A stretch of 45,170 bases of DNA, taken from Oscillospiraceae bacterium (GTDB taxonomy: Bacteria > Bacillota > Clostridia > Oscillospirales > Acutalibacteraceae). The notes under the pieces were generated by a model. That model searched no databases and was not told the origin of the DNA. It was given only the letters and a program-made list of their open reading frames with translations. The number at the start of each line of letters is the position of its first letter. The stretch's first letter is position 1. The stretch spans positions 1 through 45,170 of the forward strand of contig JAFLUM010000014.1 in assembly GCA_022508805.1 (NCBI GenBank). Direction: 5' to 3'. Of this stretch, positions 1 to 45,170 are shown in pieces. A program made the position numbers and the translations under genes.

Positions 1-57
1 AACTACCGTGTTCGGGATGGGAACGGGTGGACCCTCATCGTAATAAACACCGACTGC
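1..57 (-). rRNA. rrf: 5S ribosomal RNA, 5' part (cut by window edge)
   Basis: Read on the minus strand, the first ~57 bases match the conserved 5' portion of bacterial 5S rRNA, including the helix II/III segment CCACCCGTTCCCATCCCGAA followed by CACGGTAGTT. Only the 5' half is present; the rest lies left of the window. A promoter-like sequence ends about 33 bp upstream, so this 5S appears to be transcribed from its own start rather than as the last gene of a 16S-23S-5S transcript. The exact 5' end is estimated to within a few bases. Confidence 0.9.
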
Positions 58-89
58 ACGAAACAATGTATCTCGTGAATGTGTTAGAT

Positions 90-118
90 ATTTTATCACT
101 TACTTTTTCATTTTGCAA
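90..118 (-). promoter_or_regulatory. Promoter of the 5S rRNA gene
   Basis: On the minus strand, -35 TTGCAA (113-118), a 17-nt spacer and -10 TAAAAT (90-95) point toward the 5S gene. The -10 ends about 33 bp before the rRNA 5' end, leaving room for a short leader that would be processed off. This is a direct motif match; activity is inferred. Confidence 0.55.
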
Positions 119-270
119 GTGTTTTTTTCAAAAAAATTCAAATTTTATTAACTTTTAACATTTTGACCAATTTTTTACGCCTTGAAAGGTGGTATTCAGG
201 CAAAATATACATAAAGCAAAGTGAAAATGTGCATTTTCGACAAAAATGTATAAATTAAGCAGGTTTTAAA

Positions 271-295
271 TACGCTCCCTCAAAGAGGGAGCGTA
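271..295 (-). terminator. Hairpin downstream of the Lys/Pro-rich membrane protein gene
   Basis: A perfect 11-bp inverted repeat (271-281 and 285-295) with a 3-nt AAA loop (plus-strand reading) lies 30 bp past the stop of the 325-2340 gene. The following minus-strand bases are TTTAAAA-like rather than a long T tract, so termination may be imperfect. The core CTCCCTCAAAGAGGGA recurs almost exactly at 28322-28337, downstream of serS. Confidence 0.5.
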
Positions 296-324
296 GATAG
301 CCTTTTAGTTCCTGCAAAAGGTTG

Positions 325-2340
325 TTACCCCTCTTTTGCCGTGTTGAGCACCACGTACTCATAACCCTGATTTGGGTCGATCGCGATATAAACCGCTGTG
401 GTATTGTCGATAAACGCTAAATTTGAATGTGCCGAATAGTTTTTATCAACATATTTATTGTACTCACCCGTCTCAAGATCGAATATGTGTACCTGATAAT
501 CGATCATACTGTTTACCGTGCCCAAGACTACAAGATATCTGCCGTCGGGGCTTACTTGCATAAGCTCAGGGCTCATTATGAAGCCGATGAGCGTTTTTTC
601 TTCACCTGTTTTAAGGTTATAGAGCTTACCTTCATTTTTATTCAGAATATATTCACCGGAATTGAGATAGGACGAGCCCATTGTGCCGTAAAACGAGTGA
701 ACAAGCTCCTCTTTATCTCCTGTTTTGCGCATAACGTCAAAGCCCAGCTCGGTGCGCTTCATATATATGACCGCGTCGCCGTCCGTCAAAAGGAATTTGC
801 CGTAAATGTCGCTTGCAAACAGTGTTTCTTTCGTGCCGTTTTTAACAAATATATCCTGCTGTCCGGTGCCTGACGGGTATTCTCTTGCGGTTATAAACGG
901 AATATTTGACACGGTGGAGCTGTAGCCTTCTCTATTGAGTATGCAGAAATCCGACACTCCGGCGCCGTTCATATCCATATTGCGGTTGACTACGCTCAAG
1001 AAGCGTGATGTTTCTCCGCTGTCAAGATCTACCGTAAAGCTTTCAGTCCAAAGTATGTCGCCCTGAGTGATGGCATTGGAGCTTGTGGACACAAGCAGCA
1101 AAGCCTTTCGGTTGGATTTATAGGCATTCGGCAGATTTACCAGCTTGAACACCACTCTGTCATAGAACATAATGTCGGGATGTTGGTCGGAGCGGAAAAG
1201 CCCTATGCCGAATATCCTGTCGCCCAGCTCAACATATTCTATTGTCACAGGCAAAGTCGCATTGTCAAGGGCAACATTCACGTTGATGGAGTTTGTAGCG
1301 CTGACCGCAACCATTTTTTCGTTGCGGTATTGATAGTATCTGAGCTCGTAGCCTGATGAAAATCCGTAAAACACATCGGGAATGTCGCTTTGAATAAGAT
1401 TTACCATTACGCCGTTGCGGGCAATTTGAATATTTGCAAGTCTGTCCTCTTGTGTAGACGGTTCGGGAATATCGGCAGGATCGTCGCGCTCTATAATATA
1501 CTTATATCCCACGAAAACGGATACCAACGCTACCGCCAAAACTGCAATGAATATGGTGAGATAATCCTTAGCCTTCATCGGTTCTTTCGGCTTTTTTTCT
1601 TTGGGCGCTTTGGGTGCCTTTTCTTTCTTTTCCTTAGGAGCTTTGGGCGCCTTTTCCTTCTTTTCCTTTGGTGCCTTCGGCGGTTTTTCTTTTTTCTCTT
1701 TGGGCTGTTTAACCTTTTTTTCTTTTTTCGTATCTTTTTTGCCGCTGTCGTTATTAAATGAAAAGACGATTTCTTCCTCTCGGTCTGAAAGTCTTGTGAC
1801 ATTTTCAGCTACAGCATTTTCGCCGCCGTCGGAATATACGTCTTGTATTTCATCTTCCATGAACAATTCCTCGGCGGGAATGCCGTCGGTCACGGTTTCG
1901 TCTGCGTTTTCAATAATGCCGTCGGCAATTTTGAAAACCTCCGCTGAAACGCTATCGTCAATAACTTCTGCCGCTTTCTCTGCGATTTCATCATTATTAA
2001 GAGTTTGGGGAACTTCCTCAAAGATTTCTTTCTTACCGCGTTTTTTCTCTTTAACCTTTTTTTCTTTCGGTGCTTTTTCCTTTTTAGGCTTTTTATCCTT
2101 AGGAGGTTTTTCTTCTTTGATTTTTTTCTCTTTCGGAGGCTTTTCTGCTTTCGGCTGTTTTTCCTTTTTAGGTTTCGGAGCCTTAGTCACCTTTATTTTT
2201 TCTTTTTTAGGCTTTTTTTCTTTGGGAGCTTTTTCTTTTTTATTTTCAGCAGACTGTTTTTCCGCCGTTTCTTTGACCTCGGCGGCTTCACCGCTATCTA
2301 TTTTCTGATATTTTTTATTAAGAGAATTATTACCGTCCAT
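325..2340 (-). CDS. Lys/Pro/Glu-rich single-pass membrane protein with beta-propeller-like outer domain
   Basis: This is a 671-residue protein of unknown function. Residues ~30-105 and ~205-255 are low-complexity Lys/Pro/Glu tracts built on PKEKK/APKEKKEK units, separated by an acidic stretch (~105-200). One hydrophobic segment, about 261-281, is followed by a ~390-residue C-terminal domain. That domain carries repeated strands reading like a WD40/TolB-type propeller (for example MQVSPDGRYLVVLG and VHIFDLETGEYNKY near the end). The N-terminus has no signal peptide, so the charged repeats are probably cytoplasmic and the propeller-like part outside. The repeats are visible in the DNA at about 1600-1700 and 2040-2270. 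It is a separate unit from mrp, because a terminator lies at 2409-2436. I do not recognise a named family; a role at the cell envelope is inference. Confidence 0.8.
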   Translation of the reverse strand: MDGNNSLNKKYQKIDSGEAAEVKETAEKQSAENKKEKAPKEKKPKKEKIKVTKAPKPKKEKQPKAEKPPKEKKIKEEKPPKDKKPKKEKAPKEKKVKEKKRGKKEIFEEVPQTLNNDEIAEKAAEVIDDSVSAEVFKIADGIIENADETVTDGIPAEELFMEDEIQDVYSDGGENAVAENVTRLSDREEEIVFSFNNDSGKKDTKKEKKVKQPKEKKEKPPKAPKEKKEKAPKAPKEKKEKAPKAPKEKKPKEPMKAKDYLTIFIAVLAVALVSVFVGYKYIIERDDPADIPEPSTQEDRLANIQIARNGVMVNLIQSDIPDVFYGFSSGYELRYYQYRNEKMVAVSATNSINVNVALDNATLPVTIEYVELGDRIFGIGLFRSDQHPDIMFYDRVVFKLVNLPNAYKSNRKALLLVSTSSNAITQGDILWTESFTVDLDSGETSRFLSVVNRNMDMNGAGVSDFCILNREGYSSTVSNIPFITAREYPSGTGQQDIFVKNGTKETLFASDIYGKFLLTDGDAVIYMKRTELGFDVMRKTGDKEELVHSFYGTMGSSYLNSGEYILNKNEGKLYNLKTGEEKTLIGFIMSPELMQVSPDGRYLVVLGTVNSMIDYQVHIFDLETGEYNKYVDKNYSAHSNLAFIDNTTAVYIAIDPNQGYEYVVLNTAKEG

Positions 2341-2408
2341 AAAAACACCTCTCGGCTATATATTATACATTTTTTGCAGTCTCTTTGCAATAATCATTTT
2401 AATATTAG

Positions 2409-2436
2409 AAAAAAGCCCTTCTCATAAGAGAAAGGC
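2409..2436 (-). terminator. Rho-independent terminator after mrp
   Basis: On the minus strand a 9-bp stem (2415-2423 with 2428-2436, loop of 4) is followed by six T residues. It sits 16 bp after the mrp stop codon and closes the upstream minus-strand run. Confidence 0.85.
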
Positions 2437-2451
2437 TCAAATAATAAAAAT

Positions 2452-3261
2452 TTACTCCGCTATTTTTTTGATTATATCCTGGAACTGCTTTTCCTCGCAA
2501 AGCTCTATTGCGCCCTTGTCCACAAGCGCCGCATTTGCAGGATTTATGGGCAATTTGGCAAGCACGGGAAGCTCCAGTTCTTTCGCTACCTCTTCGATTT
2601 TACTCTCGCCGAAAATATTATGCTTTTTACCGCAGTCGGGGCACTCAAAATAGCTCATATTTTCAACAAGGCCTAATATGGGCACATTCATCATTTTTGC
2701 CATATTCACGGCTTTTTTAACTATAAGCGTGACAAGGTCCTGCGGTGTAGTCACAATGATTATGCCGTCAACAGGCAGTGACTGGAACACGGTCAGCGGT
2801 ACGTCGCCTGTTCCGGGGGGCATATCCACGAACATAAAATCCACGTCGCCCCAAATTACCTCCTGCCAAAACTGATTGATAACGCCCGAGATAACGGGAC
2901 CGCGCCAAACAACAGGCTGATCCTCTTTTTCAAGGAGCAGATTAACGCTCATTATTCTTGTTCCCAGCTTTGAAAGCATTGGATAAATACCCTCGTTGCT
3001 GCCTTCGGCGCTGCCGTGAAGCCCGAAAGCTTTTGGGATAGACGGTCCTGTGATATCAGCATCGAGTATGGCGGTCTGATATCCCATAGTCTGTGCCGTC
3101 ACCGCAAGCATAGACGTAACAAGGCTTTTGCCTACGCCGCCCTTGCCGCTTACAACGCCTATAACCTTTTTAACACTGCTCAAATCGTTGAGCGGCACAC
3201 GCATATCTCTGCTCTCACAGCTTTGTGAACAGCTACCGCAATTTCCGCCGCATTCACTCAT
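2452..3261 (-). CDS. mrp: Mrp/ApbC/NBP35-family P-loop ATPase, iron-sulfur carrier
   Basis: This 269-residue cytoplasmic protein has a deviant Walker A motif, GKGGVGKS (39-46), a DADITGPSIPK segment (67-77) and a C-terminal CxxC (Cys207, Cys210), all hallmarks of Mrp/NBP35 ATPases. Members of this family bind and transfer Fe-S clusters as dimers, with the cluster held at the CxxC. The N-terminus has a further Cys cluster (Cys4, 8, 11, 15), as in NBP35-type proteins, which could hold a second cluster. The ATG has an AGAGGT ribosome site. It is the last gene of the tadA-mnmE-mrp run, 43 bp after mnmE, and is followed by a terminator. The client proteins cannot be deduced. Confidence 0.93.
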   Translation of the reverse strand: MSECGGNCGSCSQSCESRDMRVPLNDLSSVKKVIGVVSGKGGVGKSLVTSMLAVTAQTMGYQTAILDADITGPSIPKAFGLHGSAEGSNEGIYPMLSKLGTRIMSVNLLLEKEDQPVVWRGPVISGVINQFWQEVIWGDVDFMFVDMPPGTGDVPLTVFQSLPVDGIIIVTTPQDLVTLIVKKAVNMAKMMNVPILGLVENMSYFECPDCGKKHNIFGESKIEEVAKELELPVLAKLPINPANAALVDKGAIELCEEKQFQDIIKKIAE

Positions 3262-3304
3262 ATTGATTACCTCTTTTCATATTGTTAGTTAGTTTTTATC
3301 TATT

Positions 3305-4666
3305 TTACTTTCCAACACAGAATTGTGCGAAAATTTCATTTACTACAAGCTCGGTGGCTTTTTCTCCCGTTAAGACCATCAGGCTTTCCACTGCCGAATC
3401 AAGGCACACCGTGACAGCATCCAGAGTCAGACCCATATCCACAGCATTTCGTGCATCATTTAGTGCATCGCAAGCCTTTCGGCAGCAATCCCTTTGCCGT
3501 TCATTGATAACTGCCGCAGCAGACGTGTCAAAATCTGAAGTACCGAGTAGCTTTTCCACCGCCGACGATAGATCATCCTTACCCTCGCCTGTTTTGGCTG
3601 AGATAAAAACTGTCTGCGGAAAATTTTCTTCGATTTCATTGCTTAGATATTTTTTATCTAAGTCGGTTTTGTTTATGATTCCTATGGCTTTTTTGCCTTT
3701 GCAAAGCTCTATCAGACGGTGGTCCTCATCCGATAAGGGTCTTGACGCGTCAAAAACTGCCAGTACAAGTGAAGCATCTTCAAGTTTTTTAACAGCTCTT
3801 TCAACTCCGATGCTCTCTACCGTATCCTCCGTCTCACGAACACCCGCCGTATCCGAAAGCCTTAATGTGATGCCGCCCAAATTCACGGTATCCTCTACTA
3901 TATCCCGTGTTGTGCCTGCAATTTCGGTGACGATGGACTTTTCAGTTCCCGATAGCAGGTTCATAAGCGTGGATTTTCCCACATTGGGACAGCCCACTAT
4001 AGCGGTGTCGACACCCTCCATAATAATCTGCCCTTTATCGAAGTCATTTATCAGCTTTTCTAAATTTTTTATGCTCTCGTCAATATGCTCTTTGAGCCTT
4101 GGCGGCGAAATATCCTCGATTTCCTCGTACGGGTAATCCACCCACGCGGACAAAAGCGCCATATCGTAAAGGAGCTTATCGGTAATTTTTTTGATTTCCG
4201 CAAAAAGTCTGCCCGAAAGCACGCCCAAGGCAATTTTTTCCGCCCTTTCGCCTTGGGCGGAAATCAAATTCATAACCGATTCTGCGCTTGTGAGATCCAT
4301 TTTGCCGTTGAGAAAGGCTCTTTTTGTGAATTCTCCCGCCTCGGCAGGTACTGCGCCCGCTTTCAGCGCGGCTTTGAGCACGCGGTCGGTAACGTACAGT
4401 CCGCCGTGGCACGAAAGCTCCACAACATCCTCGCCCGTATAGCTTTTCGGCGCTTTGAAAACGAGAGCTACAACGGTGTCTATATCTCCGCCGCCGTCGA
4501 CAGCATTGCCGTAAAGGGCGGTATATCCGGGTATTTCGCAAAGCCTTTTACCGCTCAGCGACGAAAATATTCTGTCCCCGACCTCGACGGCATTTTCGCC
4601 CGATATACGGACTATTCCGATGCCGCCGGGGGCACGTCCCGTTGAAATTGCCGCAATGGTACTCAC
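3305..4666 (-). CDS. mnmE: tRNA modification GTPase MnmE
   Basis: This 453-residue protein, normal for the family, works with MnmG (21180-23060 in this window) to install the cmnm5 group on U34 of tRNAs. Its N-terminal formyl-THF-binding domain contains GRAPGGIGIVRISG. A G domain is inserted within a helical domain: G1 is GCPNVGKST (225-233), followed by the DTAG-type switch (SDTAGVRE) and the NKTD base-recognition motif. The C-terminus ends FCVGK with the invariant cysteine (Cys450). In the P-loop the usual arginine after the first glycine is Cys226. The start overlaps the tadA stop by 4 bp, indicating translational coupling. Confidence 0.97.
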   Translation of the reverse strand: MSTIAAISTGRAPGGIGIVRISGENAVEVGDRIFSSLSGKRLCEIPGYTALYGNAVDGGGDIDTVVALVFKAPKSYTGEDVVELSCHGGLYVTDRVLKAALKAGAVPAEAGEFTKRAFLNGKMDLTSAESVMNLISAQGERAEKIALGVLSGRLFAEIKKITDKLLYDMALLSAWVDYPYEEIEDISPPRLKEHIDESIKNLEKLINDFDKGQIIMEGVDTAIVGCPNVGKSTLMNLLSGTEKSIVTEIAGTTRDIVEDTVNLGGITLRLSDTAGVRETEDTVESIGVERAVKKLEDASLVLAVFDASRPLSDEDHRLIELCKGKKAIGIINKTDLDKKYLSNEIEENFPQTVFISAKTGEGKDDLSSAVEKLLGTSDFDTSAAAVINERQRDCCRKACDALNDARNAVDMGLTLDAVTVCLDSAVESLMVLTGEKATELVVNEIFAQFCVGK

Positions 4667-5142
4667 TTTTCATCCCCCGATTTATCCGCTCTCAGCTTTT
4701 TAAAAAACGCGGTTAGAATTTCGGAGCATTCTTCCTTTTCCACGCCGCCCTCGTAAAGAGGCTTGTGGGTAAAATTCATATCAAAAAGGCGAGCAGCCGA
4801 AACGACTGCTCCGTTTTTTTCATCATATGCGCCGAAATACACCTTTTTTATTCTCGAATTTATAATTGCGCCTGCGCACATGGGACACGGCTCAAGGGTA
4901 ACGTACATATCGCATTTCCAAAGCCGCCAGCCGCCCAAATTTTTACAGGCATCGTCTATCGCTTGAATTTCCGCGTGGTGCAGGGCATTTTTACCCGTTT
5001 CACGGCGGTTTCTTCCCTCGCCGACCACTTTTCCGTCACAAACTACCACGGCGCCCACAGGGACTTCACCCTCTTCGGCGGAAAGCTTTGCCAGAGAAAT
5101 GGCGCGAGCCATAAAAATATTCGTTTCCATATTAACTTGCAT
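4663..5142 (-). CDS. tadA: tRNA-specific adenosine deaminase TadA
   Basis: This 159-residue zinc deaminase converts A34 to inosine in tRNA-Arg(ACG). The catalytic signature is complete: His56-Ala57-Glu58 provides one zinc ligand and the proton shuttle, and PCPMC (85-89) gives the two Cys ligands. The length and the IKKVYFGAYDEKNGA segment fit TadA rather than a free-base deaminase. The start is uncertain: the first ATG (5142) overlaps the upstream CPBP gene by 11 bp and a second ATG (5130, METNIF) follows; neither has a strong ribosome site. It overlaps mnmE by 4 bp, so two tRNA-wobble enzymes are co-transcribed. Confidence 0.95.
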   Translation of the reverse strand: MQVNMETNIFMARAISLAKLSAEEGEVPVGAVVVCDGKVVGEGRNRRETGKNALHHAEIQAIDDACKNLGGWRLWKCDMYVTLEPCPMCAGAIINSRIKKVYFGAYDEKNGAVVSAARLFDMNFTHKPLYEGGVEKEECSEILTAFFKKLRADKSGDEK

Positions 5143-6235
5143 TGGAGCTTATACTGGTTGCGGTAAGTATCAGCATTATAACGATCGCTATTATCATAGT
5201 CGGATTTATGAAAAGCGCCGATACCTTTTCACCGCTTTTCAGTGTGTTGACTCCCTTTGTAAGTGGGTGTTCATATCCCGATTTTCCGAATTTTATAACA
5301 CTGAAAATTCCCAAAACAACAACAAAGCCAAGCATAGCATAAGTGACATTATTTGCCGCATCAATGCCGAAATTACCTTCTGTCGCCATAATAACGACCG
5401 AAAAAAGATTGTTGAGACAATGCAGAACTATTGAAGGCCACAAGCTGCCTGTCAACACGGCAACAAGTCCGAAATATATGCCTGCAACCATCGTGTACGG
5501 TATCTGAACCATATTGCCGTGAAGTATGGAAAATATCACGGCGGAAGATATTATGGCAAATGTATCGCCGTATCTTCTGAGTGGCTGCATAACGATGCCG
5601 CGAATGGCAGTTTCCTCGATAAGGGCGGGGACTATTGCCATTGATATTACGGATACGATTGTACCGAAAACTCCCGTGACCTGCATATCCTCCATACCGC
5701 TTGTAAAGGTTATGCCTAAGTACTCCTGAACATAGAAGGAAATAATATTTATACCCATAGATGACAAAAGAACCACAGGCAGCATAAACATTACAAAATA
5801 TATTGCCGCTTTTTTGTTATACGGTGTGCCGAAAGGCAGTATCCCCATAATTTTTTTCTTTTTTAATATAGAGTAAGCCAAAAAGAACGGTCCGCCGAGA
5901 AACAGTATTGATGCTATTATATCATAACAGGACGAAAGAATATCGTCAGAATAAAGTTCATTTAATAAAGGAAAATGATCAGATAATACCACAATAGCGA
6001 ATGAAATGACAGTGGCAATAATAATATACAAAATAATTGCCATACCAAAAAGGTTTCCTGCTGAACGCAGTATTTTTTTATCATTCTTTTTTCGTAAAGG
6101 ATCAATAAAAGGTCCGCCGGGAGGAGCCCATCCGTTCGGCATATTTTGCCCGTAACCGAAGCCCTGCTGACCCCAGCCGCCAAACTGACTGTTGCCGTTG
6201 ACGAACTGACCGCCCCTGTTAAAATTATTATCCAT
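5132..6235 (-). CDS. CPBP-family intramembrane glutamic protease
   Basis: This 367-residue multi-spanning membrane protein has an N-terminal Gly/Asn/Gln-rich cytoplasmic tail (1-45) with FGGWGQQGFGYGQ-like sequence, followed by about eight hydrophobic segments. It carries the CPBP (Abi/CaaX protease-like, DUF/PF02517) motifs: EETAIR (Glu207, Glu208, Arg212), His239 in the next helix and the H-x2-N pair near His272/Asn275. These residues form the proposed active site of type II CAAX prenyl endopeptidase-like proteases. In bacteria such proteins are linked to bacteriocin immunity or membrane-protein processing; the substrate here is unknown. It lies between the LCP gene and tadA in a tightly packed minus-strand run. 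Confidence 0.88.
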   Translation of the reverse strand: MDNNFNRGGQFVNGNSQFGGWGQQGFGYGQNMPNGWAPPGGPFIDPLRKKNDKKILRSAGNLFGMAIILYIIIATVISFAIVVLSDHFPLLNELYSDDILSSCYDIIASILFLGGPFFLAYSILKKKKIMGILPFGTPYNKKAAIYFVMFMLPVVLLSSMGINIISFYVQEYLGITFTSGMEDMQVTGVFGTIVSVISMAIVPALIEETAIRGIVMQPLRRYGDTFAIISSAVIFSILHGNMVQIPYTMVAGIYFGLVAVLTGSLWPSIVLHCLNNLFSVVIMATEGNFGIDAANNVTYAMLGFVVVLGIFSVIKFGKSGYEHPLTKGVNTLKSGEKVSALFINPTMIIAIVIMLILTATSISSNAS

Positions 6236-6295
6236 AATGATTTCACCTCAATCCACGGTAATCGGTAGGTGATCAATGATCAAATGTGCCTGCTG

Positions 6296-7486
6296 TTACC
6301 TTTTTGTAACGTATCCGCCCATAACGGAAATAGCGGTTTTTCTGTTTTCCTCAAGCTTTATATTCGTTGTGCCGTAAAGCTCTTTTTGAAGATTCTGTGC
6401 CGCAAGAGGGTAGTCAACTACCCAAATCCACGCAGAGCCTCTATAACCGTAACGCGCATCCTCGGTAGGCATTGTTATTTCAGTTATCTTGTATCCCGCC
6501 CAGCCGTTTGCTACCGCCTGAGTCGCATAGTTGAGTATTTCTCTCTTGCTGATATTCGTTCTCACGTTGGCAAGTATAACGTCGGCAACATCGTTAATCT
6601 CAGTAAGGCTTGCTGACTTACACTTATTAATAATCGCATCAATGACCTGACGCTGACGCTTAACACGGCTGACATCACCGTCTGCGTCCGTTTTTCTTAC
6701 ACGGCTGAAGGCAAGAGCCTGTTTGCCGTCAAGAAGCACGTTTTCTCCCGAGGCAATTTCGTTTATGTCTTTAAAATCCTTGCTTTTATTAAGATGATTG
6801 GCAACATAAGCAGGTACGTCCACTCTTACGCCGCCGAGAACGTCGATCACTTGCGTAAAGGAGTCGAAATCCACGAGAGCATAGCCGTCTATCTCTATTT
6901 TATAGTCATTCTCGATGGTCTCACAAAGATATGCAGGTCCGCCGTTCATACAAGCCGCGTTCAGCTTTGCATAACGGTCAAAGCCGTCCATATAAGTGTA
7001 GCTGTCACGCATAAAGGATGCAAGCTTTATGGTTTTACCTTTTTTGTCGATAGAAACGAGCATCATTACGTCTGTGTTACCCTTTTCCGTTATATCGGCA
7101 CGCTTAGGATCCTCTGCCGAAGCATCACTGCCTATGAGCAATACGTTTATAATGTTTTTGCTGCTCATTTTTTCGCCGCCGTTAGTTGCCCAGTTTTTAA
7201 GAATATCCTTGAAATCGCTTCCGCCCGCGTCGTCAATTTGCGCAAAATCAAGTTTATCGTCATCAACGTCAACGAATTCCTGCGTGGGGTCGATAGTCGT
7301 TTGCCCTTTGTCGTCATAATCGATTAGACCCAGCTTATCGGATACAAACTTGCCCACAAAGGCAGAGATGAAGATAAGCAACGCAAGTATAATTAAAAGA
7401 ATAATTATCAAGGTCTTTTTCTTCTTTTTCTTTTCAGGCTCTTTGCCGTCAAAAGTAATTACTTCGTCCTTATTTTCTTTGTTCAT
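6296..7486 (-). CDS. LytR-CpsA-Psr (LCP) family cell-wall ligase
   Basis: This 396-residue protein has a basic cytoplasmic N-terminus (KKKKKK at ~19-24), one membrane anchor (~25-46), a linker, and an extracellular LCP domain from ~110. Recognisable LCP segments are NVLLIGSD (114-121), NTDVMMLVSID (137-147) and the catalytic-core ASFMRDSY (156-163, Arg160-Asp161). Family members transfer polyprenyl-linked polymers such as teichoic acid or capsule to peptidoglycan. The first basic residue of the usual RSDTMM motif is replaced (NTDVMM), although Asp139 is kept. It follows gyrA by 57 bp with no terminator visible, so part of its transcription may come from the gyrase operon. Confidence 0.9.
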   Translation of the reverse strand: MNKENKDEVITFDGKEPEKKKKKKTLIIILLIILALLIFISAFVGKFVSDKLGLIDYDDKGQTTIDPTQEFVDVDDDKLDFAQIDDAGGSDFKDILKNWATNGGEKMSSKNIINVLLIGSDASAEDPKRADITEKGNTDVMMLVSIDKKGKTIKLASFMRDSYTYMDGFDRYAKLNAACMNGGPAYLCETIENDYKIEIDGYALVDFDSFTQVIDVLGGVRVDVPAYVANHLNKSKDFKDINEIASGENVLLDGKQALAFSRVRKTDADGDVSRVKRQRQVIDAIINKCKSASLTEINDVADVILANVRTNISKREILNYATQAVANGWAGYKITEITMPTEDARYGYRGSAWIWVVDYPLAAQNLQKELYGTTNIKLEENRKTAISVMGGYVTKR

Positions 7487-7543
7487 AATATATCTTTCCT
7501 TTCACACAAGAAAAATATTGTTTAAGATGTTAATTGGAGCTTT

Positions 7544-10060
7544 TTATTCCTCAACCGTTTCCTCGGTGTCAGGTTCAGTCACTGTATCCTCGTCATGCTG
7601 TGCCAGAGAGATGGTCGCGACCTTTTCTCCGTCCTTGACCTTCATAAGAATAACGCCCTTTGACGGTCTGTTACATTCCCTGACCTGCTCGGCTGGAAGT
7701 CTTATGATTATTCCGTCTGAGGATATCATTATTATGTCCTGATCGTCTTCGACAGTCTCAATAGCACACACATCGCCGTACTGCTCGGTATGGTAATTGA
7801 TAAGACCCTTACCTCCGCGTGACTGGACACGGTAATTTGAAACGTCGCTGCGTCTGCCGTAGCCCTTTTCGCTTACCGTTAACACCTTGCCGCTGCCGAG
7901 AACTATCATTCCCACGACCTCGTCACCCTCGCCGAGAGATATGGCACGAACGCCTCTTGCGGTTCTGCCGATGGAACGCGCGTCCGCCTCTTCAAAGCAG
8001 ATGCTCATACCTTTTTTAGTACCGACCATAAGTTTTTGTTCGCCATCGGTGAGCTTGACCCATCTCAGCTCGTCGCCCTCGTCAAGGTTTATGGCAATTA
8101 TGCCGCTTTTTCTTATGTTTTTATATGCGTCAAGAGCCGTTCTCTTGATAACGCCGTTTTTGGTCGCCATGCAAAGATAATATTTATCGTCACCGAAATC
8201 GGGAACTCTAAGCATAGCCGTGACTTTTTCATCTGCCGTTATGGGAAGAATGTTTACTATGTTCATACCCTTGCCGGTTCTGCCGCCCTCGGGAATTTCA
8301 TAACCCTTGAGACGGTACATTTTACCCTCGGAGGTAAAGAACATAATGTAATCGTGTGAGGAGCAGATGAACATATCCTCTGCCGCATCCTCTTCACGGC
8401 GGTTCATACCCTTTATGCCCTTGCCGCCGCGGCGCTGGACGGAGTATGTATCAACAGGCTGACGTTTGATGTATCCCATCTTCGTAAGAGTGTAAACGCA
8501 ATCCTCCTCGGGGATAAGATCCTCAATATCCACCTCACCGCTGACGCTGGCGATCTCAGTCATTCTGTCGTCACCGAATTTTTGACCGATTGCCGAAAGC
8601 TCCGTTTTAACAATTTCCTTTATTCTTGTTTCGGAACCGAGAATTTCAAGATATTCGCTGATTTTCTTTAACAGCTCATCTCTCTCATTGATTATCTTGT
8701 TGATTTCAAGACCTGCAAGCTGACCCAACTGGAAATTGACGATAGCCGTAGCCTGAGGATCGTCAAAATCGAATTTGTCCATAATAGCCTGTTTTGCTTC
8801 GGGCTTACCGCCCTTGCAGGAGCGTATGGTTGCGATGATTTCATCCACAATATCAATTGCTCTTGCTAATCCCTCAAGTATATGCTCTCTTGCCTGAGCT
8901 TTTTTAAGATCAAACTGAGTTCTTCTTGTTATTATTTCACATTGATACTCAATATATTTTTCGATTATCTGTTTAAGCGTGAGAATTTTCGGCTCGCCGT
9001 CCACTAACGCCAACTGAATTATGCCGTAGGAGATCTGCAATTGAGTCATCTGATAAAGCTGATTAAGGATAACCTGCGGATTTGCATCACGCTTTAAATC
9101 AATGACTATTCTTATTCCGCCGCCACGCTTTGATGAATAGTCGTTAATGTCGGACATACCTTCGATTTTTTTATCTTTATGCAGGTCTGCCATTGATTCA
9201 ATAAGACGTGACTTATTAACTTGATAGGGAAGCTCGGTAATTATGATCTGGAATCTGCCGTTTCTCTCGTTTTCGACAATTTCAGCTCTGCCTCTGAGGG
9301 TAATTTTTCCTCTGCCCGTAGCATAAGCCGCACGGATACCCGCTTTACCCATAATAATGCCCTGCGTTGGGAAATCAGGTCCCTTTATATGCTCCATTAT
9401 GTCTTCAAGAGAAGCATCGGGATTGTCGATAACACAGCAGATGCCGTCAATGACCTCTTTCATATTATGAGGAGGAATGTTTGTCGCCATACCGACGGCA
9501 ATACCCGTTGAGCCGTTAACGAGCAGATTGGGATATCTTGACGGCAAGACCGTAGGCTCTTTAAGTCTGTCGTCATAGTTGGTGGTAAAATCTACCGTGT
9601 CCTTGTCAATGTTTGTGAGCATTTCAAGGGCAATTTTACTCATTCTTGACTCAGTATAACGGTATGCGGCAGGGGGGTCACCGTCTATTGAACCGAAGTT
9701 GCCGTGACCGTCAACGAGAGTATATCTCATAGAAAAGGTCTGCGCCAAGCGGACCATAGCGTCGTAAACGGATGCGTCGCCGTGGGGGTGATATCTACCC
9801 AGAACCGAACCTACCGTGTCGGCACATTTACGGTGTGCCTTATCGGGATAAAGCCCGTTTTCATACATAGTATAAAGTATTCTTCTGTGAACAGGCTTTA
9901 ATCCGTCGCGTACGTCGGGTAGCGCACGGGAGGTTATTACCGACATTGAGTAATCAAGGAAAGATTTTCTCATTTCCTTATTTATCTCAACGTTTATAAT
10001 ATTCTGTTCTTCCAGCGGAACGTAAGCCGTGTCCTGATGATGTTGGCTGTTTTTGTCCAT
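7544..10060 (-). CDS. gyrA: DNA gyrase subunit A
   Basis: This 838-residue protein is the cleavage-religation subunit of gyrase. It has the catalytic tyrosine Tyr135 in AAYRYTES, the winged-helix domain starting at [16 protein letters not shown], and the GyrA box QRRGGKG (542-548), which marks a supercoiling gyrase rather than topo IV. The C-terminal beta-pinwheel blades and an acidic tail ([14 protein letters not shown]) follow. In the quinolone-resistance region the residues are HGDASVYD (93-100), so the position of E. coli Ser83 is Ala96. The ATG has an AGAGGT ribosome site, 17 bp after gyrB, in the usual gyrB-gyrA operon. Confidence 0.98.
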
Positions 10061-10076
10061 TAAATTTACCTCTTAT

Positions 10077-12065
<1,989 letters not shown>

Positions 12066-12072
12066 TTAATCA

Positions 12073-12321
12073 TTATTTTATTCTCTTAAAAATTGTCGAT
12101 GTGTTATATGGGGAGATATAGACTTTTCTGTCCCCGTTTTTTGCGGTGACGATAAAGGATTTCGGCAGTTCCTCAAGGGATACCGTTATACAGTCACCGT
12201 CTTTTGATGCCGTATTTATATATTCTCTCGTCGCCTTTGATACCGTGGTATTGTCAAGATCAAAAATACCGAGGATATCCTTATCTTTAATTACGCTGTC
12301 CTGACCTATACCTATATACAA
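12073..12321 (-). CDS. remB: RemB-type DUF370 regulator (YaaB)
   Basis: This 82-residue protein starts MYIGIGQDSVIKDKDILGIFDLD, the typical opening of the DUF370/RemB (YaaB) family found between recF and gyrB in Firmicutes. In Bacillus subtilis the family is linked to extracellular-matrix gene regulation; here the assignment rests on sequence feel, length and position. The ATG is 2 bp from the recF stop, so it is probably translationally coupled. Its function in this organism is not shown by the sequence. Confidence 0.85.
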   Translation of the reverse strand: MYIGIGQDSVIKDKDILGIFDLDNTTVSKATREYINTASKDGDCITVSLEELPKSFIVTAKNGDRKVYISPYNTSTIFKRIK

Positions 12322-12322
12322 A

Positions 12323-13417
12323 TCATTCCACCGCTTTTCCGTTTTCTATTCTTAAAACCTTTCCTGCGCAAAGCCTTGAAACAGTTTCTTTTTCGCAGCA
12401 GGTTATAAAGACCTGTTTATCGTTCATTTTATTAAGTATGTAATTTTGACGGACACTGTCCAGCTCACTCATAACGTCGTCAAGCAGTATGACAGGGTGC
12501 TCGCCCTTTAAATCTTTGATTATTTCGGCCTCACCCAACTTTAAAGCAAGAGATGCACTTCTCTGCTGACCCTGCGAGCCGAATTTTCTTGCGGATATGC
12601 CTTTTATCAAAATTTCGATATCGTCACGATGAGGACCGCTTGTGGTACTTTTAATATACAAATCCTGCGGACGGTGCTTTTTCATACTTTCCAAATACTT
12701 AGCCGCAATGTCAGCCTTTTCTTCGCTGTCATATGGCACGTTGCTTAAGTATTTTACCGATAATTCCTCGCTCTCGCCGGAAATACCTCTGTAAATATCA
12801 GCCGCCTTGACCTGTAATTTTTTTATGTACTCGATCCTGTCAAAAATCACGTCTGCGCCTGCCTGCGCTATTTTTTCATCCCAAATATCAAGAGTTGTTA
12901 AAAGTGAAGGATTTTCCGCGGCATTTTTAAGCACCGCATTTTTCTGTAAAATAAGATGATTAAAATACGCCAGCTTTTTAGCATATCTGTCGTCAATTTG
13001 ACTTATTGCCGTGTCGACAAACTTACGCCGATTTATGGGTCCGTCCTTTATCATAGACAGGTGAACGGGCGAAAATATTACAGCATAATATTTTCCGATA
13101 AGTTCGCGGGGGGATGTGAGTATCACACCGTTTAAATTTGCTGTCCGCTTTTTTTCAATAAAAATCGAAACGTTATTTTCTCTGATGCTCGTTTCATAGC
13201 TTAAAGAAATTTTCGCATTTTCGCTGTTAAAGCGGACTAATTCACTGTCCCTTGAGGTGCGAAAGCTCTTACAGCCCGTAAAAAGCCATATAGCCTCCAA
13301 CAGATTTGTTTTTCCCTGACCGTTGCGACCGTAAATAACGTTTATACCCTTATCGGGAAAAACACCCATAAAGTCTATATTGCGAAAATTTTCGATTTTT
13401 ATCTCATTTACTCGCAT
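12323..13417 (-). CDS. recF: DNA replication and repair protein RecF
   Basis: This 364-residue SMC-like ATPase loads RecA at gapped DNA through RecOR. Walker A is GRNGQGKT (30-37) after the FRNIDF opening. The ABC signature region is GSQGQQRSASLALKLGEAE, and Walker B is VILLDDVMSELD (309-320). These are in the family order and at normal spacing. The start overlaps the yaaA stop by one base. It lies in the dnaN-yaaA-recF-remB-gyrB-gyrA run. Confidence 0.97.
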   Translation of the reverse strand: MRVNEIKIENFRNIDFMGVFPDKGINVIYGRNGQGKTNLLEAIWLFTGCKSFRTSRDSELVRFNSENAKISLSYETSIRENNVSIFIEKKRTANLNGVILTSPRELIGKYYAVIFSPVHLSMIKDGPINRRKFVDTAISQIDDRYAKKLAYFNHLILQKNAVLKNAAENPSLLTTLDIWDEKIAQAGADVIFDRIEYIKKLQVKAADIYRGISGESEELSVKYLSNVPYDSEEKADIAAKYLESMKKHRPQDLYIKSTTSGPHRDDIEILIKGISARKFGSQGQQRSASLALKLGEAEIIKDLKGEHPVILLDDVMSELDSVRQNYILNKMNDKQVFITCCEKETVSRLCAGKVLRIENGKAVE

Positions 13418-13659
13418 TAGACGACCTCATAAATAACATTTTCAAATAAAACCTCGTCACCGGGTCTTATCTTTTTTCCTCTTGCGGTGCAAATTTCACC
13501 GTTGACCTTTATTTCGCCCTCTTGAATTACCATTTTAGCGTGTCCGCCGGTCATTACCGCACCCGCAAGCTTTAAAAGAGCGTCAAGTCTTATATATTCG
13601 CCTATTATTTCAATTTTTCTGTGTTCTTTTTGTTTTATGTGAGCCGATATTTTTTTCAT
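13417..13659 (-). CDS. yaaA: YaaA/RlbA-type S4-domain RNA-binding protein
   Basis: This small S4-domain protein (80 residues from the ATG at 13659) has [33 protein letters not shown] followed by a basic [11 protein letters not shown] segment, the classic S4 fold. Between dnaN and recF it corresponds to YaaA, associated with late 50S assembly in B. subtilis. An in-frame ATG at 13734 would add 25 residues, but that extension runs into an intergenic repeat (13715-13801) and has no family similarity, so the inner ATG is preferred. Its ribosome site is weak (AGAAAG). Confidence 0.88.
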
Positions 13660-13714
13660 TTTTTCTAACTTTCTTTTAATTCCGCTTCCTCTTTGAGGAA
13701 GAAAATCCGTTATC

Positions 13715-13801
13715 TTGTAGGGGCAGATGCCCACACCTGCCCGTGATTTACCGATAAAATTTAATTTTGCTGCGGGACGATGAAGGCATCGTCCCCTACA
13801 A
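13715..13801 (-). repeat. Double-hairpin intergenic repeat, family 1, copy A
   Basis: An ~87-bp element bounded by TTGTAGGGG and CCCCTACAA. One end forms a hairpin of the GGGACGATG/CATCGTCCC type and the other a GGGCAGGTG/CATCTGCCC type, joined by an AT-rich core. Copies B (21066-21152) and C (24966-25043) are the same element. Copy A is reversed relative to them on the plus strand, so all three have the same direction relative to transcription and to the replication fork. Confidence 0.85.
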
Positions 13802-13894
13802 CTCTGACAGCTTAAAAAAGCAGTTAATTTTTATAGTCTTACTTTGTATCGGGTACTGAGTACGATAACATTAAAACTATGACAACTTAAAAAT

Positions 13895-15016
13895 TTAATT
13901 CATCCTTACGGGAAGCACCATAAATAAGAATGAGCTTTCATAAATAAGCGACTCACTGTCATTGGGCACCATTATTATGGGAGATGTGGGACCGTTAAGA
14001 CGAAGAATAATTTCGTCCGTATCGCATACACGCAAAGCGTCAAGCAGATATTTATTGTTAAATCCTATTTCAACTCTCTCGCCCTGTGTTTCGGCAATAA
14101 TTCTGTCATTGGCGCTGCCCAAAGCCGTCGTACTGGAAATTCTGATAGATCCCTCGTCAAAAATACATCTTATATAACTCTTTATTCTTTCGGTTATAAT
14201 AAGAGAAGCTCTTTCAATACTGTTTATAATACTTCTTGTATTGACCTTGACCTCTGTTTTTGCCGTATTGGGTATGGCGCTTTTATAGCTTAAAAACTCA
14301 CCCTCTAAAAGTCGGGAAATTATCACATAAGTTCCGCACTCAAAAAGAATGTGTCTTTGCGCCACTACCATTGATACGGTCTCACTGCTGTCATTTATAA
14401 GCTTAATTACCTCGTTGAGTGTCTTTTTGGGCACTACGAAATTCTTTTCATCGCCGTGGTAATCTATTTTTTCATTTCTTATGGCAAGCTTGTAGCCATC
14501 GACGGAAACAAGACGGATATTGCCGTCTGTTATCTCAAAACGGATACCGGTATGAATCAACTTTGAATCATTTTCAGCAGCGGCAAAAATTGTCTTTTTT
14601 ATCATATCCTTAAGTATTTCTCCGCCAACAACTATGGGGAATCCTCCCGAAACCGAAGGCAGCTCAGGATAATCCGCCTCTGACAATCCTATTATTGAAA
14701 ATTCTGAGTCACCGCTCTTTATTTTGCAAATAAGGCGCTCGTCGCATTCAATGGATACCAAACTGTCAGGAGCATTTCTTAAAATATCGCAAAGTATCTT
14801 TGCATTTAAAATAATACTTCCTGCCTGTTCAACACGGGCTTCTACTGAGGTTATGATTCCGACTTCAAGATCGTAGCCGGTAAGCATAACTTTATCGTTA
14901 GCGGCTTTTATTAAAATTCCCTCAATGGTGGGCAGGTTTGAAGATTTTGATGAGGTAGCGCGCTGAACATTCATACAAGCCTCACTGAGAGTTTGAGAAG
15001 AACAAATAAATTTCAT
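13895..15016 (-). CDS. dnaN: DNA polymerase III beta subunit (sliding clamp)
   Basis: This 373-residue protein shows the three-domain beta-clamp pattern: the opening MKFICSSQTLSEACMNVQRA, then a first-domain GILIKAANDKVMLTGYDLEVGI, and the C-terminal FLFMVLPVRMN, which matches the usual MPMR(L/M) ending. The clamp tethers DNA polymerase and binds many repair proteins. The ATG has an AAAGGAA ribosome site and a promoter at 15067-15095. It is separated from dnaA by about 450 bp, a gap that includes a hairpin repeat and a DnaA-box-like site. Confidence 0.97.
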   Translation of the reverse strand: MKFICSSQTLSEACMNVQRATSSKSSNLPTIEGILIKAANDKVMLTGYDLEVGIITSVEARVEQAGSIILNAKILCDILRNAPDSLVSIECDERLICKIKSGDSEFSIIGLSEADYPELPSVSGGFPIVVGGEILKDMIKKTIFAAAENDSKLIHTGIRFEITDGNIRLVSVDGYKLAIRNEKIDYHGDEKNFVVPKKTLNEVIKLINDSSETVSMVVAQRHILFECGTYVIISRLLEGEFLSYKSAIPNTAKTEVKVNTRSIINSIERASLIITERIKSYIRCIFDEGSIRISSTTALGSANDRIIAETQGERVEIGFNNKYLLDALRVCDTDEIILRLNGPTSPIIMVPNDSESLIYESSFLFMVLPVRMN

Positions 15017-15066
15017 ATGGCGTTATATTCCTTTCGTGAGATTAAATAAATAATAAAAGAATAGTT

Positions 15067-15095
15067 ATAGTATTAGGGCACTTTTAAACTGTCGA
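15067..15095 (-). promoter_or_regulatory. Promoter of dnaN
   Basis: On the minus strand, -35 TCGACA (15090-15095), 17-nt spacer, -10 TACTAT (15067-15072). It is about 50 bp upstream of the dnaN ATG. Motif match only. Confidence 0.5.
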
Positions 15096-15307
15096 AAACC
15101 TTTAAATTTACTTATATTTCAAGGACTGTTTAATAAAAATTATCTTTGAAAAAGTATCGAAGCACTGTTCACAAGAATGACAAAAAATAACTTGTTTAAA
15201 AACTTTAAGTTCATAACGAGTAACTTGTCGAAAACTTTTACATACAAATTTAATAAAGCGTGTAGAAAAAAGTTAATTTACGGGGAACCTCCGACGAGGG
15301 TTCCCCC

Positions 15308-15438
15308 GAAAAACAGTCCACCGGACTGTTTTTCTCCTCCTCCTGCACTAATATAAGGTATAGGATTTCGCAGTCTTCGGACTGCGACAGGGGCTCTGCC
15401 CCTTGACCCTGCCGTTTTTTGTAAAGGGCGGGCGAAAA
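15308..15438 (+). repeat. Hairpin-rich ~130-bp repeat, family 2, copy D
   Basis: The element starts with a perfect 12-bp hairpin (GAAAAACAGTCC with its complement, loop ACC), followed by CTGCACT and GGATTTCGCAGTC. A stem with a TTCG loop comes next (TCGCAGTC/GACTGCGA), then AGGGGCTCTGCCCCT and a final degenerate stem ending CGAAAA. Copy E (17001-17129) is the same sequence in the opposite orientation on the other side of dnaA. Compensating changes are visible: the first stem is AGTCC/GGACT in D and AGTTC/GAACT in E. Confidence 0.85.
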
Positions 15439-15467
15439 CTTTAAGTTATCAATTTATCTACATACTT

Positions 15468-16787
15468 TTACTCATTTATATTTTTTATAAGCTCGTTTAT
15501 AAGATTTCTGTATTTCGTATCCTTTTCCATTTTTTGCTGAACGTTTTTAAGCGAATTGTTTACGGTAGAATGATTTCTGCCGAAAACATTTCCTATCGCC
15601 TGCTGTGAAAGACCCGTTATCTCGTGAATTATATGAATAGCCGCCTGTCTTGCCTCACTTATGTTAGCATCACGTCGTTCACTCTTTATCTGTTCGGGAG
15701 TAACGCCGAAGGTAAACGCGGCCTTTTCAATAATATTATCTATAACCACCGACACGGGCAGACTGGTTATAAGAATATCCTTAAGCGCCTCTTTTGCTAT
15801 GTCGACAGTTGGTTCTTTGCCGTGGAAGGTGCAGTAAGCGTAAATATTCTTTACCGCACTGCCCATTTGGCGGATATTGCTCTTAATATTTTCCGCAATG
15901 AAATTGCTGACATCGTCGGGAATATTAAATTTCAGCATATTTGCCTTGTTTTTGATTATAGCTACACGCGTTTCAAAATCGGGTGGCTGAATATCTGCAA
16001 TAAGTCCGCTTTCAAATCGGGTTTTAAGCCTGTCTTCAATTTTCGGTATGGCATTCGGCGGCTTGTCCGAGGTGAGAACTATCTGCTTTCCTGCCTTAAT
16101 AAGTGTGTCAAAGGTGTGGAAAAATTCCTCTTCGGTAGAGTTCTTTCCAGCTATAAACTGAATATCGTCCACAAGCAGAGCATCACATTTTCTGTATTTA
16201 TTATGAAAATCATATGTGGTTTTTGTCTGTAAACAGAAAATAAGCTCATTTGTAAAATTTTCGCTGGTGGTGTAAACTATATTTGCATTTTCATTATCAC
16301 TTTTAAGCTTTTCAATTATGGCATTTAAAAGGTGAGTTTTGCCCAGCCCCGAATTGCCGTAAATAAACAGTGGATTAAAAACAGATCCCGGATTTTCCGC
16401 AACCCGTTTTGACGCGGTATACGCAAATTTATTGGACGAGCCCACAATAAAATTATTAAAGGTCAGTTCGGGTTCGTCTATATTTTTAAAGGATGTGTTA
16501 TTCTTTTTATCGTCATCCTCCGGAGAAACTTCTTTCGGAACGTTTTCAAAGGGAATAAGCTCCAGCTCTACATTAAAGCCCATCACGTTATAAAATGCTT
16601 CTTCTATAAGACGGCGGTATTTAGTCATAATAAGCTCTATTTTAAATGCGGGAGCAGCTACGGTTACTCTGTCCGCACCTAAATTTATGAATTTGAGCGG
16701 TTCTATCCACATATTATATGCTATTGAATTCATATTTTCTTTACAGTAATTTCGCACCGCTTCCCAAAATTCGTTATAGGAATTCAT
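15468..16787 (-). CDS. dnaA: Chromosomal replication initiator DnaA
   Basis: This 439-residue initiator has all four domains. Domain I is ~1-80. A short acidic linker (~85-107) follows. The AAA+ domain has Walker A GNSGLGKT (144-151), Walker B LLVDD (204-208) and the DRLKTRFESGL arginine-finger region. Domain IV carries the DNA-binding helix-turn-helix with GRNHSTV (403-409), where many bacteria have GRDHTTV. It binds DnaA boxes and opens oriC. Divergent gene orientation starts at its promoter side. It is flanked by inverted copies of repeat family 2. Confidence 0.98.
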   Translation of the reverse strand: MNSYNEFWEAVRNYCKENMNSIAYNMWIEPLKFINLGADRVTVAAPAFKIELIMTKYRRLIEEAFYNVMGFNVELELIPFENVPKEVSPEDDDKKNNTSFKNIDEPELTFNNFIVGSSNKFAYTASKRVAENPGSVFNPLFIYGNSGLGKTHLLNAIIEKLKSDNENANIVYTTSENFTNELIFCLQTKTTYDFHNKYRKCDALLVDDIQFIAGKNSTEEEFFHTFDTLIKAGKQIVLTSDKPPNAIPKIEDRLKTRFESGLIADIQPPDFETRVAIIKNKANMLKFNIPDDVSNFIAENIKSNIRQMGSAVKNIYAYCTFHGKEPTVDIAKEALKDILITSLPVSVVIDNIIEKAAFTFGVTPEQIKSERRDANISEARQAAIHIIHEITGLSQQAIGNVFGRNHSTVNNSLKNVQQKMEKDTKYRNLINELIKNINE

Positions 16788-17210
16788 CTTTTCACATCCT
16801 TACATCTGAAACAGTAATAAAAAAGTTAAACTGTCCTTATTTTGCTGTAAACCGCCTTTTTTAGCGTTTTACCCTCTCATAAAGATAGTAATAAGCTATT
16901 ATACATAATTAATTTTAGCACACTTTTTTGCCTTTTTCAATGAAAAAAATAATAATTATACATTTTATAATATTATGGTATACCGATAAGCTATCAAAAA
17001 TTTTCGTCCACCTTTTTTAAAAGGTGGCGGGGTCAAAGAGCAGAGCCCTGTCGCAGTCCGAAGACTGCGAAATCCTTTTTCTCATAAAAGTGCAGTAGGG
17101 GCTAAAAGCAGTTCAGCGAACTTTTTTTCACAAATTTATCAAACTCAAGTGCTGTTTCGTGTTCAAAATATCATTTATACTGTAAATTTATGTGTGAAAG
17201 GAGCGATCTT
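16788..17210. other. dnaA-XRE gene intergenic region (divergent promoters, AT-rich)
   Basis: This 423-bp gap separates the two diverging gene sets. The dnaA side has a good ribosome site (AAGGATG) and possible -10 elements on the minus strand, including TATAAT at 16898-16903 with no clear -35. An AT-rich block (about 16900-17000) could unwind. Repeat copy E occupies 17001-17129. A TATACT at 17176-17181 is a likely -10 for the XRE gene, about 30 bp before its ATG. I see no TTATCCACA-type DnaA box here. Confidence 0.55.
17001..17129 (-). repeat. Hairpin-rich ~130-bp repeat, family 2, copy E
   Basis: On the minus strand this matches copy D (15308-15438) over its whole length, including CTGCACT, AGGATTTCGCAGTC with the TTCG-capped stem, the CTCTG block and a closing CCACCTTTT/AAAAGGTGG stem followed by CGAAAA. 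D and E are about 1.56 kb apart in inverted orientation with dnaA between them. Confidence 0.85.
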
Positions 17211-18035
17211 ATGGATCAGGAAAAAATAGGAAAATTTATTGCAGAATGCAGAAAATCAAAAAATTTAACTCAATCAAAATTAGCAGAGTATTTGGGAGTG
17301 ACCGACCGCTCCGTAAGCAATTGGGAAAACGGAAAAAATATGCCCGATTTGTCACTTTTCAAACCTTTGTGTGAAATACTTGATATTACGATAAACGAAT
17401 TATTAAGCGGCGAAAAAATTGACAAAGAGGATTATCAAGAGAAATTTGAAGAAAACATAGTTAATACCATATCTCATACAAATAATAAAAATAAATATAT
17501 TTCTAAAATATCGGTTTTCTTTGGTTTTGGAATCATATTTACCGCTATAATAGCGCTGATTTCTTTGACGGTAATTACCGCAATAAACAAAGACAAGGTA
17601 AATGAGTCATCTTATCAGTCAGGCTACAGCGACGGTTACGAAGCAGGTTATAAGGAAAACCTAACAATAATTTATGCCGACGGTGTCGAGGTAAAAGTGT
17701 CCGGCAGCTTTACTGCAACGGTCCGAGAGCTTATGCCGGATTATATGCTTGGTCTTGATATACCAAAGTACGCTGTCATCACACTTTTTCAAGACGGACC
17801 TATTCTGATTCCGCTGGATGAAGAAATTTGCCGTGAGCTGAAAGTAGGAGAAGCATATACTTTCATTGTCGATGAACAAGAAACAGTCCTGTCAAGTTAT
17901 GAAATGGGACCCGAACCTGAAAAAATGGTATATGACGGAGCATTGGTTCACAGAAAGTTTATTGTTACCGGTGTTCGTACACCTGTCGAAGAAGAATACG
18001 GTCTTAATTGCTGGCGGGTTTATTATTCCTCATAA
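17211..18035 (+). CDS. XRE-family regulator with transmembrane anchor and outer domain
   Basis: This 274-residue protein has a Cro/C1-type helix-turn-helix at ~6-62 (KNLTQSKLAEYLGVTDRSVSNWENGK), one hydrophobic helix (~99-125) and a ~145-residue C-terminal part predicted outside the membrane. The outer part contains SGYSDGYEAGYKEN and LIPLDEEICRELKVGEAY. The DNA-binding head is cytoplasmic, so it could couple an external signal to transcription. I do not recognise the outer domain. The ATG at 17211 has AAAGGAG at 17197-17203, better than the upstream in-frame start at 17190. It sits in the dnaA-rpmH gap, which is normally empty in Firmicutes. It has its own terminator at 18053-18086. Confidence 0.85.
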   Translation: MDQEKIGKFIAECRKSKNLTQSKLAEYLGVTDRSVSNWENGKNMPDLSLFKPLCEILDITINELLSGEKIDKEDYQEKFEENIVNTISHTNNKNKYISKISVFFGFGIIFTAIIALISLTVITAINKDKVNESSYQSGYSDGYEAGYKENLTIIYADGVEVKVSGSFTATVRELMPDYMLGLDIPKYAVITLFQDGPILIPLDEEICRELKVGEAYTFIVDEQETVLSSYEMGPEPEKMVYDGALVHRKFIVTGVRTPVEEEYGLNCWRVYYSS

Positions 18036-18052
18036 ACTGTTTATATTTGAAA

Positions 18053-18086
18053 AAGAGTGATGCCAAAATCAGCATCATTCTTTTGC
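18053..18086 (+). terminator. Rho-independent terminator after the XRE gene
   Basis: An 11-bp stem with one G-U pair (18053-18063 with 18072-18082) is followed by TTTT. It lies 18 bp past the XRE stop. Confidence 0.7.
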
Positions 18087-18089
18087 TGT

Positions 18090-18175
18090 ATTAAGCAATA
18101 AAAGTAAAAAATAAAAAAATATTTTTAAATAAAGTTATCAACAAAAATCACAACATATTGTTGATAACTTTTAAT
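18090..18175. other. Candidate oriC segment: paired DnaA-box-like inverted repeat and AT-rich tract
   Basis: An A/T-only run (about 18098-18133) abuts a perfect 13-bp inverted repeat, 18131-18143 and 18159-18171. Its arms contain TTATCAACA and the complement TGTTGATAA, each one mismatch from the DnaA-box consensus TTATCCACA. Box pairs beside an AT-rich unwinding element, between dnaA and rpmH, match the usual Firmicutes oriC site. The hairpin could also work as a terminator, although the next bases (TTTTAATTTT) fit only loosely. The origin role is inferred. Confidence 0.55.
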
Positions 18176-18227
18176 TTTAAACATAAAAAGCGGAACATAT
18201 TGAAGAAAAATAAATTTTTTCTAAAAG

Positions 18228-18257
18228 TTGACATTTAGTTGCAGTTTATTATATAAT
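18228..18257 (+). promoter_or_regulatory. Promoter of rpmH
   Basis: -35 TTGACA (18228-18233), 18-nt spacer, -10 TATAAT (18252-18257). Both hexamers are perfect consensus. Transcription would start about 50 bp before the rpmH ATG. Confidence 0.85.
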
Positions 18258-18314
18258 ATCTTTCCGCAGATATTTTTCAATGTGTGACTATAAATAGAAA
18301 CGGAGGATTAGAAA

Positions 18315-18449
18315 ATGAAGAGAACTTATCAGCCCAAGAAGCGTCATCGCAAGATGGAACACGGCTTCCGTAAAAGAATGTCTGACAGAAACGGCAGAAA
18401 GGTACTTGCTCGCAGAAGAGCTAAGGGCAGAAAGCAGCTGACATACTAA
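18315..18449 (+). CDS. rpmH: Large ribosomal subunit protein bL34
   Basis: This 44-residue basic protein begins [20 protein letters not shown] and ends KGRKQLTY, matching bL34 from end to end. The ATG has a GGAGGA ribosome site at 18302-18307 and a perfect consensus promoter upstream. It opens the rpmH-rnpA-yidD-yidC-jag operon, the standard right-hand flank of oriC. Length and sequence are fully typical. Confidence 0.98.
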
Positions 18450-18476
18450 TATAGTTGTCGGTTTGGGTTTTTTGAA

Positions 18477-18812
18477 TTGAAACGGACGGTAACAATTAAA
18501 AGCAACTGTGATTTCCGTCGTCTGTACGGCAGAGGAAAATCCTTTCAGAGTCCTGCACTGGTTTTATACGTTATGAAAAACCGTGCGGGCATTTGTCGTG
18601 TAGGGATAACTGCATCGAAAAAAATAGGCAACGCAGTTGAGCGTAACCGCTGCCGCAGAATTATCCGTGCGGCATACAGCTCGCTTGAAGGGCAGATCGA
18701 CGGAAATTATGATTTCGTATTCGTGGCAAGATCACGGACAAAGCACTTAAAAAGTACCCGTATTGAGGAGTTAATGCTTTCGCTTTTTAAACAGGCGGGA
18801 GTCATATCGTAA
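18477..18812 (+). CDS. rnpA: Ribonuclease P protein component
   Basis: This 111-residue basic protein is the cofactor of RNase P, which matures tRNA 5' ends. It has the RnpA signature [16 protein letters not shown] and the central [11 protein letters not shown] loop. It starts with TTG, which fits the family N-terminus ([16 protein letters not shown]); the leader has only a weak ribosome site, GGTTTGGG, so translation may be coupled to rpmH 27 bp upstream. The length is normal. Confidence 0.96.
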
Positions 18813-18822
18813 TTTTTGCAAA

Positions 18823-19047
18823 ATGAAAAAGTTCATTATCGGTGCAATCAGATTTTACCAAAGAAAAATATCCCCTCTTTTCGGACCCAAATGCCGTTAT
18901 CAGCCAACCTGCTCTCAATACGCTTTAGAGGCCGTTGAGAGGTTTGGAGTATTCAAAGGCTCAATTCTTGCTTTATTAAGACTTTTAAGGTGTAACATTT
19001 TCTTTACGGGCGGGTATGACCCCGTTCCCGAAAAAAAGAAAAAGTAA
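18823..19047 (+). CDS. yidD: Membrane protein insertion efficiency factor YidD
   Basis: This 74-residue amphipathic protein carries the family core [19 protein letters not shown] (Cys24, Cys30) and [19 protein letters not shown] (Cys57). It sits at the inner face of the membrane and assists YidC-mediated insertion. It is 10 bp after rnpA and 26 bp before yidC, the universal order. Confidence 0.96.
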
Positions 19048-19073
19048 GTCCTTATTAAGCGCGGAGGACATAA

Positions 19074-20054
19074 ATGAATTTTTTAAGAGAAATTGTTTCA
19101 ATCCCATTTGGTTACATCATAAGCTTTTTCTATAATATAAGCGGTAATTATATTCTGTCTTTACTTTTAGTAACCATTTTAGTTAAGCTGATATTACTGC
19201 CTTTTTCTGTTAGACAACAAAAAAGTATGGCTAAAAGCCAGCGGTTACAGCCGAAAATCAGAAGAATTCGTGAAAAATACGCCAATAACCAACAAAAAAT
19301 GCAGGAAGAGATGAACGCTCTCTATCAAAGAGAGGGCTATTCATCCATGACCGGCGGCTGCAGCAACACCATTGTTATGATGATCGTTATGCTGGGTCTT
19401 TCTTTTGTTAACTACAAAACCCTGTCATACGTTCTCCGCATTCCGTCGGATACAGTAAATACAATTACGGCTTTAGCCAGGGAATACGGTGAAGCTGCAA
19501 ATCTTAAGGCGGCCGAGCTTACGGATTTCAGAATAGAGCTTACGGCGATAACTCATTGGAACGAGTTTGATCATACGGGAATTTCACAGGATGTTATAGC
19601 CAAAATAGATGAGTTTATTAAAAATTTCTCACTGTTCGGCGTAAGTCTTTCGGAAACGCCGAGCGTTAAAATGGGAGTTACCCTTTTATGGCTTATTCCC
19701 ATTTTGACGGGAGTTCTCTCACTGACAATGGGTCTTTATACTTATTTAAGACAGAGAAAGACAAATCCCGAAATGGCAAAAAACCCCTCAATGGGCTGTA
19801 TGACTCTTATGTCACCTATTATGAGCGTTTGGTTTTCGTTTTTGTTCCCGGCAAGCGTCGGCGTGTACATTATAATGTCCACATTCCTGTCACTGATTCA
19901 GATGATAATTTTAAATCACACCCATTCACCGAAAAAGGTACTCGCACGTCTTATGGTTGAGGAGACTGTTCAGCACAGGGCGAGAGAAAAGGTACTCAAA
20001 AACGTTGCACAGAATGAGGATGAAAAGAATAACCGAGGTGTAAGTAATGATTAA
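19074..20054 (+). CDS. yidC: Membrane protein insertase YidC/OxaA/SpoIIIJ
   Basis: This 326-residue insertase belongs to the short Gram-positive type. It has no lipobox or cleavable signal; the first helix (~25-44) is followed by the basic SVRQQKSMAKSQRLQPKIRRIREKYANNQQKMQEEM coiled loop, then four more hydrophobic segments and a basic tail. The conserved positive residue in the hydrophilic groove of the first core helix, Arg in most members, is Lys38 here (VTILVKLILLP). The loop before the third core helix is long (~135-185), including LTAITHWNEFDH. The ribosome site is GCGGAGGA. The stop overlaps jag by 8 bp. Confidence 0.96.
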   Translation: MNFLREIVSIPFGYIISFFYNISGNYILSLLLVTILVKLILLPFSVRQQKSMAKSQRLQPKIRRIREKYANNQQKMQEEMNALYQREGYSSMTGGCSNTIVMMIVMLGLSFVNYKTLSYVLRIPSDTVNTITALAREYGEAANLKAAELTDFRIELTAITHWNEFDHTGISQDVIAKIDEFIKNFSLFGVSLSETPSVKMGVTLLWLIPILTGVLSLTMGLYTYLRQRKTNPEMAKNPSMGCMTLMSPIMSVWFSFLFPASVGVYIIMSTFLSLIQMIILNHTHSPKKVLARLMVEETVQHRAREKVLKNVAQNEDEKNNRGVSND

Positions 20055-21018
20055 AGAAGCGATCGGAACGGGTAATACCGTTGACGAGGCTAAGGCTGCC
20101 GCTATGCTGGAGTTGGGCGTCAGCGATTTTGACGATTTTAAGACAGAGGTTTTGCAAACTCCCAGTAAGAAAATTTTAGGACTTTTCGGCGGTTCTCCTG
20201 CAAGGGTCAAGGTAAGCATCGAGTTGCCCGATCCAAAACCGGAGAAAAAGCCCGTTGCAAAGAATAATAATAAAAAGCCCGAGAAGAAAGCTCCCGTTAA
20301 AAACGAGAATAAAAAGGCGCCGAAAGCTCCCGCCCCCGAAAAGGCTAAAGAGCCTGAGCTTCCTTTGGAAGAGACAAACCTTTATAAAGACACGGCAGAC
20401 TACATTAAATCCGTAGTTCTTGCTCTCGGTATACCCGAGTGTGAGATAAAAGAGCGATCAAACAGTGAGGAGATCGCCTTTGAGCTTCTTTGCGGTGACG
20501 ATTACGGCATAATTATCGGCAAACGCGGCGAGACCTTGGATGCTATCCAGTACCTTGCAAGAATGATCGCAAATAAAGGCAATTCAAGCTATAAAAGAGT
20601 GTCCATTAACGTGGGTAACTACCGTGCAAAGCGTGAAGAAACGCTCAAGAGCCTTGCAAAAAAGACTGCTGCAAGAGCAGTCCGTCAGGGCAGAAGCATC
20701 TCTCTTGAGCCTATGAACCCTTATGAGAGAAGAATAATCCACACCGCAGTTCAAGAGGTTGAAGGAGCAACGTCCCATTCCGTCGGCTCTGACCTTGACA
20801 GACGTGTTGTCATTACTCCCGCAGACGGCGGCAGAAACGGCGGCAGACGTAACGGCGGCTACAGAGATCGCGGCAGAAGAGAAAAGAAAGAGGCTTATAA
20901 GCCCGAGATATCTCCCGACAGAGCACCGAAAAGCGATATAGACGGCTCGTCGCTTTACGGAAAAATCGAAATAAGATCGGCCGCTCCCGCACCGGCGGAA
21001 ACAACCGACGGCGAATAA
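20047..21018 (+). CDS. jag: RNA-binding protein Jag/KhpB (EloR)
   Basis: This 323-residue protein has three parts. A Jag_N domain covers ~1-55 (IGTGNTVDEAKAAAMLELG). A Lys/Pro-rich linker follows (~60-105). The KH domain has the GKRG loop (158-161) and LDAIQYLARMIANKG. An R3H domain follows (~200-260) with NPYERRIIHTAVQ. KhpB binds RNA with KhpA and influences cell elongation and wall synthesis in streptococci. The C-terminus adds a Gly/Arg-rich tail (GGRNGGRRNGG), an RGG-like extension that is not universal and may add RNA affinity. It is the last gene of the operon, followed by a terminator. Confidence 0.95.
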   Translation: MIKEAIGTGNTVDEAKAAAMLELGVSDFDDFKTEVLQTPSKKILGLFGGSPARVKVSIELPDPKPEKKPVAKNNNKKPEKKAPVKNENKKAPKAPAPEKAKEPELPLEETNLYKDTADYIKSVVLALGIPECEIKERSNSEEIAFELLCGDDYGIIIGKRGETLDAIQYLARMIANKGNSSYKRVSINVGNYRAKREETLKSLAKKTAARAVRQGRSISLEPMNPYERRIIHTAVQEVEGATSHSVGSDLDRRVVITPADGGRNGGRRNGGYRDRGRREKKEAYKPEISPDRAPKSDIDGSSLYGKIEIRSAAPAPAETTDGE

Positions 21019-21031
21019 ACCAATTTCAACT

Positions 21032-21058
21032 AAACGGCGGCTTTTCCGCCGTTTTTTT
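21032..21058 (+). terminator. Rho-independent terminator after jag
   Basis: A 7-bp GC-rich stem ACGGCGG/CCGCCGT (21034-21052, loop CTTTT) is followed by seven T residues. It ends the rpmH-jag operon. Confidence 0.92.
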
Positions 21059-21065
21059 ATAAAAG

Positions 21066-21152
21066 TTGAAGGGGACGATGCCCTCATCGTCCCGCAGCAC
21101 GTTTAAATTTTATTTGTAATCCAAGGGCAGGTGTGGGCACCTGCCCCTACAA
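21066..21152 (+). repeat. Double-hairpin intergenic repeat, family 1, copy B
   Basis: Two hairpins are joined by an AT-rich core: GGGACGATG/CATCGTCCC at one end and GGGCAGGTG/CACCTGCCC at the other, ending in CCCCTACAA. It lies between the jag terminator and mnmG. It is the same element as copy A (13715-13801, inverted) and copy C (24966-25043). Confidence 0.85.
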
Positions 21153-21179
21153 GATAACATCTGAAAGGAGAGGCGCATT

Positions 21180-23060
21180 ATGGAATACTTTGCAAAGGAA
21201 TATGACGTTGCGGTTATCGGCGCAGGTCACGCGGGGATAGAAGCGTCTCTCGCGGCGGCACGGCTGGGCGCTTCCGTTATTGTATTTACGGTAAATCTCG
21301 ACTGGGTGGGCAATATGCCCTGCAACCCCTCAATCGGCGGCACGTCAAAGGGGCATCTTGTCCGTGAAATTGATGCGCTGGGCGGCGAGATGGGCAAAGC
21401 ATCCGATAAAAACTCCATTCAAATAAGAATGCTCAACCGCGGAAAAGGTCCTGCTGTACATTCACTCCGTGCCCAAATCGACAGACGTGAATACTCTGCA
21501 TATATGAAGCACGTTTTGGAAACACAGGATAACCTTGACCTAAAGCAGGGTGAGATCGTTGATATATATAAAAAGGACGGACTTTTCTACCTTAAAACAA
21601 AGCTTGAGGCAGTGTATTCTGCTAAGGCTGTGGTGCTTGCCACGGGAACATTTTTAGGCGGCAGAGTGTATATCGGCGATATTTCTTATGAGAGCGGTCC
21701 CGACGGAATGTTCCCTGCCACGGAGCTTTCAAATGCCCTTAAAAAGCTGAATATACCCCTTCGGCGCTTTAAAACGGGCACACCGCCGAGAGTCAACAGA
21801 CGGAGCGTTGATTTTTCACAGCTTGAAATTCAGGAGGGCGACGATTCCCCTGTTCCGTTTTCATTTGATACGGATACCGAACTCGAAAACAAGGCTGTTT
21901 GCCACATTACTTATACAAATGAAGATACAAAGCGAATAATCCTTGACAATATCCACCGTTCTCCCCTGTATTCGGGGAAAATTGAGGGTGTTGGTCCGCG
22001 CTACTGCCCGAGTATTGAGGACAAAATAGTGCGTTTTTCCGAAAAAGAACGCCATCAGCTTTTTATTGAGCCCTGCGGACTTGAAACGGAAGAATTATAC
22101 CTGCAGGGTATGTCCTCATCACTGCCCGAGGACGTTCAGCTTAAATTTTTACGCAGCATAAAGGGACTTGAAAACGTTGAGATAATGCGTACGGCGTACG
22201 CCATTGAATATGACTGCGTTGACCCGCTTGCGCTGAAAGCCTCTTTGGAATTTACCAATATTGACGGACTTTTCGGTGCGGGTCAGTTTAACGGCTCATC
22301 GGGCTATGAAGAGGCCGCCGCACAGGGTCTTATTGCAGGCATAAACGCGGCGAGAAAGGTTCAAGGCAAAGAACCGTTTATTCTTGACAGGGCAAGTTCA
22401 TATATAGGTACGCTCATTGACGATCTCGTCACAAAGGGCTGCTCCGACCCATACAGAATGATGACCTCACGCAGTGAGTACAGGTTACTGCTCCGTCAGG
22501 ACAATGCGGATATCCGTTTAACCCCCTACGGCTATGAGGTCGGTCTCGTATCCGATGAAAAATACGAAAGATTACAGAAAAAATTAGAGCTTATAAAACT
22601 TGAGCGCGAAAGAGTTGAAAGCACCACCGTCGCACCGTCGGAGGAAATAAACGTAATGCTTGTTTCACGTGAAACGGCTCCCATGAAAACGGGCATCAAG
22701 CTCGCTGAGCTTATAAAACGTCCGCAGTTAGATTATGCTTGCCTTACTCCCTTCGACAAAAATCGACCCGATTTGCCTGACGAAGTCTTTGAACAGGTTG
22801 AAATCGACTTGAAATATGAGGGATACATAAAACGTCAACAGGCAAAGGTCAGCGAGATGCGCCGCCTTGAGGTTATGCGTATTCCCGATGATATAGACTA
22901 TGATGACGTGTATTCACTCAGACTTGAAGCTCGGGAAAAGCTGAAAAAAATCCGCCCCGAAAGCGTGGGACAGGCTTCGCGAATAAGCGGAGTGTCTCCG
23001 TCGGATATATCCGTACTGCTCATACATTTAAAAAGGAAAAATAACGATGTTTCTCAATGA
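21180..23060 (+). CDS. mnmG: tRNA uridine 5-carboxymethylaminomethyl modification enzyme MnmG
   Basis: This 626-residue FAD protein partners MnmE (3305-4666) to modify wobble U34. It has the Rossmann motif GAGHAG (14-19), the MnmG signature PCNPSIGGTSKGH, and the C-terminal GidA-associated domain with YSLRLEAREKLKKIRPESVGQASRISGVSPSDI. The ATG has a GAAAGGAG ribosome site. Length is normal. A near-perfect parS site (22661-22676) is embedded in the codons for Val-Ser-Arg-Glu-Thr. The stop overlaps rsmG by 14 bp. Confidence 0.98.
   Translation: MEYFAKEYDVAVIGAGHAGIEASLAAARLGASVIVFTVNLDWVGNMPCNPSIGGTSKGHLVREIDALGGEMGKASDKNSIQIRMLNRGKGPAVHSLRAQIDRREYSAYMKHVLETQDNLDLKQGEIVDIYKKDGLFYLKTKLEAVYSAKAVVLATGTFLGGRVYIGDISYESGPDGMFPATELSNALKKLNIPLRRFKTGTPPRVNRRSVDFSQLEIQEGDDSPVPFSFDTDTELENKAVCHITYTNEDTKRIILDNIHRSPLYSGKIEGVGPRYCPSIEDKIVRFSEKERHQLFIEPCGLETEELYLQGMSSSLPEDVQLKFLRSIKGLENVEIMRTAYAIEYDCVDPLALKASLEFTNIDGLFGAGQFNGSSGYEEAAAQGLIAGINAARKVQGKEPFILDRASSYIGTLIDDLVTKGCSDPYRMMTSRSEYRLLLRQDNADIRLTPYGYEVGLVSDEKYERLQKKLELIKLERERVESTTVAPSEEINVMLVSRETAPMKTGIKLAELIKRPQLDYACLTPFDKNRPDLPDEVFEQVEIDLKYEGYIKRQQAKVSEMRRLEVMRIPDDIDYDDVYSLRLEAREKLKKIRPESVGQASRISGVSPSDISVLLIHLKRKNNDVSQ
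22661..22676. promoter_or_regulatory. parS: parS-like centromere site inside mnmG
   Basis: TGTTTCACGTGAAACG differs from the consensus parS TGTTTCACGTGAAACA only in the last base. It lies in the coding sequence of mnmG, 2.5 kb from the perfect site at 25130. ParB/Spo0J sites within coding sequence close to the origin are usual in Firmicutes. Confidence 0.85.
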
Positions 23061-23763
23061 AAAGCTTTTTTACGGTACAATTGAAAATCTCGGCGTAAGC
23101 ATTGACGCGGGTGCTTTTGCCCGTCTTGACCGCTTTGCGGAAATGCTGGTGGAGACGAACAAGAGCTTTAACCTTACAGCAATAACCGAGCCCGACGACG
23201 TGACGGTAAAGCATTTCGCTGACAGTCTGTCCGTATTTAAATTTGCCGATATCCCCGAAAATGCGAGCATTATTGACGTGGGGACGGGTGCGGGCTTCCC
23301 CGGTCTGGTTTTAAAGCTTGCCCGCCCCGATATCCGTATGACCTTTCTCGACAGCACGCGGAAAAAGCTTGGATTTATTGAAAGTGTGCTTTCGGAAAAC
23401 GGCTTGAGTGCCGATATAGTTCATATGCGTGCGGAAGAGGCTGCAAGACTGCCAAAATACCGTGAAAAATTCGATTTTGCCACGGCTCGGGCGGTGGCAT
23501 CACTCCCCGTTCTTTCCGAATACTGTCTGCCCTTTGTTAAAACGGGCGGTACGTTCATTTCAATGAAATCCGCCGACAGCACCGAAGAAATTGACATCGC
23601 AAAAAGTGCTATTTCTATACTTGGCGGTAAAATTTTCCAAAATCAAGTGTTCGATCTTGTCGAAAACACTCCCCGCCGAATAATTTTAATTAAAAAGAAT
23701 TCGCAAACCCCGACAAAATACCCCCGCCCGTCTGCACAAATCTCCAAAAAGCCCTTAAAATAA
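23047..23763 (+). CDS. rsmG: 16S rRNA (guanine527-N7)-methyltransferase RsmG
   Basis: This 238-residue SAM-dependent methyltransferase modifies G527 of 16S rRNA. It has the SAM motif IIDVGTGAGFPGL (75-87), NLTAITEPDDVTVKHFADSL upstream of it and FDFATARAVASLPVLSEYCLP downstream, all in family order. A basic C-terminal tail follows the last strand (KKNSQTPTKYPR). It overlaps mnmG by 14 bp, in the usual mnmG-rsmG pair, with an AAGGAAA ribosome site. Confidence 0.96.
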   Translation: MFLNEKLFYGTIENLGVSIDAGAFARLDRFAEMLVETNKSFNLTAITEPDDVTVKHFADSLSVFKFADIPENASIIDVGTGAGFPGLVLKLARPDIRMTFLDSTRKKLGFIESVLSENGLSADIVHMRAEEAARLPKYREKFDFATARAVASLPVLSEYCLPFVKTGGTFISMKSADSTEEIDIAKSAISILGGKIFQNQVFDLVENTPRRIILIKKNSQTPTKYPRPSAQISKKPLK

Positions 23764-23876
23764 AGGAGAATACCCGCAAATACAAGGGGATTTTGACAAA
23801 CGGTTTTTCTTTACAATCAAGCCTTCGCCGTGCTATTATCTTGTTGTCAAGGACAAGCACGGCGGAGGTTTTATTT

Positions 23877-24701
23877 ATGAAAAGGCAAAACAAGGTCCGG
23901 ACCGAAAACAAAATACTTTTGATCCCTCAAAGCGACATTCTCCCAAATCCGAATCAACCGCGTAAACGGTTCGATTACGAAGAGCTTGAGGGATTGGCTC
24001 AAAGTATCCGTGCCAACGGTATTCTTCAGCCGCTTATAGTAAGACAGCTTGAAAGCGGCAAATTCGAGCTTGTTGCGGGCGAGCGCAGGCTTCGTGCCGC
24101 AAGGCTCATCGGGCTCACTAAAGTGCCATGCGTTGTGGGCGACATCTCTGAGACCGAGTCTGCCGTGTTTGCCGTCCTTGAAAATCTGCAAAGGCAGAAT
24201 CTCGATTATTTTGAAGAGGCAGAGGCGCTGGCAACGCTCGTCAGCGACTACCATATGGGTCAGGACGAGCTTTGCAAAAAGCTGGGCAAGGCGCAGTCAA
24301 CGCTCTCTAACAAGCTGAGACTTTTAAAGCTCAGCGACGAGATGCGCTATCAGATAAGCCGCGCGGGACTTTCCGAACGCCATGCAAGGGCTCTGCTTGC
24401 AATTGACGACGAGGTACAGCGCAACCGTGCCCTCTCAATAATAATCGACAGGCATTTAACTGTCAGCGAGAGCGAATCGCTCATCGACCAAATGCTTCGC
24501 AAAAACGAATCACCCAAAAAGCAGATGCTGCGAGGCTTTAAAGATATCCGCATATTCATAAACACGCTCAATAACGCGGTCGACACCATACGCAGAGCGG
24601 GAATAGATGCCGATTCCGTCAAAACCGAAACGGACGAATACGTGGAGTACATAGTTCGCATACCAAAAATTGAGGACAATGTCCGCAAGGCAGCGACCTG
24701 A
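23877..24701 (+). CDS. noc: ParB-family nucleoid occlusion protein (Noc-like)
   Basis: This 274-residue ParB-family DNA-binding protein has an N-terminal CTPase fold with box I LVAGERRLRAARLIGL (~65-80) and ENLQRQNLDYFEEAEAL. A helix-turn-helix (DELCKKLGKAQSTLSNKLRLLKL) and a short C-terminal domain follow. The order rsmG-noc-parA-parB matches Bacillus, so the first ParB homologue is taken as Noc, which binds its own sites and keeps division off the nucleoid. No classical Noc site (ATTTCCCGGGAAAT) was seen in the window. An in-frame upstream start at 23793 is rejected: GGCGGAGG at 23861-23868 is ideally placed for the ATG at 23877, and likely promoter elements (TTTACA/TATTAT) lie within the longer reading. 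Confidence 0.82.
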   Translation: MKRQNKVRTENKILLIPQSDILPNPNQPRKRFDYEELEGLAQSIRANGILQPLIVRQLESGKFELVAGERRLRAARLIGLTKVPCVVGDISETESAVFAVLENLQRQNLDYFEEAEALATLVSDYHMGQDELCKKLGKAQSTLSNKLRLLKLSDEMRYQISRAGLSERHARALLAIDDEVQRNRALSIIIDRHLTVSESESLIDQMLRKNESPKKQMLRGFKDIRIFINTLNNAVDTIRRAGIDADSVKTETDEYVEYIVRIPKIEDNVRKAAT

Positions 24702-24731
24702 GTAGCCGTCGGTTACATAATTTCTTTCGTT

Positions 24732-24782
24732 AAAAACGCCGGTTATCCCCCGATGACAGGACGATGAGTCCGCGGTGTTTTT
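24732..24782 (+). ncRNA. Structured segment after noc, function unknown
   Basis: A 9-bp helix (24732-24740 with 24774-24782) closes a loop holding a perfect GGAC/GTCC hairpin (24759-24771). CGATGA occurs twice in the loop. Right after it comes a GTGGC-GAGA-GCCAC hairpin (24788-24801), and the series ends in the terminator at 24835-24870. The set could be a 3' UTR, an attenuator or a small RNA; I could not match it to a known riboswitch or ribozyme. Confidence 0.35.
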
Positions 24783-24834
24783 ATAAAGTGGCGAGAGCCA
24801 CCCATATCCTTCTCTTTCACACCCCACATCCACA

Positions 24835-24873
24835 GCGAAAGGCTTCTCGCAAGAGGAGTCTTTTGCTGTTTTT
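24835..24873 (+). terminator. Rho-independent terminator downstream of noc
   Basis: A long nearly perfect stem (24835-24848 with 24853-24866) is capped by a GCAA tetraloop and followed by TGTTTTT. It separates noc from parA. Confidence 0.85.
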
Positions 24874-24965
24874 AGATGTTAGATTTTAGATGTGATATAG
24901 GAATCTAACTTCATAACATTAACTAAAGTGATACACTAAACATCGAATCCCCTTGTCAGGGGCAG

Positions 24966-25043
24966 TTGTAGGGGACGATGACCCCATCGCCCAGCAACAC
25001 TTATCAGTAACTCACGGGCGGGTGTGGGCACCCGCCCCTACTA
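24966..25043 (+). repeat. Double-hairpin intergenic repeat, family 1, copy C
   Basis: It starts TTGTAGGGGACGATG and ends in a GGGCGGGTG/CACCCGCCC hairpin followed by CCTACTAC. The second stem carries a compensating change relative to copy B (GGGCGGGTG/CACCCGCCC against GGGCAGGTG/CACCTGCCC), which suggests the hairpin itself is maintained. The first stem is decayed (CATCGCCC). Confidence 0.8.
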
Positions 25044-25129
25044 CTCCCACAACAAAAAGCGTAGGTTTAATCTTTACTTCCCATCGGGGTAGAAATTTTC
25101 TAAATATGCAAACCTACCCGACTCAAAAA

Positions 25130-25145
25130 TGTTTCACGTGAAACA
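25130..25145. promoter_or_regulatory. parS: Perfect parS centromere site
   Basis: TGTTTCACGTGAAACA is the exact 16-bp parS palindrome recognised by Spo0J/ParB. It is in the noc-parA gap, 216 bp before the parA start, and would nucleate ParB spreading at the origin. The rest of the 24702-25361 gap holds the structured segment, terminator, repeat copy C and an AT-rich parA promoter region with -10 TATACT at 25285-25290. Confidence 0.97.
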
Positions 25146-25361
25146 TTCATAAATAACTTTCAGTGAAATGAGGGAAAATAAACCGTAGTGAAGTTATCTT
25201 ATGCAAAAGCAACATAAATTTATATAAATTTTTGCCAAAACGTAAAATTTGCGATTTTTACTTTAATTTTTCGGACAGATATGTTATACTGTTATAAATA
25301 TTTTCGGGCAGAGGACGTTTTGCATTATAAAAAACGCCTTTTTCCGTTCGGAGTGGGACAT

Positions 25362-26135
25362 TTGGCTAAAGTCGTTTCAATAATCAACCAAAAGGGCGGC
25401 GTGGGTAAAACCACGACTGCCGTAAGCCTTGCCGCCGCAGTGGGCGCGAAGGGCTTTAGGGTGTTGCTTGCGGATATCGACCCACAGGGCAATTCTACAA
25501 GCGGCTTCGGCATAAACAAGCGCAGTATTGCCGCCTCATCTTACGATATCCTCACAGGCGATATTGATGCAAAGAAGGCCGTCGTAAAAACGGCGTTTGA
25601 AAATGTCGATATGATCCCTGCAAATCTTGATTTGGCGGGAGCGGAAATAGAGCTTATTGAAATGGACAAGCGTGAAAGCCGCTTAAAGCCTGCCGTGGCA
25701 CAGCTTTGGAACGATTACGACTACATTTTCTTTGACTGTCCCCCCTCTCTTGGGCTTATAACCGTCAACGCTCTGACTGCATCCGATACGTTTTTAGTGC
25801 CCGTGCAGTGTGAGTTTTACGCTTTAGAGGGCTTGGCTCAGCTTATGGCGACTGTCAGACGGGTAAAAAGACTTTACAATCCGCATATTGAGCTTGAGGG
25901 CGTTTTGCAGACTATGTACGACGGCAGACTGAATTTAACACAGCAGGTCGTCAGCGAAATAAAGAAATTTTTCCCAAATAAGGTGTACAAAACGACCATA
26001 CCGAGAAATGTCCGTTTGTCCGAGGCTCCAAGCTACGGTGAGCCCATAATATATTATGATAAGAGCTCCAAGGGAGCGGTCGCCTATATGGCGTTTGCAG
26101 AGGAATTTTTATCACAGCAGAAAAAGTCGGGGTGA
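25362..26135 (+). CDS. parA: Chromosome partitioning ATPase ParA/Soj
   Basis: This 257-residue Walker-type ATPase moves or separates origins with ParB. The deviant Walker A KGGVGKTT is at 11-18, Walker A' is DIDPQGNSTSGFG, and FDCPPSLGLITVNAL follows. No N-terminal helix-turn-helix is present, so it is the chromosomal Soj type. The TTG start at 25362 is chosen because GGAG (25350-25353) lies 8 bp upstream and the translation then begins with the family-typical AKVVSIINQKGG. The ATG at 25281 would add 27 unrelated residues and overlaps a likely -10 (TATACT, 25285-25290). The stop is 4 bp from parB. Confidence 0.95.
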   Translation: MAKVVSIINQKGGVGKTTTAVSLAAAVGAKGFRVLLADIDPQGNSTSGFGINKRSIAASSYDILTGDIDAKKAVVKTAFENVDMIPANLDLAGAEIELIEMDKRESRLKPAVAQLWNDYDYIFFDCPPSLGLITVNALTASDTFLVPVQCEFYALEGLAQLMATVRRVKRLYNPHIELEGVLQTMYDGRLNLTQQVVSEIKKFFPNKVYKTTIPRNVRLSEAPSYGEPIIYYDKSSKGAVAYMAFAEEFLSQQKKSG

Positions 26136-26139
26136 ATGA

Positions 26140-27000
26140 ATGATGGCTAAAAAAGGCGGTTTGGGAAGAGGTATCAACTCCCTTTTCCTTGATAATGCTA
26201 CTGAGGACACTTCCTCCTCTGCCGTGATGCTGAGTATAAACGAGGTGGAGCCTAACCGCGACCAGCCGAGAAAAGTCTTCAGCGAGAAGGCACTCTCGGA
26301 GCTTGCAAAAAGCATTGAGCAAAACGGCATAATACAACCGTTACTTGTACGTCCCACTGCTGACGGCGGATATCAGCTTATCGCCGGTGAGCGCCGTTGG
26401 CGGGCGGCCAGAATGGTAGGACTTCACGAGGTCCCCGTCAATATACGCGAGATGACCGATGAAGAGGCAAGTCTGATTTCCCTTATCGAGAATTTACAGC
26501 GTGAGGACTTAAACCCTGTTGAAGAGGCTCAGGGCTACAAATATCTTGCGGAATCCTACGGATTGACACAAGATCAGGTCGCCGACCGTGTGGGCAAATC
26601 TCGAACGGCAGTCACCAATACAATGAGGCTTTTAAGGCTTCCCGACTCTGTACTTGCCCGACTTTCGGCAGGAACGCTTTCAGCGGGACATTCCAGAGCA
26701 CTTTTAGCACTGGATGATGAAAGCGAGATCGAGCGCATTGCCGATATGATAGTAAAAGACGGCTTGTCCGTCCGTCAGACGGAAAAAATGGTAAAAACCG
26801 CCTCAAAGGACGGGAAAAAGCCCCCTGTCAAGCGTGAAAAAAAGCGGGACAGCTATTATGATGAGGTGGAATTGGCGCTTACCGAGGCTCTCGGCAGAAC
26901 AGTTAAGGTTTATCTGTCAAAAGGCGGTAAGGGAACGCTTGAATTTGAATTTTACGGCAAAGAGGATCTGACGCGACTTGCAAAGGATCTTGATAAATAA
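26140..27000 (+). CDS. parB: Chromosome partitioning protein ParB/Spo0J
   Basis: This 286-residue CTP-dependent clamp binds parS. It begins MAKKGGLGRGINSLF, the conserved ParA-stimulating N-terminus. The CTPase box AGERRWRAARM (82-92) and ENLQREDLNPVEEAQGYK follow, then the helix-turn-helix LTQDQVADRVGKSRTAVTN, then a C-terminal dimer domain. Two ATGs in tandem (26140 and 26143) are possible starts. Immediately after parA and ahead of serS, it is the Spo0J orthologue; the Noc-like paralogue lies at 23877. Confidence 0.96.
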   Translation: MMAKKGGLGRGINSLFLDNATEDTSSSAVMLSINEVEPNRDQPRKVFSEKALSELAKSIEQNGIIQPLLVRPTADGGYQLIAGERRWRAARMVGLHEVPVNIREMTDEEASLISLIENLQREDLNPVEEAQGYKYLAESYGLTQDQVADRVGKSRTAVTNTMRLLRLPDSVLARLSAGTLSAGHSRALLALDDESEIERIADMIVKDGLSVRQTEKMVKTASKDGKKPPVKREKKRDSYYDEVELALTEALGRTVKVYLSKGGKGTLEFEFYGKEDLTRLAKDLDK

Positions 27001-27021
27001 AAGGTTGAAAGGAAATGAACG

Positions 27022-28302
27022 ATGCTTGACATCAAGTTTTTGAGAAACAACCCTCAGGTTGTTAAGGAAAACATAAAAAAGAAGTTCCAGGACGAAAAGC
27101 TGGAGCTTGTTGATAAGGTCATCGCCTTTGATAAGGAGTACCGTGAGGCAAAACAGCGCGGTGACGAGCTTCGTGCGTTGCGTAATTCCGTCAGCAAGGA
27201 GATCGGCGGATTTATGGCAAAGGGTATGCGCGACGAGGCGGAAAAGGCTAAGCAAAGGGTCAAGGATATGGCAGATGAGCTTGCCGCCCTTGAGGTGAGA
27301 GAAGGTGAGCTTGAGGGGGAGATCCGCAAGATAATGCTCGTTATTCCCAACATTATCGACCCCAGCGTGCCCATAGGCAAGGATGACAGCGAAAATGTTG
27401 AGATAGAGCGTTACGGTGATCCGGTCGTTCCCGATTATGAGATCCCCTATCATATTGATATTATGGAGAGCTTTAACGGCGTTGACTTGGATGCAGCAAG
27501 AAGGACCAGCGGCAACGGATTTTATTATCTTAAAGGCGACATTGCCCGTCTTCACTCGGCAATACTTTCTTATGCCCGTGATTTTATGATCGGCCGCGGC
27601 TTTACCTACTGCGTGCCGCCGTTTATGATAAGAAGTGACGTTGTTACGGGCGTTATGAGCTTTGCCGAAATGGAAAATATGATGTATAAGATCGAGGGCG
27701 AGGACCTTTATCTTATCGGCACCAGCGAACATTCCATGATAGGCAGCTTTATTGACAGCTTTACTCCCGAGGACGAGCTTCCCAAAACGCTGACCAGCTA
27801 CTCCCCCTGCTTCCGCAAGGAAGTCGGCGCGCACGGCATTGAGGAGCGTGGCGTGTACAGAATTCACCAGTTTGAAAAGCAGGAGATGATAGTCGTCTGC
27901 AAGCCCGAGGACAGTATGGCTTGGTACGATAAGCTCTGGCAGAATTCGGTGGATTTCTTCCGTTCCCTTGATATCCCTGTAAGAACGCTGGAGTGCTGCT
28001 CGGGCGACTTGGCGGACTTAAAGGTCAAGAGCTGTGACGTTGAGGCGTGGAGTCCCCGCCAGCAGAAGTATTTCGAGGTTGGCTCCTGCTCGAATTTGGG
28101 TGATGCTCAGGCAAGACGCCTCGGCATCCGCGTAAAGAGTAAGGACGGTAACTATTTTGCCCACACACTCAACAACACGGTGGTAGCCCCCCCGAGAATG
28201 CTTATAGCCTTCCTTGAAAACAACCTTAACGCGGACGGTTCGGTGAATATTCCTGAGCCCCTGCGGATGTATATGGGCGGTAAGGAAAAAATAAAAAAAT
28301 AA
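27022..28302 (+). CDS. serS: Seryl-tRNA synthetase
   Basis: This 426-residue class II synthetase charges tRNA-Ser. Residues 1-105 form the N-terminal coiled-coil arm. Motif 2 is FRKEVGAHGIEERGVYRIHQFEK. Motif 3 departs from the usual GSGLAVGRTLVAILEN form: here it reads NNTVVAPPRMLIAFLEN (384-400), keeping the essential Arg392. VEAWSPRQQKYFEVGSCSNLGDAQARR replaces the common DLEVWLPAQ...SSCSNFEDFQARR. The divergence is in conserved positions but the fold signature is intact, so it should be active. It is 21 bp after parB, with a GAAAGGA ribosome site. Confidence 0.95.
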   Translation: MLDIKFLRNNPQVVKENIKKKFQDEKLELVDKVIAFDKEYREAKQRGDELRALRNSVSKEIGGFMAKGMRDEAEKAKQRVKDMADELAALEVREGELEGEIRKIMLVIPNIIDPSVPIGKDDSENVEIERYGDPVVPDYEIPYHIDIMESFNGVDLDAARRTSGNGFYYLKGDIARLHSAILSYARDFMIGRGFTYCVPPFMIRSDVVTGVMSFAEMENMMYKIEGEDLYLIGTSEHSMIGSFIDSFTPEDELPKTLTSYSPCFRKEVGAHGIEERGVYRIHQFEKQEMIVVCKPEDSMAWYDKLWQNSVDFFRSLDIPVRTLECCSGDLADLKVKSCDVEAWSPRQQKYFEVGSCSNLGDAQARRLGIRVKSKDGNYFAHTLNNTVVAPPRMLIAFLENNLNADGSVNIPEPLRMYMGGKEKIKK

Positions 28303-28382
28303 TTTAAGCGTGTTAAATCCCCTCCCTCAAAGAGGGATCGGAAGAAGCCACGCAAATTGTATCCAACAGAGAGGGATAAACA

Positions 28383-29468
28383 ATGAATAAGAAAATCGTG
28401 AAAATATGCTGTATTATTATGGCGTTGTCGCTTTTAATGCTTTCCTTTGCAGGGTGCAAAGATAAGGAAGGTTACCAAAAGGTCGACAGCACCGTTCCAA
28501 GCTCCACCGAGCCGGTGACCGAAGAGCCCACCCCCACAAATATCAATCCGCTCACGGGTCTTGCAGATCTTTCCGAGAGTGCCATCGGCGCCCGTCCCAT
28601 CGCAATAATGGTGGAGAATTCACCTGCCGCAAGACCTCAGTGGGGACTTTCCTCCCCCGATATCGTGCTTGAAGGCGTTGTTGAGGGCGGAATCACCAGA
28701 ATGATGTGGATCTATGCCGACGTGGCTAAGGTTCCGAAAATCGGTCCTGTCAGAAGCGCTCGCCACGACTATGTTGAAATAGCGGCAGGTATGAACGCCA
28801 TATACGCTCACTGGGGCGGCAGTCCCAAGGCTTATGATACCATCAAAAACCTGGGTATGAAAGATATTGACGGAATGGACTACGGCAACAAATATTTCTT
28901 TAAGGATTCCTCACGGACAAGCCGCGGAACCGAGCATGCCGGATATACAAACGGTGAGTATCTTGCATCTGCTATAGAGGCAAGAGGCATTGACACAAAG
29001 GCGACGGACAGCAATTGGATGCCCTTTACAGTCATTACTAACGGGGAGAGAGCCTCTTACGGCGCAGACTCCGGTACCTGTTCTGAGGTCACGGTAGAAT
29101 TTTCATCCAGCTACCGCCATACCTTTAAATATAATGCGGAAGATAAGCTTTATTACAACTATATGAATTCGTCCGAGATGAAGGACGGCAATAATGACGA
29201 GACAATGGCTGTCACAAACGTAATTATAATGTATGCTCCAACAACGACTATAGATAACAAAGGCAGACAGGATTGGGATCTGTCAGGCGGTGACGCCGTG
29301 TTTATCTCTAACGGTCACGGCGAGTCCATTTCGTGGAAAAAGGGCAGCGCCACCTCTCCCCTCAAATTCTACGGCAAAGACGGCAATGAGCTTACCGTAA
29401 ACAAGGGTCAGACCTGGATCGGCGTAGTACCCGAGGCAAACAGAACCAAAACCGCGGTAAAAGGCTAA
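28383..29468 (+). CDS. YerB-like DUF3048 lipoprotein
   Basis: This 361-residue secreted lipoprotein has a signal peptide ending in the lipobox SFAGC (Cys25). A Ser/Thr/Pro linker follows, then the DUF3048 (YerB) domain with ARPIAIMVENSPAARPQWGLSSPDIVLEGVVEGGITRM, IGPVRSARHDYVEIA and YAHWGGSPKAYD. The C-terminal DUF3048 subdomain ends IGVVPEANRTK. The enzymatic role of YerB proteins is not established. The start has a GAGAGGG site. The gap from serS contains the short CTCCCTCAAAGAGGGA hairpin (28322-28337). Confidence 0.92.
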   Translation: MNKKIVKICCIIMALSLLMLSFAGCKDKEGYQKVDSTVPSSTEPVTEEPTPTNINPLTGLADLSESAIGARPIAIMVENSPAARPQWGLSSPDIVLEGVVEGGITRMMWIYADVAKVPKIGPVRSARHDYVEIAAGMNAIYAHWGGSPKAYDTIKNLGMKDIDGMDYGNKYFFKDSSRTSRGTEHAGYTNGEYLASAIEARGIDTKATDSNWMPFTVITNGERASYGADSGTCSEVTVEFSSSYRHTFKYNAEDKLYYNYMNSSEMKDGNNDETMAVTNVIIMYAPTTTIDNKGRQDWDLSGGDAVFISNGHGESISWKKGSATSPLKFYGKDGNELTVNKGQTWIGVVPEANRTKTAVKG

Positions 29469-29513
29469 GTGCAAATACAGTGTTATAAATTCCTGTAAGG
29501 GAGGACATATATA

Positions 29514-30236
29514 ATGGAAAAGAAAATTATAGCAATAGTAGGCGTTGTAATTCTGCTTGTTTCGGTTTTCGCCGCCTGCGCCAAAAAGCCGACCATTATA
29601 GGCAACAACGGAATGGAATATGCAGTTGTTACCGACAAGGAGGGGAACACCGTAGCGAACGACAACGGTGATATTGCCGTATATGTTACTGATGAACACG
29701 GTAAATACGTTAAAGACTCAAACGGAGAAAAACAGACAAACTATATCGAATTTCCCGATAGTATAATCAACGGTAATAGCGTTGAATCCGCTGACTATGT
29801 GTTTTCAATGCCTGAAGGATGGACTCCTAATGAAGCCGGACGTTTTATTAAAGATAATACGGATGAAACGGTTTCAATAGTGGTTAAATATCTCTGCAAA
29901 CTTGAAAACTTACAGACATTGGCTACGGTGGTCAATAGTGAGGCAGCAGGCAATGAGGATCTTATGGAGGCTATTAAGAAAGAGTATCCCGATTCCAGTA
30001 TGACCATTTCCGATGTAGAGATCACGTCGAAAAACGCGCCTGCAAAGGTTTTGGAATTTCTTATAAATGACGATTCAGGCAATGTACTCTATCATGCTCA
30101 CGGAACATATTATCTCTGTAACGGAGAGGTTTACAAGGTAGAGTATATCTGCAACGACGGTAATTATAATGATACAGCAGAAGAACTGCTTGCGCTTATC
30201 AACGAGGGACTTACTATCAAAGGCGCCGCAGGCTGA
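29514..30236 (+). CDS. Small lipoprotein with PsbP/Mog1-like C-terminal region
   Basis: This 240-residue exported lipoprotein has a lipobox ending at Cys22 (VFAAC). A region with EYAVVTDKEGNTVANDNGDIAVYVTDE follows at ~30-55, of the kind often seen in Clostridia surface proteins. The C-terminal ~140 residues (VFSMPEGWTPNEAGRFI... to YYLCNGEVYKVEYICNDGNY) read like a PsbP/Mog1-type alpha-beta fold; this is a guess from pattern, not a family hit. It follows the DUF3048 lipoprotein by 45 bp with a GGGAGGA ribosome site, so the two are likely co-transcribed, and it has its own terminator (30325-30362). Confidence 0.8.
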   Translation: MEKKIIAIVGVVILLVSVFAACAKKPTIIGNNGMEYAVVTDKEGNTVANDNGDIAVYVTDEHGKYVKDSNGEKQTNYIEFPDSIINGNSVESADYVFSMPEGWTPNEAGRFIKDNTDETVSIVVKYLCKLENLQTLATVVNSEAAGNEDLMEAIKKEYPDSSMTISDVEITSKNAPAKVLEFLINDDSGNVLYHAHGTYYLCNGEVYKVEYICNDGNYNDTAEELLALINEGLTIKGAAG

Positions 30237-30266
30237 TATTAATTAAAATCTGTATTAGGGCTTTCC

Positions 30267-30292
30267 GCAATGCGGTTACATCGCCGCATTGC
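30267..30292 (+). other. Perfect 9-bp GC-rich hairpin after the lipoprotein gene
   Basis: GCAATGCGG (30267-30275) and CCGCATTGC (30284-30292) with an 8-nt loop. There is no T tract, so it is probably a 3' UTR structure before the true terminator. Confidence 0.5.
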
Positions 30293-30324
30293 GCTCAGCA
30301 CAATGAAATTATCTTATAATGTAT

Positions 30325-30362
30325 ACGGCTTTCCTTATTATAAGGAGAGCCGTAATTTTTTA
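30325..30362 (+). terminator. Rho-independent terminator of the lipoprotein unit
   Basis: A ~13-bp stem ACGGCTTTCCTTA/TAAGGAGAGCCGT with one T-G pair is followed by six T residues. From here to 30716 I see no gene: only a short GGGCAAAT/ATTTGCCC palindrome (30368-30385) and AT-rich DNA. Confidence 0.85.
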
Positions 30363-30716
30363 ATAGTCGGGCAAATCAATTTGCCCCCTACTCAAAGGAA
30401 CACCGCAGAGCGACTGAGAGAGTAGATCCCTGTCCAACCCGCACAAATCAACATCTTGACATATAAATTCTCTTTACCCCCAACATATTGTAAAAAGGCA
30501 AAAAACCGTGTAAAACAGCTCATATAATAGACAGATTTACAATAATATGTCTAAAAAATCAATAAAATCAGCCTATTTAATCAACAACAGTCAATTCGTT
30601 AACAATTTATTAACAAATTCGTGAAAATGACAAAATATTCTTTAGAGTATTTGCACAAAATCGCTAAAAAATTATTGTTTGAAATGCAGAAAATAAGAAT
30701 TTTCCGAAAAAAGCTA

Positions 30717-30745
30717 TTGATTTTTATGAAAAACGCTTGTATAAT
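30717..30745 (+). promoter_or_regulatory. Strong promoter of the structured leader and dockerin gene
   Basis: -35 TTGATT (30717-30722), exactly 17-nt spacer, -10 TATAAT (30740-30745). The start site would be near 30752, right at the first base of the GC-rich structured block, which makes the block a 5' leader of about 370 nt before the ATG at 31125. Confidence 0.8.
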
Positions 30746-30751
30746 GAACTC

Positions 30752-31080
30752 GACCATAGGAATGGTGTAATGGGGTAGAGGTGCCTCCATTTTTATGAAA
30801 GCACCCTCGCCCAAGGGGCATTCCCCGTTGCAGATACACATCCCTACGGTTAAAAACAGGGATTTCCGAAGTCCCTTTAATCGGCTCGGATGTGTATCAT
30901 CGGTCTTCCGCCGTCTTTTGCATTAAAAGCGGAAGCGGTGTGAGGGCTATCCGAACTAAATACGAGCACTTTTGCCGACCTCTGCCGAATGCGGATCACC
31001 GCACGGCTGGGTCAGAGAGTGAAGCGATTGCTGCTCTCGGTGTCGCCCTGCTTCGCAGCGACATTAAATAATGCGGCGCA
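30752..31080 (+). ncRNA. Large structured 5' leader RNA, class not recognised
   Basis: A ~330-nt GC-rich island in AT-rich DNA, between a strong promoter and a secreted dockerin protein gene. Visible helices are these. P1 is GGGTAG/CTATCC (30773-30778 with 30947-30952) and closes a multi-branch domain. P2 is GAGGTGC with its partner (30778-30784 with 30801-30808, one bulge). P3 is GGGG/CCCC (30815-30826). P4 is a perfect 11-bp helix (30833-30843 with 30888-30898) capped by nested stems. P5 is a perfect 7-bp helix (30905-30911 with 30929-30935). A second domain has P6 (30980-31017, with TGCGG/CCGCA) and P7 (31041-31063). GAGAG at 31015-31019 can pair with CTCTC at 31034-31038, which competes with the base of P6. 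No T-rich terminator follows. It may be a riboswitch, an mRNA-stabilising leader or an independent RNA. Confidence 0.7.
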
Positions 31081-31124
31081 AATTGCAATTATATTGCAAA
31101 ATTTAATAGGAGGAAAAATAAAAG

Positions 31125-34100
31125 ATGAAAAAATCTAAAAAATTGTTAAGCGTGCTCTTGGCAGTTTTGATGCTTTTGTCGAGTCTGACCGTTTTGGCGT
31201 CTGCTGCAAAAGCCGAGTACAAAACGAGTGAAAATCTTACATCTCTCAATGCGTACTCACCTTACGGCGCAGTTACAAGACTTGATACCGAGACAAGATT
31301 GTCAATGGTTTTTGATATGCTTGACCAGGTTCTTGAAGATGCCAACATCAATATGGGTCAGTTGTTCAATGTTGCGGGACTTTCCCTCACTATCGACTTG
31401 ACATCCATCAATGCTCTTTGCGGAACTCTTGACAATGTTAAGAGCCTTTTGAGCAACTTACTGGTACGTATTGTTAAGGGCTTGCTCGGCATAATCGCTG
31501 ACGTTGATATGGGCAGCTGGCAGAGCGGTATGAAACGTGAAAACACTGACCAGTTTAAAATCCTTACTGAGCTTTGCGAAGTTCTCAGAGATAACGCTGA
31601 TCTTGTCGGTACGGTATTAAGCACCGGTAAACTTAACCTCGGTGTTGCCAGTTCTGCTGTAAAGGGTCTTGATATCAGCAAAATTGCTGACATCCCCGCT
31701 ATTGTTAAGGGCATGATCTTCCCGATGTTTGAGAGAAAAGACGATGATCAGGCTCAGATCAATTCTCTTGCCAATACTAAGGGCAACGGCGGCTTGCAGG
31801 CGGTTCTTAACAACTTCGTGAACGCCCTGTTCACCAAGCCTCAGAGCACCACTACTTATAAAGAGGATGCCCAGGGCAACTGCATCAGCAACCACACTCT
31901 GCCCACAGGCGCAGGCACCCGTTACTATTATGTAAAGGGTACTGACGATATCGGTGAATACTATGAGGCATATGTATATAACACCGATAAGGGTAATTAT
32001 GAAGCTGAAGAGGGTCGCTTCTATAAGAGCGAAGAGTCTGACGGCGTTTACACCTATCATAAGACCTCCGGCGAAGGCTTGAAGTATTATGAGAACGACA
32101 GCTACTGGCTTCCCTCAGTTACTGAGGCTATCAATGGCGGTCAGTTCTCTGTTGATCTTACGACCAACAGTGCCGCTTCTCTTCTTTACGGCTTTATTCC
32201 CTATGTATTCGGTGAGATGGCTCCTGTTGTTCTCAACGGTTCAATGAAGAAGCTCCTCGGTGAGCTGTTCGGTGCAACCTATACTTACGTAGGCGATGCC
32301 GGCAGTGACGAGGTTAAAGCTCTTGGCTCTGATTCTTTCTTCACAGAGGAACAGGGCGAGTATGTTTGGGAGTGGACCAATTACAAAGTAATTGACGGCA
32401 CTCACTATTATCGTTATGAAGACAAAATCTTCAAAGGTGATACTTCATCTGTCAATGACTTCTTTGCACTTATCGACTGGAATTATAAGATCACTGATGA
32501 TTTCCTGAATGAGTTTATCCCCGGCGCTGACGGCAATACTCAGTCTCAGGCTGGCTACACAACTCTTCTCCAGGGACTCAATGATTTCCTTGTAAAGGCT
32601 GCTAACACAGTCCTTGCTGATGACGTTGTAGCTGAGCTCGCTCTTGATAAGGGTGACAACTCAAAGCTTATCGGTAACATCAAGAAGGCTGCTCAGACTA
32701 TCGTTGCTAAGAGCCCCGAAACTATTTTTGGCGCTGAATATGCTGACGAAGATAAGTATTATAACCTTATCATGAGCAATAATGATCAGGAAGTTCTCAT
32801 CGGTATTGCTTGCACAGTTCTTCCGATGATCATGCCGCAGATGATTCTGCCCACCGCAGAAACCATCAAGGATAAGGGATATACTATCGGTGCTGTTCTT
32901 GCAGCAGTTCTTCGTGAGCTTGCAACGCAGCTTGTACCGAATCACAACTATGATGCACTTATCTATGATCAGTATAACAAAAAGACATTCGTTGCCGGCA
33001 AGGACAATGAGTATTGGCTTGATGTTATTCTCACAATGGGTACAGACATCGGCGTTTATTACTTAAAGAACCTTGCTGATATGGGTGAGGGTACTGATGC
33101 TTGGAAGACCGGTATGCCTTATCAGGATTCTCAGACCTACACTGCAGATGACCTTGGTTCAGACTTAAAGGTTTGGGAAGCAAGAGTTGACTACATTGTT
33201 GACTGGGCACTCACAGGCACAGACACACTTTGGGCTTGGCATTTTGGAACACTGGTTGACGCTGGTGCAAGCGTTGATCTTGCAACTCAGCAGGATCCGT
33301 GGGTTAAGCTGAGCACTATCATTAAGAACCTTCTTCCTGTTGATCAGATTCTTAATGTGACCTTTAACGATCAATGGCTGAAGACAGTATTGAAGGACAA
33401 CTTTGTTCTTGCAATTGCTGATCTTAAGATCGAGAAAATCTCCAACATGCTTATCATTCCGACAGACAGTGTTCTTAGAAAAGCTAATGTCTTTACACAG
33501 CTTACATCTGTCTTCAAGAATTTAATCAACGGTCTTCTCAAGAAAGTCGCTACCGTTGACCTTATTCCTGCAGCTATAACTGATATTGATACAGTTCTTA
33601 ATCAGACCAATATCATAACGGTTGTTAAGACTCTTCTTAAAAACTTGATAAATGCTGCTAACAACGGATTGCTTGATCCGATTCTTCCGGTCGCCAACTT
33701 CTTCATCGGTTGGACCACCGACCCGCAGAAGATGGCTGATCCCACGCTTTCATTCACAAACACTGACTGGAAGCCCTATATGTACTCTTCAGACAGCTCA
33801 ACTGTAAATAGTACGCTCTATGTTCGTAACGACTCTTCAGGTATGCTTAACACGCACCGCCAGAGCGAAGTTGTTGACAATCCGTACTATATGTACATTA
33901 CATCTGTTACATCTGATTACGGCGACGTTACGGTAAATGCAGCGCTTCCGATGTCAATTGCTCCCGGTGCAAAGGGTGAGATCCCGATCAGCATGGCATA
34001 CACGGGCGACAAATCCATAACGGTTACCGTTTCCTACTACTATCTCTTCAAAGACGGTAATGTTGTAGGTGACGGCACTGCGATCGAGGAGACAACTTAT

Positions 34101-36269
34101 CAGTATGTTTCCAATAAGGTCGATGAGCAGGCATATAACACCTATGCTGAGCAGAATACGCAGGTTAACAACACGGCATTTACGAAAGTTAACGCCATTA
34201 AGATTAAACCCGGCGACACACCCAAATATCTCGTTGTAACCGGACTTGATCAGGTAAGTTATATCGGCTATAGCTTTGCAAATACCAACAACGAGAAGTA
34301 TGCTACATGGATAAGCGCGTTCTCGGCTTCCGGCATGCCCAACTTCGTAAAGGCTGACAGCTCCGGATTCCTTCACGGTACAAACGAAGTTTCTGACATG
34401 AAGGATGCTACTCACGGCTGGATGGACGGCGATAACACATCTGCTACCATCTATCCCTATGTACTTAATGCTGATGTAGATATTTCCGGCATTGCTTCAG
34501 GTTCGTCTTTCAACATGGGCACCTTCAGTGTTACATGGCACAACAACAAGAAGGGCGGTAACTTTGGTGTTCAGGACACCGGCGGTAACAACAACTTGAC
34601 ATGGACCATCAACGCTGGTACTATTTATTATAAGAATATTAACGAGCTTCAAGATGTATTTAATCAGTACAAAGGCATTCAGAGAAAGAACTATGCTAAG
34701 AATGCTGACGCTGAGTGGAATGCATTTAAGAATGCAATGTTCGCTGCTGAAAGAACTCTTGAAATGCCTTTCGTAGAGTCAACCTTCGCAGAGGAGTATG
34801 CTCCTGCTAAACTTGCTGAGCTTGTTAAAGCCATTAAGGATGCATATGAGGCTCTTTCCAAGAAAGAAGCAACAGCTACATCCGCTTCTCTTGAGGCTGC
34901 TCTTGCTAAGGCTGAGCCCGGCGGCGATATTCCTGAGATCAACTATCAGAATTATCAGCTGTTCGAGTACTTCCAGTATCAGGATTACAGAACTGCTGTT
35001 CGTAACAGAATCAAAGAGTACTATGGTCCTGTTGCTCCCGAGAAGTACTTCCCCGACAGCTCACTTTCCGGTAAGGCTGTTGACGAGATGCTCGCAACTG
35101 TAACTAATGATAAAAAAGCTACTGCTCTTAAGTCTTCGGTAATTGAACCCACTGCTGAGGAGCTTGCAGCTTATGAAGCAGCTGTTGAAGCATTCAGACT
35201 TCCCACATATTCAGAGCTTGACAACGCTAACCAGGGTCAGCTTTTGAACTACTACAAGCAGTTCCTTATCGCAAAGACAACTGAGAAGCAGTTCCTTGCA
35301 AAGGAAATTGCTTATGCTGCAGCTCAGAACTATGTTGCAGCGAACTACAGCACTGATTCTTGGGCAGCCTATACGGAGGCTCTTGAGAATGCAAAAACTG
35401 TAAACGCTAAGGGAGATGCTCTCCAGTCAGAGGTATTTGACGCTAAGTATGCACTTATGGTAGCTGAGAATAACCTTCTCGCTGCTGACAAATCTGCTAA
35501 GGACACAGGTTATACCAATAATCTTAAGAAACTTGCTGAACAGGCTGAAAATATCTTCTCAACATACACCACTGATACTTATGATATCGTTAAGGGTATG
35601 ACTGAAGAAGAGGCATTTGCACAGCTCCTTGCAGCTCTTGGTTATTACACCGATGATGGTGAGATCCTGTACGCAGGCTCAGCTTATACGTTCATCGAGT
35701 ATGACCGCGAGCTTACCCAGAACAATAAGGATAAGATCAAGGCTGCTGAGAAAGCACTTGAAGCTGCTATCGCAAACTTCATCCCGAAGCTGAATGATCC
35801 CGAGATCTTCGGCAGAGAAGAGCATCATGATAACGAAGATGTTCCCTTTGACGGTGATCAGGATCACAACGGATTTGTTGATGATCTTAACAAGTATCTC
35901 TACGGTATCGGAGTTGGTCAGGATATCCTTCAGGTATTCCACAGCTCAACATCCTTGAACCTTATAGCGAATGAGCAGGGTGTTACCAACGGTACAGGTG
36001 CTACTGTTCAACTTCTCCGTGCCGATGGCACCGTATTTATAACCTACACGGTTGTCATCTTCGCTGATGTTGATGGCGACGCTGAGATTAGCTTGCGCGA
36101 TGCCAATACTGTTACATTAGCGGCTGTAGGTACATCTGAGCTTGAAGGTGTATATGCTTTTGCTGCCGATGTTGACGGTGATGAAGAAATTTCACTTAGA
36201 GATGCTAATACGGTAACTCTTGGTGCTGTTGGTACCGCTACAGTTACAACTAACCCCTACGCAGAATAA
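31125..36269 (+). CDS. Giant secreted protein with FIVAR-like segments and C-terminal dockerin
   Basis: This 1714-residue exported protein has a signal peptide (MKKSKKLLSVLLAVLMLLSS... to SAAKA, about 1-29). A ~1150-residue region of unknown fold follows, with Tyr-rich YYVKGTDDIGEYYEAYVYN-like patches and many amphipathic LL-rich helices. From ~1170 there are helical repeats of the FIVAR type, for example YSTDSWAAYTEALENA. A short beta domain (GTGATVQLLRADGTVFITYTVVIF) precedes a type I-like dockerin: two calcium loops, DVDGDAEISLRD (~1648-1659) and DVDGDEEISLRD (~1682-1693), at the very C-terminus. Dockerins bind cohesins, so it should attach to a cohesin-bearing partner, not encoded here. 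The AGGAGG site (31108-31113) and heavy use of a narrow codon set suggest strong expression. No catalytic domain is recognised. Confidence 0.9.
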   Translation: MKKSKKLLSVLLAVLMLLSSLTVLASAAKAEYKTSENLTSLNAYSPYGAVTRLDTETRLSMVFDMLDQVLEDANINMGQLFNVAGLSLTIDLTSINALCGTLDNVKSLLSNLLVRIVKGLLGIIADVDMGSWQSGMKRENTDQFKILTELCEVLRDNADLVGTVLSTGKLNLGVASSAVKGLDISKIADIPAIVKGMIFPMFERKDDDQAQINSLANTKGNGGLQAVLNNFVNALFTKPQSTTTYKEDAQGNCISNHTLPTGAGTRYYYVKGTDDIGEYYEAYVYNTDKGNYEAEEGRFYKSEESDGVYTYHKTSGEGLKYYENDSYWLPSVTEAINGGQFSVDLTTNSAASLLYGFIPYVFGEMAPVVLNGSMKKLLGELFGATYTYVGDAGSDEVKALGSDSFFTEEQGEYVWEWTNYKVIDGTHYYRYEDKIFKGDTSSVNDFFALIDWNYKITDDFLNEFIPGADGNTQSQAGYTTLLQGLNDFLVKAANTVLADDVVAELALDKGDNSKLIGNIKKAAQTIVAKSPETIFGAEYADEDKYYNLIMSNNDQEVLIGIACTVLPMIMPQMILPTAETIKDKGYTIGAVLAAVLRELATQLVPNHNYDALIYDQYNKKTFVAGKDNEYWLDVILTMGTDIGVYYLKNLADMGEGTDAWKTGMPYQDSQTYTADDLGSDLKVWEARVDYIVDWALTGTDTLWAWHFGTLVDAGASVDLATQQDPWVKLSTIIKNLLPVDQILNVTFNDQWLKTVLKDNFVLAIADLKIEKISNMLIIPTDSVLRKANVFTQLTSVFKNLINGLLKKVATVDLIPAAITDIDTVLNQTNIITVVKTLLKNLINAANNGLLDPILPVANFFIGWTTDPQKMADPTLSFTNTDWKPYMYSSDSSTVNSTLYVRNDSSGMLNTHRQSEVVDNPYYMYITSVTSDYGDVTVNAALPMSIAPGAKGEIPISMAYTGDKSITVTVSYYYLFKDGNVVGDGTAIEETTYQYVSNKVDEQAYNTYAEQNTQVNNTAFTKVNAIKIKPGDTPKYLVVTGLDQVSYIGYSFANTNNEKYATWISAFSASGMPNFVKADSSGFLHGTNEVSDMKDATHGWMDGDNTSATIYPYVLNADVDISGIASGSSFNMGTFSVTWHNNKKGGNFGVQDTGGNNNLTWTINAGTIYYKNINELQDVFNQYKGIQRKNYAKNADAEWNAFKNAMFAAERTLEMPFVESTFAEEYAPAKLAELVKAIKDAYEALSKKEATATSASLEAALAKAEPGGDIPEINYQNYQLFEYFQYQDYRTAVRNRIKEYYGPVAPEKYFPDSSLSGKAVDEMLATVTNDKKATALKSSVIEPTAEELAAYEAAVEAFRLPTYSELDNANQGQLLNYYKQFLIAKTTEKQFLAKEIAYAAAQNYVAANYSTDSWAAYTEALENAKTVNAKGDALQSEVFDAKYALMVAENNLLAADKSAKDTGYTNNLKKLAEQAENIFSTYTTDTYDIVKGMTEEEAFAQLLAALGYYTDDGEILYAGSAYTFIEYDRELTQNNKDKIKAAEKALEAAIANFIPKLNDPEIFGREEHHDNEDVPFDGDQDHNGFVDDLNKYLYGIGVGQDILQVFHSSTSLNLIANEQGVTNGTGATVQLLRADGTVFITYTVVIFADVDGDAEISLRDANTVTLAAVGTSELEGVYAFAADVDGDEEISLRDANTVTLGAVGTATVTTNPYAE

Positions 36270-36294
36270 TTAACGCTATTTGATAATGTAAATA

Positions 36295-36328
36295 GGCAAT
36301 GCAGTCTGAAATATCAGACTGCATTGCC
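36295..36328 (+). other. Perfect 14-bp hairpin downstream of the dockerin gene
   Basis: GGCAATGCAGTCTG and its exact complement (36295-36308 with 36315-36328) with a 6-nt loop. There is no T tract after it, so it is more likely an mRNA 3'-end stabiliser or a partial terminator than a classic terminator. Confidence 0.6.
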
Positions 36329-36450
36329 GGACATTACTTAGCGAACGGTTTAAAGCAATCACCGTGTTCCTGCGGTTAAAGTATTCGGAAAAACAATAGC
36401 ATCGTAGAGAATACGGTGAAAAATTTAAAAAATTCGATTAGGTGATTTTA

Positions 36451-37653
36451 ATGAAAAAATTTACAAAAGTCATTAGCGTTATACTGATTATATCAGCAAT
36501 GCTGATGGCAACCTTAATGCCGGCATTCGCAGCTTTTCCGGAAGATGCTGAGGCCTACATTTGGGTGACAAAAGAACAGACAGGTTCTAGTCCTGATATC
36601 TACAAAATAACGATGCATTTGGAAGCTAACTATCCGGTTTCAGTTGGTGATATCCGCGTATATTGGCCGACTACTGATTTTAAGCTTATCAGAAATACAG
36701 GTGTAGCTAATTCAACTGTTAGAGCAACGAATGCATTTAATTTACTTGGGGCATTAGCGGATGACGAAGAATATGATTCCGAAGGTCCTGACGAATATGC
36801 AGTTGGTCCTGGAGGAGCCAATAAGCTTCCTTCAATAAGTCCAGCCGCTAAATACTTTAATGATGCTGTTCCAAGTAGCACTTATAGCGCTGTTCAATTA
36901 GCGTGGCTTACTGGTACATCTGATCCCCACTTGTACTATGATTCTTCAATATGGGGAAATGAAGTTGCTGAATTCTATCTTCAGAAGCTTGACGGTGCAT
37001 CCGATAACGCTATTGATAATGTTAACGTAAGAGCAGATGCACCGCTGGGCGATGCTGCTTGTTGGACCAGCACGACCAAAGCAAATACTGCTGCTGCAGC
37101 CGAATCATGGCAAGCTGCTGGTAATTCTGTTTTGTTCGCAACAATCAATTTCCACGCACCTGAGAATGCTATCGTTAGCCACTATGGCGATCAGATCAGA
37201 TTCCCGGGCGCTGCTGCAGGCAATTATGTCGGCAAGTTCGACATAAGAACTCTTGCTCAGATCACACCTGAAGATTTCCATGAAACATTCGGCGCTACTG
37301 ATGATGAGGCTGTAGCGAAGATCGCCACTGTCGGTTTCGTCTTTGAGAGAGTTTCTACCGGCACCAACCTTACAGTTGACGCTGTTAAGGCTTATCTGAA
37401 AGACGGCACAGCTCTTCCCGACACATGCAAGGATGCTCCTGTTGATTACATCAGCATCAGCGAGAAATTCGGCGGCAACTATGTCTTCTCATGCATGGTT
37501 GAAAAAATCCCCGATGGTGAAAAGACCGACGGTCTTCGCGCTGTTGCCTATGTTAAGACAACAGATGGCAATGTGTATTGCTATGATGCAGTTACAATAA
37601 CTAATTTCGAACCGCTGTACAGCGAATATGCAGAACGTGCAGGCGTTAAATAA
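36451..37653 (+). CDS. Secreted protein of unknown function
   Basis: This 400-residue exported protein has a clear signal peptide (MKKFTKVISVILIISAMLMA... to AFA). The mature part begins with beta-strand-rich sequence (IYKITMHLEANYPVSVGDIRVYW) that resembles carbohydrate-binding or cohesin-like sandwiches only loosely. Trp- and Tyr-rich loops (DPHLYYDSSIWGNEV, AACWTSTTKA) are in the middle, and a second beta-rich part runs to the end (NYVFSCMVEKIPDGEKTDGLRAVAYVKT). No enzyme motif, lipobox or sorting signal is seen. A GTG at 36442 is in frame but lies inside the AGGTGA ribosome site, so the ATG at 36451 is chosen. It follows the dockerin gene by ~180 bp and precedes the 40-residue peptide gene. 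Confidence 0.8.
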   Translation: MKKFTKVISVILIISAMLMATLMPAFAAFPEDAEAYIWVTKEQTGSSPDIYKITMHLEANYPVSVGDIRVYWPTTDFKLIRNTGVANSTVRATNAFNLLGALADDEEYDSEGPDEYAVGPGGANKLPSISPAAKYFNDAVPSSTYSAVQLAWLTGTSDPHLYYDSSIWGNEVAEFYLQKLDGASDNAIDNVNVRADAPLGDAACWTSTTKANTAAAAESWQAAGNSVLFATINFHAPENAIVSHYGDQIRFPGAAAGNYVGKFDIRTLAQITPEDFHETFGATDDEAVAKIATVGFVFERVSTGTNLTVDAVKAYLKDGTALPDTCKDAPVDYISISEKFGGNYVFSCMVEKIPDGEKTDGLRAVAYVKTTDGNVYCYDAVTITNFEPLYSEYAERAGVK

Positions 37654-37701
37654 TTGTACAGTATTTTGAATTCGTTTTATAACTGAAAGGAGCGATACGC
37701 G

Positions 37702-37824
37702 ATGCGTGAATATGTAACACCCGATTTCGACGTAACAGTTTTCGATTTCGAAGAAATATGTGTTAACATCATTAGTGGTGACCCCAACCCCAGCCCCGAT
37801 CCGGGAGATGAATGGTGGGGCTAA
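37702..37824 (+). CDS. 40-residue acidic peptide, possible secreted peptide or RiPP-like precursor
   Basis: A short gene with a strong AAAGGAG site (37686-37692), 9 bp before the ATG. The product starts MREYVTPDFDVTVFDFEEIC, followed by a Gly/Asp/Pro-rich segment (GDPNPSPDPGD) and the ending EWWG. It has one Cys (Cys20) and two adjacent Trp near the C-terminus. Small peptides opening with a Y-x2-P-x-F/I pattern then an acidic FExEDI-like stretch are common orphan genes in Clostridia and Bacteroidia, as I recall; their role is unknown. No modification enzyme or dedicated exporter is adjacent, so RiPP status is speculative. A hairpin terminator follows at 37899-37925. It is 48 bp after the secreted protein gene and probably co-transcribed. 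Confidence 0.6.
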   Translation: MREYVTPDFDVTVFDFEEICVNIISGDPNPSPDPGDEWWG

Positions 37825-37898
37825 TGTCTTCAGCCATTTGCTGAAATGATCAGAATAACAATCTAATGACATTAACTCGCTAACGCGAGATGGCGCAG

Positions 37899-37925
37899 CG
37901 CCCCCTCATCCGAGGGGGCGTTGTT
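37899..37925 (+). terminator. Hairpin terminator after the 40-residue peptide
   Basis: A perfect 9-bp stem (CGCCCCCTC/GAGGGGGCG, 37899-37907 with 37912-37920, loop ATCC) is followed by TTGTTGC, a weak T tract. Two smaller hairpins (TTCAGC/GCTGAA and CTCGC/GCGAG) precede it. Confidence 0.6.
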
Positions 37926-37965
37926 GCATATTAAATATTGGAAAAATATTAAATTTTAAATACAT

Positions 37966-37992
37966 AAAAAGGCTCCACTTGTCAGAGGAGCC
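37966..37992 (-). terminator. Rho-independent terminator of the AraC gene
   Basis: On the minus strand, GGCTCC/GGAGCC (37987-37992 with 37971-37976) is followed by TTTTTATG. It is 42 bp past the AraC stop codon. Confidence 0.75.
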
Positions 37993-38033
37993 GAGGAAGG
38001 CGCACAGAAAATGAGAGGAAACGTTTCTGAATC

Positions 38034-38858
38034 TCAACTATTAGATTTCAACTGATATTTTTTTGGGGTGATTTGGTATTTTTGCTTAAATGCCTTGTTA
38101 AAGGATGTAACAGAGGCATATCCGCACGCTTGAGCGCACTGTTCCACTGTCAAGTTGCCCGCTTCAAGCAAGGAGGCAGCTTTTGCCATACGTGCATCTG
38201 CTCTCAGCTTTTTAAAGGTCGAACCGTACGCTTCGTAAATAATTCTTTCGGCTTGGCGAGGGCAAACACCTAATTCTTTCGCAAAATCTTCAAGCGAGCC
38301 GCTCAAATTCTCATTCAAAAAGAAATTATCAAGCACTTTTGAGCGATTTTCATAGAAATCTGACCCCGTTTCGGCAGGAATAACCTCTTCCTGCGGTGCA
38401 TAAAGCTTGACTATCTCTGAAATCAGCGCAATAACCAGTGCAGACACCACATTTTCGCTCCAACGGGACGTTTCTCTGCTCTCTGCGATTATCCGCCGAA
38501 ACAACCGCCTTACTCTGCTGTTGCTGCTGCCGACAAAATTGGGATGTGATGCAAAATAGTGCAAAACATCGGATCTATCGGCATTTTTAATAACGAGATA
38601 AATACACATTTCATATATGGGAGTTTCGCTGTCCGACATTTGCATATGAGGTGCGTTCGGTCCGGCGATAAAAAGCGAGCCTTTTTTTATTGGAAAACGC
38701 TCGTTATTTAAATGCAAAGACCCCGTTCCGCCGTAAATATAATGCAGCTCATAGCAGTCTTTGGCGTGTGAGTGCAGTTGCACCGTGTCGTTTACAGTGG
38801 CGGTCGACATCTTTAAAATATGAACAGTCGCACCGCAGTAAGAAAAAGAAGCAGTCAT
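38034..38858 (-). CDS. AraC-family transcriptional regulator with N-terminal cupin
   Basis: This 274-residue regulator has a sensory cupin in the first ~140 residues (LHSHAKDCYELHYIYGGTGSLHLNNERFPIKKGSLFIAGPNAPH, with His residues typical of AraC sugar-binding cupins). Two AraC helix-turn-helix motifs lie at the C-terminus: SLEDFAKELGVCPRQAERIIYEAYG, and the second ending CGYASVTSFNKAFKQKYQITPKKYQ. AraC proteins with this layout commonly respond to sugars. It is divergent from the 39034-41172 unit, which encodes a GPH-type sugar symporter, so it likely controls that unit from the shared 175-bp gap. The ATG has an AAGGTG site. Confidence 0.9.
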   Translation of the reverse strand: MTASFSYCGATVHILKMSTATVNDTVQLHSHAKDCYELHYIYGGTGSLHLNNERFPIKKGSLFIAGPNAPHMQMSDSETPIYEMCIYLVIKNADRSDVLHYFASHPNFVGSSNSRVRRLFRRIIAESRETSRWSENVVSALVIALISEIVKLYAPQEEVIPAETGSDFYENRSKVLDNFFLNENLSGSLEDFAKELGVCPRQAERIIYEAYGSTFKKLRADARMAKAASLLEAGNLTVEQCAQACGYASVTSFNKAFKQKYQITPKKYQLKSNS

Positions 38859-39033
38859 AGCAACACCTTATAATCATTAGTATATTATTATTATAATACT
38901 TGCATAACATTTCTGCAAGATAAATTCAATTTTACACGACATTAATTTAAGCATTATGTCGCATTACCACCTACAAAACAAGCCGAAAAAAGTATAAAAT
39001 AATATCATATATAAAAAGAAAAGGGGTCAAGAT

Positions 39034-39693
39034 ATGAGCAAATCAGTAATTGCGGTACTCGTTGCCCTTGTGCTTATCACCGTTGCATCCTTCGGCGGAT
39101 ATACGTACGTGCAAGGCTTCGTTTACCACGAGTACAACGCGAGAAATTATGAGGTGGCCACCGTTGTGAACGGCGACGAGACTACTCTCACCATCACGCT
39201 GGATAAAAACGAGGCGTATTCCAATGTGGATTACACAAGGGAGACTACTCTTCCCGATGATTTCGGTGATGATCTTTACGGCAACATAAGGATCCGTCCC
39301 GAAGCAACTTTGAACGACGACGGCACGCCCGCTCTTGATGAGAACGGCAACTACCAATATGCCGATTGGGGCAGATTGGGCGACAACAGCGGTGACGGCG
39401 AAGAAATGAGCTTTTCAAAGGCGATGGAATACGTTCGCTCGGGTAAATCCATAAATCCGGTCAAGAGTGAATACACATATCGCACCGAGGGCGACAAGGT
39501 AATACTGACCGTTACCATAAAGGGCTATGAGTTCAAGGACGGCGACAACATTCATATTGAGGTTTCAAACGATATAAGCTTCGCGGGCATAAAAATCAAG
39601 GATAATTTCCTTGCGCTTACAAACGTCGAGTTCAAAGACGGTCAGTTCAGCGAGGTTGAGAATATGTTTGTCAATAGGGTAATTGAAGGTTAA
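39034..39693 (+). CDS. Membrane-anchored or exported protein of unknown function
   Basis: This 219-residue protein has one hydrophobic N-terminal helix (~4-27, VIAVLVALVLITVASFGGYTY) without a lipobox or clear cleavage motif, so it is an anchored or exported protein. The remainder is beta-rich with many acidic residues, for example TLTITLDKNEAYSNVDYTRETTLPDDFGDDLYG and VILTVTIKGYEFKDGDNI. I see no catalytic motif. It is the first gene of a two-gene unit with the GPH transporter (16 bp apart), and is opposite the AraC gene. A role as a periplasmic-side accessory to sugar uptake or hydrolysis is inference. Confidence 0.8.
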   Translation: MSKSVIAVLVALVLITVASFGGYTYVQGFVYHEYNARNYEVATVVNGDETTLTITLDKNEAYSNVDYTRETTLPDDFGDDLYGNIRIRPEATLNDDGTPALDENGNYQYADWGRLGDNSGDGEEMSFSKAMEYVRSGKSINPVKSEYTYRTEGDKVILTVTIKGYEFKDGDNIHIEVSNDISFAGIKIKDNFLALTNVEFKDGQFSEVENMFVNRVIEG

Positions 39694-39708
39694 GGGGAGT
39701 GATATAAT

Positions 39709-41172
39709 ATGGCAGAAAAAACTGTTGAAGCGCCCGTAAAAATGAAAAAATATTTGCGCAAATCCGAGCCGATTACATATGCGGCGGCACTGTTTGGCTT
39801 CGCAATGCTGACGGGCTGGGTACAGGGATACTCAAAAACGTTCTTTATTGACTTTGCTTTGGGTGATTCGGGACTTCCCACTCCGGCTATCACCGCAATA
39901 GTTGCCGCGCTATTCTTCGTTGCGAGAATTGTCGGCGCTATATGTGATATCGGCATAGGCTATAAGGTTGACGGCACTAAGTCAAAATGGGGCAAGCTGC
40001 GTCCGTGGATACTTTTCGGCTCAGCTCCGCTGTTTATAATTACAGTATTGCTTTTCGTTGCACCGAGAACAGGCAGCGCAATGTTTACCATTATCTGGAT
40101 ATATGCGCTCTATATACTGTATACGATTTTTGCGGGAGCTGTGGAAAATCCGCTTAACTGCTTCGGCGCTGTTTCAACTCCCAACCCCGAAGAGAGAGGC
40201 AGCTTCCTCTCCCTTGCAGGTATAACTAAGGCTGTCGGTCAGCAGGGCGGTATGGTTGCGCTGCTTATAATCGGCATCATCTTTAAAGCAAAATACGGTC
40301 ACCATATCGACAAGCAGGAATACACAATCGCCGCAATCATCTGCGCATTTTTGGGAATTGCGCTGACACTCCTTGCGTTCTTCAATAACCGTGAGCGCGT
40401 TCCATATACCAACGAGAAAACCAATATCATTGAGTCTTTAAAGGTTGTTTTCACCAATAAGAATTTGCTTATGGTAGCGCTGACCAAGCTGACAGGCTTC
40501 GGCAGAGGTGTATATTCAGCGGTTTCAATTTACATAGCGGTTTACCTTTTGGGCAGTAAGGATTTGAACATCGCACTGATGCTCCCGATGGGCGTCGGCA
40601 CGGCGGTAAGTATGCTTATAGTTAATTTCTTACTTAAAAGGGTATCCACCAAAAAAATCTATATCGGCTTTTGCCTGTACGGCGCAACTATGCTTGCAGT
40701 GCTGTTCGGGTTTACGCAGATAGTCGGATTTAAGGGACTGCAAGACAACGTGATATTCCTCGTTATTTTCCTTGCGCTGAATTTCCTTATCGGCTTACAG
40801 CACGGCAACACGAACCTTACTCCGAATATTATGATCGCCGACTGCATCGACGAGATCGAGCTTAAAACAGGCAAACGTGTTGACGCTCTCTGCTATTCGG
40901 GCGTAAGCCTGTTTGCGAAGATAGCCGCTGCTCTTACAGACTCCTTCGGCGTTCTGCTTATCGGCTGGACCGGATATATCGCCGCAACGGGCAGCACCTA
41001 CGGCGCTCAGAGCAACGATACGCTGAATAAATTCCTTATAATTTACACGATCATTCCTGCGGTGTTCGTTATATTACAGGGTCTGCCCATTCTTTTCTAT
41101 GACCTTGTGGGCGACAAGAAGAAGAAAGTCACCGAGGAGCTTCTCGCTAAACGCGGAGTTAAAGAGGACTGA
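39709..41172 (+). CDS. GPH-family (glycoside-pentoside-hexuronide) cation:sugar symporter
   Basis: This 487-residue protein has 12 hydrophobic segments and the GPH signature. After the second transmembrane segment comes KVDGTKSKWGKLRPWILFGSAPLF, the conserved D-x-T-x-S-x-W-G-K-x-R-P-W motif of MelB/XynB-type carriers. A typical LGSKDLNIALMLPMGVGTAVS region lies in the C-terminal half. The substrate cannot be read from sequence. Length fits the family. It is 16 bp after the 39034 gene with a GGGGAGTG site, followed by a strong terminator at 41195-41224. Confidence 0.9.
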   Translation: MAEKTVEAPVKMKKYLRKSEPITYAAALFGFAMLTGWVQGYSKTFFIDFALGDSGLPTPAITAIVAALFFVARIVGAICDIGIGYKVDGTKSKWGKLRPWILFGSAPLFIITVLLFVAPRTGSAMFTIIWIYALYILYTIFAGAVENPLNCFGAVSTPNPEERGSFLSLAGITKAVGQQGGMVALLIIGIIFKAKYGHHIDKQEYTIAAIICAFLGIALTLLAFFNNRERVPYTNEKTNIIESLKVVFTNKNLLMVALTKLTGFGRGVYSAVSIYIAVYLLGSKDLNIALMLPMGVGTAVSMLIVNFLLKRVSTKKIYIGFCLYGATMLAVLFGFTQIVGFKGLQDNVIFLVIFLALNFLIGLQHGNTNLTPNIMIADCIDEIELKTGKRVDALCYSGVSLFAKIAAALTDSFGVLLIGWTGYIAATGSTYGAQSNDTLNKFLIIYTIIPAVFVILQGLPILFYDLVGDKKKKVTEELLAKRGVKED

Positions 41173-41194
41173 TCAAAACTCAATAAACTACAAG

Positions 41195-41227
41195 CGGGAG
41201 AGCATTAAGCTTTCCCGTTTTTTTGGT
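41195..41227 (+). terminator. Rho-independent terminator after the symporter
   Basis: A 9-bp stem (CGGGAGAGC/GCTTTCCCG, loop ATTAA) is followed by seven T residues. It lies ~23 bp past the stop. Confidence 0.9.
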
Positions 41228-41317
41228 GCATTTATGCGTGGGAACAAAACTACCGGTTGAACCGACGGTTTTGATTATAATATTTCACCGTATTAATATT
41301 CTCCGTTAACAGCACAT

Positions 41318-41360
41318 AAAAAAGACGGTATAACTTTTAAAGCTATACCGTCTTTTTTCG
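41318..41360 (-). terminator. Bidirectional terminator downstream of the ferredoxin gene
   Basis: A 9-bp stem GACGGTATA/TATACCGTC is flanked by AAAAAA on the left and TTTTTT on the right, so it works on both strands. It is ~85 bp past the ferredoxin gene, which reads leftward. Confidence 0.75.
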
Positions 41361-41443
41361 CTCCCGTCAATCGGTTCTTCTCCGGGTTTGTTAAATATAC
41401 TTATGAGAAGTCACTTGTAGCGTGTCTTTGTGTTGCTTTAGGC

Positions 41444-42142
41444 TTAATTGTCAAGAATTTCTCCGTTTATACAAACGGTCACGACCTGCCACGGAATAAA
41501 TTTACCGCTGTTCTGCAATGCTTTTTTTGCCGCCATTTCCAACCCGCCGCAGCAAGGAACTTCCATACGCAGAACAGTAACACTTTGGATATCATTATTT
41601 TTGATGATTTCTGTCAGTTTTTCGCTATAATCAATGGAATCAAGCTTGGGACAGCCAATCAGCGTTATTTTCCCTTTCATATAATCTGCATGAAAATTTG
41701 CATAGGCATAGGCGGTACAGTCTGCCGCAATCAGTAGTTTGGCGCCGTCAAAATATGGCGCATTTATCGGAACAAGCTTAATTTGGCAAGGCCACCCGCC
41801 AAGCTGTGAGGGCATAGCACATGTCGACGCAGACTCTGATTTGTCACGTGTGATTTGCTGTACTTTCATACCGGGACATCCTGTGAACGAATGTGAGGAT
41901 TCCTTATGTTTCTTGGCGGCAAGTACAGCCGCCTCGTTATAAGCAGGGGCCTCTCTTTCTTCAAATGTGATGGCGTTCGTCGGACAGTTCGGAAGGCAAT
42001 CACCAAGACCGTCACAGTAATCTTCGCGTGCGAGTTTTGCTTTTCCATCCACAATATCAATGGCACCTTCGTGACAAGCCTCGGCGCAAATACCGCAACC
42101 GTTGCATTTTTCCTCATCAATTTTTATAATTCTTCTTAGCAT
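41444..42142 (-). CDS. 4Fe-4S ferredoxin-like iron-sulfur protein
   Basis: This 232-residue protein opens with a ferredoxin domain. Cluster 1 is CNGCGICAEAC (Cys13, 16, 19, 23). Cluster 2 reads CDGLGDCLPNCP (Cys43, 49, 53), with Leu46 where the usual fourth Cys sits. A ~165-residue C-terminal region has conserved Cys in CPGMK, WPCQIKLVP, CPKLD and PCCGGLE, a pattern I associate with proteins near hydroxylamine reductase (Hcp) genes. Electron transfer is likely; the partner is unknown. It starts 3 bp after the 152-residue gene, with an AAGGAGATG site overlapping that gene's end, so they are an operon. Confidence 0.82.
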   Translation of the reverse strand: MLRRIIKIDEEKCNGCGICAEACHEGAIDIVDGKAKLAREDYCDGLGDCLPNCPTNAITFEEREAPAYNEAAVLAAKKHKESSHSFTGCPGMKVQQITRDKSESASTCAMPSQLGGWPCQIKLVPINAPYFDGAKLLIAADCTAYAYANFHADYMKGKITLIGCPKLDSIDYSEKLTEIIKNNDIQSVTVLRMEVPCCGGLEMAAKKALQNSGKFIPWQVVTVCINGEILDN

Positions 42143-42145
42143 AAG

Positions 42146-42604
42146 TTACATCTCCTTGATTTTACGCTTTATATCCTGTGCCTCGTCTAAAAGAGAGAGC
42201 AGGGAATCTGTTTTCAAATCGTAACTCATATAGGAAAGTGCTTTATAAAAAAATTCAATTTCCTTTTCTGAAAGCGGTACTTCGTTTTTATAAATATATT
42301 TCGCTGTTTCGCTGATTTCTGACAAAATATTTAATTTCATATGACGTGTTTCTTCATCAGCGTTATAAATCCGTTCCATATCATAATCCGATGTGTTTCC
42401 GCACGGTGATGTGCAAGTCATACACCCCGGAGCTATACGGTTTTTTTCTGTGCGTATTTCATTTACGATCTCACTGGTAGTATGAGGCTCTAATGAAGAT
42501 GCCAAAGCCTTTATTACCAAGTGATCGGTGTTTTCCGTTTTGGGATTGTTACTGCAGGCACCGATAAGTCCGATCAGCGCACTGATAATTCTGTTTTCTT
42601 GCAA
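42146..42604 (-). CDS. Small Cys-cluster protein paired with the ferredoxin
   Basis: This 152-residue protein has no signal peptide. It carries a CMTCTSPCGNTSDYD motif (Cys61, Cys64, Cys68), possibly a partial iron-sulfur site, and an alpha-helical C-terminal half. I do not recognise the family. It starts with TTG, supported by a GGAGGATA site, and has its own promoter at 42636-42664. Because it overlaps the ribosome site of the ferredoxin gene, it probably works with that protein in a redox step. Confidence 0.75.
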   Translation of the reverse strand: MQENRIISALIGLIGACSNNPKTENTDHLVIKALASSLEPHTTSEIVNEIRTEKNRIAPGCMTCTSPCGNTSDYDMERIYNADEETRHMKLNILSEISETAKYIYKNEVPLSEKEIEFFYKALSYMSYDLKTDSLLSLLDEAQDIKRKIKEM

Positions 42605-42635
42605 AAAATATCCTCCTTGATGGCGGTGACAAATA

Positions 42636-42664
42636 ATTGTACCGCATTATTTACACGAAAACAA
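42636..42664 (-). promoter_or_regulatory. Promoter of the Cys-cluster/ferredoxin operon
   Basis: On the minus strand, -35 TTGTTT (42659-42664), 17-nt spacer, -10 TACAAT (42636-42641), with the ribosome site about 20 bp further on. Motif match only. Confidence 0.55.
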
Positions 42665-42734
42665 TCAAATACAATATTCTTTACTTTTCGCAGAGGTGGC
42701 GTGTCCATCTTTCATATTAAAATTACAACAAAAA

Positions 42735-42757
42735 CGCCGCAGGAATAATCTGCGGCG
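42735..42757 (-). terminator. Rho-independent terminator of the tRNA transcript
   Basis: On the minus strand, CGCCGCAG/CTGCGGCG (8-bp stem, loop of 7) is followed by TTTTTGTTG. It lies immediately past the CCA end of the tRNA fragment, so this is the tRNA's original terminator. Confidence 0.8.
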
Positions 42758-42759
42758 CA

Positions 42760-42802
42760 TGGAGCTGGTAATCGGACTCGAACCGATGACCTCGGGTTGT
42801 AG
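42760..42802 (-). pseudogene. 3' half of a tRNA gene (attachment-site scar)
   Basis: The minus strand reads an anticodon-stem 3' side (ACAACCCG), a variable loop (AGGTC), a perfect T-arm (ATCGG TTCGAGT CCGAT), the acceptor 3' strand TACCAGC, a U discriminator and an encoded CCA. Upstream, where the D-arm and acceptor 5' strand should be, the sequence is unrelated AT-rich DNA. The gene is therefore cut at about the anticodon loop, the usual crossover point of tRNA-targeting integrases. Its identity cannot be fixed; U at the discriminator position is typical of tRNA-Gly and tRNA-Cys. Confidence 0.8.
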
Positions 42803-42904
42803 TTAAAGATATATTGAAAGTATATGATTAATATGTAGCAATATTATTAATAGTTCATTCAGCAATATACTATACTTAAAAATAGATTTAATTGATGCTA
42901 AATT

Positions 42905-44713
42905 TTATTCGTTGCGTATTGTTTCTGCTATTTCTAAAATGTCGTTTGGTAAGTCGTATCCATCAGATATGGCAGTACGAATCATTTCTTGAATATCATA
43001 ATTATCATCTAATTCAATTTTGTCCATTATTGATAACAGCAATAAGACTAAGTTGGATTCGTCAGTTCCTACACTTTCTGCATCACTCCACCACGTTAAA
43101 GCACTTTCCAGTTCATTCTCACAAACATTTATTTCCCTTAAAGCCTCTTCAATACTTCTATTATATTCAATTCCTTTAATACGGCATAATGCTCTATTTA
43201 TTCTTAAAAAAGATGATGTTTCATCTGGTGTTCTGCAACTAAGTAAATCTTGTAATTTAAATCTATTACAAATATATTCTGATCTGCGAATCATATATGC
43301 CAAATTATTGCTTGCACTAGTGCCATAACCACTTAAAATAGTTGTATATTCAAACATTTTACCTGCGTTAGCAAATTGTTGGTTTTTATAATAATTAAAT
43401 GCTATATCATTTAGCATAATGATTAAAAGAAGCAATTTTCTGTTAATACTATCACTAATATCAATACTTGGCATTTTGCTCTTGCAATCAAATATTTTAT
43501 TACATATACGATCTATTAATGGTAAGTTTTCTATGATTGTTTTTTCAGAAGTAATGTTGTAGGAAATTAATGCATCTGTATAATTACTGATTGCAGCAAC
43601 ATAATCTTCTCTTTCACAATCTATATCACCCATTTTCTCATTGATACTAAATAGTAGATTATTAATTACTTCTTGGTCGTCATCTTCAATAACATCATCT
43701 TTTTCGCTTTCCAGTTTTTCTTTAAGCAATTTATTTAATCTGTTCAAATTATAATTGTCTTCTGAATTCAATTCTAAGGCCTTTCGAATACAATTTATGG
43801 CTTTTTCCCTATATTCTGAACTCAAAATATCGTCTTCAGTAGAATGAGTTAAATCCATATATAAAATAGCCTTGTTGGTATATGCTTCATAGTTTTCGGG
43901 ATCTAACGAAAGTGCTTTGTCATAATCAATGAGCGCTTTTTCAAATTGATTCATTTCTTCATATATAGTACCTCTGTTAGTATAGTATATTGCATCTTCC
44001 GGACATAGATTTATCGCTTTAGAAATATATACTAGAGCTTGTTCCTGATCCATTCGATTGCCTGTTGCTTTAGCTCTTTTACTCAACGAAATGGACATGT
44101 TATTATAATAGGTTTCTTTATCACACCCCAATTTATTTGCTGATTTATAATCTGATATGGCTTTATTATATTCTTTTTTATCATCATATTCATTTCCCCT
44201 ATGTATATACGCTTGACATTTGTTAGGAAATTTATTTATGACCTCATCTAAAGCTCTGATTCTATGGTAAATTGTTTTTTCTTTGATAGCAGATGAAATT
44301 TCCAATAAATACTTTTGTTCTTCAGATATAAATTGAGTTTCGGTTAATAAATTGTGTAATTTATCTATTTCGAGCTCAATATCTTTTGGGGCTTTAAAAG
44401 TAATCAGTACACCCAATAATGTAATTATTGATGCAAAAATACCTACAATTGTGAGAAGCTCATTAAACACACTGTCTGCTTTGTTATTAATGCTTTCGCA
44501 AAATTCCAAATAAGCGTTCGTTTTTAAATCTATGGATTCTTCGTCAGATAAATAGCTTTTAATTTCTTCTCTAAATGCGTTATTCTTGGCTGTTTGCTGC
44601 TGTGCAAAAATCAAAGATAGTGCACTAATAATTATAGAAAAAAGACATAGTAATGAAATAAAAACTACTTTCCAATTACTTATAGTTCTTGTTTTTGAAT
44701 CATTTTTTTGCAT
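42905..44713 (-). CDS. Membrane-anchored TPR-repeat protein on an AT-rich element
   Basis: This 602-residue protein has two N-terminal membrane segments (~15-37 and ~84-106). A cytoplasmic helical region (~115-165) follows, then about four to five TPR repeats (~165-320: for example YIHRGNEYDDKKEYNKAISDYKSA and YTNRGTIYEEMNQFEKALIDYDKALSLDPENYEAY). A C-terminal helical part ends ILEIAETIRNE. TPRs mediate protein-protein contacts; no catalytic motif is seen. Its base composition is much more AT-rich than the neighbouring chromosomal genes, and it is located between the tRNA scar and a serine recombinase, so it is probably cargo of an integrated element. The ATG has an AAAGGAT site. A defence role cannot be shown from the sequence. 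Confidence 0.8.
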   Translation of the reverse strand: MQKNDSKTRTISNWKVVFISLLCLFSIIISALSLIFAQQQTAKNNAFREEIKSYLSDEESIDLKTNAYLEFCESINNKADSVFNELLTIVGIFASIITLLGVLITFKAPKDIELEIDKLHNLLTETQFISEEQKYLLEISSAIKEKTIYHRIRALDEVINKFPNKCQAYIHRGNEYDDKKEYNKAISDYKSANKLGCDKETYYNNMSISLSKRAKATGNRMDQEQALVYISKAINLCPEDAIYYTNRGTIYEEMNQFEKALIDYDKALSLDPENYEAYTNKAILYMDLTHSTEDDILSSEYREKAINCIRKALELNSEDNYNLNRLNKLLKEKLESEKDDVIEDDDQEVINNLLFSINEKMGDIDCEREDYVAAISNYTDALISYNITSEKTIIENLPLIDRICNKIFDCKSKMPSIDISDSINRKLLLLIIMLNDIAFNYYKNQQFANAGKMFEYTTILSGYGTSASNNLAYMIRRSEYICNRFKLQDLLSCRTPDETSSFLRINRALCRIKGIEYNRSIEEALREINVCENELESALTWWSDAESVGTDESNLVLLLLSIMDKIELDDNYDIQEMIRTAISDGYDLPNDILEIAETIRNE

Positions 44714-44813
44714 AATATAATCCTTTCGTGATATAATATAATAAAATCATTTTAGGAGGGGCTATTCTATGTGGACATTCTAGTACTATAAAAATGCAAA
44801 ACCATTGATAAAC

Positions 44814-44855
44814 AAATATTGAGTATTTAAATAAAAATGTGAAATCTCAATATTT
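44814..44855 (-). terminator. Hairpin terminator of the recombinase gene
   Basis: A perfect 10-bp inverted repeat (AAATATTGAG at 44814-44823, CTCAATATTT at 44846-44855) with a 22-nt AT-rich loop. On the minus strand it follows the recombinase stop by 8 bp and is followed by GTTTATC. The large loop makes efficient termination uncertain. Confidence 0.5.
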
Positions 44856-44863
44856 TTCAATGT

Positions 44864-45170
44864 CTATTTCCCACATTCCCTTATAGTATAAGTGACAAAA
44901 ATTGATAAAAGGTAACACTTTTTCTGAAAATTTTGCAATAATCCGACAAATTTATAATATATCTCTACCTTTTGATATTTTTCGCTGTTTATAATTCCTA
45001 TTTCATGGACTACGATTTTTTCGATCAGTTCATTGAGGATTCTTGCGTTGAGTTCGGTGATGTTGATATATTTTTTACTGAGATTGGTGAATACTTTTGC
45101 GTTGTATACAACGGATTCTGCTTGATTTATTTGTTCCGTCAGAGCTTGTTGTTTTGATTTCTGTTCGCTA
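44864..45170 (-). CDS. Large serine recombinase, C-terminal end (DUF4368), cut by window edge
   Basis: The last ~101 codons of a minus-strand gene are visible, with a TAG stop at 44864-44866 and the frame open to the right edge. The translation contains ITELNARILNELIEKIVVHE followed by KYQKVEIYYKFVG, the hallmark of the DUF4368 C-terminal domain of large serine recombinases from Firmicutes conjugative and mobilisable elements (TnpX-like). Such recombinases sit at the end of the element they move. The catalytic N-terminal resolvase domain would be to the right and cannot be checked. The short plus-strand reading frame at 44972-45157 is its antisense shadow. Confidence 0.88.
   Translation of the reverse strand, partial: SEQKSKQQALTEQINQAESVVYNAKVFTNLSKKYINITELNARILNELIEKIVVHEIGIINSEKYQKVEIYYKFVGLLQNFQKKCYLLSIFVTYTIRECGK

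Follow-up and report, generated by a model that had tools for sequence, protein, structure and literature searches.

A conserved, structured RNA leader absent from Rfam 15 precedes a large dockerin gene in one genus of gut Clostridia

Background

The mRNAs of S-layer and other abundant surface proteins have long leaders, and those of ompA and aprE carry stabilising hairpins at the 5' end. PreQ1-I is a small riboswitch of the H-type pseudoknot kind, and most metabolite riboswitches are not limited to one gene and one genus. Part of the review PMC3997798 puts forward the 5' exonuclease of RNase J1 as a possible reason why 5' stabilising elements act so strongly in Bacilli, and part of the text of PMC11706538 describes raiA/ModT (RF03072) as a large, free-standing RNA of Clostridia with pseudoknots. 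A limited literature search found no account of a structured leader ahead of a dockerin gene.

Here we describe such a leader in the window, by which we mean the whole 45,170-nt stretch of Oscillospiraceae DNA that was analysed. On good comparative support from sequence, it is a real conserved RNA family that is absent from Rfam 15. The family is unusual in size and complexity, and in one genus of uncultured gut Clostridia it goes one-to-one with a single very large protein gene.

Promoter, leader and ribosome site

The initial annotation of this DNA described a structured block between a near-consensus promoter and a strong ribosome site, ahead of a giant ORF. All of these elements are borne out:

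30717..30745, + strand: sigma-70-type promoter (TTGATT at 30717-30722, 17-nt spacer, TATAAT at 30740-30745)
31108..31113, + strand: Shine-Dalgarno sequence AGGAGG, predicted to be 82% unpaired in the window leader
31125..36269, + strand: ORF of 1714 aa, the dockerin gene, with a signal-peptide-like N-terminus (by eye) and dockerin-like C-terminal repeats

From the promoter position, the transcript is predicted to start at about 30751-30753. The conserved RNA runs from 30753 on, 8 nt beyond the -10 box, and the relatives' leaders have the same -35/-10 pattern ahead of them. The block had been drawn as ~330 nt (30752..31080). It is indeed structured, its predicted fold having an energy of -139.2 kcal/mol (z -6.8; none of 100 shuffles is as low), but structure extends beyond 31080 up to a hairpin at 31083-31099. 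The leader totals ~372 nt ahead of the ATG at 31125, with a fold of about 360 nt. Each of the 32 leaders collected from the genus has a better fold than its shuffled versions (40 per leader), z being below -2 throughout and -5.1 on average.

In predicted folds of the 32 leaders the ribosome site is unpaired to a mean of 0.45, against 0.34 behind a shuffled leader; for the window the values are 0.82 and 0.24. The site is predicted to be closed in L025, L029, L039 and L041 (0.01-0.07 unpaired), and its masking is inconsistent across the set. The lone terminator-like site inside the window leader lies at 30772-30787, and none was found on the + strand from 30788 to the gene. An intrinsic terminator at hairpin H2 (see below) was considered and rejected, the U-run behind H2 being missing, by eye, in several relatives. 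A leader peptide was also rejected by eye.

The gene behind the leader

The window protein matches Dockerin_1 at 19.1 bits, under the cut-off of 22.9, and eight of the nine orthologs examined are over it; a PDB sequence search gave no matches. Three cohesin matches over the cut-off are present in the window's genome (G000:C4:44390-44791, C23:68366-68737 and C9:27258-27602) and are possible partners of the dockerin tail. Given this tail and the cohesin domains in the same genome, the leader may govern a large share of the machinery at the cell surface.

Codon adaptation was calculated in the window's genome, using ORFs from five hand-picked stretches. The dockerin gene scores 0.693, as against a mean of 0.700 (range 0.604-0.768) for 21 ribosomal-protein genes, and comes second of the 60 ORFs sampled with 200 aa or more (median 0.524), between a phosphoglycerate kinase-like protein and an elongation factor G. 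The gene is accordingly predicted, from this one genome, to be very highly expressed, and the secreted dockerin protein of ~1,700 aa is probably very abundant. The next + strand ORF (36442-37653, 403 aa) has a fairly high codon adaptation (0.61) and no Pfam match at E<=0.001. The genes upstream, at 26140-28302, include a ParB homolog and seryl-tRNA synthetase.

Helices and conserved elements

Single-sequence folds, alignments and pair counts concur on H1, H2, P4, P5, and P6 enclosing P7; P2 is less firm. The elements in the window are:

30753..30766, + strand: H1, 5'-terminal hairpin ACCAU-AGGA-AUGGU (pairs fill 98.9% of its cells over 18 sequences)
30767..30831, + strand: P2 domain (30767-30775/30823-30831 in the window; from single-sequence folds, with poor column alignment)
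30833..30898, + strand: P4, 11-bp helix (30833-30843/30888-30898; nine pairs kept in 27 of 32 leaders)
30884..30956, + strand: loop-to-junction pairing (30884-30887/30953-30956; three of four pairs form in the window)
30905..30935, + strand: P5, 7-bp helix (30905-30911/30929-30935; 18 of the 32 leaders retain at least six of its pairs)
30964..31036, + strand: P6 (30964-30966/31034-31036 and 30972-30974/31025-31027), enclosing P7a and P7b
30981-30983/31016-31018, + strand: P7a, inside P6
30984-30987/31004-31007, + strand: P7b, inside P6 (covariation E 0.001-0.002)
31010..31015, + strand: GGUCAG, in the bulge that separates P7b from P7a; all 32 leaders have it unchanged

P4 and P5 are the perfect 11-bp and 7-bp helices of the initial annotation, and both are retained among the relatives to the extent just given. 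The P4 loop pairs with the strand after P5 in every one of the 32 leaders (at least three of four pairs), the changes in this contact being mostly one-sided. P5 has both-sided changes in five of its seven pairs (18 sequences), and an overlapping outer register is also possible. H1 and P4 are almost invariant and so carry little information on covariation.

The P2 domain encloses H2 (30773-30786) and a variable interior. H2 and P2 compete for one G tract, and in single-sequence folds of many leaders the GGG tract is in a stem that closes just 5' of the 11-bp helix. A long-range helix (30773-30778 with 30947-30952), previously taken to close a multi-branch junction, can pair in the window, but it did not survive comparison: all six pairs form in one of 32 leaders and at least five in eight (mean 65%). 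We rejected it as a conserved closing helix; the GGG tract is instead in hairpin H2.

Several leaders carry additions to this plan. A long extra hairpin (30847-30883) is inserted in the P4 loop of the window copy, alone among the 32 aligned leaders. L043 and L044 have an ~80-nt insert, alternating and GC/GT-rich (GTGCGCGTGCATACGTGCGCGC), within the P2 domain. In the clade of L048, L049, L050 and L112 the P4 loop carries its own CCGAGUG/CACUCG complement; since L048 and L049 still have the downstream CCGAG strand, the loop may have two partners there.

Pseudoknot and hairpin H9

Like the GGUCAG bulge, the following two elements were found in the present analysis and are absent from the initial annotation:

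31040..31079, + strand: H-type pseudoknot (S1 31040-31046/31058-31064; S2 31053-31057/31072-31076, extendable by 31050-31051/31078-31079)
31083..31099, + strand: H9, a mostly AU-rich hairpin that in the window ends 8 nt 5' of the ribosome site

The pseudoknot, which is 3' of P6, was scored by script against 25 shuffles per leader. No shuffle equals it in 23 of the 32 leaders and one does in five more, the window included; it is weak in L022, L025, L050 and L113. On inspection, 28 of the 32 reported solutions have one geometry (the exceptions being L037, L048, L050 and L113), and L048 shows this geometry under a different stem choice. The stem sequences vary widely among species. Does each loop nevertheless match its own partner? 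In a swap test on 32 leaders, loops paired with their own downstream strand gave a mean of -10.2 kcal/mol versus -6.3 with the strands of others, and none of 20000 permutations was as good; the test picks S1 regardless of S2, about one third of the picks differ from the intended S1, and the related sequences that are permuted are not independent. (A first swap test, on 29 of the 32 leaders, was biased because stems had been selected for their own partner.) As the pseudoknot stems change between species while pairing persists, the fold is directly testable by compensatory mutation.

H9 has at least 6 bp in 25 of the 32 leaders and fewer in the other seven. It lies 8-9 nt from the ribosome site in 22 leaders, in 17 of which it also has at least 6 bp.

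Covariation

A structure of 43 pairs, with P2 excluded, was evaluated in 18 of the 32 sequences. Standard pairs fill 92.1% of its cells, 15 pairs have changes on both sides, and pairing falls to 32-54% when the partners are slid along. In a shuffle control, which does not yield a probability, four of five measures were reached by none of 500 shuffles; the fifth, further pair types, was not above shuffles (179 of 500 reach it).

Testing all pairs in the 32 sequences gave none below E 0.05 (best 0.233). One alignment took 30 of the 32 sequences, five of them with a misaligned 3' half, and most P2 pairs fail to line up between sequences. A stricter, tree-based test restricted to 62 proposed pairs was run on 27 of the 32, omitting L048, L049, L050, L112 and L113 because their 3' half misaligns, and with P7a in a wrong register. 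Only two pairs fell below 0.05, both in P7b (0.001 and 0.002). Single pairs in P5 (0.054) and P6 (0.065) were borderline; another P6 pair, at 0.121, is standard in just 10 of the 27 sequences. The compensatory changes for which a check had been proposed are thus present and, as far as sequence comparison goes, support several helices, although the all-pairs test was negative.

Distribution of the leader

A DNA similarity search of 147 genomes gave matches in 22. Eighteen loci have in common the start ACCATAGGAATGGT; a -35/-10 pattern immediately precedes it, and the same protein begins 328-381 nt on. L019 and L020 are short matches in which no leader start was found. Two covariance models were used, R1, made from 18 sequences, and a second model, R2. 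R1 has one match each, at E<=0.001, in 30 of the 39 genomes searched from the window's genus, and the N-terminal half of the protein occurs in 32 of the 39, including these 30. At the 30 loci the leader begins 328-413 nt before the gene, which is the same gene every time. An unfiltered R1 scan located a diverged leader at the right place in G010 and G011 (E 1.2e-4 and 2e-5 in 17 kb); R2 recovers that of G010 (E 0.001) and misses that of G011. The leader is therefore ahead of the gene in all 32 gene-bearing genomes of the genus (30 by covariance model, two by unfiltered scan), and the covariance models did not find it in any of the seven gene-less ones. Weak partial R2 matches in two of the latter, G007 and G026, were judged to be chance; the one in G007 lies ahead of an ORF resembling threonyl-tRNA synthetase and, by eye, has a stretch like a T-box. 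R1 matches on the minus strand reflect the near-palindrome of P4.

Draws of 300 genomes from the family and 394 from the order, searched with stricter filters that lose weak matches, gave three and six matches, respectively, all in the window's genus. Scanning 84,980 species genomes for an exact pattern turned up 29 stretches, of which R1 supports 21 at E < 1e-10. These are labelled as uncultured Clostridia, Clostridiaceae, Oscillospiraceae, Ruminococcus or Bacillota, and ruminant gut is named for several; they are not independent evidence since many are genomes already in the genus set. A pattern search of viral contigs gave two stretches, neither with full-length model support.

Weak homologs of the protein are found in eleven genomes from eleven other genera of the family. 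By eye, the stretches upstream of 11 homologs from eight of these genomes have the look of a ~300-nt leader in five cases (L116, L118, L121, L122 and L124), and in L116 and L121 an opening hairpin and G-rich stretch resemble those of the genus leaders. Unfiltered R1 scores L121 at 11.8 bits (E 0.0076) and L116 at 6.9 bits (E 0.18), at the expected place and strand; R2 gives 13.1 bits at the L121 place (E 0.65 for the whole genome). Spread of the leader into other genera of the family is suggestive only. On the initial annotation's check for conservation outside close relatives, conservation is with confidence limited to one genus (39 genomes searched).

Proposed function

What might such an RNA do? 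Our leading proposal, to which we give about an even chance, is a cis-acting leader that stabilises and insulates the mRNA of an abundant protein. The transcript would begin at or within ~2 nt of H1, and the leader would act in cis on the dockerin mRNA. H1 at the extreme 5' end, with the packed helices and the pseudoknot, would block 5'-end-dependent decay, the agent being a 5' exonuclease of the RNase J type or access by a pyrophosphohydrolase. H9 would insulate the ribosome site from the remaining fold, and the GGUCAG bulge and loop contacts would either keep the fold in shape or provide a binding site for a host protein. As a result, the 5-kb message would persist and be translated heavily, yielding large amounts of a surface or secreted protein.

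An mRNA-stabilising leader for a surface protein was among the suggestions of the initial annotation; we infer this role, and it fits best because the predicted 5' end of the transcript carries a hairpin (H1), the structure is dense, the core is followed by no terminator-like site, codon bias is marked, the ribosome site is on average somewhat more open and is set off by a hairpin, and a single gene is involved. The co-occurrence of leader and gene, in 32 of 32 gene-bearing and none of seven gene-less genomes, was likewise counted for a leader acting in cis. Against this proposal we count the seven leaders with a short H9 and the several in which the ribosome site is predicted to be closed. 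The fold itself, with ~360 nt and invariant unpaired positions, also goes beyond what would be required of a 5' roadblock, pointing to recognition of a specific kind.

A gene-specific regulatory leader, in which a bound protein or small molecule alters translation or decay, is possible though clearly less probable; the binder would perhaps be the protein that the gene encodes, or a factor specific for GGUCAG. The bulge is invariant and the P4 loop contact is kept in every leader, which would allow a protein or ligand to recognise the RNA specifically, and the two registers of P5 and the pairing of the H2 G tract in P2 mean that alternative folds exist. These points are offset by the restriction to one gene and, with confidence, one genus, which is unlike most metabolite riboswitches, by the lack, in the window, of a terminator-like site downstream of the core, and by the inconsistent predicted masking of the ribosome site. 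The earlier idea of a new riboswitch-like class is supported in the sense of a conserved, covarying and unregistered RNA, which may or may not be riboswitch-like.

We tentatively raise, while thinking it rather doubtful, a broader reading in which the RNA is a new class of large pseudoknotted cis-leader that serves as a dedicated receptor setting dockerin protein output to demand, with diverged relatives before the same protein family in other genera. Its input may be the coat protein, a GGUCAG-binding secretion or ribosome-associated factor, or an envelope metabolite.

It is improbable that the leader is a discrete ~330-nt noncoding RNA that acts in trans and merely shares the gene's promoter, as raiA-type RNAs do. 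Its size and complexity are like those of free-standing raiA/ModT as part of PMC11706538 presents it, but the window has no terminator-like site downstream of the core, the RNA keeps its place at 328-413 nt before one gene at 30 loci with the ribosome site directly after, and it was not found in the seven genomes without the gene.

Relation to known RNA classes

Rfam 15 has no match at E<=10 in 30740-31125, the models for 6S RNA and the lysine riboswitch included, and none at gathering threshold in the window, 17 relatives or 14 further loci, diverged ones among them. Across the whole genome to which the window belongs, the raiA model finds nothing at E<=10. The Rfam check thus gave no significant match to a known class, and identity with raiA or 6S RNA was rejected. 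A search of the wider segment 30600-31200 gave an STnc150 match at 30603-30858 (30.7 bits, E 0.00011, versus a gathering score of 60), which we judged to be chance because it starts in an AT-rich stretch upstream of the promoter and is gone from the 30740-31125 search; four weaker matches are outside the leader core. The lysine-riboswitch motifs GAGGTGC and GGGCTATC, to which the initial annotation had drawn attention, are private to the window copy (each in one of 32 leaders). A very diverged lysine riboswitch, raiA or 6S RNA, for which these two short motifs speak, is therefore most improbable, being refuted at the sensitivity of the E<=10 search by the missing model matches and the private motifs.

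Comparison with known systems

The likeness to the lysine riboswitch comes down to two short motifs in the window copy that the other 31 leaders lack. With raiA/ModT, going by part of PMC11706538, the leader shares large size, occurrence in Clostridia and pseudoknots, but it lacks its own terminator-like end and precedes a single gene. Its pseudoknot is like preQ1-I in being of the H type, with an A-rich third loop and a ribosome site nearby; unlike in preQ1-I, both stems vary freely between species and the ribosome site is outside the knot. The leaders of S-layer and abundant surface-protein mRNAs, and the 5' hairpins of ompA and aprE, resemble it in the long structured leader and the hairpin at the 5' end. 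The present conserved fold, whose homology to these was compared via Rfam only, differs from them in being much larger and in having a pseudoknot and an invariant bulge.
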